A stretch of 64,000 bases of DNA from Paracoccus sp. IB05 (GTDB lineage: Bacteria; Pseudomonadota; Alphaproteobacteria; Rhodobacterales; Rhodobacteraceae): positions 1 to 64,000 of the forward strand of contig NZ_JAEFCF010000023.1 of the NCBI RefSeq assembly GCF_016405985.1, given 5' to 3'. The notes under the pieces are model-generated. The model had not been told where the DNA came from, did not search any database, and worked only from the letters and a program-made list of their open reading frames with translations. The position numbers were made by a program, and so were the translations under genes. Positions 1 through 64,000 of the stretch are shown here, one piece after another (within the stretch, counting starts at the first letter, position 1; each line of letters starts with the position of its first letter).

Positions 1-101
<101 letters not shown>

Positions 102-111
<10 letters not shown>

Positions 112-815
112 GCCAGCATATAGCCCTCGCCCCGCACCGTCTGCAGATAGCGCGGCACCTTGGGATCATCCTCGATCTTGCGCCTGAGCCGGGTGATCTG
201 CACATCGACCGCCCGCTCCTGCGCCTCTTCCTCGCGGCCCATATCCAGAACCAGCCGCTCGCGCGAGATCGCCTCATTCGCGCTTGCCGCAAACAGCCGC
301 ATCAAAGCGGCCTCGGTTGCGGTCAGTCGCACCAGCTCGGGCCCGCGCCACAGCTCGCCCCGGTCCATATCATAGCGCACCTGGCCCATATGCAGCATTT
401 TTGGCGGCTGATCGGCCTCGCTCACCTGCGGCACCCGGCGCAGGATCGCGGCCACCCGCAGCAGCAACTCCTTCGGCTCGAAGGGCTTGGCGAGGTAATC
501 ATCCGCCCCCGCCTCCAGCCCCTCGATCCGGTTCGCCGTCTCGCCCCGCGCGGTCAGCAAAAGGATCGGCACCGAGGTCTTTTTGCGCAGATCGCGGGTC
601 AGCGCGATGCCATCCTCATCCGGCATCATCACATCAAGGATCAGCATGTCGAATTCCAGCCCGGCCAGCAGCCGCCGCGCCTGGGCTGCATCCTTTGCCA
701 CAGTGACCATATAGCCGCTGCGCACGAGGAATTTCTGCAACAGAACCCGGATCCGCTCGTCATCATCGACCACGAGAAGGTGAATATCCGCCAGATGCTG
801 CGCGGTACCAGTCAT
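102..815 (-). CDS. petR: OmpR-family response regulator, PetR-like
   Basis: This 237-residue protein is a two-domain response regulator. The receiver domain has the acidic pocket around D17-D19, the phospho-acceptor D61 in LILDVMMPD, the switch Thr T88 and the conserved K110. The C-terminal half (about 140-232) is a winged-helix DNA-binding domain of OmpR type, ending RGEGYMLAPD. No partner histidine kinase lies in the window. It sits 24 bp downstream of a MarR-family gene on the same strand. That pair matches the petP-petR pair of Rhodobacter capsulatus, which was reported as needed for cytochrome bc1 expression; the name is inferred from that arrangement and the family. The stop codon lies inside a short duplication at the contig end, so the last residues could be affected by assembly error. 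Confidence 0.8.
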
Positions 816-839
816 GCGTCGCTCTCCCTTTGCAACGCC

Positions 840-1367
840 TCAGGCGCCATCTCTCAGACGGTTGTAATAGTCGCGCAGGCCTGGGTCCATCATTGCCTCA
901 AGCACCTGCCGGAAGCCCTGTACCGCCACCGGCCCCGCCGCGCGGTACGCTGCCCGCATCCGCGCACGTTGCGCATCCGAGAGGCTTTTCTCCATCGCCT
1001 CGCCCTTTTCGGTCAGGAAAAGATGCCGCTCGCGCCCGTCGCGGCGGCCCTTTTCGCTGCGGACATGACCATCATCGATCAGGCTGCGCAGCACCCGGTT
1101 CAGGCTTTGCTTGGTCACGCCAAGGATCCCCAGCAGGTTCGACACCGTTGTCCCCGGGCTGCGATGGATGAAATGCACCGCCCGGTGATGGGCGCGGCCA
1201 TAATCCATCGTCTCGAGGATCCGGTCCGGATCGGCGGTAAAGCCGCGATAGGCGAAGAACATCGCCTCGATCCCTTTGCGCAGCTGCTCATCGGTCAGGA
1301 AGAGCAGGTTCTCGCCGCCGCCACCCGGAGCGGTGCCAGAAAGTTGAGACCCAGAAAATTGAGACAT
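840..1367 (-). CDS. petP: MarR-family transcriptional regulator, PetP-like
   Basis: This is a 175-residue MarR/SlyA-type winged-helix protein. The recognition region SNLLGILGVTKQSLNRVLRSLIDDGHV is followed by a wing with the pattern GRRDGRERHLFLTEKG, as usual in MarR proteins. I chose the ATG at 1367 rather than the upstream in-frame ATG at 1391, because an AGGAGG ribosome site lies 6 bases before it. The gene precedes the OmpR-type regulator by 24 bp, so the two are probably co-transcribed, as for petP-petR in Rhodobacter capsulatus. It is divergent from ilvE, and the 144-bp gap between them must carry both promoters. What signal it senses cannot be read from the sequence. Confidence 0.8.
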   Translation of the reverse strand: MSQFSGSQLSGTAPGGGGENLLFLTDEQLRKGIEAMFFAYRGFTADPDRILETMDYGRAHHRAVHFIHRSPGTTVSNLLGILGVTKQSLNRVLRSLIDDGHVRSEKGRRDGRERHLFLTEKGEAMEKSLSDAQRARMRAAYRAAGPVAVQGFRQVLEAMMDPGLRDYYNRLRDGA

Positions 1368-1511
1368 GGTCAGCCTCCTATTTCGGTCCAACTTACGTCA
1401 GCCTTGTTGACTTTCCAAGTCATGAAGCGTAGCGAGTCGACAGGTTGGCGCAAGATAATGCAATTGCAGCATGGGTGTCGCGCAACTTTCGTAAAAATGG
1501 AGGGCCGGGAT

Positions 1512-2378
1512 ATGGCGGCATATGACGATCGTGATGGCTGGATCTGGATGGACGGAAAGCTCGTCCCCTGGCGTGAGGCGAATGTCCACGTCCTGACCCA
1601 TGCGCTCCATTACGCATCCTCGGTCTTCGAGGGCGAGCGCTGCTATAATGGCAAGATTTTCAAAGGCGTCGAACATTCGATGCGGCTGCGCAAATCGGCG
1701 GAACTCCTCGATATGGAGATCCCCTATTCGGTGCAGGAAATCGAGGCTGCCAAATACGAGATGCTCAAGGCCAACGGCTGGACCGATGCCTATGTGCGCG
1801 CGATTGCCTTCCGGGGCGCGGGCGATGAGATGGGTGTCTCGGCTGTGGGCAACCCGGTGCGTCTGGTGATCGCGGGCTGGGAATGGGGCGCCTATTACGG
1901 CGACGCCAAGATGAAGGGCGCCAAGCTCGACATCTCGAAATGGCGCCGCCCGGATCCGGCGACGATCCCCTCCGCCGCCAAGGCCGCAGGTCTTTACATG
2001 ATCTGCACCATGTCGAAACACGCGGCCCAGGCCAAAGGCTGCTCGGACGCGCTGATGATGGATTACCGCGGCTATGTCGCCGAGGCGACCGGCGCGAATA
2101 TTTTCTTCGTCAAGGATGGCGAAGTGCATACGCCGCTGCCCGATTGCTTCCTGAATGGCATCACCCGCCAGACGGTGATCGGTCTGCTGAAAGAAAAGGG
2201 CCTCACCGTGCATGAGCGCCATATCATGCCGACCGAGCTTGCCGATTTCGAACAATGCTGGCTGACCGGCACCGCCGCCGAGGTCACCCCGGTCGGTGAG
2301 ATTGGCGGCTTTAAATTCGAAGTCGGTGCTATCGCCCGCGACATCGCGGAAACCTATGAGCGCCACGTCCGCGCGTAA
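1512..2378 (+). CDS. ilvE: Branched-chain amino acid aminotransferase
   Basis: This 288-residue class IV PLP-dependent aminotransferase interconverts leucine, isoleucine and valine with their 2-oxo acids, using glutamate/2-oxoglutarate in the cytoplasm. Family marks include the N-terminal VHVLTHALHYASSVFEGERC, the likely PLP lysine K157 in PSAAKAAG, E191 in VAEATGANIF, and the C-terminal LTGTAAEVTPVGEIG segment. The start is the ATG at 1512, preceded by GGAGGG with 7 bases of spacing; a second ATG at 1497 overlaps that ribosome site and is less likely. The gene ends just before a strong hairpin terminator and stands alone, divergent from petP-petR. Confidence 0.95.
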   Translation: MAAYDDRDGWIWMDGKLVPWREANVHVLTHALHYASSVFEGERCYNGKIFKGVEHSMRLRKSAELLDMEIPYSVQEIEAAKYEMLKANGWTDAYVRAIAFRGAGDEMGVSAVGNPVRLVIAGWEWGAYYGDAKMKGAKLDISKWRRPDPATIPSAAKAAGLYMICTMSKHAAQAKGCSDALMMDYRGYVAEATGANIFFVKDGEVHTPLPDCFLNGITRQTVIGLLKEKGLTVHERHIMPTELADFEQCWLTGTAAEVTPVGEIGGFKFEVGAIARDIAETYERHVRA

Positions 2379-2402
2379 TACCCGGCATCATGAAATGAGA
2401 AA

Positions 2403-2434
2403 CGGCGGAGCATTTGCTCCGCCGCTTTTGTTTG
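2403..2434 (+). terminator. Rho-independent terminator of ilvE
   Basis: A perfect 10-bp stem (CGGCGGAGCA / TGCTCCGCCG) with a 2-base loop is followed by CTTTTGTTTG. It begins 24 bp after the ilvE stop codon. Confidence 0.9.
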
Positions 2435-2601
2435 GTCCGTCGCGACAGGCCCTTGCCATGGCGCGCGCGACCGCCTTGTGCTGAAAGGTCAGCGTTTCAC
2501 CGGGGATTTCAGATAGAGAGACACGCAAAGGGGGCAACGGCATATTGCGGCGCGTGAATCTGGTGACCCGAGCTGCGTTCTGCAATCCGAGGCTGTCGTG
2601 T

Positions 2602-3054
2602 TTATGGCGCGCGCAGGACCAGATGCGGCGCTCCGTCCGAGGTGCGGTCAAATGATCGCCCCGAGGCATCGACCACTTTGCGGATCCGGCTGCGGAAATT
2701 CGAGAAACTGTCGAATGTCACCACATCGACCGCCTGATCCAGCTGCAACTCGACCTCATAACGGCCCTCGGACAGCGCCGTGACCCCGATCACCTCGGCG
2801 AGGAAATCCTGACCCAGATAGCGTCCGGCCGTGATGTCTCCCAGTCGCACCGGCGGCTGCGGCCGGTTGCCGGCCCTTGCATGAAGCGTGTTCCAGTCGT
2901 GAAAGCCATGGGCCTTTGCCACCAGTTCCAGCGCGGCGGAATGGCTGATCTCCTGACCCTGGCGCGCCAGTTCGCTGCGCAGGGCTTTCGCCTGCGTCTT
3001 TGCCTCTTCGAGGCCCGGTAGTGCAGAAATTCTGTGTTCCATCTGCCTTGGCAT
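2602..3054 (-). CDS. Glyoxalase-related small protein of unknown function
   Basis: This 150-residue cytoplasmic protein has two parts. Residues about 5-60 form a helical segment ending LELVAKAHGFHDWNTLHA, a pattern I recognise from the 'glyoxalase superfamily' or glyoxalase-related proteins common in Rhodobacteraceae. Residues about 70-150 look beta-rich (GDITAGRYLGQDFLAEVIGV, then YEVELQLDQAVDVV). No metal-binding glyoxalase residues are evident, so enzyme activity should not be assumed. The start is uncertain: the ATG at 3054 gives 150 residues, while the next ATG (MEHRIS, 3039) lacks a clear ribosome site. It is a single gene pointing toward ilvE, about 220 bp away. Confidence 0.6.
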   Translation of the reverse strand: MPRQMEHRISALPGLEEAKTQAKALRSELARQGQEISHSAALELVAKAHGFHDWNTLHARAGNRPQPPVRLGDITAGRYLGQDFLAEVIGVTALSEGRYEVELQLDQAVDVVTFDSFSNFRSRIRKVVDASGRSFDRTSDGAPHLVLRAP

Positions 3055-3156
3055 CCTTATTCAGAGCGCCGGGAGATCTGGGATGGAGCCTGCATTGCCA
3101 TCGAACCCGGCCTGAAACAGAAGCGGCGGATCGGTCTTTCCGGTTTCACCATGGCG

Positions 3157-3194
3157 AAAAGCCTGCAGGCGGCAGGGACCGGAACCCTGCCGCC
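3157..3194 (-). terminator. Hairpin terminator downstream of ohr
   Basis: The stem GGCGGCAGGG/CCCTGCCGCC (3168-3177 with 3185-3194, 7-base loop) is followed on the minus strand by TGCAGGC and TTTT. It lies about 50 bp past the ohr stop. The T-run is short and 7 bases from the stem, so efficiency is uncertain. Confidence 0.55.
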
Positions 3195-3244
3195 CAGATA
3201 GGCGCAGATACCGTCATGGTCAAGCCCGATCCGGCCCGACCGGC

Positions 3245-3673
3245 TCAGGCCAGAACGGTTTCAACCTCGATATTGCCCCGGGTCGCATTGGAATAGGGGC
3301 AGATGAAATGCCCGCGCTCGACGATCTTTTCGGCCACGTCGCGCTCCACCCCCGGCAGGCTGACCGTCAGCGTCACCTTCAGGCCAAATCCCCCATCCGA
3401 ACGCGGGCCAATCCCGACCTCTGCCTTCACGGTTGCCGCATCCGGCACCGTTCCCAGCTTTTCAGACCCGGCTGCAAAGCGCATCGCACCCAGATAGCAG
3501 GCGGCATAGCCGGTGGCGAACAGCTCTTCGGGATTATGCCCGAGGCCCGATCCGCCCAGCTCTTTCGGGCTGGCCATGGTGACGGTGAGCTGGCCGTTTT
3601 CGAGCCCGGCCACCCCGTTGCGGCCACCGCCCGTGGCTTTGGCCGAAGTCTTGTATTTCACGTCGACAGACAT
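3245..3673 (-). CDS. ohr: Organic hydroperoxide resistance protein (OsmC/Ohr family)
   Basis: This 142-residue OsmC-fold thiol peroxidase reduces organic and lipid hydroperoxides, using lipoylated proteins as electron donors in characterised homologues. The two redox cysteines are visible in GYAACYLGAMRFA and in GHFICPYSNATRGN, which is the standard Ohr layout. I start it at the ATG at 3673, preceded by AAGGAG with 5 bases of spacing; an in-frame upstream ATG at 3736 would add a proline/arginine-rich stretch unlike the family. No OhrR-type MarR regulator is adjacent. A small basic ORF lies 74 bp upstream on the same strand and may share its transcript. Confidence 0.92.
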   Translation of the reverse strand: MSVDVKYKTSAKATGGGRNGVAGLENGQLTVTMASPKELGGSGLGHNPEELFATGYAACYLGAMRFAAGSEKLGTVPDAATVKAEVGIGPRSDGGFGLKVTLTVSLPGVERDVAEKIVERGHFICPYSNATRGNIEVETVLA

Positions 3674-3747
3674 GGTCACTCCTTTGAAATGGCCCGGTCC
3701 ATATCGCCGGGCCGGGGCATCCGGGCGCCTGGTCATCCGGATGGGGC

Positions 3748-3927
3748 TCAGACCGTGCGGCCGCGTGCGATCCGCAGGAATTGCTGCATCCGGGCGGGTC
3801 CGGCGCCTTCGCGCGGCTTGTGGAATGTGTCGCGTCCGGTCTCGCCCTTGCTGCGGGCGATGTTCAGAAAGGCCTTGACCCTCGCGCCGGTGGTGGCTGT
3901 GCGTTTGTCGGCGAGATGCCTGCTCAT
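3748..3927 (-). CDS. Small basic protein, 59 residues, with internal FLxIAR repeat
   Basis: This is a complete 60-codon frame starting at the ATG at 3927, with a strong GAGGAGG ribosome site 5 bases upstream, and ending TGA. The product is rich in Arg and Lys (about a quarter of residues) and has no signal peptide or membrane segment. Two related segments are visible: ARVKAFLNIARSKG (residues 16-29) and ARMQQFLRIARGRT (residues 45-58), sharing FLxIAR. I do not recognise a named family. It is upstream of ohr on the same strand and may be co-transcribed. The ribosome site and codon usage support a real gene, but function is unknown; nucleic-acid binding is only a guess from the charge. Confidence 0.6.
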   Translation of the reverse strand: MSRHLADKRTATTGARVKAFLNIARSKGETGRDTFHKPREGAGPARMQQFLRIARGRTV

Positions 3928-4047
3928 AACGTCCTCCTCACATGTGCTGCGTCACTGCGGGCAGTCTGGCACAAGCCGTCTTATATCCCAAGCCTGCAAT
4001 CAGGAGTTTTCCGGCAGCCTCACCCGGCCCGGCCAGATCCGGCCTGT

Positions 4048-5100
4048 TCAGCGACCGGCCCCGGCATCGGTCAGCCGGTTCAGAGCCCATCTCGCCGCAT
4101 CGGCAACGACCGGATCGGGATCCGCACAAAGCGCCCCTGCGGTGCTGGCCAGGCCGGGATCTGCCGAATTTCCGATGGCGTAAAGCACATTGCGGATGAA
4201 CCGGTCGCGTCCGATCCGCTTGATCGGGCTGCCGGCAAAGCGCGCGCGAAATCCGGCATCATCCAGCGTCGCAAGCGCGGCGAGCTCCGGCGCCCCGACC
4301 TTTGGCTGATAGCCGATCTCTTTCGCCTGCTGCGCGAATTTATTCCAGGGACAGGCGGCAAGACAATCATCGCAACCATAGATCCGGTTGCCCATCCTGG
4401 CGCGCAAACCCTCCTCCACCGGCCCCTTATGCTCGATGGTCAGATAGGAAATGCAGCGCCGCGCATCCAGCTGATAGGGCGCGGGAAAGGCATCGGTCGG
4501 GCAGGCGGTCAGACAGGCCCGGCAGGAGCCGCAATGCGAAACCTCTGCGGCATCTTTCGGCAGATCAAGCGTGGTGAAGATCGAGCCGAGAAAGAACCAG
4601 TTCCCCAGATCGCGGCTGAGCAGGTTCGTATGTTTCCCTTGCCAGCCGAGGCCCGCCGCCTCGGCCAGCGGCTTCTCCATCACCGGCGCGGTATCGACGA
4701 AAACCTTGATCTCCTCGCCTGCCGTCTGGTCCAGCAGCCAGCGCCCCAGCCGTTTCAGCCGCCGCTTCACCAGATCATGATAATCCTTGCCCTGGGCATA
4801 GACCGAGACCGCCGCCCTGTTGCGCTGCTCCAGGACCTGGCGGGGATCCTCTTCCGGCGTATAGACCTCTGCCAGCATGATCACCGATCGCGCTTCCGGC
4901 CAGAGCGCCCCCGGCGCCCCCCGCCAGTGCTCGCGCTCCGCCATCCAGCCCATCGACCCATGCCGCCCGGCTTCCAGAAATTCCCTCAGCCGCGCCGCCG
5001 TTCCCGGCACCGCATCCGGCGCGCAGATTCCCATTTTCGAGAATCCCTCTTCCATCGCGCGCTTTTCCAGGCGCTCCCTGAGAAGACCGGGATCACTCAT
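4048..5100 (-). CDS. queG: Epoxyqueuosine reductase
   Basis: This 350-residue enzyme performs the last step of queuosine tRNA modification, reducing epoxyqueuosine to queuosine at the wobble base with cobalamin and iron-sulfur clusters. It shows the N-terminal DUF1730 domain, the catalytic Asp D136 in [12 protein letters not shown], and two 4Fe-4S motifs: C190/C193/C196/C200 in [16 protein letters not shown] and C243/C246/C250 in [14 protein letters not shown], with C216 between them. The C-terminus carries HEAT-like repeats. The ATG at 5100 follows AAGAGGA; longer frames upstream run into a GC palindrome. It is downstream of a GST gene on the same strand, separated by 55 bp containing that palindrome. 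Confidence 0.95.
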
Positions 5101-5110
5101 TCCTCTTGAT

Positions 5111-5145
5111 CCAAATACTCCGGGGGTGTGGGGGCAGGCCCCCAC
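5111..5145. repeat. Dispersed GC-palindromic element, copy 1
   Basis: AAATACTCCGGGGG is followed by the perfect inverted repeat GTGGGGGC-AG-GCCCCCAC (5128-5135 with 5138-5145). The same AAATACTC(C/T)GGGGG plus GC-palindrome design recurs near 59.27 kb, and the palindromic half recurs near 25.11 kb, always between genes. Confidence 0.7.
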
Positions 5146-5155
5146 GCGGCCGGCA

Positions 5156-5821
5156 TCAGAAATCCAGATCGGTATATTGCCGGGGCGGCGGGAAGCCCGG
5201 CACCTGATCCGCAAGCAGCGTCCGGAACGATGGCCGCGACTTGATCTTGGCGTACCAGTCCTTCACCACCTCATGCCGGTGCCAGTCGACATCCGAGATA
5301 TAGTCAAGGCTCGAGAGATGCGCCGCCGCCGTCAGATCCGCCAGCGTCATCACATCTCCGGCCAGCCAGGACCGCCGGTCCAGCAGCCAGGCCATATAAT
5401 CAAGGTGATACTTGATCTTGCTCGACCCGGATTTCACATTCTTCGAATCCGGATAGCCCTCTTTCGTCAGCTTCTTGTTCACCCGCTCATAGAGCAGCTT
5501 CGACGTCACTTCCTGATGGAACTTGTCGTCAAACCAGGTGCAGAGCCGGCGCATCTCATAGCGCAGTTCGGGATCCCTCGGCACCAGCGGCGGCACCAGA
5601 ACCGTCTCGTCGATATATTCGCAAATCGCCTGGCTTTCGCTCAGAAGCCGCCCGTTCAGCCGCAGAATCGGCACTTTCCCCGCCGGATTGCGCCGCAGGA
5701 AATCCTGGCCCTGTTCCCAGTAGCGTTCCTCGACCAGCTCGACCTCGATTTTCTTCTCGGCCAAAGTCAGCCGCACCTTGCGACAAAAGGGGGAAAGGGG
5801 GACGTGATAAAGACGGTTCAT
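5156..5821 (-). CDS. Glutathione S-transferase family protein
   Basis: This 221-residue protein has the GST layout. A thioredoxin-like N-terminal domain begins [23 protein letters not shown], and the glutathione-binding stretch reads [26 protein letters not shown] with the cis-proline and Ser pair. A helical C-terminal domain from about residue 90 includes [24 protein letters not shown]. The substrate is not predictable. No strong ribosome site precedes the ATG at 5821. It lies upstream of queG on the same strand with a palindromic repeat between. Confidence 0.88.
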
Positions 5822-5907
5822 CTGGTTACTGCCCGCAAACTCCCCCTGTCCTAGACCCTGCGGGCCTGGCGATCAATCCCGGCACCGGTCAGAGCGGCAA
5901 AAGCGCG

Positions 5908-6684
5908 CTACTGAAAACAGCCGGCGCGGCCATCGGCGCGGATCGTATCGGCGCCTGACATGATCGAGGCGGTCCGTTTGCGCACAAAAGCCGAGGGTTT
6001 CGAGGCCGAGCGGCCTTTCGGATCCGGCAGCACCGCCGCCAGCCGCGCCGCCTGCAGGGCGGACAGGTTTTTCGCATCGACCCCGAAATAATGCCGCGCC
6101 GCCGCCTGAACCCCGAACACGCCCTCGTCGAATTCGGCCACGTTCAGATAGACTTCGAGGATGCGCTCTTTCGACCAGAAAAGCTCGATCACCGGGGTGA
6201 GCGCGGCTTCGGCGGCTTTGCGGGCGTAAGAGCGGTCATGCCAGAGGAAGACATTCTTCGCCACCTGCTGCGTGATGGTGGACGCCCCCCGGTTCGATCC
6301 CGAATTGATCGCGTCCCGGATCGCGGTCATGTCAAAGCCCCAGTGCTTGCAGAAATTCGCATCTTCTGCCGCCACAGCTGCGCGGCCCATCACCGGCGCG
6401 ATCTCGTCCCAGGACACCCATTGCCTGTCAATCGCGCCGAGCCGCCATTTTTCCTGCATCTGATAGATATTGATCGGCGGCGGCAGGAAGCTGAACAAAA
6501 GGATCAGCACAAGGAAGAAGCCCACGACCCCAAGAACCGCCCGCAACGCCCAACGCCGGAGCTGCGCAAACGCCCCGCGCCGCCGCGTGCTTTTAGCGCC
6601 CGTCGCGCCTGCCGCGGGTTTTTTCCGTGGTTTTCGGACCACCGGCTTCTTTTCCTCGGGCTGCTCAACGATCTCGTCCGACAT
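5908..6684 (-). CDS. mtgA: Monofunctional biosynthetic peptidoglycan transglycosylase
   Basis: This 258-residue GT51 enzyme polymerises lipid II glycan strands at the periplasmic face of the inner membrane. A basic, proline-rich cytoplasmic tail (residues 1-45) precedes one membrane anchor (about 46-68). The catalytic glutamate E107 sits in AAEDANFCKHWGFD, and the second conserved motif GASTITQQVAKNVFLW is at about 133-147. No transpeptidase domain follows, so it is the monofunctional form. It stands alone on the minus strand, 87 bp upstream of the GST gene. Confidence 0.94.
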   Translation of the reverse strand: MSDEIVEQPEEKKPVVRKPRKKPAAGATGAKSTRRRGAFAQLRRWALRAVLGVVGFFLVLILLFSFLPPPINIYQMQEKWRLGAIDRQWVSWDEIAPVMGRAAVAAEDANFCKHWGFDMTAIRDAINSGSNRGASTITQQVAKNVFLWHDRSYARKAAEAALTPVIELFWSKERILEVYLNVAEFDEGVFGVQAAARHYFGVDAKNLSALQAARLAAVLPDPKGRSASKPSAFVRKRTASIMSGADTIRADGRAGCFQ

Positions 6685-6891
6685 GATCCTGCAATGACCT
6701 GGTCAGAGGCCATGCGTCAAGTCGCGCGGCACACCGCGCCTGTGGTGCAGATCGGGGCGTTGCCGTCGGAGCCCGGCGGATCGCCGCCTGGGGCTTCAGG
6801 CCCCGGAGGCGCCTTCCCGACGGAAACCCCGGGGCGCGGCGTGGAACAGTCATGATCCAGGACGAACAGACCGTGAAAAGGAGTATCTCCC

Positions 6892-7374
6892 ATGGCAGGA
6901 CTTAAGCTTCTTCCGACCGCGCTGTGCGGCGCCCTTGCCCTGATGCCGCTGAGCGCATTTGCCCAGGAGGCCGCAGCGCCGGCCCCGGTGCAAAATGCGG
7001 AACAGGGGGCAGGCCCCGGCTCCGGTCACGGCGCGCGCTTTGCGCGGGCTCCGATGATCCGGCTCGATTTCGGGGCCGGGCGGACCATCAGCGTACAATG
7101 TGGCGAGACCGCAATTGCCGCCTGTGTCGAGGCGATCACGCCGCTGGCCGAAAAGCTGGCCGCGACCCCGGCAGCGGGCCCCGGCAAAGACCGCGATCAC
7201 GCGAAGGGCCAGGGCAGGGATCACCACAAAGGCCATGGCAAAGATCACGGCAAAGATCGCGGCAAAGGCGAGGCCGGGTTTAAACGTGACAAAGCGGGCC
7301 AGGGGCAGGACAGGCCCGCTGCTGCTCCGGATGCTCCGGCAGAGGTGCCGCCGCCTGACGCACCGGCTCCGTAA
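6892..7374 (+). CDS. Exported His/Lys/Gly/Asp-rich protein
   Basis: This 160-residue protein has a clear Sec signal peptide (MAGLKLLPTALCGALALMPL, ending SAFAQ). A small region around 55-93 (IRLDFGAGRTISVQCGETAIAACVEAI, two cysteines) could form a compact disulfide-bonded domain. Then comes a low-complexity stretch (about 97-135) made of short KDHGKD/GKGHG-like units, and a Pro/Ala-rich tail. AAGGAG stands 8 bases before the ATG. Metal binding or cell-wall association are possible readings of the His/Asp-rich stretch, but I recognise no family. A hairpin terminator follows directly. Confidence 0.7.
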   Translation: MAGLKLLPTALCGALALMPLSAFAQEAAAPAPVQNAEQGAGPGSGHGARFARAPMIRLDFGAGRTISVQCGETAIAACVEAITPLAEKLAATPAAGPGKDRDHAKGQGRDHHKGHGKDHGKDRGKGEAGFKRDKAGQGQDRPAAAPDAPAEVPPPDAPAP

Positions 7375-7380
7375 TCCTGC

Positions 7381-7409
7381 TCCGGGCGCGTGACTGCCCC
7401 CGGATTTTT
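7381..7409 (+). terminator. Rho-independent terminator
   Basis: The stem TCCGGG/CCCGGA (7381-7386 with 7399-7404) is followed by TTTTT. It lies between the exported His-rich gene and the convergent ClpP-like gene. Confidence 0.7.
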
Positions 7410-7452
7410 CCCCCGAGCCTGCGATGGTCGTGAAATGCGCGACGCCTGGCTG

Positions 7453-8916
7453 TCAGTGTGCCGGCAGCGGGCCGATATCGCCGGGCCGCATCCAGAGGAT
7501 CGTAAGATCCTCTGTCGCGGTTCTCAGCAGCGCCCCGCCAGCCCCGGTGCTGACGATCCGGCCACAGGTTTCGGCCGCCGCCTCGCGGGTCACACAAAGC
7601 TGATCCGCCTCGATCCTGTAGCGGAAACCGGCGGCGGGCTCGCCTGAAGGATAGGCCCTCCCGGCGCCATTCTCGCCAAGCCAATAGGCAATACGTCCCG
7701 CTCCGTTTTCCAGCAGCACCGACTGGCCGGGCGCGAAAGACTGGACAGCGGGCAGGTCAGGATGGGGCGCGACCACCGGCGGATTGGCGTAAAGCGTGCG
7801 GAAATCGGCGGGTTCCACCCGTGCCATAGCGCGTAATTCGGCCAGCGGCGTGTAATGCGGCAATGTCTGCCAGAGATCGAACAGCCGGTGCTGCGGTACC
7901 GAATCTTCGCTCACCCGTTCAAACCAGGCGGTATAGGGCGGCGTGGCCGGGGCATCATGGTAGAACAGGCATTGGTGATGCCGCGACAGAACTTCGCGGA
8001 AGAAGGGCGGCGCTGTCTCATCCACGCCCCCGACCGGCAGGTCCCAGGTCGCGGGGGGCAGGCGGGCTTCGGGCTCATAGCCCTCTTCGGGCAGATTGAC
8101 CTGCCAGGCCCAGGAGCTCAGATCCGGATCGGTTGCGTCCTGCCAGCCCCTGGCCTGCAACGAGAGATTGTTGCAGGCGCGCATCCAGGTGGCCTCATCG
8201 GTCTCGATCGGCGGCACACCGGCAAGGCGGATGTCATAGAGGCCGGCCTTGCCGGTGGTGTCGATCATATAGGGATGGGCCGGATCACGATGCGAGAGCA
8301 TCCCGACCAGGAGCTGCGGATGGAACCGGGCGGTGGGCGTATAGCTGTCGATGCCGGAAAACAGGTCGGTCAGCCCGGCCATATAATCCAGCACGGCATT
8401 GCCATCGGGCAAATCAGGCGCCAGAAAGCCCAGCCTTCCCCCGGTATGGAGCGCCCGCATCGGCATCCGCGCGCCGCCCTCCGAATTCGAGGAGGCGGCA
8501 GACCCGGCCATGAACGCCACCGCACAGGCGCCGAAACACTGCGCGCCATCCGGCACCACGGTCGCAAGCGCGCTGTCGCGGATCACCCGGGCCAGCGCCA
8601 GCGCCTCGGAGGCATCGCCTCCGGCGCTGTTGAGGCAAAGCACCTGGCCCTCGGCCCCGGTCCCGGACATCAGACTGGTCGGGCGTCCGCGCTCGATGCT
8701 GTCATCTTCGAGCATGGCTTCAAGCCGACCGGCATCCCCCGGTTCGATCCCGCCTTTCAGGCGGAGGCTGCAGCTGCCCGAGACCAGCCCCGCCGCATCG
8801 CGCAATGCGGGGTCAATGAGCGAGATCTCGGCCGCATGGGTCGCGCGCGGCGCTGACAGCATAAGGCCGCACAGCAGAGCCGCAGCCAGAGGGGTCGGGA
8901 TCAGTCTGTCTTGCAT
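7453..8916 (-). CDS. Exported protein with a ClpP/crotonase-like domain, nucleophile apparently lost
   Basis: This 487-residue protein has a Sec signal peptide (about 1-28, ending RATHA). Residues about 85-150 resemble the periplasmic ClpP-like proteins of Rhodobacteraceae: LCLNSAGGDASEALALARVI, then TVVPDGAQCFGACAVAFMAGS, where the family usually has a Cys-x-Ser-x-Cys nucleophile segment. Here the serine position reads glycine (CFGAC), so serine protease activity is doubtful. The C-terminal third (about 400-487) looks like a small beta domain with paired cysteines. ACGGAGAG precedes the ATG at 8916; an upstream ATG at 8970 lacks a ribosome site. Its role and partners are unknown. Confidence 0.7.
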   Translation of the reverse strand: MQDRLIPTPLAAALLCGLMLSAPRATHAAEISLIDPALRDAAGLVSGSCSLRLKGGIEPGDAGRLEAMLEDDSIERGRPTSLMSGTGAEGQVLCLNSAGGDASEALALARVIRDSALATVVPDGAQCFGACAVAFMAGSAASSNSEGGARMPMRALHTGGRLGFLAPDLPDGNAVLDYMAGLTDLFSGIDSYTPTARFHPQLLVGMLSHRDPAHPYMIDTTGKAGLYDIRLAGVPPIETDEATWMRACNNLSLQARGWQDATDPDLSSWAWQVNLPEEGYEPEARLPPATWDLPVGGVDETAPPFFREVLSRHHQCLFYHDAPATPPYTAWFERVSEDSVPQHRLFDLWQTLPHYTPLAELRAMARVEPADFRTLYANPPVVAPHPDLPAVQSFAPGQSVLLENGAGRIAYWLGENGAGRAYPSGEPAAGFRYRIEADQLCVTREAAAETCGRIVSTGAGGALLRTATEDLTILWMRPGDIGPLPAH

Positions 8917-8994
8917 CGCGCTCTCCGTTCCGGACAGCGCAATAACACCTGGCAAGCGCTTTGGGATCAAGCGCTTTGGCGGGCTGAAAGCCCG

Positions 8995-9816
8995 TCAGAC
9001 CAGCTCGACATTCGCTCCGCCGTCGCGCATGCGCTGAAGGCTGGCCTCCGGCACGTTTCCGGCCAGCAGGATCAGGTCGAATTCGGTCAGATCAGCCACA
9101 TAATTCAGCGCGGTGAAGCCGAATTTCGACGCATCCGCCAGCAGGAATTTCCGCCGCGCGCTTTTCATCATCGCCCGTTTCGCGCGCATCACCAGCTCGT
9201 CGGGGGTAAAGATCGCCATGCCCTGGATCGTCGTTGTCGACAGGATCGCGACATCGACATGATAACGCCCGATGGCCTCGTCGCAGGCGGCGCCGAAATA
9301 GCCGTCATAGCCCTGATGATAGCGCCCGCCGGTTGAGATCAGGTCGATATCAGGCACCCCCCGCAGCCGGGCGAGCACCGGCACCGCATTGGTAACGACG
9401 GTGAGCGGCGTCACCTCGGGCAGGAAATCGCAGATATGAAACACGGTCGAGCTGTCATCGGCCATGATCGCATTGCCGGGCTCCAGCCGCGAGACGGCGG
9501 CACGTGCGAGGCGGCGTTTCTCATCGACCTGGTTGCGGGTGCGATATTTATAGCTGCTTTCGAACAGGAGCGATTTTTCCGCCGAAACCGCGCCGCGCAC
9601 CCGGCGCACCAACCCCTCGCGCTCCAGCTCGTAAAGGTCGCGATGCACGGTCATGAGGCTGACCCGGAGCTGTTCTGCGAGGTCGCGAATCAGCGTGGTG
9701 GAGCCCGACATCAGGATCTGGAGGATCCTTTCACGCCGGCGTTCCGCTTTGGAGAGGGATTGCACGGGGTCGGAAATGTTGGATTCCATCAGATGTCCGG
9801 GGGTTGATCTTAACAT
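8995..9816 (-). CDS. DeoR-family transcriptional regulator, likely repressor of the adjacent catabolic operon
   Basis: This 273-residue DeoR/GlpR-type regulator has an N-terminal helix-turn-helix (about 25-80: RRERILQILMSGSTTLIRDL, then VSLMTVHRDLYELEREGLV) and a C-terminal DeoRC effector domain resembling ribose-5-phosphate isomerase, with a phosphosugar-binding-type DDSSTV loop. Such proteins usually repress sugar or polyol operons until a phosphorylated intermediate binds. It is divergent from the SBP-permease-ATPase-DhaKL-LsrF-aldolase operon, with a 301-bp shared control region holding several palindromes. The ATG at 9816 has GAGGTGA just before it, which is unusually close; the next ATG at 9789 has no ribosome site. 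Confidence 0.9.
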   Translation of the reverse strand: MLRSTPGHLMESNISDPVQSLSKAERRRERILQILMSGSTTLIRDLAEQLRVSLMTVHRDLYELEREGLVRRVRGAVSAEKSLLFESSYKYRTRNQVDEKRRLARAAVSRLEPGNAIMADDSSTVFHICDFLPEVTPLTVVTNAVPVLARLRGVPDIDLISTGGRYHQGYDGYFGAACDEAIGRYHVDVAILSTTTIQGMAIFTPDELVMRAKRAMMKSARRKFLLADASKFGFTALNYVADLTEFDLILLAGNVPEASLQRMRDGGANVELV

Positions 9817-10117
9817 TCACCTCTTGATGCGCGAGACGGAATGATATGTCCAGCCTCTCGCTTCGATGAAAGAATCGCGACGCTGCTTTGCAGAAATCTG
9901 CACTAACAGGCGATTTATACGCAGATTTTGGGGCGTATCCTCTGAGAAACTCGCTGCGGCTGCGAAGGGGGTTTTGATAGTAACACCGTAAAAATTTCAT
10001 GAATCGTGATGTGTTTCACATTTATCTTGCTGAAAATTGCAACCAGGCATTAGCGTTGTCTCTACGGGAAACAGGCGGAGGAGGAAGCCGCCGGGCCCGG
10101 TCAGGGAGGAGAGAGAG
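9817..10117. promoter_or_regulatory. Divergent control region of DeoR regulator and catabolic operon
   Basis: This 301-bp AT-richer spacer has no gene. Three perfect inverted repeats are visible: TGCAGA-AA-TCTGCA at 9889-9902, ATACGC-N10-GCGTAT at 9917-9938, and ATGTG-TTT-CACAT at 10009-10021. The second repeat's left arm overlaps a partial copy of the first (CGCAGATTTT). These are plausible operators for the DeoR-family protein and possibly a second regulator. I could not fix a promoter with confidence; TTGCTG near 10029 is one -35 candidate for the rightward operon. The long 5' leader of the SBP gene ends in GGGAGGA before the ATG at 10118. Confidence 0.6.
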
Positions 10118-11524
10118 ATGAAGTATCGCAGCACGCTTCTGGCGTCTGCCGCGGTGGCTGGCATGTTATGCGGCACTGCCGCCCGTGCCGACACCACGCT
10201 GACGTTTGTCTGGCATGCCGGCACCTGTGCCGATGCCATCATGGATATTGCGAAAGACTACCCCGACAAAACTGTGAAAGTCGTGCCGGCTCTGGTGCCT
10301 TACGGGCCGGAATGGCACAATAAGATCGCGTCCGAATTCGCGATCCAGGGCGATGCGTTTGACTTTGCCATGTGGGACAGCCAGTCGACCGCTGAATTTG
10401 CGGGCGGCGGCCATGCCGTCAAGATCAATGATATTTTTGACCAGTCAACCTATCTGAAAGCCGATATTTTCCCGGCCTCGTCGCTGTCGCAATATGGCGA
10501 ATACCCGGATGGATCGGGCCAGTTCTACGGGCTTCCTGTGAACCAGGACGCTTACGGGCTGATGTATCGCAAGGATCTCTTCGAGAATCCCGGGGAACAG
10601 GCGGCCTTCAAGGCGAAATACAACCGCGACCTGAAAGTGCCGGAAACCTATCAGGAGGCGAAAGAGGTCGCCGAATTCTTCACCCGTCCCGATCAGGGTC
10701 TTTACGGCTGGGGTCAGATGGGCGGGCGCGATTACGATTTCGCGACCACGGCCTCGAACAGCTATCTGTGGTCCTTTGGCGGCGAGCTTTACAATCCCGC
10801 GACCATGGAGGTGGAGGGCTATCTGAACTCGCCCGCTTCGATTGATGGCGTCCAGGCCTATGTCGATATGTTCAAATACGGGCCGCCCGGGTCTGGCAAC
10901 TGGGGCTTTGACGAGGTGAATGCCTCGTTCCAGCAGGGCCAGCTCGCCATGGCGATGCAGTGGTTCTACTTCAACGGCTCGAACGCCGATCCAAAGGTCT
11001 CTACCGTGGCGGAACAGACCGGTTTCGGCATCCTGCCCGGCGCGGTTGGTCGTGACGGGTTGTTCCGCCGCCAGTTCTCGGTCGGTGGCCAGGGCATGGG
11101 GATCAACAAATACTCGAAAAAACTCCCCGAGCTGGTGAAGTTCATGGAGTGGTACTTTCAGCCCGAGCAGCAGACCCGCTATGCCGCCGTCTGCCAGACG
11201 GGCCTGAAAGCCGTGTTGGAAAGCCCGGAATGGCAGGGCTTGAACAGCTATAACAGGCAATTCTCGACCGCACTGCAATATCTGAACGATTACTGGCACT
11301 TGCCGGAATATCCGGTGATGCTGGATATCCTGCAGGAAGAGGTCTCGAACGCGATTTCGGGCTCCAAGACCGTCGAGCAGGCGCTGACCGATGCCGCCAC
11401 GCGCCATGAACGCACGCTGGAGCGCGCCGGCTACAAGATCGACCGCAAAGGCGGCGCGCCGGAGGTGCCGGATACGGTGATCTCGCCGGCAGGTCAGGCG
11501 GAAGTGACCCCGGTCAATCAGTGA
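10118..11524 (+). CDS. ABC transporter solute-binding protein, carbohydrate (CUT1) type
   Basis: This 468-residue periplasmic binding protein has a Sec signal peptide MKYRSTLLASAAVAGMLCG with likely cleavage after TAARA (about residue 24). The mature protein has the family-1 extracellular solute-binding pattern (early strand TLTFVWHAG; ASEFAIQGDAFDFAMWDSQS; a C-terminal segment with VEQALTDAATRHERTLERAG). GGGAGGA precedes the ATG. It is the first gene of a long operon with two permeases, two ATPases and catabolic enzymes. Its aromatic-rich surface suits a polyhydroxylated ligand, but the ligand cannot be read from sequence. A short hairpin separates it from the permease genes. Confidence 0.92.
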   Translation: MKYRSTLLASAAVAGMLCGTAARADTTLTFVWHAGTCADAIMDIAKDYPDKTVKVVPALVPYGPEWHNKIASEFAIQGDAFDFAMWDSQSTAEFAGGGHAVKINDIFDQSTYLKADIFPASSLSQYGEYPDGSGQFYGLPVNQDAYGLMYRKDLFENPGEQAAFKAKYNRDLKVPETYQEAKEVAEFFTRPDQGLYGWGQMGGRDYDFATTASNSYLWSFGGELYNPATMEVEGYLNSPASIDGVQAYVDMFKYGPPGSGNWGFDEVNASFQQGQLAMAMQWFYFNGSNADPKVSTVAEQTGFGILPGAVGRDGLFRRQFSVGGQGMGINKYSKKLPELVKFMEWYFQPEQQTRYAAVCQTGLKAVLESPEWQGLNSYNRQFSTALQYLNDYWHLPEYPVMLDILQEEVSNAISGSKTVEQALTDAATRHERTLERAGYKIDRKGGAPEVPDTVISPAGQAEVTPVNQ

Positions 11525-11531
11525 TCCTGCC

Positions 11532-11554
11532 GGGGGCTGCCTCTGGTGGCCCCC
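11532..11554 (+). promoter_or_regulatory. Intergenic hairpin after the binding-protein gene
   Basis: GGGGGC (11532-11537) pairs with GCCCCC (11549-11554). There is no T-run. Hairpins at this place, between a binding-protein gene and its permease genes, commonly protect the upstream mRNA end and give more binding protein than permease; that role is inferred here. Confidence 0.45.
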
Positions 11555-11579
11555 TCAACTCTGCCAGTCCGGGGGAAAC

Positions 11580-12449
11580 ATGTCCGGTTCACACACCGGA
11601 TCAGCCGCGATCACCCGCTGGGTCATGATCGCACTTCTGATCCTCTACACGATCTACAATCTTGGCCCGATCCTCTGGCTGGTGATTTCCTCGCTGAAAA
11701 GCCGCGCGGACCTGTTTTCGATGCCGCCGAAACTGGTCTTCACGCCGGATTTCTCGGGCTATCAGAGCGTCTTTGGTGTGGGCGCCGCGAAAGACAGCGC
11801 GGCCTCGATCGGCGTCTTCCGATCCCTCGTGACCAGCGTGCTGGTCTCGACCATCGGCACCTCGGTCGCGGTGCTGCTGGGGACGCTGGCGGGCTATGTC
11901 TGTTCGCGCTTTGATTTTCGCGGCAAGGGCGATTTCATGTTCTTCGTCCTGTCGACGCGGATGCTGCCGCCGGTCGCGGTGCTCGTGTTCTACCACATGA
12001 TGTTCGCGCAGCTGGGGCTGGCGGACACGCGGATCGGCCTGATCCTGATCGCGGTTTTCATCAATGTCGGCCTTGCGACCTGGATCATGAAGGGCTTTTT
12101 CGACGGTGTCCCGCGCGAAGTGGAACAGATCGCCATCGTGAACGGCTATTCGCGCCTATACGCGTTTCGCAAGCTGGTGCTGCCGATGGTCAAGGGGGGA
12201 ATCGCCGCAACCGCCGGATTTTGCTTCATCTTCTCGTGGAACGAATATGCTTTCGCCTCGATCCTGACCACGACAAAGGCGCAGACTTTGCCGGTCAAGA
12301 TTTCGACCGCCTCTGGCGCGACCGGCATTGAATGGACGCAGATCTGCGCCGCCGGGGTGGTGCTGATCGTACCGGTGCTGATCTTCTTCTGGCTGATCCG
12401 CAAACATCTGCTGATGGGCATGACCTTTGGCGTGCTGGGGAGGAAATGA
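11580..12449 (+). CDS. Carbohydrate ABC transporter permease, MalG type
   Basis: This 289-residue inner-membrane protein has six predicted membrane helices. The cytoplasmic EAA loop reads EVEQIAIVNGYSRLYAFRKL and continues VLPMVKGG, the site that docks the ATPases. The N-terminal TIYNLGPILWLVISSLKS is typical of MalG-type CUT1 permeases. GGGGGAA precedes the ATG at 11580. Its last codons overlap the start of the second permease gene. Unusually, the MalG-like gene precedes the MalF-like one. Confidence 0.92.
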   Translation: MSGSHTGSAAITRWVMIALLILYTIYNLGPILWLVISSLKSRADLFSMPPKLVFTPDFSGYQSVFGVGAAKDSAASIGVFRSLVTSVLVSTIGTSVAVLLGTLAGYVCSRFDFRGKGDFMFFVLSTRMLPPVAVLVFYHMMFAQLGLADTRIGLILIAVFINVGLATWIMKGFFDGVPREVEQIAIVNGYSRLYAFRKLVLPMVKGGIAATAGFCFIFSWNEYAFASILTTTKAQTLPVKISTASGATGIEWTQICAAGVVLIVPVLIFFWLIRKHLLMGMTFGVLGRK

Positions 12450-13342
12450 TGGATCAGCCCCTGCAAAAGAGATCGACCGGGCGGCTGATGATCCTCGGGT
12501 TCCTGTCGCCGACCATTCTGCTCCTGTTGTTCATGGTCGCCTATCCGATCATCAGTCTGGTCTATTACAGCTTCCATAACTTCTCGGCGATGCGGCCGGC
12601 GGATGGGATGAGCTGGGCGGGCCTTGGGAATTACGAATACCTGCTGACGGATAGTGCTATCTGGCAGCGCTTTGTGTTCACCGGGAAATTCGTGTTCATC
12701 TGCGTGACGATGCAGATGATCCTCGGGATTTTCGTCGGCTATCAGCTGCAAAAGACTTTCAGGGGCCGCGATTTCCTGTTCACCGCGCTGATGCTGCCGA
12801 TGATGCTTTCACCGGTCGTGGCGGGGTTCCTGTGGCGCTATATGCTGAATTCGGAATGGGGGGTGGTGAATTTCCTTCTCTCCGGCATTGGCCTGCCGAA
12901 GATCGAATGGCTGAGCCAGGCGACACCAGCCTTATGGGCCGCTGCGGTGGTCGACACCTGGATGTGGACGCCCTTTATCGCGCTGCTCGCAACCGCCGCC
13001 TTTCGCGGCATCCCAGAGACGATCTATGAGGCCGCCGAGGTCGATGGCGCCAGCCCGGCCTATGTCTTCTTCCGCGTCACCCTGCCGATGTCGGCGCCGG
13101 TGCTGTTCATCGCGCTGATCCTGCGGCTGATCGACTGTTTCAAACAATATGACCTTTTTGTCGCCTTCACCGGGGGCGGGCCGGGATCCTCGACCGAAAC
13201 CGTCTCCTTCGCCGTCGCCAAAACCGCCTTTTCCTACTTCTACACCGGCGAGGCGTCGGCGCTGGCGGTGATCCTTCTGTGCATCATTATGGGGCTTGCG
13301 ATGATCCTGGTGCGCCACCTCTCACAAATGGGGGAACGCTGA
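12449..13342 (+). CDS. Carbohydrate ABC transporter permease, MalF type
   Basis: This 297-residue permease has six membrane helices beginning RLMILGFLSPTILLLLFMVA. Its EAA loop reads IYEAAEVDGASPAYVFFRVT, then LPMSAP. Two adjacent ATGs occur (12446 and 12449). I chose the second because GGGGAGG then has 5 bases of spacing; the first would leave only 2. The start overlaps the stop of the preceding permease gene, and its stop overlaps the next gene (TGATG), implying translational coupling. It should form the heterodimeric channel with the MalG-type permease. Confidence 0.92.
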   Translation: MDQPLQKRSTGRLMILGFLSPTILLLLFMVAYPIISLVYYSFHNFSAMRPADGMSWAGLGNYEYLLTDSAIWQRFVFTGKFVFICVTMQMILGIFVGYQLQKTFRGRDFLFTALMLPMMLSPVVAGFLWRYMLNSEWGVVNFLLSGIGLPKIEWLSQATPALWAAAVVDTWMWTPFIALLATAAFRGIPETIYEAAEVDGASPAYVFFRVTLPMSAPVLFIALILRLIDCFKQYDLFVAFTGGGPGSSTETVSFAVAKTAFSYFYTGEASALAVILLCIIMGLAMILVRHLSQMGER

Positions 13343-14406
13343 TGGCGCGGATTGATCTGAAGGATCTGACCATTCGCTTTGGCGGGTTTACAGCGGTCGA
13401 TAACGTCAATCTGACGGTGAATGACGGCGAGTTCGCGGTCTATCTCGGTCCGTCCGGCTGCGGCAAGACCACCACCCTGCGCGCGATTGCCGGGCTGGAA
13501 CAGGCGACATCGGGCGATATTCTCTTCGACGGCAAACGGGTCAATGACCTGAAACCCTCGGAGAGAAACATCGCCATGGTGTTCCAGTTCGTCTCGCTCT
13601 ACCCGAACCTTTCGATTGCGGAAAACATCATCTTCCCGCTGAAAGCGCGGGGTGTGGCGCGGGCCGAGATCGCGCGGAAACTCGACTGGGTGACGGGGGT
13701 GTTCAGGCTCGGCGATGATCTGAAACGCCGCCCCGGCAGCCTGCCGCCCGGCGCGCGGCAAAAAGTGGCGCTGGCGCGGGCGGTGATCCGCGACCCCGCC
13801 GTTTTGCTGCTCGATGAACCGCTTTCTGCGATTGATGAGCAATTCCGCGAGGAGATGCGGTGGGAGCTCGGCCATTTGCAGCGCGAGCTGGGGGTGACGA
13901 CGATCTATGTCACCCATGACCAGCGCGAGGCGATGTCACTGGCGGACCGTATCGTATTGATGAACCATTCGAAAATCGTCCAGGTGGCCGAGCCGGACCG
14001 GATCTTTTTTCAGCCGGCCTCTATCTTTGCCGGCCAGTTCATCGGCTCGCCTTCGATGAATCTGATCGACCTTATCCCGGTTGCAGGGGGGCTGCGTCTG
14101 GGTGACAGCCCGGTGGTGATCAGCCAGTCCGAATTGCCGTCGGGCCTGACGGCAAAAGGGCCGCTGAAACTCGGCATCCGCCCGCGCGATTTACGGCTCG
14201 TCTCGGGCGAGGGCCATGCCCTGGCGGTCGAAGACACTTTCTCGGTCGGGCGCGAGAGGTTTTTCACCTTCTCCATCGGGGATCAGATCCTGCAAGGCAC
14301 CGATCACCGGACCGCTCCCGGCGACGGCGCCGTCACCCTGGCCCGCGAGGGCATGATGTTCTTCGATGCCGCAACCGGGTTGCGGATCACGGAGGTGGCG
14401 GCATGA
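13342..14406 (+). CDS. ABC transporter ATPase 1, with degenerate signature motif
   Basis: This 354-residue ATPase of the MalK/UgpC type has a nucleotide-binding domain (1-235) and a C-terminal OB-fold (TOBE-like) regulatory domain. Walker A (GPSGCGKTT), the Q-loop (VFQFVSLYPN), Walker B (VLLLDEPLSAID) and the H-loop (YVTHD) are intact. The ABC signature, normally LSGGQ, reads LPPGARQ, so the Ser and first Gly that contact ATP across the dimer are lost. The partner ATPase downstream has the complementary defect in its Q-loop. The start overlaps the stop of the preceding permease. Glycerol and polyol importers with two distinct ATPase genes (GlpS/GlpT type) are the closest known arrangement. 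Confidence 0.92.
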   Translation: MARIDLKDLTIRFGGFTAVDNVNLTVNDGEFAVYLGPSGCGKTTTLRAIAGLEQATSGDILFDGKRVNDLKPSERNIAMVFQFVSLYPNLSIAENIIFPLKARGVARAEIARKLDWVTGVFRLGDDLKRRPGSLPPGARQKVALARAVIRDPAVLLLDEPLSAIDEQFREEMRWELGHLQRELGVTTIYVTHDQREAMSLADRIVLMNHSKIVQVAEPDRIFFQPASIFAGQFIGSPSMNLIDLIPVAGGLRLGDSPVVISQSELPSGLTAKGPLKLGIRPRDLRLVSGEGHALAVEDTFSVGRERFFTFSIGDQILQGTDHRTAPGDGAVTLAREGMMFFDAATGLRITEVAA

Positions 14407-15485
14407 GCGCGATGCTGGAACTGAAAGGTGTTTCAAAAGCTTACAAGGGCAAGCAGGCCCTGCGCGGCATTGACCTGACGGTGGAGGATGGCGAGATCCT
14501 TGCGCTGCTTGGCCCGACGGGGGCAGGGAAAAGCTCGACCCTTCTGACCAGTGCAGGGCTTGTCGAGCCGGATCGCGGCACGGTTCACCTCGCGGGTCGC
14601 GATGTGACCGAGGCCGAGGCGTCATCGCGCGATGTTGCGGTGGTGTTTGAAGGCTTCAACCTGCTGCCGGTGCTGAATGTGCACGACAATATCGCCTTCG
14701 CGCTGCGCTCGCCGAAATATCGCGAGCCCGAGGCCGAGATCGCCATCCGCGTGTCCCGCACAGCCGAGCTTTTGCGGATCGGGCATCTCCTCGACCGCGA
14801 CACCGGCACGCTGTCGGGGGGCGAGAAACAGCGCGTCTCGATCGCCCGCGCGCTGGTGCGGCGGCCAAAGCTCTATCTGCTGGACGAGCCGCTTTCCGCG
14901 CTGGATCTGAAACTGCGCGAGGGGCTCCGGGCGGAACTGCGTCAGATCCACCGCGAACATGGCACGACCATGCTATATGCCACGCATGATTATCACGGCG
15001 CCATTGCCATCGCCGACCGGATTGCCATCGTCAATGACGGTCGCGTGCTGCAGACCGGCCGTATCGCTGACATCTATGCCCGCCCCGCCGACGCCTTTGT
15101 CGGGCGGCTGATTGGCAGCCCCTCGATGGCGTTTTTCGAGGCAGACCTGACGGGTGACGGCATCATCGTGCCAGGCTGGGAGGGCGCGCTCGACCCTGGC
15201 CGTTTCGGGCGGATCACGGCAAAGGGACCGGTCAGTTTGGGGATCTGGCCCGAGGATATAAGCCTTGGTCAGGGCCATGAGGGGCGCATCTACGCGCTCG
15301 ACAATCGCGGCTATGAGGCGGCGGTGCAGGTCGAGACCCGTGCGGGCATGTTTCGCAAAGTGCTTGAAGGCGGGCCGGTACCGCTTCAGGGCGAGGCGAT
15401 CCGCTTTTGCCCCAGGCCCGGCGCGGGGTTTCTGTTTGACCGCGCGACAGGGGCGCTCGTCTCGCATCAGGAGGGAGGCGCATGA
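14403..15485 (+). CDS. ABC transporter ATPase 2, with altered Q-loop
   Basis: This 360-residue MalK/UgpC-type ATPase has Walker A (GPTGAGKSS), an intact signature (LSGGEKQRVSIARA), Walker B (LYLLDEPLSALD) and the H-loop (YATHD). The Q-loop position, usually FQ, reads FEGFNLLP, so the glutamine that senses Mg-ATP and contacts the permease is Glu. The C-terminal regulatory domain spans about 240-360. The ATG overlaps the stop of ATPase 1 by 4 bases, and its own stop overlaps the next small gene. It is expected to pair with ATPase 1 to form one normal and one degenerate ATP site. Confidence 0.92.
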   Translation: MSAMLELKGVSKAYKGKQALRGIDLTVEDGEILALLGPTGAGKSSTLLTSAGLVEPDRGTVHLAGRDVTEAEASSRDVAVVFEGFNLLPVLNVHDNIAFALRSPKYREPEAEIAIRVSRTAELLRIGHLLDRDTGTLSGGEKQRVSIARALVRRPKLYLLDEPLSALDLKLREGLRAELRQIHREHGTTMLYATHDYHGAIAIADRIAIVNDGRVLQTGRIADIYARPADAFVGRLIGSPSMAFFEADLTGDGIIVPGWEGALDPGRFGRITAKGPVSLGIWPEDISLGQGHEGRIYALDNRGYEAAVQVETRAGMFRKVLEGGPVPLQGEAIRFCPRPGAGFLFDRATGALVSHQEGGA

Positions 15486-15679
15486 TCATGTTTTACCGTC
15501 TTGCAAGCGGGCTGATCATCCTTGGCTTTCTGATGCTCTGCCAGCCCTTCACCCATGATCTTTTCGTCATCGGATTTCCCGTGCTGCTGATCGGAGTGAT
15601 CCTGTTTATGATCCTCGACCATATCCCGGCACGCCAGATCAGGGAAAACCGGGCCGCAGCGGAGGACAGAAATGGCTAA
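15482..15679 (+). CDS. Small two-helix membrane protein of the ABC/kinase operon
   Basis: This 65-residue protein consists of two hydrophobic helices (about 5-20 and 26-45) and a short charged tail (HIPARQIRENRAAAEDRNG). It overlaps ATPase 2 by 4 bases at the start and dhaK by 8 bases at the end, so it is clearly translated within the operon. I do not recognise a named family. Small membrane proteins occur at comparable places in glycerol-type ABC operons, where their role is unclear; an accessory role in the transporter is the natural guess. Confidence 0.75.
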   Translation: MIMFYRLASGLIILGFLMLCQPFTHDLFVIGFPVLLIGVILFMILDHIPARQIRENRAAAEDRNG

Positions 15680-16688
15680 ACCGATCAAGAAAATCCTGAA
15701 CGACCCGCGCCGCGCGGTGCATGAGATGCTCGACGGGCTGGTGCTGGCCTCGGACGGGCGCACGCGGCGATTGCCGGGCGTCGATGCCATCGTGAAGGCG
15801 GAAATCCCCGAAGGCAAAGTCGCGCTGCTGATCGGTGGCGGATCTGGGCATGAGCCGCTGTTCCACGGCTTTATCGGCGAGAATATGGGGGACGGCGCCG
15901 CCTGCGGCCAGTTCTTCGCCGCGCCCGCGCCGCATATCGTTTATGAGGCCGCAAAGGCGGTGCATCGCGGCAAAGGCGTCTTGTTCCTTTACGGCAACTA
16001 TGCCGGTGACAATATGAATTTCGACATCGGGGCCGAGATGCTCGCCGATGAGGGGATCGAGGTCCGCACCCTGCGGGTCACCGATGACGTGGCCGCAGCC
16101 CCGCCGGAACGGATGCATGACCGGCGCGGTATCGCGGGCGATCTGTTGATGATCCGCGTGGCCGGCGCGGCTGCGGCGCATCTGGGCAGCCTTGATGAGG
16201 TTGAGCGCGTGGCGAAAAAGGCGATGGCGGGCCTCAGGTCGATGGGGGTTGCGGTGCTTGCCGGCTCGATCCCTGAAACCGGCAAGCTGACCTTCGAGCT
16301 TGCCGATGATGAGATCGAAATCGGCATGGGCGCGCATGGCGAGGCGGGGATCTCGCGGCAGAAGCTCGGGACTGCCGATGAGATCACCGATCAGATGATG
16401 GAAAAGATCCTCGCCGATCTGCCGTTCCGGAAAGGCGACGAGGTCGCGCTGCTGATCAACAATCTCGGCGCCACGACGATGATGGAGATGCTGGTGGTGA
16501 ACCGCCGGATCCGCCAGATCCTCGCGGATCGCGGCATCACGGTGCATCGGTCAGATGTTGGCACCTGGGTCACCTCGCAGGAAATGGCGGGGCTGTCGAT
16601 CTCGCTGATGCGGCTGGACGCGGAGCTGAAGCATTATCTCGACATGCCCAGCCGGTCGGTTGGCTATTCCAGCCTGGAGGCGAAATGA
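15672..16688 (+). CDS. DhaK-type ketose kinase, substrate-binding subunit
   Basis: This 338-residue protein matches the DhaK fold that covalently binds short-chain ketoses. The motif GGGSGHEPLFHGF (55-67) is present, and the histidine that forms the hemiaminal with the substrate is H222 in GMGAHGEAG. The acidic substrate contact lies in GNYAGDNMNFD (about D113). It is followed by a separate DhaL gene and no DhaM, so phosphorylation probably uses ATP. Known relatives act on dihydroxyacetone or on D/L-erythrulose; the actual ketose here is not known. Its ATG overlaps the upstream small gene by 8 bases. Confidence 0.88.
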   Translation: MAKPIKKILNDPRRAVHEMLDGLVLASDGRTRRLPGVDAIVKAEIPEGKVALLIGGGSGHEPLFHGFIGENMGDGAACGQFFAAPAPHIVYEAAKAVHRGKGVLFLYGNYAGDNMNFDIGAEMLADEGIEVRTLRVTDDVAAAPPERMHDRRGIAGDLLMIRVAGAAAAHLGSLDEVERVAKKAMAGLRSMGVAVLAGSIPETGKLTFELADDEIEIGMGAHGEAGISRQKLGTADEITDQMMEKILADLPFRKGDEVALLINNLGATTMMEMLVVNRRIRQILADRGITVHRSDVGTWVTSQEMAGLSISLMRLDAELKHYLDMPSRSVGYSSLEAK

Positions 16689-17305
16689 TGCGGGTTGATG
16701 AGGCAGGCGCGGCATTGATGCTGGCAGCGGTGGCACGGGCGGTGCTCGACCGGGTGGACGATCTGACCGATGCCGATCTGGCGATTGGGGACGGGGATCA
16801 CGGCATCGGCATGCGGCGCGGGTTCGAGGCGGTCGAGATGGTGATGGAGGCGCCGCCGCCGGGCATTGATGGCGTGTTCCGCGCGGCGGGCATGGCGATC
16901 ATGTCGAATACCGGCGGGGCGGCGGGGGCGGTGTTCGGCTCGGTCTTTACCGCCGGGGCTGCGGCTTTCGCGATGCAGGAAGAGATCACGGCTGAGGGGT
17001 TCACGGCGTTTCTGGCCGCAGCCGAGGGCGCGGTGCAGCGCCGGGGCGGCGTGGCGGAAGGGGCGAAGACGATGCTCGACGCGCTGGCGCCGGCCGCGCG
17101 GGCGGCGGCAGGCGCCGATGACCTGCAGGCGGCGACTGCGGCGGCGGCCAAGGCGGCGCTCGCGGGTGTCGAGGCGACCAAAGCGATGATCGCGACGACT
17201 GGCAAGGCGCGATCCCTCGGGGAGCGATCCATCGGGCATCCCGATCCGGGGGCGATTTCGATGAGCATCATCCTCGGCGCGATGCGGGATTACGTGGCCG
17301 GCTGA
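16685..17305 (+). CDS. DhaL-type kinase subunit, nucleotide-binding
   Basis: This protein of about 205 residues is the all-helical nucleotide-binding partner of DhaK. The Mg-ADP ligands are visible in DADLAIGDGDHGIGM. If translation starts at the second ATG (16688), these aspartates are numbered 30, 35 and 37, as in E. coli DhaL. Other family signatures are SNTGGAAGAVFG and GHPDPGAISMS. GGAGG precedes the first ATG by 4 bases and the second by 7, so 16688 may be the real start. The gene overlaps the dhaK stop. With DhaK it should transfer a phosphoryl group to the imported or oxidised ketose. Confidence 0.88.
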   Translation: MMRVDEAGAALMLAAVARAVLDRVDDLTDADLAIGDGDHGIGMRRGFEAVEMVMEAPPPGIDGVFRAAGMAIMSNTGGAAGAVFGSVFTAGAAAFAMQEEITAEGFTAFLAAAEGAVQRRGGVAEGAKTMLDALAPAARAAAGADDLQAATAAAAKAALAGVEATKAMIATTGKARSLGERSIGHPDPGAISMSIILGAMRDYVAG

Positions 17306-17326
17306 GGCGGCCGTTAGGAGGCAGTT

Positions 17327-18214
17327 ATGGCAGATCTTGACGATATCAAAGACGGTAAGGACTGGGGCGCTGATCGCCCCGCCGATACCAGCCGGTTCTT
17401 CCTGAAAGGCGCGGCGCATCATGACTGGGGGATGAAAGCGCGGCTGTCGCAGATCTTCCGTCCCGAGACCGGTCGCACGGTGATGCTGGCCTTTGATCAC
17501 GGCTATTTCCAGGGGCCGACGACCGGGCTGGAACGGATCGATCTGACCATCGCGCCGCTGGCGCCCCATGCCGATGTGCTGATGTGCACGCGGGGCGGCC
17601 TGCGCAGCTCAATCCCGCCGGAATCGCGCCGCCCGATTGTGCTGCGCTGTTCGGCGGGGAACTCGATCCTGACCGAATTGTCGAATGAGCTGGTGGGGGT
17701 CGAGATCGATGATGCGATCCGGCTGGGCGCCAGCGCCATGGCGGCGCAGATCTATATTGGCGCAGAATATGAGCATAAATCCATCGCCAATGTGGTGAAG
17801 CTGATCGATACAGGCACAAGATACGGCATCCCGACCATGGCGGTGACCGGGGTTGGCACGGATATGGTGCGCGATGCGCGTTACTTTGGCCTCGCCACAA
17901 GGATCGCGGCTGAGATCGGGGCGCAATTCGTGAAAAGCTATTACACCGATGAGGGGTTCGAGCGGATCACCCTTGGCTGCCCGGTGCCCATCGTGATTGC
18001 GGGCGGCAAGAAGCTGCCCGAGGCGGAGGCTCTGGAAATGGCGTATCGCGCCATCGACCAGGGCGCGGCAGGGGTGGATATGGGGCGCAACGTGTTCCAG
18101 TCCTCAGATCCGGTCGCGATGCTCAGGGCGCTGGCGGGCGTGGTGCATGAGGGCCTGAGCGGCGCTGCGGGCTATGAGATGTTCCGCGATCTGGCACAGC
18201 GCCAAACGGCCTGA
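17327..18214 (+). CDS. lsrF: LsrF-like class I aldolase/thiolase
   Basis: This 295-residue TIM-barrel protein is strikingly close to E. coli LsrF, sharing from memory the N-terminus [12 protein letters not shown] and the stretch [20 protein letters not shown]. The active-site lysine is K203 in [16 protein letters not shown], the same position as in E. coli LsrF. LsrF transfers the acetyl group of 3-hydroxy-2,4-pentadione-5-phosphate to CoA, giving DHAP and acetyl-CoA, at the end of autoinducer-2 degradation. AGGAGG stands 5 bases before the ATG. No lsrK, lsrG, lsrB or lsrR is nearby. Here the phosphorylated substrate would come from the DhaKL pair directly upstream, so it may be AI-2-like or another branched or linear dione phosphate. 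Confidence 0.88.
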
Positions 18215-18304
18215 CACCTGACCGCCTGAAGTTCAACCAAATGCAGTTTAATCACGGGCGATCCTGTCGCCCGCTGGCCGGGTCATGCCCGGAGGAGGTT
18301 TGTG

Positions 18305-20251
18305 ATGCGAAATCTCTGGGATGAGACGGCGGCTTCCGGCCTCACGGGGCTGGCACTCAGGGCTTATTCCTCGTGGCTGATCGGGCAGGATCCGGGTCTC
18401 GTTCTGCATGGCGGCGGCAATACTTCGTGGAAAAGCGAGGCGCGCGATCTTTACGGCGCGATGCTGCCGGCGATCTGGGTCAAGGCCGCCGGGTCCGATC
18501 TGGGGCATATGGGCGAGGAAGGTTTTACCGGGCTGGAACTGGCGCCGCTGCTGGCGCTGGCAGAGCTGGAAACGCTTTCCGACAGCGCGATGGTGGCGGC
18601 GGTGAAACGGGCGCGGCTTGACCCGGATGCGGCACCGGCCCCGATCGAGGCGCTGGTTCATGCGCTGATCCCGGCGGCGTTTGTCGACCATTGCCATGCC
18701 GATGCGGTGCTGACCCTGTCAAATGCGGGCGGGCGGGCGCTGCTGCAGGCGGTCTGCGGCGCGCGGCTGTTGATTCTGCCCTATGTGAAACCGGGCTTTG
18801 AGCTCGCGCGCCAGATCCGCCAGGCGCTGGCCGGGGCGGGAAGAGCGGGGTTTGACGCGATCCTCCTCGAACATCACGGCGTCTTCACCTGGGGCGAGAC
18901 GGCGCGGCAAAGCTATGACCGGATGATCAAGATCTGTGGCGCGGCTGAGGCCTGGATCGCGGCAAATCTCGCGCCCCTGACCGAGGCGCGACCCGAGCCT
19001 GATCCGTTGGGCGTCGCGCGGCTGCGCGGCCTTGTGTCGCGCGCGGCGGGGCGGGCGCTGATCGCGCGCCCGGCAGGGGCGGTGCCGCCCGGCGAGGTCG
19101 CGACCCTGGCCGAGCGCGCGCGTCACGGCACCCTGAGCCCGGACCATGTGATCCATCTGAAGCCCTTCCCGATGCTTGTCGGGTCTGACCCTGCGGCCGG
19201 CCTCGCGCAATTTTCTGAGGCCTATCGCAGCTATGCGGCCCGGGCCGGGAACCCGGATCTGATCCCGCTGCCCGACATGCCGCATTGGGCGCTGAACCCC
19301 GACGGATCGGCGTTCAGCTTTGGCCCGACCCTCGCGCGCGCGCGGGTGGTGGCGGAGATGGCGCAGGCCAATCTCGTGGCGCTGCGCCGCGCGGCGCAGA
19401 TCGGGGCCTGGCAGGGGCTGACCGAAGCGCAGCTTCGCGACCTGGAATATTGGGAGCCGGAGCAGGCCAGGCTGAAACGCCAGACCGTACCCCCGGTGCT
19501 GGCTGGGCGGGTTGCGGTGGTCAGCGGGGCGGCGGCCGGGATCGGTCGCGCCACTGCCGAAGCGCTGGCGGCGGCGGGTGCGGTGGTGATCGGGCTGGAT
19601 GTTGACCCTTCGGTGCGCGCGCATATGAACCGCGACGGCTATGACAGCATCACTGCCGATCTCACCGATGAGAGGGCGGTGGCCGCGGCGCTGGATCAGG
19701 TGGTCTGCGACTATGGCGGGCTTGATATCCTTGTCTCGAATGTCGGCATCTTCCGTGCCGGTGCGCCGGTCGAGACCCTGGGGGATCAGGTCTGGGACGA
19801 TACACTGGCGGTCAATCTGACATCGCACAGGAAGCTTTTGAAACAGGCGATCCCCTTTCTGCGCCAGGGTGTCGATCCGGCTGTCGTTTTCATCGGATCG
19901 CGCAATGTCGCAGCGCCGGGGCCGGGGGCGGCGGCCTATTCGGTCTCGAAAGCGGGGCTGACGCAGCTGATGCGGGTCGCGGCGCTGGAGCTTGCGCCTG
20001 AAGGGATCCGCGTCAATGCGATCCATCCGGATGCGGTGTTTGACACGCGCCTCTGGACGCCGGAGGCGCTGGAGACCTCGGCGCGGCGCTATGGGCTGAC
20101 GGTGGAGGCGTATAAATCGCGCAATCTGATGCGGGCTGAAGTGCGCTCGGCGGATGTGGCCCGCGCGGTGCTGGCACTGGTCGATGGCAGCTTTTCCCGC
20201 ACCACCGGCGCCCAGATCCCTGTCGATGGCGGCAATGATCGCGTGATCTGA
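18305..20251 (+). CDS. Bifunctional class II aldolase / short-chain dehydrogenase
   Basis: This 648-residue fusion has an N-terminal class II (fuculose/rhamnulose-phosphate type) aldolase domain with HGGGNTSWK (35-43), a likely catalytic glutamate E115, and zinc histidines around H129/H131 (VDHCHAD) and H190/H191 (LEHHGVFTWG). The C-terminal SDR domain has SGAAAGIG (407-414), S532, and the catalytic Y545 and K549 in YSVSK. Homologues include the RhaD-type rhamnulose-1-phosphate aldolase/alcohol dehydrogenase of alphaproteobacteria, which is slightly longer. GGAGGAGG favours the ATG at 18305 over the GTG at 18302. In this operon it could oxidise the imported polyol and cleave a phosphorylated ketose, but the substrate is unknown. 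Confidence 0.9.
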   Translation: MRNLWDETAASGLTGLALRAYSSWLIGQDPGLVLHGGGNTSWKSEARDLYGAMLPAIWVKAAGSDLGHMGEEGFTGLELAPLLALAELETLSDSAMVAAVKRARLDPDAAPAPIEALVHALIPAAFVDHCHADAVLTLSNAGGRALLQAVCGARLLILPYVKPGFELARQIRQALAGAGRAGFDAILLEHHGVFTWGETARQSYDRMIKICGAAEAWIAANLAPLTEARPEPDPLGVARLRGLVSRAAGRALIARPAGAVPPGEVATLAERARHGTLSPDHVIHLKPFPMLVGSDPAAGLAQFSEAYRSYAARAGNPDLIPLPDMPHWALNPDGSAFSFGPTLARARVVAEMAQANLVALRRAAQIGAWQGLTEAQLRDLEYWEPEQARLKRQTVPPVLAGRVAVVSGAAAGIGRATAEALAAAGAVVIGLDVDPSVRAHMNRDGYDSITADLTDERAVAAALDQVVCDYGGLDILVSNVGIFRAGAPVETLGDQVWDDTLAVNLTSHRKLLKQAIPFLRQGVDPAVVFIGSRNVAAPGPGAAAYSVSKAGLTQLMRVAALELAPEGIRVNAIHPDAVFDTRLWTPEALETSARRYGLTVEAYKSRNLMRAEVRSADVARAVLALVDGSFSRTTGAQIPVDGGNDRVI

Positions 20252-20289
20252 TCCCGGATTTCCTGTATCTGAAAGGAAGAGTGTCCGCT

Positions 20290-20311
20290 ATATTCTGGTC
20301 GGGCAGAATAT
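20290..20311. promoter_or_regulatory. Palindromic operator candidate upstream of the persulfide dioxygenase operon
   Basis: The perfect inverted repeat ATATTCTG-GTCGGG-CAGAATAT lies 94 bp before the blh start. A second repeat, GCCTG-AGCCGA-CAGGC, is at 20357-20372, 33 bp before the start. Related operons are repressed by the ArsR-type sensor BigR/SqrR; no such gene is in the window. The match to a specific regulator is inferred. Confidence 0.5.
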
Positions 20312-20404
20312 TGTTCCCTTCTGTGATTGCGTATCTGCGGAAAAGCGTATATATTTGCCTGAGCCGACAGGCTGCCGGTATATGTCCGGAATGAAGAGGC
20401 AGCT

Positions 20405-21280
20405 ATGACACCCCGTCCCGAGGTTACCGGCTTTTACGAGGCCCGCACCGGATCGGTTCAATATGTGGTGGCGGACCCCGTCACAAAGGCCTGTGTCATC
20501 ATCGACCCGGTGCTGGATTATGACGAGAAGTCGGGCGCGACCGCCACAATCGAGGCCGATCGCCTGCTGGCCTTTGTCGCAGAGCGCGGTTACCGGCTTG
20601 ACCAGATCCTCGACACCCATCCCCATGCCGACCATTTCTCGGCCGCAGATTACCTGAAACGACAGACCGGCGCGCCCATTGCGATCGGGGCGAAGGTGAC
20701 AAAGGTTCAGGCGCTGTGGAACGGGTTTTACAACCGGGATCTGGCCGCAGACGGATCGCAATGGGACAGGCTATATGACGAGGGCGACACATTCATGGTC
20801 GGGGAAATCCCGGCCAGGGTGATGTTCTCGCCCGGTCACACCATGGCCTCGGTCAGCTATGTGATCGGCGATGCGGCTTTCATCCATGACACGATTTTCA
20901 TGCCTGATACCGGCACCGCGCGGGCCGATTTCCCCGGCGGCAGCGCCAGGGTGCTGTGGCATTCGATCCAGGAGATCCTGGCACTTCCCGATGCGACGCG
21001 GCTGTTCACCGGCCATGATTACCGCCAGGGCGGGCGCGCGGCGGCCTGGGAATCCACTGTCGCCGAACAGCGGGCAACCAATATCCATCTCTCGAAACAC
21101 CCGGGCGAAGCCGATTTCGTCGCGGTGCGCGAGGCGCGCGATGCGACCTTGCCGATGCCGAAACTGATCCTGCATGCGCTTCAGGTGAACACCAATGCGG
21201 GCCGCCTGCCAGAGCGTGAGGCCAATGGCACGCGCTATCTGAAAATACCGCTCGATCTGTTCAGAACCGTCTGGGAGTGA
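20405..21280 (+). CDS. blh: Blh-type MBL-fold persulfide dioxygenase
   Basis: This 291-residue metallo-beta-lactamase-fold protein has the metal motif THPHADH (H72, H74, D76, H77), further ligands in FSPGHTM and FTGHDYR, and the ETHE1/Blh-like pattern IIDPVLDYDE. ETHE1-type enzymes oxidise glutathione persulfide to sulfite and glutathione. The two following genes encode PmpA/PmpB-like membrane proteins and the last a SulP transporter, the layout known for hydrogen sulfide detoxification in Xylella and Agrobacterium (bigR operons). GAGG with 5 bases of spacing precedes the ATG. The fused rhodanese domain of some Blh proteins is absent. Confidence 0.88.
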   Translation: MTPRPEVTGFYEARTGSVQYVVADPVTKACVIIDPVLDYDEKSGATATIEADRLLAFVAERGYRLDQILDTHPHADHFSAADYLKRQTGAPIAIGAKVTKVQALWNGFYNRDLAADGSQWDRLYDEGDTFMVGEIPARVMFSPGHTMASVSYVIGDAAFIHDTIFMPDTGTARADFPGGSARVLWHSIQEILALPDATRLFTGHDYRQGGRAAAWESTVAEQRATNIHLSKHPGEADFVAVREARDATLPMPKLILHALQVNTNAGRLPEREANGTRYLKIPLDLFRTVWE

Positions 21281-21311
21281 TTGCCATGCACAACAGAAAC
21301 GGCAGGCCGGC

Positions 21312-21728
21312 ATGACCGGATTTACCCCCTGGACGAGCCTTGCGGGCGGTGGGCTGATCGGGCTTGCGGTGGTGCTTCTGATGGCGTTGCACGGGCGGAT
21401 CCTTGGCGTCACCGGGATCGTGACGGGGGTGCTGACGGGATCGCGTGGCTGGCGGCTGGCCTTTCTGACAGGCGCGGTGCTGGCGCCCATGGGGCTCACC
21501 TTTGCCTTCGGCGCGGTGGGGTTTCACAGCCCTGCCCCCTGGCCCTGGATCCTTTTCAGCGGGCTCCTGGCCGGCATTGGCGTGAGCTTTGGCGGCGGCT
21601 GCACGTCGGGCCATGGCATTTGCGGCAATGCGCGACTGTCGAAACGCTCGGCTGTCGCGACGATTTGCTTCCTGCTGAGCGCGGCGGCGACGGTTTACGC
21701 GATCCGCCACCTGATCGGAGGTCTGTGA
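21312..21728 (+). CDS. pmpA: YeeE/YedE half-protein PmpA
   Basis: This 138-residue membrane protein has four predicted helices and the YeeE/YedE signature SFGGGCTSGHGICG with C97, the cysteine implicated in thiosulfate or sulfur transport by full-length YeeE. It is directly followed, with no gap, by a second half-size protein carrying the other cysteine signature, so the two should assemble into one channel. It lies in the blh operon, 31 bp after the dioxygenase gene. Confidence 0.88.
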   Translation: MTGFTPWTSLAGGGLIGLAVVLLMALHGRILGVTGIVTGVLTGSRGWRLAFLTGAVLAPMGLTFAFGAVGFHSPAPWPWILFSGLLAGIGVSFGGGCTSGHGICGNARLSKRSAVATICFLLSAAATVYAIRHLIGGL

Positions 21729-22166
21729 ATGCCGGTGATTGCGGCCCTGCTGATCGGGATGGTCTTTGGCAGCGGCATTTTGCTCGGGGGGATGGCGAAC
21801 CCGGCGAAAGTGCTGAATTTCTTTGATATTGCAGGAACATGGGATCCCTCGCTGGCCTTTGTCATCCTGGGGGCGCTGGCGGTGGCCGGTCCGGGTTACC
21901 GGTTTATATTGCGCCGCAGACGGCCGGTTTTCGACACTGAATTCCACCTGCCGCCCCGGCGCGGGATCGACCTGCGCCTGTTCGGGGGCGCGTCCCTTTT
22001 CGGCATCGGCTGGGGCATAGCCGGTTTTTGTCCGGGGGGTGCGATCCCGGCGCTCGGCCTCTTGCGCCCCGAGCCGCTGGTTTTTCTGATTGCCATGAGT
22101 GCGGGCATCCTCATCGCGCACCGGATACAGGGCCGGATCGCGGATAAGATCGGGAGCAGGGAATGA
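21729..22166 (+). CDS. pmpB: YeeE/YedE half-protein PmpB
   Basis: This 145-residue membrane protein has four predicted helices, the motif GGMANPAKVLNFFD near the N-terminus and GIAGFCPGGAIPAL with C101, the matching YeeE cysteine site. The ATG comes immediately after the pmpA stop codon, and its own stop overlaps the SulP start by 4 bases. Together with PmpA it probably moves a sulfur species such as sulfite or thiosulfate; direction and substrate are not established from sequence. Confidence 0.88.
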   Translation: MPVIAALLIGMVFGSGILLGGMANPAKVLNFFDIAGTWDPSLAFVILGALAVAGPGYRFILRRRRPVFDTEFHLPPRRGIDLRLFGGASLFGIGWGIAGFCPGGAIPALGLLRPEPLVFLIAMSAGILIAHRIQGRIADKIGSRE

Positions 22167-23905
22167 AGCAATTGCGCCACTGGCTGCCGATCCTCGACTG
22201 GGGGAGCCGCTATGACCGCGCGACGTTCGGCGCGGATCTGCTGGCGGCGGTGATCGTTACGATCATGCTGATCCCGCAAAGCCTTGCCTATGCGATGCTG
22301 GCGGCACTGCCGCCCGAGGCCGGGCTCTATGCCTCGATCCTGCCGCTGATGGCCTATGCGCTGTTCGGAACCAGCCGGGTGCTGGCGGTGGGCCCGGTGG
22401 CGGTGGTGTCGCTGATGACGGCCTCGGCGGTGGCGCCGGTGGTTTCAGCGGGCCTGGCGGATGCGATGACGGCGGCGATGGTGCTGGCGCTGATGTCCGG
22501 AGCGATGCTGGTCCTGATGGGGCTGTTGCGGCTGGGGTTTGTGGCGAATTTCCTCAGCCATCCGGTGATTTCGGGCTTCATCACCGCCTCGGGCCTGCTG
22601 ATCGCGGCGGGGCAGCTTGGCTATCTTCTGGGCATGGGCGGCGGCGGCTCGACCCTGCCGGCGGTGGTCTCGCGGCTGTCTGAGCCGCAGGGCGTGCACC
22701 CCGCCACTGCCGGTATCGGGGTCGGCGTGCTGGTCTTTCTGTGGTTCGCGCGGAGCCGGCTGAAGCCTTTGCTGATCCGGCTGGGCCTGGGCATGACCAT
22801 GGCGACGGTGATCGCCCGGGCGGCGCCGGTCATGGCGATCTTTGTGACGATTGCCCTGTCGAAAAGCTTTGATCTGGGGGCGAAAGGTGTGGCGCTGGTG
22901 GGCCAGGTGCCGGCAGGGCTGCCGGTTCCGGGGCTGCCCGCGGCGGATATGGCGCTGATCTTTGCGCTGGCACCGGCGGCCTTCCTGATCTCGATTGTGG
23001 GCTTCGTGGAATCGGTCTCGGTCGCGCGCACACTTGCTGCCAAGCGGCGCGAGCGGATCGGGCCGGATCAGGAGCTTCTGGGCCTTGGCGCCGCCAATCT
23101 TGCGGCAGGGATGAGCGGCGCCTTTCCGGTGACCGGTGGTTTTGCGCGTTCGGTGGTGAATTTCGACGCGGGCGCGCGGACCCCGGCGGCGGGGGCCTTT
23201 ACCGCCATCGGAATTGCACTGGCGGCGCTGTATCTGGCGCCGCTGCTGGCCGCGCTGCCGCAGGCGACACTCGCGGCGACGATCATCGTGGCGGTGCTGT
23301 CGCTGGTGGATCTGCCGGCGCTGGCACGGGTCTGGGCCTGGTCGCGCCATGATTTCGCGGCGATGCTGGCAACGATCCTGATGACGCTGGGCTTTGGGGT
23401 CGAGGCGGGGATCTCGGCCGGGGTCGTGCTCTCGATCCTGCTGGTATTGTGGCGCGCAAGCCATCCGCATTCGGCCGTGGTGGGCCAGGTGCCGGGGACC
23501 GAACATTACCGCAATATCAGCCGTCATCAGGTGATTACCACCCCCAGGGTCCTGTCATTGCGGGTTGATGAGAGCCTCTGGTTCGGCAATGCGCGTTTTC
23601 TCGAAGAGAAGATAGAAGCGCTGGCCGCCTGCTCGCCGGGGCTGAAACATATCGTGCTGATGTGCCCGGCGGTGAATGATATCGACGCCAGCGCGCTGGA
23701 GAGCCTGGCCGATATCAACCGCCGTCTGATGGATGCCGGGATCCGGTTTCATCTCTCCGAGGTGAAGGGGCCGGTGATGGACCGGCTCCGGCGCAGCGAT
23801 TTCCTCGCCGGTCTGAGCGGGGAGGTCTTTCTCAGCCAGCATGAGGCGATGTGCCGGCTGGGCGAGGGCGGCGATTGCGGCCCGGAAGCGCGCAAGGCGG
23901 GGTAA
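22163..23905 (+). CDS. SulP-family anion transporter with STAS domain
   Basis: This 580-residue protein has the SulP core of about 12-14 helices (residues 15-430: LLAAVIVTIMLIPQSLAYAM, the conserved VGPVAVVSLM, PVTGGFARSVVN) and a C-terminal STAS domain (about 450-565: LRVDESLWFGNARFLEE, then NDIDASALESLADI). SulP proteins carry sulfate, bicarbonate or other anions across the inner membrane. Its position as last gene of the blh-pmpA-pmpB operon, overlapping pmpB, suggests export of sulfite or sulfate produced by persulfide oxidation. Confidence 0.9.
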   Translation: MKQLRHWLPILDWGSRYDRATFGADLLAAVIVTIMLIPQSLAYAMLAALPPEAGLYASILPLMAYALFGTSRVLAVGPVAVVSLMTASAVAPVVSAGLADAMTAAMVLALMSGAMLVLMGLLRLGFVANFLSHPVISGFITASGLLIAAGQLGYLLGMGGGGSTLPAVVSRLSEPQGVHPATAGIGVGVLVFLWFARSRLKPLLIRLGLGMTMATVIARAAPVMAIFVTIALSKSFDLGAKGVALVGQVPAGLPVPGLPAADMALIFALAPAAFLISIVGFVESVSVARTLAAKRRERIGPDQELLGLGAANLAAGMSGAFPVTGGFARSVVNFDAGARTPAAGAFTAIGIALAALYLAPLLAALPQATLAATIIVAVLSLVDLPALARVWAWSRHDFAAMLATILMTLGFGVEAGISAGVVLSILLVLWRASHPHSAVVGQVPGTEHYRNISRHQVITTPRVLSLRVDESLWFGNARFLEEKIEALAACSPGLKHIVLMCPAVNDIDASALESLADINRRLMDAGIRFHLSEVKGPVMDRLRRSDFLAGLSGEVFLSQHEAMCRLGEGGDCGPEARKAG

Positions 23906-23922
23906 GGCGATACGCGCGGGGG

Positions 23923-23956
23923 AAGGCGGGGCGCGGGGTAAGGCGGGGCGCGGGGT
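23923..23956. repeat. 17-bp tandem duplication
   Basis: AAGGCGGGGCGCGGGGT occurs twice back to back, with a partial related copy at about 23893-23908, in the spacer after the SulP gene. It is probably slippage in GC-rich spacer DNA. Confidence 0.8.
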
Positions 23957-24069
23957 GAAAAACCACGCGGTCCTCAGGATTCACGCTTGAAGAGCGCTGC
24001 CCCTGCGGCGAAACCTGTGATCCGTGAAAGCCGCATGAGACGGCAGGACCGCGCAGGGGGATCCGGGTT

Positions 24070-25089
24070 TTGGCCAAGACCGATATGGCGCTGGAAGACG
24101 AGCTGGTGGTGATCCGCCAGATGGTGGAAGCGGCTTTGCCGCTCTGGCCGGTGCCGGCGGGCGCAGAAGTGAGCCTCCTGAACATCGCCGAAAACCTGAC
24201 CTGGCTGGTGGAGGCGGGGGCGTTTCGTGCGGTGCTGCGGGTGAATCGGCCGGGCTATCACACGCGGACCGGCATCGGCCAGGAACTGGCCTGGAGCCAG
24301 GCGCTGGCGCGCGATGCCGGGATCGATACGCCTGCCGTGATCGCCGGGGTGAATGGCGCGCTGGTGCAGGAGGCGCTGGTGCCGGGATCTGCGCCGGGCG
24401 AGTCGGGCGGGCGCTACATGGTGATGTTCGAATTCGCGCCGGGCCGGCAGCCGGGGCCGGATGATGATCTGGTGGCGCCGTTTCGCAGCCTGGGGGCGAT
24501 TGCGGCCCGGACCCATATCCATGCGCGGGGCTGGCAATCGGCGGAACCGCTGGAGCGGCTGGTCTGGGATGAGGCGGCGGTGTTCGGCGAGGGCGCCACC
24601 TGGGGCGACTGGCGTGCCGGCCCGAATGTCACGCCTGAGATCCGCGAAGTGCTGGAGGAGGCAGAGCAGATGGTCTGCCAGCGTCTGGCGGCCTGGGGCA
24701 AGGGGCCGGCGCGCTATGGGCTGATCCATGGCGATATGCGGCTGACCAATCTGCTGATCGACGGGTCACGTACCGTCTTGATTGATTTCGACGATTCCGG
24801 GCTCGGCTGGTATCTTTACGACTTTGCGGCGGCGGTGAGCTTTATGGAGGATCACCCGCAGGTTCCGGCTTTGCGCGCGGCCTGGGTGGAGGGGTATCGC
24901 GACATAACGCCCTTGCCCGAGGAGGAGGAGCGCGAGATCGACACATTTGTCATGCTGCGGCGGATGGCGCTTCTGGCCTGGATCGGCAGTCATAGCGAGG
25001 CGCCGGAGCCCCAGGCCATGGCGCCGCATTTCGCCGCAGGAACCGCGCGCCTGGGACGGGCCTGGCTGGCGCGGCTTGCACGCGGGTGA
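24070..25089 (+). CDS. Aminoglycoside-phosphotransferase-fold kinase
   Basis: This protein of about 335-339 residues has the APH/homoserine-kinase-like fold. The catalytic loop reads YGLIHGDMRLTNLLID and the metal motif VLIDFDDSGLGWYLYDFA, as in small-molecule kinases of this superfamily; the ATP lobe is at about 25-110. The substrate is not predictable; relatives phosphorylate homoserine, hydroxylysine, choline or antibiotics. The start is uncertain: TTG at 24070 has AGGGG 9 bases upstream, while the first ATG (24085) has no ribosome site. It stands alone between the sulfur operon and the Zn ATPase. Confidence 0.82.
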   Translation: MAKTDMALEDELVVIRQMVEAALPLWPVPAGAEVSLLNIAENLTWLVEAGAFRAVLRVNRPGYHTRTGIGQELAWSQALARDAGIDTPAVIAGVNGALVQEALVPGSAPGESGGRYMVMFEFAPGRQPGPDDDLVAPFRSLGAIAARTHIHARGWQSAEPLERLVWDEAAVFGEGATWGDWRAGPNVTPEIREVLEEAEQMVCQRLAAWGKGPARYGLIHGDMRLTNLLIDGSRTVLIDFDDSGLGWYLYDFAAAVSFMEDHPQVPALRAAWVEGYRDITPLPEEEEREIDTFVMLRRMALLAWIGSHSEAPEPQAMAPHFAAGTARLGRAWLARLARG

Positions 25090-25401
25090 AGGGGATTTCT
25101 CTGGCAAGGCCGGGGGGTAAGACCCCCCGGACCCCCCGCGTCGCGCTGCAGACGACCCGGGCCGCGCCAGGGGGATGAGCAGGAGGAAGACGCTGGCGCG
25201 GAATGCGGCAAGCCTGGCGAGGGGTGGTGGGCCCGTCAGCGCCAGGGCGAAGGCCAGCCTGTGCCCCCAGGGGTTGCGCGTTTCACCTGGCCTTCCGCAG
25301 GGGCGAAACGCCAGGCCGGTTGCCCCGCCTTCCGTGGTGCACGGGCTGACCCGGGGAAGGACAGCGCCAGACAGGCGGCGAGGGTTGCGAGCGCTGCCAT
25401 C
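25090..25401. other. Spacer of 312 bp with palindromic element, no confident gene
   Basis: The spacer begins with a GC palindrome (described separately). The rest is GC-rich. A short minus-strand frame at about 25236-25400 begins MAALATLAACLALSFPGSAR, resembling a signal peptide, but it has no ribosome site, loses coding character quickly and overlaps an open plus-strand frame. I regard it as unsupported. Confidence 0.6.
25110..25130. repeat. Dispersed GC-palindromic element, copy 2
   Basis: The perfect inverted repeat CCGGGGGGT-AAG-ACCCCCCGG is followed by ACCCCCC. On the minus strand this reads GGGGGTCCGGGGGG before the stem, matching the design of the copy near 59.28 kb. It lies 21 bp after the phosphotransferase gene. 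Confidence 0.7.
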
Positions 25402-27651
25402 TCAGCCCTCGCGCCCCGGATCATAGGCCAGGAGCCGCAGCGCGTTCAGCGTCACCAGCACGGTCGCGCCGGTATCGGCGAGAATGGCGATCCAGAGCCC
25501 GGTGATCCCCAGCACCGAGGTCACCAGGAACACCGCCTTCAGCCCCAGGGCCAGGGTGATGTTTTGCCGGATATTCGCCATGGTCGCGCGCGACAGCCGG
25601 ATCAGCGCCGGCACATCCGAGACCCGGTCGCGCAGGATCGCGGCATCCGCCGTCTCCAGCGCAACATCGGTGCCCGAGCCCATTGCCACCCCCACGCCCG
25701 CCTGTTTCAGTGCCGGTGCGTCATTGATGCCGTCGCCGATCATCATGACGCCGCCTTCCGCCCCCATCTCGCGGATCACCGCAAGCTTGTCTTCGGGCAT
25801 CATCTGGGCGCGGAACTCCATCCCGAGGCCGCCGGCGATGGCGGCAGCGGTGCGGGGATTGTCGCCGGTGAGGATGGTCGCGCCGATCCCCATCGCCTGC
25901 AATTGCCGCATCGCATCGGCAGCGTCGCTGCGGGGCTCGTCGCGCATGGCGATCAGGCCGAGGGCCTTCGTCTCATCATAGACCGCAACCACCGTCTTGC
26001 CTTCGGATTCCAGCGTGCCGGCGCGGGTGTTCAGGGCGGCGTCAATGCCGCCGGTCGCATGCGCGTGGTGCGGGGATGAGACCCAGGCCCTGACCTCGCC
26101 CCCGGGCGTTGCGACCAGCGCCTCGACGCCCTTGCCGATGATCGCCCGGGCTTCGCGTGCGCGCAGGGCGGTGATGCCAGCGGCTGCGACACGGTCCAGC
26201 ACCGCCCGGGCCAGCGGGTGCGACGACCCGGTCTCGACTGCGCCTGCAACCGCGAGAAGTTCGGCCTCGGTCGCCCCCGGCGCTGCCACCAGATCGGTCA
26301 CGACGGGCTTGCCATGCGTCAGCGTGCCGGTCTTGTCAAAGGCGATGCGGCGCGTGGTGGCGGCGGCTTCGATCACCGCGCCGCCTTTCAGCAGCAGACC
26401 CTTTTTCGCGCCGGCCGAGAGTGCCGAGGCGATGGAGGCGGGCACCGAGATCACCAGCGCGCAGGGGCAGCCGATCAGCAAAAGCGCAAGGCCGCGATAG
26501 ATCCAGGTATCCCAGTCACCGCCGCCCGCAAGCGGTGGTATCAGGATCACCAGCACTGAGATTCCGACAATGGCCGGCATGTAAAGCCGCGAGAAGCGGT
26601 CGATGAAGCGTTCGGTCGGGGCGCGTGCCTCTTCCGCCTCTTCGACGAGGCGGATGATGCGGGCGATGGTATTGTCCGAGGCCTCGCGGCTGACGGAGAT
26701 GCGCAGCACGGCTTCGGTATTGATCGAGCCTGCGAAAACCGCGTCTTCGGGGCCTTTGCTGACAGGAATGCTCTCGCCGGTGACAGGGCTTTCATCAATG
26801 CCGCTGGACCCTTCAAGGATCGTGCCATCTGCCGGGATGCGGTCGCCGGGGCGCACGAGGACCGTCTGCCCGATGGCAAGCGCCGAGACCGGGACCTCCC
26901 GCGTCGTGCCGCCCTCTTCCAGCAATGCAGTCTTCGGCACGAGGTTCGCCAGCGCGCGGATGCCGTCACGCGCCTTGTTGGCGGCAACGCCTTCAAGCAC
27001 CTCGCCCACTGCGAAGAGAAAGACAACCAGTGCCGCCTCTTCCGCCGCGCCGATGAACAGCGCGCCGATGGCGGCAATGGTCATCAGGCTTTCAATCGTG
27101 AAGGGCTGACCCATCCGCAACGCTTCGAAAGCGCGTTTCGCGACCGGGGCGACGCCGATCACACAGGCGGCGAGGAAGGCCCAATAGCCATATTCGGCAC
27201 TGGTCAGCAGCTCGAAAATCCAGGCCAGCGCCAGCAGGATGCCGGTGAAAATCACCAGTCGCCCTTTGGTCGTCGCATACCAGGCCTTGCCGCGATCTGC
27301 CGGATTGTCATGCGAATGAACATGTCCCGGGGCGCCATGATCTGGAGCGCCATGACCGGGATCTTCTCCCGCCCCGCCGTGATCGTGGTCATGATCCGCG
27401 TGATCACGCCGCACCGCCGCCGGGCGACCCCTGCCGGCGCTGATCTCATAGCCAAGCCGGCGCACAACCGCTTCGACCTCTTCGGGGCTGGCACCACCCT
27501 CGCTCAGCGTTGCCGAGAGCCGCTCGCTCATCAGCGCAACGCGGACATCGCCGACGCCGGGCAGCTTTTCGACCGCCTTCGTCACCTTCACCGTGCAGGA
27601 GGCACAATCCATGCCCCCCACCTGCCATTCACGTCTGTTCGTCTCTTGCAT
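25402..27651 (-). CDS. zntA: Zn(II)/Cd(II)/Pb(II)-translocating P-type ATPase
   Basis: This 749-residue P1B-ATPase exports divalent soft metals. It has an N-terminal metal-binding domain with GMDCASC, a His/Asp-rich linker (about 82-116, DHADHDHDHGG and similar), the transport motif CPC in LLIGCPCALV, TGES, the phosphorylation site DKTGTLTHGK, and GDGINDAP. The last helices contain a Lys and the DTGAT segment typical of the Zn/Cd/Pb subgroup rather than Cu pumps. The ATG at 27651 is preceded by GGAGGA with 6 bases of spacing; a GTG codon lies just before it. A MerR-type promoter stands about 75 bp upstream, but the regulator gene is not in this window. Confidence 0.93.
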   Translation of the reverse strand: MQETNRREWQVGGMDCASCTVKVTKAVEKLPGVGDVRVALMSERLSATLSEGGASPEEVEAVVRRLGYEISAGRGRPAAVRRDHADHDHDHGGAGEDPGHGAPDHGAPGHVHSHDNPADRGKAWYATTKGRLVIFTGILLALAWIFELLTSAEYGYWAFLAACVIGVAPVAKRAFEALRMGQPFTIESLMTIAAIGALFIGAAEEAALVVFLFAVGEVLEGVAANKARDGIRALANLVPKTALLEEGGTTREVPVSALAIGQTVLVRPGDRIPADGTILEGSSGIDESPVTGESIPVSKGPEDAVFAGSINTEAVLRISVSREASDNTIARIIRLVEEAEEARAPTERFIDRFSRLYMPAIVGISVLVILIPPLAGGGDWDTWIYRGLALLLIGCPCALVISVPASIASALSAGAKKGLLLKGGAVIEAAATTRRIAFDKTGTLTHGKPVVTDLVAAPGATEAELLAVAGAVETGSSHPLARAVLDRVAAAGITALRAREARAIIGKGVEALVATPGGEVRAWVSSPHHAHATGGIDAALNTRAGTLESEGKTVVAVYDETKALGLIAMRDEPRSDAADAMRQLQAMGIGATILTGDNPRTAAAIAGGLGMEFRAQMMPEDKLAVIREMGAEGGVMMIGDGINDAPALKQAGVGVAMGSGTDVALETADAAILRDRVSDVPALIRLSRATMANIRQNITLALGLKAVFLVTSVLGITGLWIAILADTGATVLVTLNALRLLAYDPGREG

Positions 27652-27726
27652 CACCGATCCTCCGGCCGCTGGTCCGGCGGAAACTGGCCCGGCGGAAACC
27701 GGCAGCGGCCTTTTATCATCGAATCG

Positions 27727-27757
27727 GTTTTAATTCCTCTAGTCACTAGAGGGGCAA
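27727..27757 (-). promoter_or_regulatory. MerR-family-type promoter of zntA
   Basis: On the minus strand, TTGCCC (-35) and TAAAAC (-10) are separated by 19 bp, the over-long spacing typical of MerR-activated promoters. The spacer contains the palindrome CCTCTAG-TGA-CTAGAGG (27736-27752). A ZntR/CadR-like activator is expected; none is encoded nearby. Confidence 0.8.
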
Positions 27758-27765
27758 GCGCTTTG

Positions 27766-28107
27766 TCAGAACATTTTTCCGGCCAGCGGCACATCATGGC
27801 CGGGGCTCAGCAGCACAACCTCGCCCGCCTCATCCGGCACACCCAGCACCAGCACCTCGGAGCGCACCGGCCCGATCTGGCGCGGCGGGAAGTTCACCAC
27901 CGCCAGAACCTGGCGACCGATCAGCTCTTCAATCGTGTAATGTCTGGTGATCTGGGCCGAGGAGCGTTTCACGCCAATGTCAGGCCCAAAATCGATCCGC
28001 AGCTTGAAAGCGGGTTTGCGGGCCTCGGGGAAGGGCTCGGCCTCGATGATCCGGCCCACCCGGATATCCACCTTCGCGAAGTCGTCATAGCTGATCTGAT
28101 CTGTCAT
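27766..28107 (-). CDS. csaA: CsaA-type tRNA-binding protein
   Basis: This 113-residue OB-fold protein resembles the C-terminal tRNA-binding domain of methionyl-tRNA synthetase and B. subtilis CsaA, a secretion-related chaperone. Conserved parts are FAKVDIRVGRIIEAEPFPEA, IGVKRSSAQITRHY and AVVNFPPRQIGPVRSEVLVLG. A GTG at 28119 overlapping the proC stop (GTGA) would add four residues and is an alternative start. It is coupled to proC and ends just before the divergent-facing zntA promoter. Confidence 0.88.
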   Translation of the reverse strand: MTDQISYDDFAKVDIRVGRIIEAEPFPEARKPAFKLRIDFGPDIGVKRSSAQITRHYTIEELIGRQVLAVVNFPPRQIGPVRSEVLVLGVPDEAGEVVLLSPGHDVPLAGKMF

Positions 28108-28115
28108 TTCCGTGC

Positions 28116-28928
28116 TCACTTGCCCAATTCCCGGCCCCGGTCCGCCGCGGCTTTCACCGCCCGCCTCAGAAGCGCCGGGAAGCCGGTCTCAGGCTCCATC
28201 AGCACCGCGAGGGCGGCGGCGGTGGTGCCGCCGGGCGAGGTTACATTGATCCGCAGCTGTTCGGCGCTGTCCACGGACCGATAGGCCAGCTCGCCCGAGC
28301 CGGTGACGGTCGCCCGCGCCAGTTTCATCGCGATCCCGGGGGAAAGGCCCTCGGCCTCACCGGCGGCAGCCAGCGCCTCGATCAGATGGAAGACATAGGC
28401 CGGGCCCGAGCCGGACACAGCGGTCACTGCATCGATCTGGGCCTCGGTCTCCAGCTCGACCACCTCGCCCACGGCCTGCATCAACAGCCGTGATTGCGCG
28501 ATCTGCGCGGCAGAGGCATGGGCATTGCCGACAAGGCCCGAAATGCCACGCCCAACCATCGCGGGGGTATTCGGCATCACGCGGACGATCGGTGTCCTCG
28601 ACCCAAGTATCTGTTCCAGCGTGGCAATCGTCGTCCCGGCGGCGATTGAGATGAACAGCGTTTCGCCATTCCCAAGCGCGGTCAGCCCCGGCAGCGCGGC
28701 ACCCATCATCTGGGGCTTCACAGCGAGTATGGCGATTTCCGCGCGGTCCGGCACGCCTTTGTTCAGATGTACCCCGGTCGCTTTCAGCCAGTCCGAGGGA
28801 TGCGGCTCGATCACCCAGACGGATGCCGCCGGCACGCCGAAATCCAGCCAGCCCTTCAGCAGCGCCGACCCCATTTTGCCGCAGCCAAGCAGCAAAAGCC
28901 CGTGTTCGATTTTGATATCAGCTGACAT
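28116..28928 (-). CDS. proC: Pyrroline-5-carboxylate reductase
   Basis: This 270-residue enzyme makes proline from pyrroline-5-carboxylate with NAD(P)H in the cytoplasm. The Rossmann motif is LLLGCGKMGSALLKGWL near the N-terminus, followed by VRVMPNTPAMVGRG and the family signature ELAYRSVDSAEQLRINVTSP (with GGTTAAAL after it) at the C-terminal dimer domain. Its end overlaps the possible GTG start of csaA, and a YbjN-like gene lies 33 bp upstream on the same strand, suggesting a three-gene operon. Confidence 0.95.
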   Translation of the reverse strand: MSADIKIEHGLLLLGCGKMGSALLKGWLDFGVPAASVWVIEPHPSDWLKATGVHLNKGVPDRAEIAILAVKPQMMGAALPGLTALGNGETLFISIAAGTTIATLEQILGSRTPIVRVMPNTPAMVGRGISGLVGNAHASAAQIAQSRLLMQAVGEVVELETEAQIDAVTAVSGSGPAYVFHLIEALAAAGEAEGLSPGIAMKLARATVTGSGELAYRSVDSAEQLRINVTSPGGTTAAALAVLMEPETGFPALLRRAVKAAADRGRELGK

Positions 28929-28961
28929 GGTCCTGCCTTTCCGCCCGTTTGGGCGGCGAGG

Positions 28962-29465
28962 TTAGGCGCGGCCGTAAGCCTCTGCAATGGCGACTTTCAT
29001 CGCATCGACCGGCGCGCGGCCCCCCCAAAGGGTCAGCTGGAAGGCGGGGTAAAAGCGCTCGGCCGCCAGCACCGCCGAGGAAATCAGTTTGTCGATCTGT
29101 TCCGGCCCGGCCATCTGGCCGCCGGCAAGGCAGAGGCCATAGCGCCAGACCATCAGCCTTTGATCATCCCACCAGGTGAAACCGCCGGTCCAGACCGTGT
29201 CATTGCAACGGTTGATCAGCTCGTAAAGCTCGGCCATGCGGCCCTCGGGGGGCTCCATCTCGAAGGTGCAGATCAGGCGCAGGGTCTCGTCCTGATCGGA
29301 CCAGGCGAGGGTCAGCGAATAGGTGCGCCACAGGCCCTCGACCGCCATGGCGATCTGGTCATCGGTGACACGGTCGAATTCCCAGGCATTGCTGGCGGCC
29401 AGCGTCTCGACGATGTCGATGGGATGGATCTCATCCGAGAGCAGATAATCTTCGGAAAGTGACAT
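28962..29465 (-). CDS. YbjN-domain protein
   Basis: This 167-residue protein matches the YbjN fold (type III chaperone-like): an N-terminal region DIVETLAASNAWEFDRVTDD, a central strand LICTFEMEPPEGRMAELYEL, and YGLCLAGGQMAGPEQIDKLI near the end. I chose the ATG at 29465, preceded by GAGG with 6 bases of spacing, over the ATG at 29480. The family's biochemical role is unclear. It probably heads a small operon with proC and csaA. The upstream region holds several DnaA-box-like sites. Confidence 0.85.
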   Translation of the reverse strand: MSLSEDYLLSDEIHPIDIVETLAASNAWEFDRVTDDQIAMAVEGLWRTYSLTLAWSDQDETLRLICTFEMEPPEGRMAELYELINRCNDTVWTGGFTWWDDQRLMVWRYGLCLAGGQMAGPEQIDKLISSAVLAAERFYPAFQLTLWGGRAPVDAMKVAIAEAYGRA

Positions 29466-29493
29466 GCCCGGCCTCATCATGACGCTTCTGCCC

Positions 29494-29642
29494 TGTGGAT
29501 AACCACCAGAAGCTGGGGAACCTGCAAGGTTATGCGGATTTATCCACAGCCCCCACCAGATATTGATTTATCCTGATTCGTTCCGCGAATCATGTAAAGC
29601 AGTTTGTTGTGGAGGATCCTGTGGAAAACCGGGCTTTCCACA
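29494..29642. promoter_or_regulatory. Cluster of DnaA-box-like sequences
   Basis: Two exact consensus boxes occur: TGTGGATAA at 29494-29502 (reverse orientation) and TTATCCACA at 29540-29548. Two near matches follow: TGTGGAAAA at 29620-29628 and CTTTCCACA at 29634-29642. A partial TTATCCTGA lies at 29568-29576 in the AT-richer centre. They sit in a 215-bp non-coding gap upstream of the YbjN-like gene. This could be a DnaA-regulated promoter, a DnaA titration site, or less likely part of an origin. Confidence 0.55.
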
Positions 29643-29680
29643 GGAAATTGCGATCCGGGCGGGGCAAACTGCAATCCGGG

Positions 29681-30028
29681 TCAGCTTTCCGGCCCGGGCT
29701 GCGTTTTGGCCCAGCGGCGTGGATGAAAGGAGCCGTTGCTGTTGGCTGGAGAATAATAAAGCAAGCTGGCATCCACACAGTCTGCGCCCATATGCTTTGT
29801 GAAGATGGGGCGAAAGATGGCTCTGAACTGCTCAAAGACCTCTGCCTGCCTTTCCGGATCGTAACCGTCGGCGATCAGAAGCCAGTCGGTGAAGTCTTCG
29901 GCTGTGACCGGGCCTGATTGCGGAAGGAAATCTGTGAAATGCACGAAGACCCCGGTATGGCCAGAGCCGCAAAAACCGTATTTGGCACAGACTTCGCCTG
30001 CCAGCCGGTCAAAACCTGTCATTTTCAT
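29681..30028 (-). CDS. Conserved-looking hypothetical protein
   Basis: This 115-residue frame begins MKMTGFDRLAGEVCAKYGFC and contains FLPQSGPVTAEDFTDWLLIA, with aromatic and acidic residues well spread and no signal peptide or membrane segment. I do not recognise a family. Two starts are possible (30028 and 30022), and neither has a strong ribosome site. Composition is protein-like, and the frame does not overlap another good gene, so I keep it as a probable gene of unknown function. Confidence 0.5.
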   Translation of the reverse strand: MKMTGFDRLAGEVCAKYGFCGSGHTGVFVHFTDFLPQSGPVTAEDFTDWLLIADGYDPERQAEVFEQFRAIFRPIFTKHMGADCVDASLLYYSPANSNGSFHPRRWAKTQPGPES

Positions 30029-30121
30029 GGGAGATAGCCGCTGAGGCGCGGCGTGTTGTTACAACGCCCTTATCATGGTGACCGGCGGGCGCGGTGTAAA
30101 TGGCAAAGGCGCCCGCGGGCA

Positions 30122-30152
30122 GAAAATGACCCCCGCGCAGACTGCACGGGGG
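30122..30152 (-). terminator. Possible terminator downstream of trpS
   Basis: On the minus strand the stem CCCCCG/CGGGGG (30130-30135 with 30147-30152, 11-base loop) is followed by TCATTTTCT. It lies about 130 bp past trpS. The stem is short, so this is tentative. Confidence 0.4.
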
Positions 30153-30282
30153 CCAGGTCATCGGGTGGGGCCGGAGGGGCAGGGGATGCCACACCGGCAA
30201 AGGGGGGACAGGACCTCCCGAAGCGACTCGGATCCTGCCAGCGCCTCGATTCAGGCTTGTGACAATGTGGCCCTGCGGCCAG

Positions 30283-31344
30283 TCACCTGCCGCGAGAGCC
30301 AATCATGCCGACAATCTCTTTCGTCCTGGCAAGGATCGGGCTGGCAATGGCATCGGCGCGGTCAGCGCCTTCGCCAAGGATGCGGTCGATCCCGGCCGGG
30401 TCCTGCATGTAGCGGTTCATTGCCTCGGTGATCGGTGAAAGCTTTGCCACCGCAAGATCGGCGAGGCGCGGCTTGAAGGTGCCAAATTGCGCCCCGGCGA
30501 ATTCCTGGATCACCGCTTCGGCGCTGACCCCGGCCAGGGCTGCGTAGATATTCACGAGGTTCTTCGCCTCGGGCCGGTCCTTCAGGCCCTCAACGGTCTC
30601 GGGCAGCGGGTTCGGATCGGTGGTCGCCTTGCGGATCTTCTTCGCGATCGTGTCGGCATCATCGGTGAGGTTGATGCGGCTGGCATCTGACGGGTCGGAT
30701 TTCGACATTTTCTTCGTGCCGTCGCGCAAGGACATCACCCGGGTGGCGGTGCCCTCGATCAGCGGTTCGGTGATCGGGAAGAAGTTGACGCCGTAATCAT
30801 GGTTGAACTTCGCGGCAATGTCGCGGGTCAGTTCGAGATGCTGTTTCTGATCTTCGCCCACCGGCACGCCGGTCGTGTGATAGAGCAGGATATCCGCCGC
30901 CATCAGCGACGGATAGGCCAGGAGGCCAAGGCTGGAATTTTCGGCATTCTTGCCAGCGGTCTTATCCTTGAACTGCGTCATCCGGTACATCCAGCCGATG
31001 CGGGCGACGCAGTTGAAGATCCAGGCCAGCTCGGCATGTCCCGTCACCTGGCTCTGGTTGAAGATGATCGAGCGCGCCGGGTCGATGCCGCTGGCCAGAT
31101 AGGCCGCCGTGATCTCGCGCGTCTGGTGGCGCAGCTTTTCGGGATCCTGCCAGACGGTGATCGCATGCAGATCGACGACGCAATAGATCGTCTCGATCCC
31201 CTCATCCTGCTTTTCGGCAAACCGCTTCAGCGCGCCGAGGTAATTCCCCAGCGTCATACCGCCCGAGGGCTGGATGCCGGAAAAGATCCGCGGCGTGAAA
31301 CCTGGATTGGAGCCGCCCTGACCCGGGGTCTCTTGCGAGGACAT
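30283..31344 (-). CDS. trpS: Tryptophanyl-tRNA synthetase
   Basis: This 353-residue class I synthetase charges tRNA-Trp. The N-terminal nucleotide motif is [20 protein letters not shown], the tryptophan-specific [15 protein letters not shown] is at mid-sequence, and the KMSKS loop appears as [13 protein letters not shown]. Length is normal for bacteria. It stands alone, divergent from the rhomboid gene with 89 bp between. Confidence 0.96.
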
Positions 31345-31433
31345 GATGCTCTCCGTCTGGAAAAACTGACCTGCACGGCGTAAGGCTTCGCAGGAGGGGC
31401 GTCAACATCGCGCCCGAAGGGGATGCGTGCCGC

Positions 31434-32123
31434 ATGTATGATACCGATCCGAATGCCAGCCCGATCAACCAGCTGCCCTGGGTCGTCTGGGTGCTGGCGC
31501 TTCCGATGATCGCGGCCGAGATCGTGCTGGGTCTCGCCGAGGCCGGGGTGATCGGGGGGCCGGGGGGCATCGGCTGGCGCCAGAGCGCCCTGATGGATTA
31601 CGCGGTGGCGCGCAATGTCGTTGAGTATTTCTGGGCCAACCGGGTCTGGGATGAGCTGGCTCTGCGCTTTGCGGCCTTTCCCTTCGTGCATCAGACCACG
31701 ACCAGCGCGCTGTTTGCGGTGGTCCTGTTGCTGGCGCTTGGCAAGATGGTCGGCGAGGTCTTCCGCTGGTGGGCTGTCCTGGGCGTGTTTTACGGGGCAA
31801 GCTGGGTCGGGGCCTTCGCCTTTATCGCGCTGGTGCCCTATGAAAATTACCCGCTGATCGGGGCCTATTCCGGGGTTTACGGGCTGATCGGGGCCTTTAC
31901 CTTCCTTTTGTGGGTGCAGCTGATCGGGACCGGCTCGAATGGCTATCGCGCCTTCACGCTGATCGGGATGCTTCTGTTTGTGCAGCTTTTGTTCGGCGTG
32001 CTGTTCGGCGGCGGCTTTGAATGGATCGCCGAAGTGGCCGGTTTCGCCGCCGGTTTCGCGCTGTCCTTCCTTGTCAGCCCCGGCGGCTGGGGTCGGGTCC
32101 GCGCGCGGCTGCGTAATCGCTGA
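31434..32123 (+). CDS. Rhomboid-like membrane protein, probably inactive
   Basis: This 229-residue protein has six predicted membrane helices with the rhomboid layout. The serine loop is present as LIGAYSGVYGLIGAF (GxSG). The helix that should carry the catalytic His (family pattern AHxxGxxxG) reads AEVAGFAAGFALSFLVSP, with Glu at the His place. The upstream H-x-x-x-N helix also lacks the Asn (LLLALGKMVG). It is therefore probably a pseudo-protease of the rhomboid superfamily. It lies alone before an EamA transporter gene on the same strand. The start has only a weak upstream purine stretch. Confidence 0.8.
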   Translation: MYDTDPNASPINQLPWVVWVLALPMIAAEIVLGLAEAGVIGGPGGIGWRQSALMDYAVARNVVEYFWANRVWDELALRFAAFPFVHQTTTSALFAVVLLLALGKMVGEVFRWWAVLGVFYGASWVGAFAFIALVPYENYPLIGAYSGVYGLIGAFTFLLWVQLIGTGSNGYRAFTLIGMLLFVQLLFGVLFGGGFEWIAEVAGFAAGFALSFLVSPGGWGRVRARLRNR

Positions 32124-32230
32124 ACTCGGTTGGTGCGCATGGGCTGTCCCGGCTGCGCGCGCCGGTTGGTTGCGCCTGTGCCGGAGATGGATGACAGAGG
32201 GGCCGATCCCAGGCACTGCAGGAAAGACCC

Positions 32231-33076
32231 ATGATCGGACCAAAAACCGGAGCCGCCATCTGCACCATTCTCTGGGGCTTCACCTATATGCTGGCCGGGC
32301 GCTGGCTGCCGCCGCATCCGGAAATGGCCGGCGCGGTGCGGGCGGTGGGGGGGGCCGGTTTCCTGTTTCTACTGAGCCGCGAATTGCCTAAGGCGGGCTG
32401 GTGGGGCCGGATGATCGTGCTCGGGACGCTGAATGTCGGGTTCTTCTTCGGGCTGTTTTTCATCGGGGCGATGCGGCTCCAGGGCGGGGTCGCGGCGGTG
32501 TTTCAGGCGCTTGGCCCGGTCCTCGTGCTGTTGATGGCCTGGGCGATCCTGCGCCGCCGGCCGACAGGGCTGCAATTCTTCGCGGTGCTGCTGGGCCTTG
32601 TGGGCGTGGCGATGGTTGTGCTGAAGGACGGTGCGGCGATTGACGGGATCGGGGTTGCGGCGATGCTGGGCTGTGTGCTGTCGATCTCGCTCGGGGGCGT
32701 GCTGCTCAGCCGCTGGGGCAGCCCGGGGATCAGCATCACTTCTTTCACGGCCTGGCAATTGCTGATCGGCGGTATCGAGCTGACGCTGGTCGCGCTTTTG
32801 ATCGGCGATTTCCAGGGGCCGCTGACCGGGCTGAACATCGTGGCCTTTGTGATCCTTGCCATCGTGCTGACCGGGATCCCGTTCCTGTTGTGGTTCCGGG
32901 GGATCGAGGCGGTGGGGGCGGTCGCGATCATGCCGCTGATCCTCTTGACGCCGGTAACGGCGCTGGTGCTGGATGCGGCCCTGTTGCAGATCATGCCCAC
33001 GGCGCTGCAAATCGCCGGGGTTGTGGTGGTGATCTCATCGCTTCTGATCAATCAGCGCGCCATGGCGGCGCGCTGA
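32231..33076 (+). CDS. EamA-family (DMT) transporter
   Basis: This 281-residue inner-membrane protein has ten predicted helices in two EamA repeats. The first starts AAICTILWGFTYMLAGRWLP, and the second covers about 145-275 (SISLGGVLLSRWG, LLWFRGIEAVGAVAIMPLILL, then TPVTALVLDAAL). The substrate is unpredictable; relatives export amino acids or metabolites. AGGAAAG with 4 bases of spacing precedes the ATG. It is convergent with murJ, whose stop lies 3 bp beyond. Confidence 0.88.
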   Translation: MIGPKTGAAICTILWGFTYMLAGRWLPPHPEMAGAVRAVGGAGFLFLLSRELPKAGWWGRMIVLGTLNVGFFFGLFFIGAMRLQGGVAAVFQALGPVLVLLMAWAILRRRPTGLQFFAVLLGLVGVAMVVLKDGAAIDGIGVAAMLGCVLSISLGGVLLSRWGSPGISITSFTAWQLLIGGIELTLVALLIGDFQGPLTGLNIVAFVILAIVLTGIPFLLWFRGIEAVGAVAIMPLILLTPVTALVLDAALLQIMPTALQIAGVVVVISSLLINQRAMAAR

Positions 33077-33079
33077 GAT

Positions 33080-34630
33080 TTACGCCCGCTTGCCGCGTCT
33101 GAGTGAGGATTTCAGATCGGCGAGGTTCATGGCGCCGGTGAGCGTCGCGGCAAGGAAATAGCTCGCCATCCCCGCCAGAACCAGGACCAGAAGCAACGGC
33201 GTCCGGGTGCCTTTTTCGGTCACGGCATCACCCAGGACCCAGACCAGCCCAAGCAGAACCGCACCCATCAGCAGCGAAGACAGGATGATCCGGGGCAGCC
33301 GCTTGCGGAACCGGTCATCCATCGTGGCCGAAATCCCCATGCTGCGCGAGCCAAGCCAGAGCTGGACCACCATGATCCAGGCCGAAACCGTGGTCGCAAT
33401 CGCCGCCGCGAGAAAGCCGATCAGCGGCATCAGCGCGACCGCGACAACCAGGTTCACCACCATCGCGACCACGGCATAATTGAACGGGCGCCTCGTGTCA
33501 TGGCGGGCGTAAAACTGCGGTTGCAGGACCTTGTGCAACACGAAGGCCGGCAGGCCCGCGCCGTAGATCGCCAGCGCCAGCGCGGTATTGTCGGCGGCAT
33601 GGGCGCTATAGGCGCCACGCTCGAAAATCACGCCGATGATGGGCCGCGCGATCACGATCAGCGCCACAGCGGCGGGCAGGGTCAGCAAAAGCGCAAATTC
33701 CGCCCCGCGCGAGAAACTGAACCGCGCGCCCTCGGCATCCGAGGCCCGCAGCCGCCGCGCCAGTTCCGGCAGCAAGACGACGCCAATCGCGATCCCCACC
33801 ACGCCCAGCGGCAGCTGGTAAAGCCGGTCGGCATTGTAAAGCCAGGTCATGGCGCCATCGGTATAGCTCGCAACCCGGCGGCCAACGACCAGATTGACCT
33901 GAACCACGCCCCCCGCCAGTGCCGCCGGGGCGGCGATGATGGCAAGGCGTTTCAGCTCGGGCGTCCATTTCGGGAGCTGGAACGGCAGCGAAAACCCGAG
34001 CCGCTTCAGCGCCAGCCACACGGCCACAAGCTGCAACACGCCCGAGATCGAGATCGCCCAGGCCAGCGTGACGCCCATATCCCAGCCGAACCGGCGCGCA
34101 AGCAGCATGCCCGCGATCATCGTCAGCGACAAAAGCGCGGTAACAGCCGAGGTTGCGAGGAACCGCCCCATCGAATTCAGCACGCCAGACAAAAGCGCGG
34201 TCAGCGAGATGAAAAGAATATAGGGAAATGCAATCCGGCCATAGGTGATCGCCAGATCAAAGCGGGTATCCACCTCGAACCCGGCCGCGAGGATCCAGAC
34301 CAGCACCGGCATCGCCACGATACAGACCGCCGAAAAGACCGCGAGAAAGGCCGCCATTGTCCAGAACGCGTCGCGGGCAAAGCCATTGGCATCCTCGCCC
34401 GCCTCCAGCTTTTTGGCATACATCGGCACAAAGGCCATGTTGAAGGCGCCCTCGGCGAACAACCGGCGGAACATGTTTGGCAAGGATTGCGCCGCGACCA
34501 GCGCCTGGCTGACCGGCCCGTCCCCCAGATAGGCCGCCATGAACATATCTCGCACGAGGCCCGCGACGCGTGAAATCAGCGTCCAGAAGCCTACGGTGAG
34601 GAAGCCCGCCACCAGCCGGATCGGTTTCAT
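33080..34630 (-). CDS. murJ: Lipid II flippase MurJ
   Basis: This 516-residue MOP-superfamily flippase, with about 14 helices, moves lipid II to the periplasm for peptidoglycan synthesis. It begins MKPIRLVAGFLTVGFWTLIS, followed by RVAGLVRDM and the family stretch LPNMFRRLFAEGAFNMAFVP. I chose the ATG at 34630; GAGGAG lies 11 bases upstream, rather distant. It follows glnD by 37 bp on the same strand, a conserved alphaproteobacterial pairing. Confidence 0.94.
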   Translation of the reverse strand: MKPIRLVAGFLTVGFWTLISRVAGLVRDMFMAAYLGDGPVSQALVAAQSLPNMFRRLFAEGAFNMAFVPMYAKKLEAGEDANGFARDAFWTMAAFLAVFSAVCIVAMPVLVWILAAGFEVDTRFDLAITYGRIAFPYILFISLTALLSGVLNSMGRFLATSAVTALLSLTMIAGMLLARRFGWDMGVTLAWAISISGVLQLVAVWLALKRLGFSLPFQLPKWTPELKRLAIIAAPAALAGGVVQVNLVVGRRVASYTDGAMTWLYNADRLYQLPLGVVGIAIGVVLLPELARRLRASDAEGARFSFSRGAEFALLLTLPAAVALIVIARPIIGVIFERGAYSAHAADNTALALAIYGAGLPAFVLHKVLQPQFYARHDTRRPFNYAVVAMVVNLVVAVALMPLIGFLAAAIATTVSAWIMVVQLWLGSRSMGISATMDDRFRKRLPRIILSSLLMGAVLLGLVWVLGDAVTEKGTRTPLLLVLVLAGMASYFLAATLTGAMNLADLKSSLRRGKRA

Positions 34631-34667
34631 TTCGGGATCTGCTCCTCGCGCCTGCGATCTGTGTTGT

Positions 34668-37541
34668 TCAGCCCTGGGCCTGCGCCCGTTCTGCACCATC
34701 GCTTATCGCCTGGCGCAGCTTTTTTTCCAGCGCTTCCTGGCGCCGTTTTTCGTGCAGTTTCAGCCCGAACGTGTCTTTCACATAGAATGTGTCGACCACC
34801 TGGGCGCCGTAAGTCGCGATCACCGCCGAAACGATCGAGATGTTGTTATTCGCCAGCGTCCGGGTCAGGTCATAAAGCAGACCCGGGCGGTCGCGGGTAT
34901 CGACCTCGATGATCGTGTAGATATCCGAGCCTTCGTTATCGATGGTGATATGGGTCGGAAAGCGGAATTCACGCTCGCGCCGTTTCACCTTGTCGCGGTC
35001 CTTCAGGGCCTCGCGCGCCACGACCTGGCCACGCAGCGTCTTTTCGATCATGCCACGCAGCCGGGGCAGGCGGGAAATCTCATAGGGGTGGCCCTCGGCA
35101 TCCTGAACCCAGAACACTGCCGTGGCATAGCCGTCTTTCGACGTATAGGTGCGGGCATCGACCACATTGGCGCCCACCAGCGCCAGCGCGCCTGCGAGGC
35201 GCGAGAAGATACCGGGGTGATCGGCCAGCGCGAAACAGGCGCGGGTGGCATCGCGCGAGAGATCCGGCTCCAGATCGATCCGGATCTCGTCATCGCCGAT
35301 CCCGAGCAGCAGCCGCGCGAAAACGGCCTGGGTCGAGGTTTCAAGCCCCTGCCAGTATTGCGGATAATGGCGTTGCGTCTCGGTACGCAGGTCTTTGGCG
35401 TCCCAGTCGGGCAGGGCCTCGCGCAGGGCCCGCTTCGCCTCATCGGCGCGGTTCTCGCGGTTGACGGTTTCCAGCCCCGCCTCCAGCGCCTCGGCAGTGA
35501 CCTGGTGGAGCTGACGCAGCAGCATCGCTTTCCAGTTGTTCCAGGTGTTCGGCCCGACGCCCCGGATATCGCAGACCGTCAGCACCGTCAGCAGGTCAAG
35601 GCGTTTGCGGGTCTTTACCGCTTTGGCAAAATCCCTGACCGTGCGCGGATCCCCGATATCGCGTTTCTGCGCCATGTCGGACATCAGAAGATGCCAGCGC
35701 ACCAGCCATTCGACTGTCTCGCATTCTTCATCATTCAGCCCAAGACGCGGCGTCACCCGCCGGGCGATCTGGGCGCCAAGGATCGAATGGTCCTCGGGTC
35801 GGCCCTTGCCGATATCATGCAGCAAAAGCGCGACATAAAGCACCTTGCGGCTCACGCCGGTCTTGAGGATTTCCGATGACAGCGGCAGCTCTTCGATCAG
35901 CTCTTCGCGTTCGATCTGCGCCAGGGTCGAGATGCATTGGATCGTGTGTTCATCCACCGTGTAGGAATGGTAGACGTTGAATTGCATCATCGCGACGATG
36001 GGCTCGAATTCGGGGATGAACGCGGCCAGCACGCCCAGCTCGTTCATCCGCCGGAGCGAGCGTTCCGGGTTGCCATGTTTCAGCAGCAGATCAAGGAAGA
36101 TCCGCGCCGCTTCGGGGTCTTCGCGCATCTCGTCATCGATCAGCGCGAGATTCGCGGTGACCAGACGCATGACATTCGGGTGCAGCAGATAGCCGGTCCG
36201 CAGCCCTTCCTCAAAAACGCGCAACAGATTCAGTTTATCTTTCAGGAACTCTGCCGGGTTCACCACGTCGATCCGGCCCTGGACCAGGCGATAGCCCGGA
36301 CGGACGCGTTTGGTCAGCTTGAACAGCCCCATCAGCGAGGCCTCGCGTTTGGCGTGCCGTGCCTCGAGCCCGGTCAGGAAGATGCGGGTCAGCTCGCCGA
36401 CCCGGGTGGCATGGCGGAAGTAATCCTGCATGAAGATCTCGACCGCGCGCCGGCCACGGGCATCCTTATAGCCCATGCGCAACGCCACCTCGGGCTGGAG
36501 GTCGAAGGTCAGCTGATCGGTCGGACGCCCGGTGATGTAATGCAGATGGCTGCGCACCACCCAGAGGAAATCCTCGGCGGCGCGGAAGGTCTCATATTCC
36601 TCGCGGGTGAAGAGACCGGCATTCACCAGCCCCGCCGCTTTCGGCACCCGGTGCAGATATTTGCCGATCCAATAGAGGGTCTGGAGGTCGCGCAGCCCCC
36701 CCTTGCCCTCTTTGACATTCGGCTCCAGCACATAGCGCTGGCCGCCCTGGCGGCGGTGGCGCTCGGTCCGCTCCGCGAGTTTCGCCTCGATGAATTCAGG
36801 CCCGGTTTTGCGGAAGACCTCATTCCAGAGCTTTTCGGCCAGATCCCCGGCCAGGGCTTCATCGCCGGTGATGAAGCGTTTCTCGAGCATGGCGGTGCGG
36901 ATCGTGATGTCTTCGCGCGCAAGGCGGAGGCAATCGCGGATGGTGCGGACCGCGTGGCCGACCTTCAGCTTCAGATCCCAGAGCATGTAAAGCATCGATT
37001 CAACCACGCATTCCGCCCATGGCGTGGTTTTCATCGGGGTCAGGAACAGAAGGTCGATATCGGAATGCGGCGCCATCTCGGCGCGTCCATAGCCGCCGAC
37101 TGCGAGGATCGCGAGCCGTTCGGCATCGGTCGGGATCGCCACCGGATGCAGCTTTTGCGCGATGGTGAAGGCGATGATCACCAGCTGATCCGTCAGCCAG
37201 GCCTGGGCCGAGATCAGCGGCCTTGCCTCGGCCGGATGGTCGCGGAAGGCCTCGGCCAGGGCGGCATTGGCGCGGGTTTTTGCCGCAGCCAGATGCGCGA
37301 CCGCAACGGCGCGCAAGGCCTTTCCGTCAAGCCCGGGGGCAAGATCGGCGAGGATCGCCGCCGTCACGGCCTCTGTGTCGATGATCGCGTCTTCGGGCAG
37401 CAAAAGCGCAATGGCAGCCGGAACAAATCCGGCTGCCTTGTCAGTTGTTTCTGGGCCGGTCCTGGAGGCCCTCTGTCCAGCCCGCTTGCGCGGGGCCGGA
37501 TCAGAGCCCGGCGCCGGAGAAGCTGCGGGGCGCAGGGTCAA
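34668..37541 (-). CDS. glnD: [Protein-PII] uridylyltransferase / uridylyl-removing enzyme
   Basis: This 957-residue sensor of glutamine modifies PII proteins to control nitrogen metabolism. It has a nucleotidyltransferase domain with GGYGRAEMAPHSDIDLLFL, a PII-uridylyltransferase helical domain, an HD hydrolase domain with ALLLHDIGKGRPEDHS, and two C-terminal ACT domains (starting near DHPGIFSRLAGALALVGANV and DTRDRPGLLYDLTRTL). The start is a TTG at 37541 with AGGTGG 6 bases upstream; it overlaps the end of the upstream lipoprotein gene by 41 bases, and no ATG occurs in the proline-rich N-terminal stretch. The true start could be further in. Confidence 0.94.
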   Translation of the reverse strand: MTLRPAASPAPGSDPAPRKRAGQRASRTGPETTDKAAGFVPAAIALLLPEDAIIDTEAVTAAILADLAPGLDGKALRAVAVAHLAAAKTRANAALAEAFRDHPAEARPLISAQAWLTDQLVIIAFTIAQKLHPVAIPTDAERLAILAVGGYGRAEMAPHSDIDLLFLTPMKTTPWAECVVESMLYMLWDLKLKVGHAVRTIRDCLRLAREDITIRTAMLEKRFITGDEALAGDLAEKLWNEVFRKTGPEFIEAKLAERTERHRRQGGQRYVLEPNVKEGKGGLRDLQTLYWIGKYLHRVPKAAGLVNAGLFTREEYETFRAAEDFLWVVRSHLHYITGRPTDQLTFDLQPEVALRMGYKDARGRRAVEIFMQDYFRHATRVGELTRIFLTGLEARHAKREASLMGLFKLTKRVRPGYRLVQGRIDVVNPAEFLKDKLNLLRVFEEGLRTGYLLHPNVMRLVTANLALIDDEMREDPEAARIFLDLLLKHGNPERSLRRMNELGVLAAFIPEFEPIVAMMQFNVYHSYTVDEHTIQCISTLAQIEREELIEELPLSSEILKTGVSRKVLYVALLLHDIGKGRPEDHSILGAQIARRVTPRLGLNDEECETVEWLVRWHLLMSDMAQKRDIGDPRTVRDFAKAVKTRKRLDLLTVLTVCDIRGVGPNTWNNWKAMLLRQLHQVTAEALEAGLETVNRENRADEAKRALREALPDWDAKDLRTETQRHYPQYWQGLETSTQAVFARLLLGIGDDEIRIDLEPDLSRDATRACFALADHPGIFSRLAGALALVGANVVDARTYTSKDGYATAVFWVQDAEGHPYEISRLPRLRGMIEKTLRGQVVAREALKDRDKVKRREREFRFPTHITIDNEGSDIYTIIEVDTRDRPGLLYDLTRTLANNNISIVSAVIATYGAQVVDTFYVKDTFGLKLHEKRRQEALEKKLRQAISDGAERAQAQG

Positions 37542-38673
37542 TCACGACCACCTGATTGTTGCGGATTTCGGCGACGGCGAGGCCGCGTTCATTGGTGCCA
37601 TTGCTGCGCAGCCGGAAGATGCCGGAAACGCCCACGAAACCGGCATTCTGCGTCAGCGAGCCTGCGGACAGGTCATTGCCCTGCCGCGCCAGCGCGCCGA
37701 TGGCAGCGATCCCGTCATAGGCGAGACCGGCAATCGGATGCGGTGCCGCGCCGTAAGAGGCCTGGTAGCGGTTCTGGAACTGTGCATAGAGATTGGGGTC
37801 GGGCAGGGTGAACCAGCCGCCCTGGATCCCCGGAAGACCGAGGGTCTGGGCCGGGACATCCCAGCGGGTCAGGCCAAGGAATTTCGCGGCATTGCGGTCA
37901 AGGCCATTGTCCAGCAGCAGCTGGCTCAAAAGCGGCAGCGCGCCTGCGGTATCCGCGGTCAGGAACAGGGCCGAGGCCCCGGTGTCGCGCACAGTGGAGA
38001 CGATGCCCGGTGCGGCAGCCGATACGCCCTGCTGGCTGAAATCATAAGAGGCGACGCCCACGACCGTGCCGCCTGCGGCCGAGACCCCGCGCTGGATGGC
38101 GCGCTTGCCGGCCTCGCCTGCGCTATTCTTCTCATGCACGATCATGATGCGGTTGCGGCCCTGTCTGACCGCGTAAGAGGCCATGCGGCGGGCCGCATTG
38201 TCGAAGGTCGGGCCCAGCACAAAGACATTGCCGCCGGCGATATCGACATTGTTCGAGAAGGCGAGGACATTGATCCCCTTGCCGGCCATGGCGACGCCTG
38301 CGGCATTGGCCTCCTGCGCGAAGACCGGGCCGAGGATGATTTCGGCGCCTTCGGCCACGGCCTGGATCGCGGCGGCAGAAGCCTGCGACGGGTTGCCGCC
38401 GGTCTGGTAGATGCGAAGATCGATCTTCACGCCCGAAAGATCGGCGGCAGCAAGGCGCGCGGCATTGGTCAGGCTGTTGGCGAGGATCTGGTCACTGGCC
38501 TGGCCGGACCCGCCGGGCACCAGCAGCGCCACCTGTACCGGCTTTGAACGGTCGGATTTGCCGGGCGTGCCGCCGCCACCGCCTTGCGGAACGCAGGCGG
38601 CAGCAAAGAGCGCGAAGAAGACAAAAAGGAACCGGCCCAGGGACTTGCGGGCCATCGGGAATGCGGACAACAT
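37501..38673 (-). CDS. Penicillin-binding-protein activator-like lipoprotein (LpoA/periplasmic-binding fold)
   Basis: This 390-residue protein has a lipoprotein signal (about 1-27) with lipobox LFAAAC and a Gly-rich linker. The rest resembles leucine-binding-type periplasmic proteins (VQVALLVPGGSGQASDQILA; AEIILGPVFAQEANAAGVAM; IAGLAYDGIAAIGALARQG), as in the LpoA family that activates PBP1A in gamma-proteobacteria. That function is inferred for alphaproteobacteria. GAGGAG with 5 bases of spacing precedes the ATG at 38673. It is divergent from rsmI, a common neighbour of lpoA in other proteobacteria. Confidence 0.88.
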   Translation of the reverse strand: MLSAFPMARKSLGRFLFVFFALFAAACVPQGGGGGTPGKSDRSKPVQVALLVPGGSGQASDQILANSLTNAARLAAADLSGVKIDLRIYQTGGNPSQASAAAIQAVAEGAEIILGPVFAQEANAAGVAMAGKGINVLAFSNNVDIAGGNVFVLGPTFDNAARRMASYAVRQGRNRIMIVHEKNSAGEAGKRAIQRGVSAAGGTVVGVASYDFSQQGVSAAAPGIVSTVRDTGASALFLTADTAGALPLLSQLLLDNGLDRNAAKFLGLTRWDVPAQTLGLPGIQGGWFTLPDPNLYAQFQNRYQASYGAAPHPIAGLAYDGIAAIGALARQGNDLSAGSLTQNAGFVGVSGIFRLRSNGTNERGLAVAEIRNNQVVVIDPAPRSFSGAGL

Positions 38674-38772
38674 CAGGTCTCCTCACGCGGGAACCGCCCT
38701 GAACAAGGGCGCGACGACAGCGCGAAGGTTAGTTGTTTCCGGGATCGAAGTAAACGCGCGCAGAGGAATGAG

Positions 38773-39666
38773 ATGGTGGGAAGTTCGGAAAATTCTCCCC
38801 GCTGGCGGGCCTCCGCCGGTCGGGTCGAGCCTGGTCTGCATATGGTCGCCACTCCGATCGGGGCGGCGCGTGACATCACGCTCAGGGCATTGGATATCCT
38901 TGCCGGGGCCGATGTGCTGGCGGCCGAGGATACCAGGACGCTCCGGCACCTGATGGAGATCCACGGCATCGCGCTGGAGGGACGACCGCTGATCGCGGTG
39001 CATGACCATAACGAGAAAGGCATCGCATCACGGATCACCGGGCTTCTCGCCGAGGGCAAATCGGTGGCCTATGCCTCGGAAGCGGGGACACCGCTGATCT
39101 CGGATCCGGGCTTTGGCCTGGCGCGGGCGGCGGTGGAGGCGGGGGCGAAGGTGCTGGCCGCCCCCGGGGCCTCGGCGCTGCTGGCCGCTTTGGCGGTGGC
39201 CGGGTTGCCGACTGACCGCTTCCTCTTCGCGGGCTTTCCGCCGGTCGCCGCAGGCGAGAGGCAGCGGTTTCTCACCGGGGCCACGCGCGGCGACGCGACC
39301 CTGGTGCTGTACGAATCGCCCCGCCGGATCCGTAAGACGCTTGCGGAGCTGATCGCGATCTGCGGGCCGGACCGACCGGTTGCTGTGTGCCGCGAGCTGA
39401 CCAAAAGACACGAAGAAATCCTGCGTGGGTCGCTGGCCGAAGTGCTTGAACGTCTTGGTGATCAGGACCCAAAGGGCGAGATCGTGCTGGTTGTCGATCG
39501 CGGCGCGCCCGAACAGGTCGGACTGGAATCCATCGCCGTGGCGCTGGATCAGGCCCTTGCAACGATGCGCGTTAAGGAAGCAGCAGCATTTGTCGCGCAA
39601 ACTCTGAATGTGCCGCGCCGTGAGGTCTATCAGATGGCCCTTGCGCGCAGTCAGAAACCGGAATGA
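38773..39666 (+). CDS. rsmI: 16S rRNA (cytidine-1402-2'-O)-methyltransferase
   Basis: This 297-residue tetrapyrrole-methylase-fold enzyme methylates the ribose of C1402 in 16S rRNA. Family signatures are GLHMVATPIGAARDITLRAL, AAEDTRTLRHL, SVAYASEAGTPLISDPGF and FAGFPP. AGAGGA with 5 bases of spacing precedes the ATG at 38773. The downstream yraN gene starts 13 bp after its stop, and both belong to the conserved rsmI-yraN-gshB cluster beside the LpoA-like gene. Confidence 0.95.
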   Translation: MVGSSENSPRWRASAGRVEPGLHMVATPIGAARDITLRALDILAGADVLAAEDTRTLRHLMEIHGIALEGRPLIAVHDHNEKGIASRITGLLAEGKSVAYASEAGTPLISDPGFGLARAAVEAGAKVLAAPGASALLAALAVAGLPTDRFLFAGFPPVAAGERQRFLTGATRGDATLVLYESPRRIRKTLAELIAICGPDRPVAVCRELTKRHEEILRGSLAEVLERLGDQDPKGEIVLVVDRGAPEQVGLESIAVALDQALATMRVKEAAAFVAQTLNVPRREVYQMALARSQKPE

Positions 39667-39679
39667 CGCAGGACCTGCC

Positions 39680-40096
39680 ATGCCCCTTGATTTCGTTCAG
39701 GATGATATCGTTCCCTCTGCGCGGCGAAGACGCGGATTGTGCAGCCATCTGACCGGCCTCGCGGCCGAAGAAGCGGTTGCCCGCAAATATCAGGCGCAGG
39801 GCTATAAGATCCTCGCCAGGCGCTGGCGTGGGGCAGCCGGCGAGATCGATATTATTGCCGGCAAAGGCGATGATCTCGCAATCGTCGAAGTCAAAAGCGC
39901 GCGCAGTCATGATATCGCAGCCGGGTATTTCGGGCACGCGCAGCAGATCCGGCTTGGCGCCTGTGCCGAGGAATATCTCCGGGAAATCCACCTGGGCGGC
40001 CGCGATCCGATGACAATTGTGGATATGCGTTTTGATCTGGCGCTGGTTGATGGCCTGGGGCGCATCGACATCGCAGAGGCTGCCTTTTTTCTCTGA
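39680..40096 (+). CDS. YraN family (UPF0102) endonuclease-like protein
   Basis: This 138-residue protein has the restriction-endonuclease-like fold of YraN: GLAAEEAVARKYQAQGYKIL, then AAGEIDIIAGKGDDLAIVEVKSA, whose E-x-D...E-x-K pattern resembles a nuclease active site. Its physiological role is not settled. It lies between rsmI and gshB, the usual neighbourhood. The ribosome site is weak (GCAGGA). Confidence 0.88.
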   Translation: MPLDFVQDDIVPSARRRRGLCSHLTGLAAEEAVARKYQAQGYKILARRWRGAAGEIDIIAGKGDDLAIVEVKSARSHDIAAGYFGHAQQIRLGACAEEYLREIHLGGRDPMTIVDMRFDLALVDGLGRIDIAEAAFFL

Positions 40097-40180
40097 TCCA
40101 AAGCCTGGCAAAAGGCACAGACGGGTTTGCATCGGCTGCCGCCTTGCGGCATCAAAGGGGCAGAACAGCCGGAGCATGTT

Positions 40181-41125
40181 ATGGCACTCAAGGTCGCCCT
40201 TCAGATGGACCCGATCGGATCGGTCAATATCGACGCCGATTCCACTTTCCGCATTGCGCTGGAGGCCCAGATCCGCGGGCACAGGCTGTTTTTCTACACC
40301 CCCGACCGGCTGGCCTTTGTCGAAGGGCGGGTCCTCGCGCGTGGCCAATGGATCGAGCTGCGCCGCGAAAAGGGCAATCATGTCAGTTTCGGCGCGGAGA
40401 CCGAGGTCGATCTCGCCGATTTCGATGTCGTCTGGCTGCGCCAGGATCCGCCATTCGACATGGGGTATATCACCACGACCCATCTGCTCGACCTGATCCG
40501 GACAAAAACGCTGGTGGTCAATGATCCGTTCTGGGTCCGGAACTTCCCGGAAAAGCTGCTCGTGCTGCGGTTCCCCGACCTCACCCCTCCGACAGCCATC
40601 GCCCGCGATCTTGAAACGATTCGCGCCTTCAAGGCCCGGCATGGCGACATCATTCTCAAGCCGCTTTACGGCAATGGCGGCGCCGGTGTGTTCCGGCTGG
40701 ATGAGAATGACCGCAACCTTTCGTCGCTTTACGAGCTCTTTACCTCGATGTCGCGTGAACCGATGATCGTACAGAAATTCCTCCCCGCCGTGGCCAAGGG
40801 CGACAAGCGGGTTATTCTGGTCGATGGTGAACCGGTTGGTGCGATCAACCGGGTGCCGCAGGCGGGTGAGACGCGTTCAAATATGCATGTGGGCGGGCGG
40901 CCCGAAAAGATCGGGCTCAGCGACCGCGATCTCGAGATCTGCCGCCGTATCGGCCCGACCCTGCGCGAACATGGCCAGATCTTCGTCGGTATCGACGTGA
41001 TCGGTGACTGGCTGACCGAGATCAACGTGACCTCGCCCACCGGCATTCAGGAGCTGGAGCGGTTTGACGGCACCAATGCCGCCGAGAAAATCTGGCAGGC
41101 GATCGAAGCGAAGCGCGCCGGCTGA
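40181..41125 (+). CDS. gshB: Glutathione synthetase
   Basis: This 314-residue ATP-grasp enzyme joins gamma-glutamylcysteine and glycine to make glutathione. Landmarks are the N-terminal [20 protein letters not shown], the [20 protein letters not shown] segment, ATP-binding [15 protein letters not shown], and [19 protein letters not shown] near the end. GGAG with 6 bases of spacing precedes the ATG at 40181. Glutathione supports the GST and persulfide dioxygenase genes elsewhere in the window. Confidence 0.96.
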
Positions 41126-41127
41126 CC

Positions 41128-42636
41128 CTATCCGATTGCGCCCGGCGAGAGCCGGTAGGAGGCCGCTTCGGCAATATGGTTGCGGCGCAGCGCGTCGCTG
41201 CCCTCGAGATCCGCGATTGATCGGGCGACCCGCAACAGGCGGTGATAGCCGCGCGCAGACAATCCCATGCGGTCGGCCAGCAGGCCGATCAGCGCGCGGC
41301 CCCCGGCATCGGGGCTGGCAAAGCGCTCAAGCGATTCGCCGGCGAGATCGGCATTGGTCTGCCCCTCGGCCCCCAGCCGATCGGCCTGGACATCGCGCGC
41401 GGCCTGCACCCGGGCCGCGACGACGGCAGAGCTTTCGCCATTCGCCGGCAGGTCAAGATCCGTGAACGCGACCGGCGGAATTTCAATTCGCAGGTCGATC
41501 CGGTCCATCAGCGGGCCAGAGATCCGCCCCAGATATTCCGCCCCGCAGACCGGCACCCTTGCGCAGGCGCGGGAGGGGTCGGTCAGATAGCCACAGCGGC
41601 AGGGATTGGCGGCGGCAACCAGCTGGAAACGGCTCGGATAGCGGATATGCGCATTTGCGCGGGCGACGGTCACTTCCCCGGTCTCGATCGGCTGGCGGAG
41701 CACTTCCAGCACCTGGCGGGAAAACTCGGGCAATTCATCAAGAAACAGGACACCATTATGCGCAAGACTGATCTCGCCCGGTTTCGCGCCACGCCCGCCC
41801 CCTGACATCGCCGCCATCGATGCAGTGTGATGCGGCGTGCGAAATGGGCGGCTGCGCGAAATGCCGCCGCCGGTCAGCAGCCCCGCGAGGGAATGGATCA
41901 TCGAGGTTTCCAGTGCCTCGGCCGGGCTCAACCCGGGCAAAAGCCCGGGGAGACGCGCGGCGAGCATGCTTTTCCCTGATCCTGGCGTGCCGGTCATCAG
42001 AAGGTGGTGGCGTCCGGCGGCCGCAATTTCAAGCGCGCGTTTGGCGCGTTCCTGGCCTCTGACCTCACGCAGGTCAGGCCCGGCGGCGCCAGGCCGGATC
42101 TCTCCCGGGCGCGGTGGCGTCAGCACCGCCTGACCGGTGAAATGGCGTACCACCTCGGCCAGTGAAGCAGCGGCGATGACTTCAGTCGCGCCAACCCAGG
42201 CCGCTTCCGCACCGGAGGCACTGGGGCAGAGCAGGGTGCATTCCTCTTCGGCAGCGGCAAGCGCCGCAGGCAGAGCGCCGACGACCGGCAGCAGGCGGCC
42301 ATCCAGCGACAGCTCGCCCAGGGCGAGGACCCGCGCGACCTCATCGCGGGGCAGGATGTCGATGGCCGCCAGCAGCGCCAGCGCAATCGGCAGGTCGAAA
42401 TGGCTGCCCTCTTTCGGCAGATCCGCCGGCGCGAGGTTGATGGTGATGCGCCGGTTCGGCAGCGCGATGGACAGGGATTGCAGCGCGCTGCGCACCCTTT
42501 CGCGCGATTCGCTTACCGCCTTGTCGGCCATGCCGACAAGCATGAAAGCCGCGGCCCCGCCCTGGATCGCGCATTGCACCTCGACCAGCCGCGCCTCAAC
42601 CCCTTCAAAAGCCACGCTATAGGCGCTGGCGATCAT
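41128..42636 (-). CDS. comM: YifB/ComM-family Mg-chelatase-like AAA+ ATPase
   Basis: This 502-residue protein has an N-terminal Lon-S16-like domain (about 10-170), a central AAA+ domain with Walker A GTPGSGKSMLAARLPGLLPG and VLFLDELPEF, a zinc-like segment CRCGY...CARVPVC, and a C-terminal Mg-chelatase helical domain ending in the GLSARGYHRLLRVARSIADL stretch. ComM homologues act as helicases in branch migration during natural transformation. It is convergent with gshB, only 2 bp apart. Confidence 0.92.
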   Translation of the reverse strand: MIASAYSVAFEGVEARLVEVQCAIQGGAAAFMLVGMADKAVSESRERVRSALQSLSIALPNRRITINLAPADLPKEGSHFDLPIALALLAAIDILPRDEVARVLALGELSLDGRLLPVVGALPAALAAAEEECTLLCPSASGAEAAWVGATEVIAAASLAEVVRHFTGQAVLTPPRPGEIRPGAAGPDLREVRGQERAKRALEIAAAGRHHLLMTGTPGSGKSMLAARLPGLLPGLSPAEALETSMIHSLAGLLTGGGISRSRPFRTPHHTASMAAMSGGGRGAKPGEISLAHNGVLFLDELPEFSRQVLEVLRQPIETGEVTVARANAHIRYPSRFQLVAAANPCRCGYLTDPSRACARVPVCGAEYLGRISGPLMDRIDLRIEIPPVAFTDLDLPANGESSAVVAARVQAARDVQADRLGAEGQTNADLAGESLERFASPDAGGRALIGLLADRMGLSARGYHRLLRVARSIADLEGSDALRRNHIAEAASYRLSPGAIG

Positions 42637-42720
42637 GCGCGCTTCCCCTTGCCCGAAGGGCTCAGCTTGCGCGAAGACCGGTTAGCGAAGGGTTAACGAA
42701 ATCACCTTCCGACACGGCGG

Positions 42721-42754
42721 GGCCTGTCACACCGTAAGGCCTGTCACACCGTAA
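42721..42754. repeat. 17-bp tandem duplication across a stop codon
   Basis: GGCCTGTCACACCGTAA occurs twice in tandem. The second copy contains the last codons and the TGA (42744-42746) of the GST gene on the minus strand, so the unit duplicated at the gene's very end. Confidence 0.85.
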
Positions 42755-43625
42755 CACCCCGGAGCAGTGCCATGAAGGCGGGCCAGGCTTCCGGATCGGC
42801 CGCGGTCTTGTCGCGGCAAAACGCGTTGCAAAACCCGAGCCGGCGCCCGGTCAGTTCCAGAACATGTGTCACCGGCTTGCCGGAATAGGGGCAGGCCGCG
42901 TTCTCGGCTTCGGTTCCCGCGACCGCTTTCGCGGGCAGCGGCACCGGGCCGGGCCAGTCGCGGCGCGGCCAGTCGCGGCGGTAAACCTGTTGATCCGCGC
43001 CATCCACCAGCCCCATTGCGCGCCAGCGCCGGAATGACGGATGCGCAAGATGCGCGTTCACATAGGCGCTGGCCGCCGCACCGACCGGCAGGTTGTAGCC
43101 CGCGATCCGGGCCGCAACCGGCGCGAAAAACACATCTGCTGCCGAATAATCGCCGCAAAGCCAGGGGCCGCGCCCGCCAGAGACCCGGCGTGCGTGATCC
43201 CAGATCACCTCGAGCCGGGCGAGGTCGTTCAGCACCGCCTCGGGCGGTTGCGCGTCCTGGTAGGACACCCGCAGATTCATCGGGCAATAGTCGCGCAGCG
43301 CGCCGAAACCGGCATGCATTTCCGAGGCCAGCATTCGCGCCGTGGCGCGATGGGCGGGATCCTTTGGCCAGTGACCGGCCTCCGGGTGGCGGCTGGCCAG
43401 TTCCTCGGCGATGGCGAGGCTTTCTGAGACCACGGTGCCTTCGGGCATCCGTGCGGTCGGTGCGGTGCGCGAGGGCGCATAACTGGCAAGCAGGCGCGGC
43501 AATTCGTCGGAATAGAGCCGGGCCGTGTGCAGCCGCACCGGAATTCCAAATGCATCAAACAACAGCCAGCCGCGCAGCGACCAGCTGGAATAGGCGCGGT
43601 CGCCGATCACCAGATCGTAACTCAT
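42744..43625 (-). CDS. Glutathione S-transferase with C-terminal Cys-rich tail
   Basis: This 293-residue protein has a GST N-terminal domain (LVIGDRAYSSWSLRGWLLFD, then PEGTVVSESLAIAEELASRH) and a helical C-terminal domain (about 90-215). It then adds a 50-residue tail with C245-PYSGKPVTH-...-GFC266-NAFC270-RDK, which looks like a small zinc site (three Cys and one His). Similar tails occur in GST-like proteins of Rhodobacteraceae as far as I recall; the function is unknown. The gene stands alone on the minus strand. Confidence 0.85.
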   Translation of the reverse strand: MSYDLVIGDRAYSSWSLRGWLLFDAFGIPVRLHTARLYSDELPRLLASYAPSRTAPTARMPEGTVVSESLAIAEELASRHPEAGHWPKDPAHRATARMLASEMHAGFGALRDYCPMNLRVSYQDAQPPEAVLNDLARLEVIWDHARRVSGGRGPWLCGDYSAADVFFAPVAARIAGYNLPVGAAASAYVNAHLAHPSFRRWRAMGLVDGADQQVYRRDWPRRDWPGPVPLPAKAVAGTEAENAACPYSGKPVTHVLELTGRRLGFCNAFCRDKTAADPEAWPAFMALLRGVTV

Positions 43626-43698
43626 CCCGGGTCTCCTTTGGCGCGCAGCCTGGCGGGCAGTGGCCAGGAAGGGAAATGCTGAATTGTGGCCGGATCCA

Positions 43699-44259
43699 TC
43701 ACGGAATGTGATTGATCTGATGCAGCTGGCCCGGGCGGAACCCGATCGAAGTCACCGAGAGATTGTCGATTTTATGCGACAGCACCTCAGCCGCGGTGAG
43801 ACCGCCTGCCAGCTGCACCGCTGCAAGGATCGCGCCGAAATGGGCGACGATGATCAGCTCATCGGCCTGTTCGGCCAGGCGGTTCAGCGCGGTTCCGATC
43901 CGGGCGGTCAGATCGTCCCAGCTCTCTCCGCCCGGCGCGCGTGGGGTACCCGCCTGGTCCCAGAAGGCGCGGATCAGGACAGGGTCGGAGACTTCGGCTT
44001 CGGCATAGGTCTTCATCTCCCAGGCGCCGAAATGGATCTCGCGCAGATCCGGGTCATGGGCCAGGCGCAGGCGGGGCGCGAGACAGTCGGCGGTGCAGAT
44101 CGCACGCGACAGGTCCGAGGACACCACCGGGACATCCGGCAGATAAGCGTTCAGCCGCGCGATCTGCGCATGATCCGACAGATCGGCGGGAATATCGGTC
44201 CAGCCCACCATCGCTTTCGCATGGGTCGGGCCGTGGCGCACCAGCCAGAAGCGGCTCAT
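43699..44259 (-). CDS. cobC: Histidine phosphatase, probable alpha-ribazole phosphatase
   Basis: This 186-residue protein of the phosphoglycerate-mutase-like superfamily has the catalytic LVRHGPT (H9), a second His in IVAHFGAI, and the phosphate-pocket segment SSDLSRAICTADCLAPRLRL. Its ATG overlaps the cobU stop by 4 bases. This coupling makes removal of phosphate from alpha-ribazole phosphate in cobalamin assembly the likeliest role, although the family is broad. Confidence 0.8.
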   Translation of the reverse strand: MSRFWLVRHGPTHAKAMVGWTDIPADLSDHAQIARLNAYLPDVPVVSSDLSRAICTADCLAPRLRLAHDPDLREIHFGAWEMKTYAEAEVSDPVLIRAFWDQAGTPRAPGGESWDDLTARIGTALNRLAEQADELIIVAHFGAILAAVQLAGGLTAAEVLSHKIDNLSVTSIGFRPGQLHQINHIP

Positions 44260-44795
44260 CGCGCCACCTCAGGGAGTGTTCCTTTCAGGGCCAGCGGCAG
44301 GCCGCACATCACCGCGACGACCAGTCCGGCCTGCTGCGCCAGACGCTGGTTCAGCCGCCCCTGTTCATCGCGAAACCGCCTGGACAGCGCATCGCCGGGA
44401 ACGATGCCCTGGCCGACCTCATTCGTGACCATGATCACCGGGCCGCGGGCGGCGGCCAGCGCGATCAGGAGCACCTCGGTCTCATTTTCAATGTCGTTTT
44501 CCGCCAGAAGATGATTGGTCAGCCAGAGCGTCGCGCAATCAAACAGCGTCACACTGCCCCCGGGCGCGGCGGCGACGGCGGGGGCGGCGTCGAACGGGGT
44601 CTCGAAAGTCTCCCAGTCCGGACCACGGTCTTCGCGATGCTGGCGGATGCGCTCGGCCATCTCGGTGTCGAAGGCCTGGGCGGTGGCAATATAGCGCCGC
44701 TTCAGCCCTGACCCGAAGGCAAGGCGCTCGGCACAGGCGGATTTCCCGGAACGGGCACCGCCGGTGATCAGGGTGAAGGGAGGGAGCAGGATCAT
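44256..44795 (-). CDS. cobU: Adenosylcobinamide kinase / guanylyltransferase
   Basis: This 179-residue bifunctional enzyme phosphorylates adenosylcobinamide and forms GDP-cobinamide in cobalamin synthesis. Walker A is ITGGARSGKSACAERLA (10-26), the family segment RYIATAQAFDTEMAERIRQH follows, and VTNEVGQGIVPG is the conserved later loop. There is no ribosome site; a promoter is positioned so that transcription would begin at the ATG itself. It is coupled to the histidine phosphatase gene and divergent from coaBC. Confidence 0.93.
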   Translation of the reverse strand: MILLPPFTLITGGARSGKSACAERLAFGSGLKRRYIATAQAFDTEMAERIRQHREDRGPDWETFETPFDAAPAVAAAPGGSVTLFDCATLWLTNHLLAENDIENETEVLLIALAAARGPVIMVTNEVGQGIVPGDALSRRFRDEQGRLNQRLAQQAGLVVAVMCGLPLALKGTLPEVAR

Positions 44796-44801
44796 GGCGC
44801 G

Positions 44802-44830
44802 ACTATAGCGCGGGCGCCGCGATGTGCCAG
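44802..44830 (-). promoter_or_regulatory. Promoter for apparently leaderless cobU mRNA
   Basis: On the minus strand CTGGCA (-35, 44825-44830) and TATAGT (-10, 44802-44807) are 17 bp apart. The -10 ends 6 bases before the cobU ATG, so the transcript would start at or next to the A of ATG. The lack of any Shine-Dalgarno sequence agrees with leaderless translation. Confidence 0.55.
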
Positions 44831-44894
44831 CGGCGTGACGATTGAGTTCCCGCCGCATGCAACCTAAGTTCCCTTTCGCAATGGAGGGCCAGTC

Positions 44895-46088
44895 ATGCTT
44901 GCCGGTAAACGCATTCTTCTGATCGTGGGTGGCGGCATCGCGGCCTATAAGGCGCTGGAACTGGTGCGGCTGCTGCGCAAGGCGGGCGCTTCGGTGACCC
45001 CGGTCCTGACGAAAGCCGGGGCGGAATTCGTGACAGCTCTGTCGCTGTCGGCGCTGGCCGGAGAGCGGCATTACCAGGAACTGTTCGATCTGATGGATGA
45101 GGCCGAAATGGGCCATATCCAGCTGTCGCGGGCGGCGGATCTGCTGGTAGTCGTGCCCGCGACCGCCGATCTTATGGCGAAGATGGCGACGGGCCGGGCG
45201 GATGACCTGGCCTCGACCCTGCTTCTGGCGACCGACAAACGGGTCATGATCGCGCCGGCGATGAATGTGCGTATGTGGCACCACCCGGCGACGCAGCGCA
45301 ACCTTGCGACCCTGCAAGAGGATGGTGTGCTGGTGGTTGGCCCGGACCAGGGCGAGATGGCCTGCGGCGAGGTCGGCGCCGGGCGGCTGGCAGAGCCTGC
45401 GGTGATCCTTGCGGCGATCGAGGCCGCTTTCGGGCCAAAGCCCCTGCGCGGCAAACATGTGCTGGTGACCTCCGGCCCGACGCATGAGCCGATTGACCCG
45501 GTGCGCTATATTGCGAACCGGTCCTCCGGCGCGCAGGGGACGGCGATTGCGGGCGCGCTGCGGGATCTGGGGGCGAGGGTGACCTTTGTCACCGGCCCGG
45601 CAGTTGTGCCGCCGCCGCAGGGGGTGGATGTGGTCGCGGTCGAGACGGCGGCCGAAATGGCGCGTGCGGTGAAGGCTGCGCTGCCGGCGGATGCGGCGGT
45701 GATGGCGGCGGCAGTCGCAGACTGGCGCGTGGCCAATCAGGGCGCGCAGAAGATCAAGAAGGATGGCACCGGGAACCTGCCCGCGCTGCACTTTGCCGAG
45801 AATGAGGATATTCTGGCGGAGGTGTCCAAAGGCAGCCCGCGTCCGCGCCTCGTTGTCGGTTTTGCGGCCGAGACCACCGATGTGGTGGAACACGCGACGG
45901 CGAAACGGCTCAGGAAAGGCTGCGACTGGATCGTCGCGAATGATGTCTCGCCCGCCACTGGGATCATGGGCGGGACGGAAAACGCGGTGGTTCTGATCAC
46001 GGATCAGGGCGCCGAGACCTGGCCCCGGATGCACAAAGAGCAGGTCGCGCGGCAGCTTGCAGAGCGCATTGCCGCCGCGCTGGCTTAG
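44895..46088 (+). CDS. coaBC: Bifunctional phosphopantothenoylcysteine decarboxylase/synthase
   Basis: This 397-residue flavoprotein carries two steps of coenzyme A synthesis. The N-terminal CoaC domain (about 1-185) begins ILLIVGGGIAAYKALELVRL and has VVVPATADLMAKMATGRADD and APAMNVRMW. The C-terminal CoaB domain (about 188-397) begins HVLVTSGPTHEPIDPVRYIA, NRSSG, and includes the FAAETTD segment. GGAGGG with 6 bases of spacing precedes the ATG. It is divergent from cobU with about 100 bp between. Confidence 0.96.
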   Translation: MLAGKRILLIVGGGIAAYKALELVRLLRKAGASVTPVLTKAGAEFVTALSLSALAGERHYQELFDLMDEAEMGHIQLSRAADLLVVVPATADLMAKMATGRADDLASTLLLATDKRVMIAPAMNVRMWHHPATQRNLATLQEDGVLVVGPDQGEMACGEVGAGRLAEPAVILAAIEAAFGPKPLRGKHVLVTSGPTHEPIDPVRYIANRSSGAQGTAIAGALRDLGARVTFVTGPAVVPPPQGVDVVAVETAAEMARAVKAALPADAAVMAAAVADWRVANQGAQKIKKDGTGNLPALHFAENEDILAEVSKGSPRPRLVVGFAAETTDVVEHATAKRLRKGCDWIVANDVSPATGIMGGTENAVVLITDQGAETWPRMHKEQVARQLAERIAAALA

Positions 46089-46948
46089 CCTTCTTTGCGC
46101 CCGCCTTCTTTGCGACGGCGGTTCAGTTCCATCACCAGGGCTGTGACAATGGTCAGTGCGATCAGGATCAGGGCAAGGGCGTTAACCGCAGGCGTCAGCC
46201 CGGTGCGGACCTTGGTCGCGATATAGACGGTCAGCGGCGTGTCGGTGCCACGGACAAACAGCGTCGTGTTGTAGTTCTCGAAGGATTGCAGGAAGGCGAT
46301 GAACGCCGCCGCGATCAGCGCCGGTTTCAGGAATGGCAGCAAAACCCGGCGGAAGATCATCCATTTCGACGCGCCAAGGCCAAGCGCTGCCTCTTCCTGG
46401 GCGCGGTCGAACCTTTGCAGCCGCGCGACCACCATCAGCATGACATAGGCGGTGATAAAGGTCGCCTGGGCCAGCACGATCAGGAAGGTGCCGCCGCCGA
46501 TCCCGGCCTGGCGCCACAGGATCAGCGTGGCGATCCCGATGGCCACGCCGGGCGTCAGCAGGGGCGACACCATGACCGCGTAGAAAATCCCCCTCGCACG
46601 TGCATCGAGGCTGGTGAGGAACAAAGCGGCGGCGGTGCCGACCGGCAAAGCGAAAGCAACCACCGCGAGGCCGATCCCGAGGGAAAGCCACAGCGCCTTC
46701 CACATTGCCTTGTCGTTCCACAGCTCCTGAAACCAGCCCATCGTGGTGCCAAGCCAGGGCGTGACCGTCGGGAATTTCGAGGTGTTGAAGGTTGCCGCCG
46801 ACATGATGATCAGTGGCAGGAAGAGATAGGCCAGAAACAGTGTCAGATAGGCGATGAACAGCAGTTTCGGCAAAGCGCGGGACAGGCGGTCGAGGGCCTT
46901 GACAGGGCGGGCGGCGGGGCGGGCGGTGACGGGGCTGGTCATCGTCAT
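46085..46948 (-). CDS. Spermidine/putrescine-type ABC permease (PotC-like)
   Basis: This 287-residue permease has six helices and an EAA loop reading AQEEAALGLGASKWMIFRRV, then LLPFLKP. The N-terminal LPLIIMSAATFNTSKFPTV is typical of PotC/PotI. The start overlaps the stop of the PotB-like gene (ATGA). It is the last gene of the four-gene operon, and it is convergent with coaBC, overlapping it by 4 bp. The ligand is presumably a polyamine or related cation. Confidence 0.9.
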   Translation of the reverse strand: MTMTSPVTARPAARPVKALDRLSRALPKLLFIAYLTLFLAYLFLPLIIMSAATFNTSKFPTVTPWLGTTMGWFQELWNDKAMWKALWLSLGIGLAVVAFALPVGTAAALFLTSLDARARGIFYAVMVSPLLTPGVAIGIATLILWRQAGIGGGTFLIVLAQATFITAYVMLMVVARLQRFDRAQEEAALGLGASKWMIFRRVLLPFLKPALIAAAFIAFLQSFENYNTTLFVRGTDTPLTVYIATKVRTGLTPAVNALALILIALTIVTALVMELNRRRKEGGRKEG

Positions 46949-47822
46949 TTCGCAACATCCGCCAGATTGACGCGGAAGATCTTCAGCGTGACCATCACCA
47001 CCGCCATGCACAGAACCAGCAGCACCAGCGCATAGGCCGCGCCCCGGTTCCAGTTTCCGCCCTCAAAGAACCAGTTGTAGATGATCTCGGTGAACCAGCG
47101 GCTCCCGGGCGATCCGAGCAGTGCAGGTGCCACATAAGACCCGGCCGCCAGCATGAAGGTGAAGACGCAGCCTGTCGCGATCCCGGCTTTGGCATGGGGG
47201 ATCACGATCCGCCGGTGGATCCGCCAGGTCGAGGCGCCGAGGTTCTTCGCGGCTTCAAGCTGTGCGGTCTCCAGCGTCGAGATCGAATTGTAGATCGGGA
47301 AGAGCATGAAGAGGATATAGGCATAGACCATTCCGGCCAGCACGCCGAAGTCACCCTGCCAGCGTACCGGCGCGTCGATCAACCCGATCGAGAGAAGGAA
47401 AGCGTTCAGCGGGCCGTTGAAGGAAAGGATGATGAACCAGGCCAGCGTCCGCAGCACCTCATTGATCCAGAAGGGAATGATCAGCGCAATCAGCATGGCG
47501 CGTGCGCCGCGGATGGTCGCGACCTTGGCCATCCAGAAGGCCAGCGGATAGGTGATCGCCAGCGTCGCCAGCATGACGAGGCCCGAGCCCCAGACGGTTT
47601 TCAGAAAGATCGCGCGATGGACCCTGTCGCCAAACAGCGCGGTGTAATTCTCGACCGTATAGACATCCTTCGGCCCGCCGATGTCATTGGGAAACAGCAT
47701 CGGCTTCAGCGAGAAATTCAGCATCATCAGATTGGGCGCCAGCACCATGCCGATGATCCAGAGCGCGACCAGGGCGATGAAAAACCCGCCAAGGCCCGGC
47801 CCGAAACGTTTGATCATTTCAG

Positions 47823-47826
<4 letters not shown>
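46945..47826 (-). CDS. Spermidine/putrescine-type ABC permease (PotB-like)
   Basis: This 293-residue permease has six helices; the EAA loop reads LEAAKNLGASTWRIHRRIV, then IPHAKAG. The segment FWINEVLRTLAWFIILS is characteristic of PotB/PotH. It overlaps the ATPase gene upstream and the PotC-like gene downstream by 4 bases each, so all three are translationally coupled. Confidence 0.9.
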
Positions 47827-48905
<1,079 letters not shown>

Positions 48906-48937
48906 GCGGGTTCTCTCGCCAGTTGCTCAATGGAAAG

Positions 48938-48965
48938 GCTGCGGCGCGAGGTTGCGCGCCGCAGC
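48938..48965 (-). promoter_or_regulatory. Hairpin between binding-protein and ATPase genes
   Basis: A perfect 11-bp stem (GCTGCGGCGCG with CGCGCCGCAGC) and a 6-base loop are followed on the minus strand by CTTTCC. It probably stabilises the binding-protein message and/or partly terminates before the ATPase gene. Role inferred. Confidence 0.6.
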
Positions 48966-48985
48966 GGGTCTTGTGAAAGGTCAGA

Positions 48986-50104
48986 TCAGGCCGAGAGGAA
49001 CTTGTCCTGGTATTCGTTGCGCAGGGCAACGAACCAGTTTTCCTGCACCGGCCACCACCACAGCTTCTCCAGCGCATCGCCCGGATAGGCGCCGGTGAAG
49101 AAGGTGCGCGAGGCTTCCGACAGATGCGCCTCGGCGCCGACGGCGGTCGAGTTGATCGAGGTGTGATTGGCGTAAAGCGCGCCGGCCTCGGGCGACAGCA
49201 TGAAGTTCAGGAAGGCATAGGCCTGATCGACATTCTGCGCGCCGGTCGGGATCGAGATCCCTTCCATCCAGGCAAGGGCACCTTCTTTCGGGGCAATGAA
49301 GCCAACCGGGAGGCCTTCTTTCGCAAGGGTCGCAGCCGAGCTGTCCCAGGTCTGGCCGATCTTGGCGCCATTGGTGCGGAAGGCGCCCTGGGCCTCATTC
49401 TCATTCGACCAGAACTGGATGATATTTCCCTTGCGGGCAATCGCTTCGGCCAGCACGACGTCGTAATTGGCCTTCATGATGGCTTCGTCTTTGAAGCTGT
49501 CGAGGAAGGGATGCGGCAGTTTGCCTTCCGATTCCATCCACAGCGCCAGGCCGACGAGGCCGGAATGGCCGCGTACGGTGGCCTTGCCAGCCGATTCCGG
49601 TTTCCAGATGTCGCCGTAAGAGGCGGTGCCATATTCCAGCGGGTTATCGTTCCTGTCGAAGGCCAGCGCCTCGGTGCCCCAGTCGGTCGGAACCTGGTAG
49701 CGCTTGCCGTCAACCACGGCGCCCAGCACTTCCGAGGATTTCGCAGCCGAGGGCAGGCACTTGTCCCATTCGACCTTCGAATCGTCGATTTCTTTCAGGA
49801 GGCCGAATTCAACATAGTTCGGCACGCGGTCGACCGCCGGCCAGATGATGTCATAGCCGGTGCCATTCGAGGCGCGCATCTGGTTCAGCAATTCGTCATT
49901 GGTGCCATAGGGCGTGTAGGTCGGCTTGATGCCGGTGGCCTTTTCAAAAGCGGCCAGCAGGTCGTCGGAAATATAGCCGGCCCAGGCAAAGATATTGACC
50001 GAGCCCGACGAGCCCTGCGCCAGCGCCCCACGCGACACGAGGGGGGCGGCGAGCGAGGCGACAGCAGCGCCCCGGACAAATGAACGGCGGTTGATGAGGG
50101 TCAC
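48986..50104 (-). CDS. Periplasmic polyamine-type binding protein (PotD/PotF-like), Tat-exported
   Basis: This 372-residue protein starts with a twin-arginine type signal (NRRSFVRGAAVASLAAPLVS, cleavage near GALA). The mature part begins VNIFAWAGYISDDLLAAFEK, a PotD/PotF hallmark, with VPTDWGTEALAFDR and an aromatic/acidic C-terminal pocket segment. Typical ligands are putrescine, spermidine or related compounds. It heads the operon with PotA-, PotB- and PotC-like genes. Confidence 0.9.
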   Translation of the reverse strand: MTLINRRSFVRGAAVASLAAPLVSRGALAQGSSGSVNIFAWAGYISDDLLAAFEKATGIKPTYTPYGTNDELLNQMRASNGTGYDIIWPAVDRVPNYVEFGLLKEIDDSKVEWDKCLPSAAKSSEVLGAVVDGKRYQVPTDWGTEALAFDRNDNPLEYGTASYGDIWKPESAGKATVRGHSGLVGLALWMESEGKLPHPFLDSFKDEAIMKANYDVVLAEAIARKGNIIQFWSNENEAQGAFRTNGAKIGQTWDSSAATLAKEGLPVGFIAPKEGALAWMEGISIPTGAQNVDQAYAFLNFMLSPEAGALYANHTSINSTAVGAEAHLSEASRTFFTGAYPGDALEKLWWWPVQENWFVALRNEYQDKFLSA

Positions 50105-50451
50105 TGTTATGATCTCCGCTTGACCTGTCCTGGCCGGGATTGGCCGGGGCAGGATTGAATGTCTGACGCCGCCTGCCTAGAGCCGGTATGTATCGGGGAC
50201 ATAACCACGATGTAACGGAGGTGTAACAGGTTTTGTCTGGCTCACCTTAACCGGTGCTTCTTGGTCTGCCTAGCTGTCAGGCCCAGGTTCTTCGGAGGGG
50301 TGCCAGTATCGGGGCAGGGCCGCGGTGCCGGCCCGATTTTACAGATTTCCGAGTGTTTCACTTTACGGGTAAAGCCTCACTAAAATAGTCAACTATTTGA
50401 ATCCATTTGCTTTTTCTTGACGGATGCGATTTTCCGGTTTAGAACGATTCT
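50105..50451. promoter_or_regulatory. Control region with two palindromes between pot-like operon and candidate sRNA
   Basis: No gene is visible. Direct repeats TGTAAC occur around 50211-50227. Two perfect inverted repeats lie in tandem: CTTTAC-GG-GTAAAG at 50361-50374 and AAATAGT-CA-ACTATTT at 50383-50398. They are just upstream of a rightward promoter: TTGACG at 50417-50422 and TAGAAC at 50440-50445 with 17 bp between. The leftward promoter of the pot-like operon should also be here but was not resolved. Confidence 0.6.
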
Positions 50452-50803
50452 CAACGACAGCAAGCCAGCCGTTAGCCAAAGCGCCAGGGTCAGCCAGCTC
50501 TCGACAGAATTCCCGCCAGCAAGATGACGGCAGCGCGCCCGGCAGCCCAAAGCCACCCAGGCCAGCCCCCAGGATCATCCAGCCAGTCGGACCGACAGGA
50601 CTCCTCGCCTCCCTGCACGCGAAAGACCGCCTCTGGCGGTCCGGCCAGCCAGGCAGCCAACCATCCCGCAAGCTTCGCAGCAGGCAGCCAGTCGCCACCC
50701 GCAGCGCGAAGCCAGAGCCAGACAGTCCCGGATCTCCAATGATCCAGAGTCCGCATATCACAATGCAGAAGGGCAGCCGTTCAGGGGCTGCCCTTTGTCA
50801 TTT
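50452..50803 (+). ncRNA. Candidate small RNA rich in AGCCAG repeats
   Basis: A sigma-70-like promoter (TTGACG-17-TAGAAC, ending 50445) predicts a start near 50452, and a strong hairpin terminator ends near 50803. The 350 bases between carry no Shine-Dalgarno-led frame. They hold many copies of AGCCAG/GGCAGCC-like units, spaced roughly 20-40 bases (for example near 50464, 50493, 50580, 50646, 50686, 50711), giving a C/A/G-rich transcript. The pattern matches no family I know: it is not tmRNA, RNase P RNA, 6S or SRP RNA by sequence. A stable regulatory RNA is the best reading; a decayed gene or GC-rich spacer remains possible. Confidence 0.45.
50769..50803 (+). terminator. Strong hairpin terminator of the candidate sRNA
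   Basis: The 10-bp stem AAGGGCAGCC/GGCTGCCCTT (50769-50778 with 50786-50795) with a 7-base loop is followed by TGTCATTT. The reverse orientation, facing the end of the Mnh operon, lacks a T-run but could still act on that transcript. Confidence 0.7.
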
Positions 50804-50838
50804 CCGGCGGATGTGAGCTGCAGCCACAGTCCTCGGCC

Positions 50839-51270
50839 TCAGTCTTCGCCCGGCGCATCCGCAGGATCGGCAAAGGCGGCTTCTCCCTCGGGCGGCGAGA
50901 CCGGCCCGATCGGCACATCCGAGCGCGCGACGGCCCCGGGGATGCCGGGAGTTCCCTCGATCCGGTCGCGGTGCAGCGCGGCACGGCCAAGGAACATCAT
51001 CGTCACCGGCGTGGTGATCATCAGGAAAATTCCGATCACCAGCTCGTGCAGGACCGCGCGGCCCTCGGTCCAGCTGACGAGGATCATCGAGGCGAGCAGG
51101 ATCCCCGCCGCCCCCCAGGAGGTGCCGAGCGTCGGGGCGTGCAGCCGGTCGTAAAAGCTGTGCAGCCGCGCAAGGCCGACGGTTCCCAAAAGCGTCAGCG
51201 TGGCGCCAAGCACCAGGAAGAAGGCCACCGGCAGCGCGATCCAGGCAGGAAGCGTCTCGAGATAGGTCAT
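50839..51270 (-). CDS. mnhG: Monovalent cation/proton antiporter subunit G
   Basis: This 143-residue membrane protein has three helices and the MnhG signature [23 protein letters not shown], followed by an acidic proline-rich tail. It is the last gene of the six-gene Mrp-type operon and overlaps mnhF by 4 bases. Confidence 0.9.
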
Positions 51271-51548
51271 TCGATCACCTCGCCCCGGATCAGGAATTTC
51301 GCAAGCGAGACCGTGGCGACAAAGCCCAGGACGCCGATCACCATCGCGGCCTCAAAGAAAAAGGGCGAGCCGACCCGGATTCCGGTCACGACAAACAAAA
51401 GCATCGCGGTGACGTAGAACGTATCAAGCCCCAGCACCCGGTCCTGGGCCCGCGGTCCGTAAAGCAGCCGGTAGCCGCCAAGACAGGCGGCGAGTGCGAG
51501 GGCGATCTGGGCATAGCCCAGGGCCAGGGACATGACGAGGGCGCTCAT
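51267..51548 (-). CDS. mnhF: Monovalent cation/proton antiporter subunit F
   Basis: This 93-residue protein has three helices; the motif [24 protein letters not shown] is the MnhF/PhaF signature. Both ends overlap neighbouring genes (mnhE and mnhG) by 4 bases. Confidence 0.9.
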
Positions 51549-52036
51549 GCGGGAAAGGCCTCCAGCAACAGGGACTCATAGCGGGTGCCGATCAGTTTCA
51601 CCCAGTCATCGGTCTCGATCATATCGAAGACATGCAGCAAAAGCGTGCTGGTCTCGTCGTCATATTCCACCCAGGCGGTGCCCGGCGTGGCCGTGATGAT
51701 CATCGCCAAAAGTGCCAGCGGCGCCGGATCGCGCAGGCGCAGCGGGATTTCGATAAAGCCGGAATGCCGCCTGCCATGCCGGCCGCCGGTCAGGATCAGC
51801 CGGGCCACCGCATAGTTCGACCGCATGATGTCGAGCCCGACGATGAAGAAGAGCCTCACCAGGGCCATGGGGGCGCGCAGTTTCACCCGCTCCGGCTCGA
51901 TGGCGGCAAGGGCGCGCGAGGCCAGTGCGGCCACGCCAAAGCCCAGCACCAGATTGCCCAGCGAGAAACTGGTCAGCAAAAGCCACAAAAGCAGCAGCGC
52001 GCAGGTCAGAAGGGGATGCGGGAAGAGCCTGGTCAT
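51545..52036 (-). CDS. mnhE: Monovalent cation/proton antiporter subunit E
   Basis: This 163-residue subunit has hydrophobic N-terminal helices ([20 protein letters not shown]) and the conserved C-terminal cytoplasmic part [24 protein letters not shown]. It overlaps mnhD and mnhF by 4 bases each. Confidence 0.9.
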
Positions 52037-53661
52037 TCCTGGTCCTCCGCGCCGACGGTCCGCCGGGTCGAGAAAACTCCGTCGGAATAGACCAGCGGGT
52101 CATGCAGCGCGCGCGAGGTGGCATCGGTATAGCGCAGCACGGAATCCCCCTTCACCGTGATGGCGAGCATCATCGCGACCAGCAGGATCACCGGCGCGAA
52201 TTCCATCGCCAGCACCTTGGGTGGTTTCGAATCCGAGGCCCAGAAGGTCTGGATCCCGATCCGCACGAGGCCAAGGATGGTGGCAAAGCCCGAGATCATC
52301 AGCACCGCGAGGAAGGTCCAGGTCAGATAGGCCGGCACGCCTCCGACCCCGAGCATCCCCGACAGGATCGCCACTTTGCCGATAAAGCCCGACAAAGGCG
52401 GCAGCCCCGCGAGCACCAGCAGACAGACGCCAAAGCTGAGGCCCAGAATGGTCATGGTGCCCGGAATAGCCAGGCCGACCTCTTCATCCTCATCCTCGTC
52501 CTTTTCCAGCCCGTAAGCGTCGGCGGTCAGGGCCAGCATGGCGGCAATACCGCCTTCCTCGCGGCTCATCGGCTCCAGCAGCAGGAACAGCGTCGCGGTC
52601 GCGAGCGTCGAAGACACCATATAATAAAGCGCCCCCGACAGCATCGAACTGCCGCCCCCCGAAAGCGCAAGGCCGATCACCGCCAACACGGTTCCCGAGG
52701 AAATCAGCACCAGATGCGCGGCCATGCGCCCAAGGCTCTGGCTGCTCAACACGCCCAGCATCCCGAAAACCATCGTGGCCATGCCGCCCCAGATCAGCAC
52801 TTCGGCGCCAAAACCGGCCGAGGCCCCGGCGCCGAGACCGAAGAACAGCATGGAAAGGCGCAGGATCACATAGACGCCCACCTTGGTCATCACGGAAAAC
52901 ATCGCCGCGACCGGCGCGGCCGAGGCCATATAGGTGATCGGCAGCCAGAAGGACAAAGGCCAGAGACCGGCCTTTACCAGAAACGCGACCCCCATGATCG
53001 CCGCCCCGGCATGGAACAGCGGCCGCTCGCTCGCGGGGATATTGACCACCATCTGCGACAGATGCGCCATCGAAAGCGTGCCGGTGACGCCATAGATCAG
53101 CGAAACCCCGATCAGGAAGAACAAAGATCCGGCGAGGTTCATCGCGATGTAATGGATGCCGGCGCGCACCTTCACCTGGCCCGATCCATGCAGCAAAAGC
53201 CCGTAGGACGCCGCCAGCAGCACTTCGAAAAACACGAAGAGGTTGAAGATATCGCCGGTCAGAAACGCGCCGTTCAGCCCCATCAGCAGGAACTGGAACA
53301 TCGAATTGAAATGCTGGCCCTGCTTGTGCCAGTTGGCGCCGGCATAGATCATCGTCGGGATCGCCAGCAGGGCGACCAGAAGCAGCATCAGAGCCGACAG
53401 GCGGTCCAGCACCAGGATGATGCCAAAGGGCACCGCCCAGTCGCCCAATAGGTAAAAGCTGATCTCATTGCCGCCCGACAAAGGCGAGCCTTTGGAGCGG
53501 TTCAGCAGTTCGATCGCGACAAACAAAAGCGCGATGGTCGAGCCGATCGAGATCCCGAGCTTCGCCTTCCGCTGGCTCTCATCATAAAGCAGCATCAGGG
53601 CGCCCGCGATCAGCGGGATCAGGATCGGGGCAATGATCAGGTGTTCGGTCGCAAGCATCAT
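52033..53661 (-). CDS. mnhD: Monovalent cation/proton antiporter subunit D
   Basis: This 542-residue, about 14-helix protein is homologous to respiratory complex I NuoN/NuoM subunits. The conserved proton-channel helix region includes NGAFLTGDIFNLFVFFEVLL (with FNLFVFFE) and LVKAGLWPLSFWLPITYMAS with the key lysine. An acidic insertion (EKDEDEDEE, near residue 385) is unusual. It overlaps mnhC and mnhE. Confidence 0.93.
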   Translation of the reverse strand: MMLATEHLIIAPILIPLIAGALMLLYDESQRKAKLGISIGSTIALLFVAIELLNRSKGSPLSGGNEISFYLLGDWAVPFGIILVLDRLSALMLLLVALLAIPTMIYAGANWHKQGQHFNSMFQFLLMGLNGAFLTGDIFNLFVFFEVLLAASYGLLLHGSGQVKVRAGIHYIAMNLAGSLFFLIGVSLIYGVTGTLSMAHLSQMVVNIPASERPLFHAGAAIMGVAFLVKAGLWPLSFWLPITYMASAAPVAAMFSVMTKVGVYVILRLSMLFFGLGAGASAGFGAEVLIWGGMATMVFGMLGVLSSQSLGRMAAHLVLISSGTVLAVIGLALSGGGSSMLSGALYYMVSSTLATATLFLLLEPMSREEGGIAAMLALTADAYGLEKDEDEDEEVGLAIPGTMTILGLSFGVCLLVLAGLPPLSGFIGKVAILSGMLGVGGVPAYLTWTFLAVLMISGFATILGLVRIGIQTFWASDSKPPKVLAMEFAPVILLVAMMLAITVKGDSVLRYTDATSRALHDPLVYSDGVFSTRRTVGAEDQE

Positions 53662-54017
53662 TTGGTCTCACCGCTGCGGTCGGGTTCGCGGCCATCGACA
53701 TGGTCGGTGCCGGTCAGCCCTTTCGAGGCGATCATGACCACCAGAAACAGCGCCGTGGTGGCAAAGCTGATGACAATAGCGGTCAGCACCAGCGCCTGGG
53801 GCAGCGGGTCGGCATATTCGGCGGCATTGATCCAGCCGCCTTTCGGCATGATCGCGGGCTTGCCGATGGTCAGGCGTCCCATCGAGAAGATGAAGATATT
53901 GACCGCATAAGACAAAAGGCACAGGCCGATGATCACCTGAAAGGTGCGCGGGCGCAGCAAAAGCCAGATCCCCGATGCGGCGAACACCCCGATGGCGGCG
54001 GAAAGCACGATTTCCAT
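53658..54017 (-). CDS. mnhC: Monovalent cation/proton antiporter subunit C
   Basis: This 119-residue, three-helix subunit is a NuoK homologue: GVFAASGIWLLLRPRTFQVIIGLCLLSYAVNIFI includes the conserved Asn, and DPLPQALVLTAIVISFATTA is the family signature. Its start shares one base with the mnhAB stop, and its stop overlaps mnhD. Confidence 0.93.
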   Translation of the reverse strand: MEIVLSAAIGVFAASGIWLLLRPRTFQVIIGLCLLSYAVNIFIFSMGRLTIGKPAIMPKGGWINAAEYADPLPQALVLTAIVISFATTALFLVVMIASKGLTGTDHVDGREPDRSGETK

Positions 54018-56920
54018 CAGGCGGCTCCTTTCTGTTTCGCGGCTTTCTCTTCGGCCTTTTCCTCTTCCAGCTCGCGCAGACGCGCGGCGCGCAGGCTTTG
54101 GTGGGCAATCGCGATCAGCAGCAGCACGGTCGCGCCGACCACCGCAAGGAAGACGCCAAGGTCAAAGGCCATCGCGGTCGCCATCGGCACTTTGCCGATC
54201 AGCGGCACATCAAGATAGCGCGCATGTGCGGTGAGGAACGGATAGCCGAAAAGCCAGGCCCCGATGCCGGTGGCGGTAGCGATCAGCAGGCCAAATCCCA
54301 TCCAGCGGATCGGCAGGATGATGATCCGCGCCTCGATCCAGCGCACATTCGACGCGATATATTGCAGCAAAAGCCCGATCGCGACCGTGACGCCGGCCGA
54401 GAAGCCGCCGCCGGGCAGGTCATGGCCACGGAAGAACAGATAGGCTGCGATCACCAGCGTCACCGGGAACATCCAGCGCATGATCACCGAAGGGATCAGC
54501 ATGAAATTCTCAAGCCGGTCGGCGGCATAGCCCTGTTGTTGCTCGGGCGCGCCGATGCTTTCGGATCCGGGACGGAAGCGGCGCAGCAGCGCATAGACCG
54601 TCAGGCCCACAATCGCCAGAACCGTGATTTCGCCGTAAGTGTCAAAGGCGCGGAAATCGACGAGGATGACATTCACCGTATTGGTGCCGCCGCCTTCGTA
54701 ATAGGCGTTCCTGAGGAACCAGTCGCCGATATTCGGGACCAGCGGCCGGGTCATCACAACCCAGGCCAGCGCGGCCAGCCCGCCGCCGCCAATGGCGGCG
54801 ATGATCAGGTCACGCCCGCGTCGCGCTTTTGAGATCAGAAGGTCATCGCCCGCGATCTCTTCGCGCCGTTTCGGCAGCCAGCGCAGACCCAGCAGCAGAA
54901 GAACCGTCGTCACGATCTCGACCACCAGCTGGGTCACCGCGAGATCCGGGGCCGAGAACCAGGCGAAGGTGACGCAGGTGATGAGCCCGGCGCCGCCCAG
55001 CAGGACCAGTGCCGCAAAGCGGTGATATTTCGCCTGCCAGGCCGCGCCGATGGCACAGGCGCCACCGACCAGCCACATGATCGCGAAGGCCGGGTTCAGC
55101 TCATTGCCGATCCGCTTTTGCGCCGGGGCGAGGTTGCCCCAGACCGCGACCGCAGCCGCGCAGATCCCAAGCACCACCAGAAGCCTGAGCTGCGTCTGCA
55201 GCCGCTCGGTGCCAAACAGCCGGTGCAGCGCGCGCGGCCAGACCCAGGTGAGCCTGAGCAGCAGCCATTCGTAAATCTTCTGCGCGCGGATGCGGTACAA
55301 TACCGGCGGACCCTCGGGTCCGGCATTGATCCGGCCCCGCGCGGTGACCCAAAGCGCCGCCCCCGCCGCCAGCGCAAAAATGCTGATCATCAGCGGCGTG
55401 TTGAACCCGTGCCAGATCGCAACATGCGCGTCATGCATATCCGGCCCCAGAACCGCGCGACCTGCGACATTCAGGATCGGATCGGCGAGCCAGGGCAGGA
55501 GGCCGACCACCACACAGACCGCGACCAGCAGCTCGACCGGGAACCGCATCCAGTGTTTCGGCTCATGCACATGCTCATTGGGCAGGTTCTTTGCCTCGGG
55601 GCCAAAAAAGACCTCCATCACGAGGCGCAGCGAATAGGCGACCGAGAAGATCGAGGCGAAGGCCGCGATCCAGGGCAAGGCATTGTCCAGCACATTGCCG
55701 CCATGCAAGGCCATGGTCTCGGTCAGGAACATCTCTTTCGAGAGAAACCCGTTCAGAAGCGGCACACCGGCCATTGCGGCCGAGGCGATCACCGCCAGCA
55801 CGCAGGTCACTGGCAGGGCTTTTCGGAGGCCCGAAAGCTTGCGCAGATCGCGCGTCCCGGTCTCATGGTCGATGATTCCGGCGGTCATGAACAAAGACGC
55901 CTTGAAGGCGGCGTGATTGCAGATGTGGAAGATGGCGGCGATGATCGCGGCCTCGGTCCCCATGCCCGCAAGCGCGGTGATCAGGCCAAGATGCGAGATT
56001 GTTGAATAGGCCAGCAACCCCTTCAGGTCGTGGCGGAACAGCGCGATCACGGCGCCCAGCGTGAAGGTCAGCATCCCGATGCCGCAGACCAGCCAGAACC
56101 ACAGATCGGTGGCGCCAAGGCTGGGCTGGAAGCGGATCAGCAGAAAGACCCCCATCTTCACCATGGTCGCGGAATGCAGATAGGCCGAAACCGGCGTCGG
56201 CGCGGCCATGGCGCCGGGCAGCCAGAAATGAAACGGGAACTGCGCCGATTTGGTGAAGGCGCCGATCAGGAACAGCACCAGCACCACCGGATAGAGCGGA
56301 TGCGCGGTGATGATCTCGCCCGAGCGCAGCACCAGATCAAGATCATAGCCGCCAACGATCTGGCCCAGAACCAGCATGGCAACCGTCAGCGCAACGCCGC
56401 CCCCCGCCGTCACGATCAGCGCCATCCGGGCACCGTCACGGGCTGACTGGCTCTGATGCCAATAGCCGATCAGGAGGAAGGACATGATCGAGGTCAGTTC
56501 CCAGAACACGACCAGCATCAGGATATTGCCGGACAGGAGCATTCCGATCATCGCGCCGGTGAACGCCATCAGAAAGCTGTAAAACCGTGGCACCGGATCG
56601 GTTTTTGCCAGATAGAACCGCGCATAGATCACCACCAGAATGCCGATCGCCAGCACGATGAAGGTGAACATCCAGGCGAAACCATCCATCCGGAAATTCA
56701 GGTTGATCGACAGGATCGGCAGCCAGCGCACAAGGCTGCGCACCACCTCATCTTCCGAGATCTGCGGGTAAAGCGTGATCAGAATCACAAGGCCACCGGC
56801 AAGCGACAGGCCCGAGACCCAGGCGGCCGCTCCATGGGAATTCACCGGAAGCGTGGCTGCGGCAATCGCTGCCAGAAACGGCAGCAACACGAGAATGAGG
56901 ATCAGGTTCTGCTCGATCAT
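54017..56920 (-). CDS. mnhA: Monovalent cation/proton antiporter, fused subunits A and B
   Basis: This 967-residue protein joins MrpA (about 1-770, more than 16 helices, NuoL-like) to an MrpB domain (about 800-950). Landmarks include FWELTSIMSFLLIGYWH, FPFHFWLPGAMAAPTPVSAY with the proton-path Lys/His region, LHSATMVKMGVFLL, and in the B part GHDLPGGGFSAGVTVAIGLL. The A-B fusion and six-gene layout define group 2 Mrp (Pha-type) antiporters, which exchange Na+ or K+ for protons and support alkali or salt tolerance. The ATG at 56920 has only a distant ribosome site (AGGAG, 13 bases). Confidence 0.93.
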   Translation of the reverse strand: MIEQNLILILVLLPFLAAIAAATLPVNSHGAAAWVSGLSLAGGLVILITLYPQISEDEVVRSLVRWLPILSINLNFRMDGFAWMFTFIVLAIGILVVIYARFYLAKTDPVPRFYSFLMAFTGAMIGMLLSGNILMLVVFWELTSIMSFLLIGYWHQSQSARDGARMALIVTAGGGVALTVAMLVLGQIVGGYDLDLVLRSGEIITAHPLYPVVLVLFLIGAFTKSAQFPFHFWLPGAMAAPTPVSAYLHSATMVKMGVFLLIRFQPSLGATDLWFWLVCGIGMLTFTLGAVIALFRHDLKGLLAYSTISHLGLITALAGMGTEAAIIAAIFHICNHAAFKASLFMTAGIIDHETGTRDLRKLSGLRKALPVTCVLAVIASAAMAGVPLLNGFLSKEMFLTETMALHGGNVLDNALPWIAAFASIFSVAYSLRLVMEVFFGPEAKNLPNEHVHEPKHWMRFPVELLVAVCVVVGLLPWLADPILNVAGRAVLGPDMHDAHVAIWHGFNTPLMISIFALAAGAALWVTARGRINAGPEGPPVLYRIRAQKIYEWLLLRLTWVWPRALHRLFGTERLQTQLRLLVVLGICAAAVAVWGNLAPAQKRIGNELNPAFAIMWLVGGACAIGAAWQAKYHRFAALVLLGGAGLITCVTFAWFSAPDLAVTQLVVEIVTTVLLLLGLRWLPKRREEIAGDDLLISKARRGRDLIIAAIGGGGLAALAWVVMTRPLVPNIGDWFLRNAYYEGGGTNTVNVILVDFRAFDTYGEITVLAIVGLTVYALLRRFRPGSESIGAPEQQQGYAADRLENFMLIPSVIMRWMFPVTLVIAAYLFFRGHDLPGGGFSAGVTVAIGLLLQYIASNVRWIEARIIILPIRWMGFGLLIATATGIGAWLFGYPFLTAHARYLDVPLIGKVPMATAMAFDLGVFLAVVGATVLLLIAIAHQSLRAARLRELEEEKAEEKAAKQKGAA

Positions 56921-57480
56921 TCTGTGGCCGTCACTCCTGTTTTGTCGCTTGTCATATCCCTGCCCGCGCGCGCGCCTGAAACCACGCTCTGACACACCGC
57001 TATCCGTGCCCCGAAGGGATCGGCTGCGGCGGTTCGCTTGTCATGACAGACAAGGCGCGAAAGGTTTCCGGGGAAAACCGGGGGGGAAGTTGTTTCCAAA
57101 ATGGAAGATACAGGCCCTGGATTACAACCCCATAACAGCCGAAACCGGCAGGAAAATGTCGGCTTTTCCATGGTTTCGCGGCGTCAGCGCGACATTGTGA
57201 TGATCAAAAAGCCTTTGCAGGCCGGGGATTGTGCCCCGTTGTGATCACAAAACCTGCCTCCCTGGGGCGACGCCCGGTCCTCGCGGCCGGGCGGTGCGGG
57301 TCTGATCAGGATCAAGGACCGGTATGGCTTTCGCGCCATGGTTGATATGCGCATCGCCCGGTGGCACCGCGAATATCACCCACAAACAAAGGGCAGGTCC
57401 GCGTGGTGGCACGAACAGCAGAGCTGACGCGCGCACCCGCAGCTGAGGCCCATGCGCAGAAGGTGGCGGCGATGCTTGCG
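56921..57480. other. 560-bp spacer upstream of the Mnh operon
   Basis: I see no convincing gene. The leftward Mnh promoter should lie here but was not resolved. The right part (after about 57390) may be the eroded N-terminal coding region of the neighbouring P-type ATPase relic, since an open frame enters it but shows no recognisable domain. Confidence 0.6.
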
Positions 57481-59235
57481 GCGCAGAAGGGCTCGATCCC
57501 GCCGGGGGGCGTGACCGGCTGCGCCGCCCTGGCCGATGCGCCGCCGGGGGATCGGCATTCGATGGCGTTTTGCGGCGCATTGGTCGCCACGGGCGAGGCC
57601 CTTGCTGTGGTGGTCGCGACCGGAGAGGCGACGCAGATCGGGCAGATCAGCGGGCTCCTGGCGGCGGTCGGCACGCTGGAGACGTCACTGCTGCGCCGGA
57701 TCAATGGCTTTGGTCGCCGCTTTTCGGATTTTGCCTTTTCCGCCCCGCTGCTGCTCTTCGTCATCGCAGTTGCCCTGCGCGGTTTCGCCTGGGACGAGGC
57801 GCGGATGGCGGTGGTGGCGCTTGCGGTCGGGCAGGTGCCCGAATGGCGGCGGCAGTGGTCACCATCACGCTTGCACTCGGGGTGCGGCGCATGGTGGCGC
57901 GCCAGGCCGTGATGCGGCACTTGCCGGCGGTCGGGACGCCTGGTGCAATCCTGGTGATCTGCTCTGACAGGACCGGCACGCTGACCCGCAACGAGATGGC
58001 GGTGCGGGCTAAGATCCCGGCGCGTATCAGGTTGAGGCCACCGGCGCGATGCGCGATCTGCTTCTTTGCAGCATGCTTTGCAATGACGCGGCACTGCGCC
58101 CCAGGGGCGAAAGGGTGCTGGGCTTCGCGCTGAAGGAGGTGCCGGAGGATAAGGCCTGCATCAGCTTTGCCGGTCTCGACGAAGGGCTGGTCCTCCTTGG
58201 TCACGCCGGTGTCATCGATCCGCCGCGCGATGAGGCGAAACAGGCCATCGCGGAATGCAGCGGGGCCGGCATCGCGGTGAAGATGATCACCGGAGATCAC
58301 GGCTTTACCGCCCGCGCCATCGCGGGAGCTGGGGCTGGCGGGTGATCCCGTGGTGATCAGCGGCCAGGAGATGGATGGCGATCACCGAGGCGGAATTCGC
58401 CGCTGCGGTGGGGCGTATGGATGTCTTCACGCGCACCGCGCCCGACCATGAGCTGCGCGTCGTCCAGACGCTGGAGTTGCGGGGCCGGGTGGCGGCGATG
58501 ACCGGCGACGGGGTGTATGACGCGCCGGACTTGAAACCGGTCGATGGCGGTAGCGCGATGGGGATCAAGGGCACAGAGGCCGCGAAAAAAGCCGCTCAAA
58601 TGGTGCTGACGGATGATGATTTCGCCTCGGTCGTGGCGGAGGTGCAGGACAATATCCGCAAGGTGATCGCCCGGAGAATGCCGACCAATGACGGCGAAGC
58701 GCTGGCGGTGACATTCGCGATCCTTTGCGGCTTTGCGATGCCGATGAGGCCCGTGCAGATCCTCCGGATCAACCTGATCCTCGCGGGCAGGCTGGGTCTT
58801 GTGCTGGCCTTTGCCCCCCCTCAGCCGGGCCGTGATGCACTTCGCGCCGGCGAGGGACTTCTGAGCCCGTCCCTGATCTGGCGGATCGTCTTCGTTTCGG
58901 GTCACTGCGCGGTTTTTTCACTCGGTCCGTTCTTCTGGGCCCAGGGGCAGGCGCGCGACCCTGAGACTGCGCGCACCATGGTGGTGAACCTGCTGGTGGT
59001 GCCCGGGGTCTTCTGTCTGTTCAGTGTAAGATACCTGCGTATAACCTCTTTCACCCCGACCGGGGTGAAGGGAACCGGCCCGGTTCTTGCAGGCGATCTT
59101 CGGCTCTCGCCCGCTGAGTTTCGCAGAGGGCGCAGTGATCCTGGTCCGGGGATGATGTCGCTCGTGATCCTCGAAATTGAAGGCACGTTCTGCGACATCG
59201 CTTTGGCTGACCCAGGCAGAGAGATGAGTATTTAA
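57481..59235 (+). pseudogene. Decayed P2-type (Ca/Mg-type) cation ATPase
   Basis: Fragments of one P-type ATPase appear in order but in different frames. Residues like [20 protein letters not shown] (57545-57610) are followed by [33 protein letters not shown] (altered DKTGTLT), [24 protein letters not shown] and TGDGVYDAPDLK (altered GDGVNDAP). Frame changes lie near 57843, 58015-58050, 58335 and 58375. Most of the nucleotide-binding domain between LCNDAALR and RGERVLGFA is deleted. The last fragment (58375-59235) keeps several membrane helices but lacks a normal N-terminal context. Two catalytic motifs are mutated, so loss of function is not just sequencing error. Confidence 0.88.
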
Positions 59236-59269
59236 GTCAAGGGGAAGACAGCCTGCTTCCGCTTGAGGA

Positions 59270-59303
59270 AAATACTCTGGGGGTCCGGGGGTGAAACCCC
59301 CGG
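59270..59303. repeat. Dispersed GC-palindromic element, copy 3
   Basis: AAATACTCTGGGGG and TCCG are followed by the inverted repeat CCGGGGGT-GAA-ACCCCCGG (59285-59292 with 59296-59303). It lies between the ATPase relic and ptsN, and matches copies near 5.12 and 25.12 kb in design. Confidence 0.7.
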
Positions 59304-59329
59304 CTGCCGCCCGCCCGGGCCGCGCGAAA

Positions 59330-59794
59330 TTACGCTTCCTGAGTGCTGCGCGCCTCTACGAGGATCGCATGCAGCTTTGCGGGATCGGTGTTGGAACGCA
59401 GTTTCGAGACCACGCTCTGGTCGCGCATGGTGCGGCTGACCAGGGCCAGTGCCTTCAGGTGATCGACCCCGGAATCCTTTGGCGCCAGCAGACAGAAGAT
59501 CAGATCCACCGGCTGGCGGTCGACTGAATCATAATCCAGCGGCTTTTCCAGCCGGATGAAAATACCGGCGATACGATCAAGCTCTTCGATCCGCGCATGG
59601 GGCAGGGCGATGCCATGCCCCACGCCGGTCGGACCCAGCGTCTCACGTTCCTGCAACCCGTCTACTGCGGGATCGGCCGGGATGCTCCAGGCCGATTGCG
59701 CGATATCCCCCAGCTCCTGGAAGAGGCGTTTCTTCGAAGTGAACTGGCCGACCACGCGGACGGCAGAGGGGACGAGAAGACTGGATAGTTCCAT
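59330..59794 (-). CDS. ptsN: PTS IIA-like nitrogen regulatory protein
   Basis: This 154-residue EIIA-Ntr protein is the end of a regulatory phosphorelay (EI-Ntr, NPr). The phosphorylated histidine is H66 in GHGIALPHARI. It has no EIIB/EIIC domains. It lies 46 bp after hpf on the same strand, the usual alphaproteobacterial order, although rpoN is missing from this cluster. Confidence 0.93.
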   Translation of the reverse strand: MELSSLLVPSAVRVVGQFTSKKRLFQELGDIAQSAWSIPADPAVDGLQERETLGPTGVGHGIALPHARIEELDRIAGIFIRLEKPLDYDSVDRQPVDLIFCLLAPKDSGVDHLKALALVSRTMRDQSVVSKLRSNTDPAKLHAILVEARSTQEA

Positions 59795-59840
59795 GAGAAA
59801 GCAGAAATCCTGTGGTCAGGCAGGGAAGGGCACCGGCCCG

Positions 59841-60416
59841 TCACCCGCTGTTGCGAGGGTCAATCCAGCCGATGTTGCCGTCGTCACGACGATACACCAC
59901 GTTCACGCCCCCATGGCCTTCATTGCGAAACACGAGCATTTTTTGCCCCGCCAGTTCCATTTGCATCACGGCCTCGCCGACGGTGATCGAAGGAATCTTC
60001 GTCTCCATCTCGGCAACTACGACCGGAGCAAGGGTTTCTGGCTCGGCATCCTCGTGTTCCTCGGATGGGGCGAGGATATAGGACGAGGCGGCGCCGAATT
60101 CAACTGGCCCCTTGCGATCGACATGGTGGCTGCGCAACCGGCGCTTGTAGCGGCGCACCTGCTTGTCCAGACGTTCGCGGCAGCTCTCGAAAGCGGCATA
60201 GATTTCCGTTGCATTGCCTTTGGCCGAGACATTCAGGCCGGTGGCGAGGTGGATCGTCGTCTCGCAGACGGATTCATGCGCCGCGCGCGAGAAGACCACC
60301 AGGCAATCGGTGGCACGCTGCGCATATTTTTCGATCAACTCGCCAATTTCGGCTTTGACATGAGTGGTCAGGGCCTCACCTATGTCGATTTGTTTGCCGC
60401 TGATCTGGTAGCGCAT
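59841..60416 (-). CDS. hpf: Ribosome hibernation promoting factor, long form
   Basis: This 191-residue protein has the N-terminal YfiA/HPF domain (about 1-105: MRYQISGKQIDIGEALTTHV; ESCRERLDKQVRRYKRRLRS) that sits in the 30S decoding region, and the C-terminal dimerisation domain (about 130-188: ITVGEAVMQMELAGQKMLVF, NVVYRRDDGNIGWIDPR). The long form makes 100S dimers by itself. GAGGAG with 5 bases of spacing precedes the ATG. The 255-bp gap upstream separates it from lptB. Confidence 0.94.
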   Translation of the reverse strand: MRYQISGKQIDIGEALTTHVKAEIGELIEKYAQRATDCLVVFSRAAHESVCETTIHLATGLNVSAKGNATEIYAAFESCRERLDKQVRRYKRRLRSHHVDRKGPVEFGAASSYILAPSEEHEDAEPETLAPVVVAEMETKIPSITVGEAVMQMELAGQKMLVFRNEGHGGVNVVYRRDDGNIGWIDPRNSG

Positions 60417-60671
60417 GATAACTCCTCTGCTTTCAGGGCCGGGCCGGTGAACATGCTGTCACGAACCCGGGTCTTCAAAGACATCTCGTCAGTCGGGTCG
60501 TCTTTCTGATCTGGGGGCTGGCGGGAAAGACCGCAAGGCGGCGGGGCCATTTACGGCCGCCCTGACCTCGGTTGCGGTGGGCAATGCTTGCGCTCATATG
60601 ACCATTTGGTGACAGCGCGCGCGGCCTGTCAACCGAATCGTCAGACCTCTGCACGAGATCGCGCAAATGGC

Positions 60672-61451
60672 TCAGGCCATACGAAAATTTTCGCCCAGAT
60701 AGACGCGGCGGACGGTCTCGTCGCGGATGATTTCATCCGTGGTGCCCGACATCAGCACCTTGCCGTCATGCAGGATATAGGCGCGGTCGACGATGCCCAG
60801 CGTTTCTCGCACGTTGTGATCGGTGATCAGCACCCCGATGCCGCGCGATTTCAGGTCCTGGACGAGGTGCCGGATCTCATTGACGGCAATCGGATCGACC
60901 CCGGCGAAGGGTTCATCGAGCAGGAGATATTTCGGATCAGCGGCAAGGCAGCGCGCGATTTCGACCCGCCGGCGCTCGCCGCCCGACAGTGCCAGGGCAG
61001 GGGCCTGGCGCAGATGGGTGATCGAAAACTCCGACAGCAGCTCTTCGAGCCGCTCGCGCCGTTTGTGGCGGTCGGCATGGGCGATTTCCAGCACGGCGAG
61101 GATATTGTCCTCGACCGAAAGGCCGCGAAAGATCGAGACCTCCTGCGGCAGATAGCCAATGCCAAGCCGCGCACGGCGATACATCGGCAAAGGCGTCACA
61201 TCGCGCCCGTCAATCAGCACCTGGCCGCCTTCGGGCGTCACAAGACCGGCGATGGAATAGAAACAGGTGGTCTTTCCCGAACCATTGGGGCCCAGAAGCG
61301 CCACCACTTCGCCGCGCCGCAGATCCATGGTCACATCGCGGATAACAGGGCGTTTCTTGTAGCTTTTCCGAAGGTTGCGGATCTGCAGCCCGGCGGATTC
61401 GGTCGCGTCCCGGGCGGCCGGCGGCTGCACATTATCGGCAAGAACCATCAA
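60672..61451 (-). CDS. lptB: LPS export ABC ATPase LptB
   Basis: This 259-residue ATPase drives lipopolysaccharide transport with LptFG. Walker A is GPNGSGKTT, the Q-loop is YLPQEVSIFRGLSVEDNI, the signature is LSGGERRRVEIAR, Walker B is LLLDEPFAGVDP and the H-loop TDHNV. Its start overlaps the lptA stop by 4 bases. In many alphaproteobacteria rpoN follows; here a 255-bp spacer and hpf follow instead. Confidence 0.95.
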   Translation of the reverse strand: MMVLADNVQPPAARDATESAGLQIRNLRKSYKKRPVIRDVTMDLRRGEVVALLGPNGSGKTTCFYSIAGLVTPEGGQVLIDGRDVTPLPMYRRARLGIGYLPQEVSIFRGLSVEDNILAVLEIAHADRHKRRERLEELLSEFSITHLRQAPALALSGGERRRVEIARCLAADPKYLLLDEPFAGVDPIAVNEIRHLVQDLKSRGIGVLITDHNVRETLGIVDRAYILHDGKVLMSGTTDEIIRDETVRRVYLGENFRMA

Positions 61452-61963
61452 TTGGCTCCGGGCAGGAAGGTGGTCGAAACGCCGCCCTCCATCAGGCCGG
61501 TACCGGATTTCATCCGGATCGTCAGCTTTTGCCCGGAAAGCGCGCTGGCGCCCTGGGTCAGCAGCACATCACCGGTCATGACGACAAGCCCGCTGTCGAT
61601 TTCATAGACCGCTTCGCGTGATTCGGCGGCATCCTGCGCGCTGGCGATGGTCACGCCTCCGGTGGCATGAAGACGCCTGATCGCCCGGCTGTCGGCGGCA
61701 TATTCGACCCGCACCTCTGCCGCAGTCAGGCGCATCTCGCCCTGGCCCACCAGCACATTGCCGGTAAACACCGCCGAGCCATCGGCATTGTTCACCGAAA
61801 GCGTATCGGCCTTGATCTCGACCGGCAGGCTGGTGTCCTGGGTCATCGGGCCGAAAGAGATTGTCGCTCCCTGCGCCAAAGCGGGCTGCACAAAGACGGG
61901 CGATGCAGCCAGCGCCAGAATGAGCGTCAGCGGCGAAAGCAAAAGGCGGGCAATCGGTGTCAT
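61448..61963 (-). CDS. lptA: LPS transport periplasmic protein LptA
   Basis: This 171-residue exported protein has a signal peptide (about 1-30, ending QPALAQ) and an OstA/LptA beta-jellyroll segment (LPVEIKADTLSVNNADGSAV, FTGNVLVGQGEMRLTA). It bridges LptC and the outer membrane LptD. It overlaps both lptC and lptB by 4 bases. Confidence 0.93.
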   Translation of the reverse strand: MTPIARLLLSPLTLILALAASPVFVQPALAQGATISFGPMTQDTSLPVEIKADTLSVNNADGSAVFTGNVLVGQGEMRLTAAEVRVEYAADSRAIRRLHATGGVTIASAQDAAESREAVYEIDSGLVVMTGDVLLTQGASALSGQKLTIRMKSGTGLMEGGVSTTFLPGAN

Positions 61964-62592
61964 GGCGTATCCGTTTCGCGTCCTGGTGCGCCTGGCTCAT
62001 ATACCAGCTTTACCGAGCCTGAGAAAACCAGAAGATAGGGGGAGGCGGCCCCGGTGTCACTCTGCTGTGTCAGGGTGAATCTTTCGGCGTCAATGGTGAC
62101 CTGGGGGCCGCTTGCGGTGACCGCGCTGTCGCTTGCGGCGCCTGACCGGTCAAGCGCGGTGATCAGCCGCTCGGTGACGATGTGCAAGCCCGAGGATGTG
62201 TCGATCTCGACCCCGCCCGAAAGCCGCAGCTGATCGGATCCTGTGTCGAGTTCGGCATCTTTGGCGCGGATATCGGTGCTGCCGCCGCCTGGCATATCAA
62301 GGCGCACCACCACATCGCTGGCCCCGGCAGTGCGGGTGCCAGTGGCGGGCCGGGCGGCGCTGGCGGTCATGGTGATGGCGCTGCCATCCGAGGTGGTGCC
62401 GGCATAGGTCGGCGCGGTCATGCGGGGGTCGCGCACGAGATCTTCGACATCGATTTCGGCATAGCGGATCGCGGCGGTCGGATCGATGCGGTCGGCCAGC
62501 AGGAACAGCGTCGACAAGAGCGCCAGCGCCGAAAGCGGCAGCGCCACTTTCAGCCAGCCGACCAGCCGGGAATGTCGGTCGAGCCTCGGCAT
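61960..62592 (-). CDS. lptC: LPS export protein LptC
   Basis: This 210-residue bitopic inner-membrane protein has one N-terminal helix (about 12-30, WLKVALPLSALALLSTLFLL) and a periplasmic LptC beta domain. GGAGGA with 3 bases of spacing precedes the ATG at 62592; a frame extended upstream would run into kdsD. It is coupled to lptA. Confidence 0.9.
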   Translation of the reverse strand: MPRLDRHSRLVGWLKVALPLSALALLSTLFLLADRIDPTAAIRYAEIDVEDLVRDPRMTAPTYAGTTSDGSAITMTASAARPATGTRTAGASDVVVRLDMPGGGSTDIRAKDAELDTGSDQLRLSGGVEIDTSSGLHIVTERLITALDRSGAASDSAVTASGPQVTIDAERFTLTQQSDTGAASPYLLVFSGSVKLVYEPGAPGRETDTP

Positions 62593-62605
62593 CCGTCCTC
62601 CGGTT

Positions 62606-63589
62606 TCAGGCCACGCCTGCGCGCAGGCAATCATGGATATGCAGGGTCCCCTCTGCCAGCCCGGTCACATCGGTGACCATCAGACAGGTGATTTTGCGCT
62701 CATTCATCAGGCCAAGCGCCTCGACCGCGAGGGTCTCGGGCGCGATGGTCAGCGGGCGGGCGGTCATCACTTCACCGGCGCTGAGGCTCAAAAGCCCGTC
62801 CATATGCCGCCGAAGGTCGCCATCGGTGATGATCCCTTGCAGGAGGCGGTCGGTGCCGGCCACGCCGACCACGCCGAACCCCGCCCGGGTCATGGTGATC
62901 AGCGCGTCAGGCATCGGCGTGTCAGGCGCAATCAGCGGCGGGTCACGGTGCATCAGATCACGCACCCGCAAGAGCCGCGCGCCGAGCTTGCCGCCCGGAT
63001 GGAAGGTGCGGAAATGCTCAGGCGTGAACCGGCGATGTTCCATCAGCGCAATCGCCAGCGCATCGCCAAGCGCCAGCGTCATCGTGGTCGATGTGGTCGG
63101 CACGATGCCGGTCTCACAGGCCTCAGGCACAGTGGGCAACAGGATCGCCACATCGGCCTCGCGCAAGAGCGTCGACCCCTCGCGGCCCGCAATGCCGATC
63201 AGCGGAATGCCAAAGCGGCGCGCATGGGCCAGCATATCGGCGAGCTCCGGCGTCTCGCCGGAATTCGACAGCATCAAAAGGACATCGCCTTCGGCAATCA
63301 TGCCAAGATCGCCATGGCTGGCCTCAGCCGGATGTACGAATTGCGCCGGCGTGCCGGTGGAGGCAAAGGTCGCGGCCAGCTTCCTGCCGATATGGCCCGA
63401 TTTTCCCATGCCCGAGACGACCACGCGCCCGCGTGCCTTCAGGATCAGCGCGACCGCATCGGTGAAACTCTGGCCGATGGCGCCTGCCAGGACGTCCAGC
63501 GCCCCGGCCTCGCGCCGGATCACCCGCTGGCCGGTGGCCAGCAGGGCGGCCGGATCAATGATGGCCGGATCAATGGTGGAAGATGTCAT
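62606..63589 (-). CDS. kdsD: Arabinose-5-phosphate isomerase
   Basis: This 327-residue enzyme converts ribulose-5-phosphate to arabinose-5-phosphate for Kdo synthesis. It has a SIS domain (about 40-175: GRVVVSGMGKSGHIGRKLAA; HPAEASHGDLGMI; LMLSNSGETPEL) and two CBS domains (about 205-320). The start overlaps the RNase D gene end by 20 bases. The N-terminus contains a tandem 15-bp repeat giving IDPAIIDPAA. It precedes lptC by 13 bp, joining Kdo supply to LPS export. Confidence 0.94.
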   Translation of the reverse strand: MTSSTIDPAIIDPAALLATGQRVIRREAGALDVLAGAIGQSFTDAVALILKARGRVVVSGMGKSGHIGRKLAATFASTGTPAQFVHPAEASHGDLGMIAEGDVLLMLSNSGETPELADMLAHARRFGIPLIGIAGREGSTLLREADVAILLPTVPEACETGIVPTTSTTMTLALGDALAIALMEHRRFTPEHFRTFHPGGKLGARLLRVRDLMHRDPPLIAPDTPMPDALITMTRAGFGVVGVAGTDRLLQGIITDGDLRRHMDGLLSLSAGEVMTARPLTIAPETLAVEALGLMNERKITCLMVTDVTGLAEGTLHIHDCLRAGVA

Positions 63590-64000
63590 TCAGATCATCC
63601 CAGCCCAGCAGATCCATTTCGGCCCGGACCGGCAGGAAGGCGAAAAGCTGCTCTGCCAGCGCCAGCCGGCCTTCGCGCGTCAGTTTCTCCTCCAGCGCCG
63701 CTTTCAGCCGGTGCAGGTAAAGCACATCTGACGCCGCATATTCCTTTTGTGCCTCGGTAAGCTGCTCCGAGCCCCAGTCCGAGGTCTGTTGTTGTTTCGA
63801 CACATCGACACCAACGAGATCGGCGAGCAGGTATTTCAGCCCATGACGGTCGGTATAGGTGCGGATCAGCTTGGAGGCGATCTTGGTGCACCAGACCGGA
63901 GCGGTGGTGACACCAAACGCGCGCTTCATGGCAGCAATGTCGAACCGGCCGAAATGGAAGAGCTTGAGCACTGCCGGATCGGTCAGCAGCCGCTCGAGAT
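63570..64000 (-). CDS. rnd: Ribonuclease D family 3'-5' exonuclease, partial
   Basis: The last 143 codons lie in the window; the 5' part is beyond position 64000. It has HFGRFDIAAMKRAFG, ASKLIRTYTDRHGLKYLLAD, and the final exonuclease motif YAASDVLYLHRL (Y-x3-D). There is no HRDC domain after it, so it is the short alphaproteobacterial RNase D type. Its stop lies inside the kdsD start region. Confidence 0.9.
   Translation of the reverse strand, partial: LERLLTDPAVLKLFHFGRFDIAAMKRAFGVTTAPVWCTKIASKLIRTYTDRHGLKYLLADLVGVDVSKQQQTSDWGSEQLTEAQKEYAASDVLYLHRLKAALEEKLTREGRLALAEQLFAFLPVRAEMDLLGWDDLNDIFHH

Follow-up and report, generated by a model that had tools for sequence, protein, structure and literature searches.

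In Paracoccus sp. IB05 a ten-gene operon, transcribed opposite a gene for a DeoR-type repressor, brings together an ABC importer, a Dha-type kinase (DhaKL), an LsrF and a class II aldolase fused to a short-chain dehydrogenase (SDR). The chances are about even that it serves the DeoR-regulated catabolism of an imported short sugar, which would end in the LsrF reaction. The chemistry is narrowed down by sister operons, in which another kinase and dehydrogenase take the place of DhaKL beside LsrF.

Operon organization and distribution

The window is the whole 64-kb stretch of DNA that was analysed, and the regulator and operon occupy positions 8995-20251. All the genes named in the original prediction are present in the predicted order, facing the regulator, and overlap or nearly do so (Table 1). 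The family of each is backed by Pfam and NCBIfam, except for the small membrane protein, for which a Pfam search gave no match.

Table 1. Genes of the regulator-operon region, with positions in the window.
Feature	Positions	Strand	Evidence
DeoR/GlpR-family repressor	8995-9816	-	PF00455 DeoRC 4.7e-39, PF08220
ABC importer solute-binding protein (SBP)	10118-11524	+	PF01547 4.7e-34
ABC importer permease 1	11580-12449	+	PF00528
ABC importer permease 2	12446-13342	+	PF00528; overlaps permease 1
ABC importer ATPase 1	13342-14406	+	PF00005
ABC importer ATPase 2	14403-15485	+	PF00005; overlaps ATPase 1
Small membrane protein, 65 aa	15482-15679	+	translation
DhaK, ketose-binding subunit of Dha-type kinase	15672-16688	+	PF02733 1.8e-110
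DhaL, ATP-binding subunit	16685-17305	+	TIGR02365 161.6 bits, cut-off 138.3
LsrF, predicted phospho-diketone thiolase	17327-18214	+	NF006081 478.5 bits, cut-off 297
Class II aldolase / short-chain dehydrogenase fusion	18302-20251	+	PF00596, PF13561

From DeoR to LsrF, the genes stand in the same order in eight further loci (seven of the 80 retrieved through LsrF and L104, from the same genus), so the arrangement is not due to chance. As the comparison loci were all obtained via LsrF, they cannot reveal related operons that lack it. Within the genus the operon is accessory, since the SBP was found in just two of the 12 genomes, its own included.

The SBP is 75-86% identical to those of five aligned sister operons and about 32% identical to rhizobial SBPs with no assigned ligand, two of which belong to two-ATPase operons. 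Its best PDB sequence match is an SBP labelled sorbitol (E 1.6e-16). The importer had been predicted to be of the polyol type; the ABC importer is confirmed, and on these matches the polyol label is weak. An AlphaFold model of the SBP from a 7-row alignment reached a mean pLDDT of 40.7 and was set aside. The small membrane protein was matched by tblastn in seven of the eight other DhaKL-type loci, the exception being L013. The DeoR protein has matches of 49-70% identity in 11 sister loci, some of the DhaKL type and some of the FGGY type described below, and of 93% in L104. No 14-mer from the intergenic region of the window was found, with up to two mismatches, in more than two of 11 other regions. 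A shorter candidate operator, with two exact copies in the same intergenic region, was set aside: the motif was picked from the window itself, and its copies are therefore no evidence.

Identity of LsrF

By cut-off, tree and residues, the window protein is assigned as a genuine LsrF with predicted activity. It exceeds the NCBIfam equivalog cut-off (Table 1) and, in an 87-row tree from which two DhnA rows split off at 100/100, falls within the LsrF family and not outside it. The original prediction had noted the retention of Lys203 and near-identical N-terminal motifs; Lys203 is indeed kept and a 12-letter N-terminal stretch is identical to that of E. coli LsrF. With the LsrF of the Cypionkella homologues the window protein shares 93% identity. 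Asp57, His58, Arg254 and Gly226/227/253 are kept as well. In the E. coli enzyme, Lys203 and Asp57 are described as catalytic and the remaining residues as phosphate-binding (PMC2728841). The reaction given for LsrF converts 3-hydroxy-2,4-pentanedione 5-phosphate (P-HPD) to DHAP and acetyl-CoA (PMC7828210, PMC8016206).

Across the family, 62 positions are invariant in 85 of 85 LsrF rows, including D57, H58, R107, K203, Y205, G226, G227, D251, M252, G253 and R254. Of these, 22 (Y205, K228, D251 and M252 among them) occur in none of four DhnA relatives, two of the 22 being absent from the DhnA rows merely through gaps. Only five of 291 positions separate the 20 rows of the AI-2 group from the 13 rows of the clade formed by the DhaKL and Shinella types (at least 85% in each).

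Kinase and dehydrogenase modules

DhaK and DhaL carry the Dak1 and Dak2 domains of the family. DhaK keeps His56, Asp109 and His218 (E. coli numbering), which we take to be the covalent histidine and the catalytic His/Asp. Thr79-Ser80 is replaced by Ala-Ala, which hints at a substrate other than dihydroxyacetone; the same change is seen, in an alignment with one over-long row (own42a), in a paralog of the same genome whose cluster gives no LsrF match. DhaK-type kinases act on HOCH2-CO- groups.

Four of the 80 loci, from Shinella and Martelella, retain DeoR, LsrF (89-90% identical) and the aldolase/SDR, with an Rbs-type ABC importer, an FGGY kinase and a GlpD-like dehydrogenase replacing DhaKL and its importer. 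In the LsrF tree these sequences nest within the DhaKL clade. Because FGGY and the GlpD-like enzyme are exchanged in place for DhaKL, DhaKL is supported as the kinase that would feed LsrF; the proposal that it replaces LsrK is plausible to that extent. The Shinella operon carries both SDR and GlpD, and its substrate would therefore be one step more reduced than that of the window, unless one of the two enzymes acts otherwise. LsrK and XylB are the best solved relatives of the Shinella FGGY kinase, which scores under both NCBIfam cut-offs. XylB is reported to phosphorylate 1-deoxy-xylulose (PMC3424233).

The smallest forms of the operon consist of a kinase, a dehydrogenase and LsrF. This follows from L011 and L013, which branch off first in the DhaKL/Shinella LsrF clade and are both DhaKL operons ending in a stand-alone SDR, and from Celeribacter (L030) and Tropicimonas (L043), which have RbsBAC, SorC, GlpD, FGGY and LsrF. 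A nearby kinase is not universal: in 15 of the 20 loci fetched for other Pseudomonadota families (from 41 LsrF matches), the gene after LsrF encodes an aldolase/SDR from a different subfamily, and the fetched DNA gives no match to DhaK or FGGY.

DhaK, DhaL and LsrF are also adjacent in Parabacteroides and Aureibacter. Support for independent origins of the link in Bacteroidota and Alphaproteobacteria falls short: the best trees separate the two, but AU tests do not reject a single clade for DhaK (p 0.21) or for LsrF with the Shinella rows counted in (p 0.108). With those rows left out, a single LsrF clade is rejected (p 3.3e-05).

Proposed pathway

From the operon, the family identities, the catalytic residues, the module replacement and the smallest forms, we infer the substrate, the reactions and their order as follows. 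The ABC importer would take up the sugar, and DhaKL would phosphorylate its HOCH2-CO- end to give a ketose 1-phosphate. The SDR would then oxidise the carbinol two carbons from the ketone, yielding a phosphorylated 2,4-diketone. Finally, LsrF would move the acyl half to CoA via a Schiff base on Lys203 and free DHAP. In the sister operons, the FGGY kinase and the GlpD-like dehydrogenase would reach the same intermediates, and a compound of the form R-CO-CH2-O-P can be reached by both kinase modules. Thiolysis of a phospho-diketone in the manner of LsrF is likely, and a ketose 1-phosphate is, on balance, the probable shared intermediate.

If the specificity of LsrF is unchanged, the diketone would be P-HPD, as in AI-2 breakdown, and the acyl-CoA acetyl-CoA; the sugar would therefore be a deoxypentulose or its alditol, ending as DHAP and acetyl-CoA. 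With the kinase acting before the SDR it would be a 5-deoxy-pentulose, and with the SDR acting first a 1-deoxy-pentulose such as 1-deoxy-D-xylulose. A methyl group at R, hence a deoxypentose, is put forward tentatively, its probability falling just short of even. Among the papers listed from the open-licence PMC literature, none showed an LsrF-DhaKL or LsrF-GlpD pathway by its title or abstract.

Alternative substrates and routes

The same chemistry might act on a different R group. An ordinary pentulose, pentitol or tetrose would then be the substrate and LsrF would free glycolyl-CoA, or another acyl-CoA, with DHAP. The kinase and dehydrogenase logic leaves the R group open, and the PDB sequences that best match the importer SBPs come from general sugar binders (one sorbitol-labelled, one unnamed and one arabinose-labelled). 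This variant is nevertheless unlikely: the known LsrF active-site residues are the same in the AI-2 and DhaKL types, which just five of 291 positions tell apart.

Low probability is likewise given to a route on the lines of those for 5-deoxyribose (DrdK/I/A) or rhamnose: DhaKL and the aldolase half of the fusion would convert a ketose to DHAP and an aldehyde, the SDR would oxidise the aldehyde, and LsrF would serve as an accessory aldolase or scavenger. The fusion keeps the aldolase Glu-His-His-His and the SDR YxxxK. All 31 aldolase-domain rows linked to LsrF (two of them duplicates of each other) have the glutamate and three histidines, whereas the Paracoccus rhamnose fusion has Asp in place of the Glu. 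RhaD fusions have the same layout. Ketose 1-phosphates are described as cleaved by FucA/RhaD/DrdA-type aldolases (PMC6079011). The domain, with its metal ligands, could itself split a ketose 1-phosphate into DHAP and an aldehyde, which would make LsrF redundant. Against this, the aldolase domain looks dispensable, because it has no match in L013, in L011 (where the contig stops 194 bases past the SDR) or in the fetched stretches of L030 and L043, which contain no SDR either; LsrF is present in these four loci by selection. The aldolase had been part of the earlier scheme. Three other loci (L092, L109, L110) have a class II aldolase and no SDR match.

A variant of AI-2 uptake and degradation, with DhaKL in place of LsrK, is very improbable. 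LsrF is assigned as genuine, and related Rhodobacter genomes carry AI-2-type lsr operons (L014, L015, L019). The genome of the window, however, lacks the set of LsrK, LsrG and LsrB, as had been predicted: searched with the E. coli proteins, it gives no LsrG match at E<=0.01 and best matches of 26% for LsrB and 30% for LsrK. The same queries reach 45-48% (LsrG), 62-65% (LsrB) and 51-54% (LsrK) in five alphaproteobacterial lsr operons (the three above, L032 and L035). The importer class also differs. DhaK chemistry requires a ketone beside the phosphorylated carbon, and to our knowledge DPD has none. AI-2 itself is therefore an unlikely substrate, on account of the missing LsrG and of the HOCH2-CO- group on which DhaK-type kinases act.

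The suggestion of a branched sugar, with DhaKL as an apulose-type kinase, is very improbable, with nothing pointing to it in the operon: in Salipiger, a DhaK relative (49%) does have a TIM-barrel protein and a split transketolase as neighbours, in a cluster that presumably resembles apiose clusters (a likeness for which nothing was found in the open-licence PMC literature), but the operon has neither isomerase nor transketolase and we know of no precedent for LsrF chemistry on a branched substrate.

Significance and comparison with known systems

Public records annotate LsrF by the AI-2 reaction. It occurs in several contexts with no other AI-2 genes nearby, so calls of AI-2 degradation from LsrF alone are unsafe. 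The deoxypentulose pathway, if correct, would be a sugar pathway giving DHAP and acetyl-CoA with no aldehyde intermediate, by which deoxyketose by-products could become carbon sources. A wider reading is rather doubtful: LsrF thiolysis might be a general route to DHAP and acetyl-CoA from deoxypentuloses, such as 1-deoxy-xylulose and 5-deoxy-pentuloses, and from their alditols, with interchangeable front ends (SDR and DhaKL, or FGGY and GlpD), of which AI-2 degradation would be one specialised branch and not the origin. 1-Deoxyketoses formed as by-products of central metabolism would then have a route of disposal.

The E. coli lsr operon (LsrKRACDBFG) shares with the window an LsrF ortholog with its catalytic residues and a kinase that would feed it. 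The window differs in its importer class, in DhaKL instead of LsrK, in the SDR, in the lack of an LsrG isomerase and in a DeoR-type regulator instead of LsrR. With 5-deoxyribose salvage, the DHAP shunt DrdK-DrdI-DrdA, it may share a 5-deoxypentulose 1-phosphate, along with the DHAP product and a class II aldolase domain. As outlined in PMC6079011, the shunt ends in acetaldehyde through aldol cleavage, whereas oxidation and thiolysis to acetyl-CoA are proposed here, and the operon has no genes of the MtnK/MtnA type. The Paracoccus rhamnose operon, with its RhaD aldolase/SDR fusion, also has a DeoR regulator, a sugar ABC importer and an aldolase/SDR fusion. The fusions are about 33-34% identical, however, and that of the window scores below the RhaD-fusion cut-off (TIGR02632, 383 vs 568 bits); the window has DhaKL instead of an FGGY kinase, no RhaI/RhaM, and LsrF in addition. 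The closest DhaK relatives in plasmid records (49-51% identical) belong to Salipiger and Pasteurella sugar clusters for other ketoses. These differ in carrying either a TIM-barrel protein with transketolase or enzymes of the PdxA/RpiB type, and the stretches fetched contain no LsrF.

Operon organization and identity of LsrF

The genes are present in the order originally predicted, overlapping or with short gaps between them. Profile searches place the regulator in the DeoR family and the importer among the ABC systems, with a SBP_bac_1-type substrate-binding protein (SBP), two permeases and two ATPases. DhaK belongs to the Dak1 family and DhaL to Dak2, above the TIGR02365 cut-off. The class II aldolase/SDR fusion scores 383 bits, short of the 568-bit cut-off for RhaD fusions, and a Pfam search gave no match for the 65-aa membrane protein. 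A structure model of the SBP was set aside, its quality being too poor for use.

Judged by its sequence, the window LsrF is a genuine LsrF. It scores 478.5 bits with NF006081 (cut-off 297), shares 66.6% identity with E. coli LsrF, for which solved structures exist, and, in an 87-row tree, lies within LsrF, split from two DhnA-type aldolases at 100/100. All 85 LsrF rows, window included, agree at 62 of the 291 E. coli positions, which include Lys203 (the Schiff-base residue), Asp57 and the phosphate-binding residues given in PMC2728841. Twenty-two of the 62 are absent from all four DhnA relatives, two of them only through gaps there. Only at five positions (13, 204, 216, 256, 269) can the 20 rows of the AI-2 group be told from the 13 DhaKL/Shinella rows, with at least 85% per group.

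AI-2 genes and distribution

Queries with LsrG, LsrB and LsrK found no AI-2 system in the genome (5.3 Mb, 108 contigs). E. coli LsrG has no match in the whole genome at E<=0.01, and the best LsrB and LsrK matches reach 26% and 30%; in alphaproteobacteria, five loci that carry a true lsr operon give 45-48% (LsrG), 62-65% (LsrB) and 51-54% (LsrK) to the E. coli proteins. Rhodobacter sp. TJ_12 has LsrF twice: besides the lsr-operon copy (L015), a near-identical one (L016) sits near thyX, away from the other lsr genes. In L018, a marine Rhodospirillaceae bin (similar: L026, L028), a 770-aa molybdopterin oxidoreductase adjoins LsrF, with no kinase or SDR match.

Counting this genome, LsrF matches occur in 6/385 genomes of the class (E<=1e-30) and, at E<=1e-60, in 6/390 of the order and 52/398 of the phylum. 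The SBP occurs in 2/12 genomes of the genus, own included, and the operon is therefore an accessory island.

Sister operons and replacement of DhaKL

From 576 confirmed loci, the best 80 formed the comparison set; all were retrieved through LsrF, which is thus present in each by selection. The window order from DeoR to LsrF recurs in seven of these 80 (L004, L005, L009, L011, L012, L013, L081) and in an eighth locus, L104, of the same genus. Five sister operons carry a second, DhnA/ADH-synthase-like aldolase (27-29% to LsrF) on the minus strand upstream of DeoR, with matches in L005 and L081 similar to those in the table; none adjoins the window operon. Apart from LsrF, this genome has a single further match, at 29%.

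Four of the 80 (Shinella L006, L007, L010; Martelella L008) retain the divergent DeoR (66-69%), LsrF (89-90%) and the aldolase/SDR, with a Rbs-type ABC importer, a FGGY kinase and a GlpD-like dehydrogenase where the window has DhaKL and its importer. Their LsrF rows nest within the DhaKL clade (branches 100/87 and 98/85), and the change is therefore a replacement in place. Retention of DeoR across it suggests that the effector would be a shared internal intermediate. TGAATTTAACATTTT, common to L104 (DhaKL-type) and L006, L008 and L010 (FGGY-type) between DeoR and the first operon gene, is a possible operator; it was noticed on visual inspection of results for a motif that had itself been picked post hoc.

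A second FGGY and GlpD group comprises Celeribacter L030, Tropicimonas L043, two Sagittula loci (L092, L109) and their relative L110. Of these five, L092, L109 and L110 alone show a class II aldolase. The GlpD proteins of the two groups are 42% identical, and Shinella GlpD is closer, at 47%, to one of Marivivens whose cluster lacks LsrF; these pairwise identities hint at separate recruitment.

In L011 and L013, which branch off first in the DhaKL clade, LsrF is followed by a stand-alone SDR; neither locus matches the aldolase, and the L011 contig stops 194 bases past the SDR. L030 and L043 hold an importer, a SorC regulator, GlpD, FGGY and LsrF, with no aldolase or SDR match within the fetched stretch. 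The smallest forms of both versions are therefore one kinase, one dehydrogenase and LsrF.

Coordinates of features in the compared loci
Feature	Locus	Coordinates	Strand
DhaK-DhaL-LsrF, Bacteroidota plasmid	L094	6291-9812	
DhaK-DhaL-LsrF, Bacteroidota plasmid	L118	6224-14087	
DhnA/ADH-synthase-like aldolase	L004	812-1612	-
DhnA/ADH-synthase-like aldolase	L009	644-1429	-
DhnA/ADH-synthase-like aldolase	L013	659-1444	-
Second LsrF copy	L016	10001-10867	
Own-genome DhaK cluster	L116 (G000:C42)	55000-74000	

DhaK relatives

DhaK, DhaL and LsrF also adjoin on Parabacteroides and Aureibacter plasmids, both triples lying near a Mal s 1-like beta-propeller protein. Their DhaK is 35% identical to the window protein; a Pasteurella DhaK without LsrF nearby reaches 50.6%. 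AU tests did not reject a single origin of the DhaKL-LsrF link.

LsrF-linked DhaK retains His56, Asp109 and His218, and has Ala-Ala at 79-80 vs Thr-Ser in E. coli and Pasteurella. The Ala-Ala pair hints at a substrate other than DHA, though not specifically, because it also occurs in an own-genome paralog whose cluster shows no LsrF match. Beyond the DhaK of the operon, this genome has two DhaK genes, on another contig. Its L116 cluster combines two DhaK genes and an aldolase/SDR fusion with SorC-type regulator matches; the importer there is Rbs-type and includes a weak LsrB match, and LsrF has no match.

Proposed chemistry

DhaKL converts HOCH2-CO-R to POCH2-CO-R, and a FGGY kinase with GlpD brings HOCH2-CHOH-R to the same POCH2-CO-R. 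LsrF converts the phosphorylated LsrG product to DHAP and acetyl-CoA (excerpts of PMC7828210, PMC8016206). From these reactions we infer a common scheme. In the Celeribacter form, 1-deoxy-xylulose would fit: the kinase would give DXP, GlpD would oxidize C4 to yield 3-hydroxy-2,4-pentanedione 5-phosphate, and LsrF would follow. According to excerpts of PMC3424233, 1-deoxy-xylulose is phosphorylated by XylB and is formed from pyruvate and glyceraldehyde by purified pyruvate dehydrogenase. The best solved relatives of the Shinella FGGY kinase are LsrK and XylB; it falls under both NCBIfam cut-offs. In the window, SDR and DhaKL would reach the same end from a 1-deoxy- or 5-deoxy-pentulose, and Shinella, owning SDR and GlpD, would begin from the alditol.

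Against this scheme, the aldolase domain, whose Glu-His-His-His is retained in 31/31 LsrF-linked rows examined (one duplicate pair), could cleave a ketose 1-phosphate directly. Furthermore, in other Pseudomonadota families LsrF is followed by a same-strand aldolase/SDR of different type in 15 of 20 fetched loci (L151-L170, drawn from 41 matches of 55-60% identity), and neither DhaK nor FGGY has a match in the stretches fetched; LsrF with aldolase/SDR may therefore be a unit of its own. A large protein of L167, bearing helicase-associated (PF03457) repeats, has relatives in 12 of the 20.

The deoxy-pentulose scheme gives a concrete, testable substrate prediction. The gene content given in the original prediction is confirmed; its interpretation, in which DhaKL replaces LsrK for a short ketose or dione, possibly AI-2-like or a branched sugar, was partly right. 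Read from its genes, the operon fits best as a new version of an LsrF-ended catabolic pathway.
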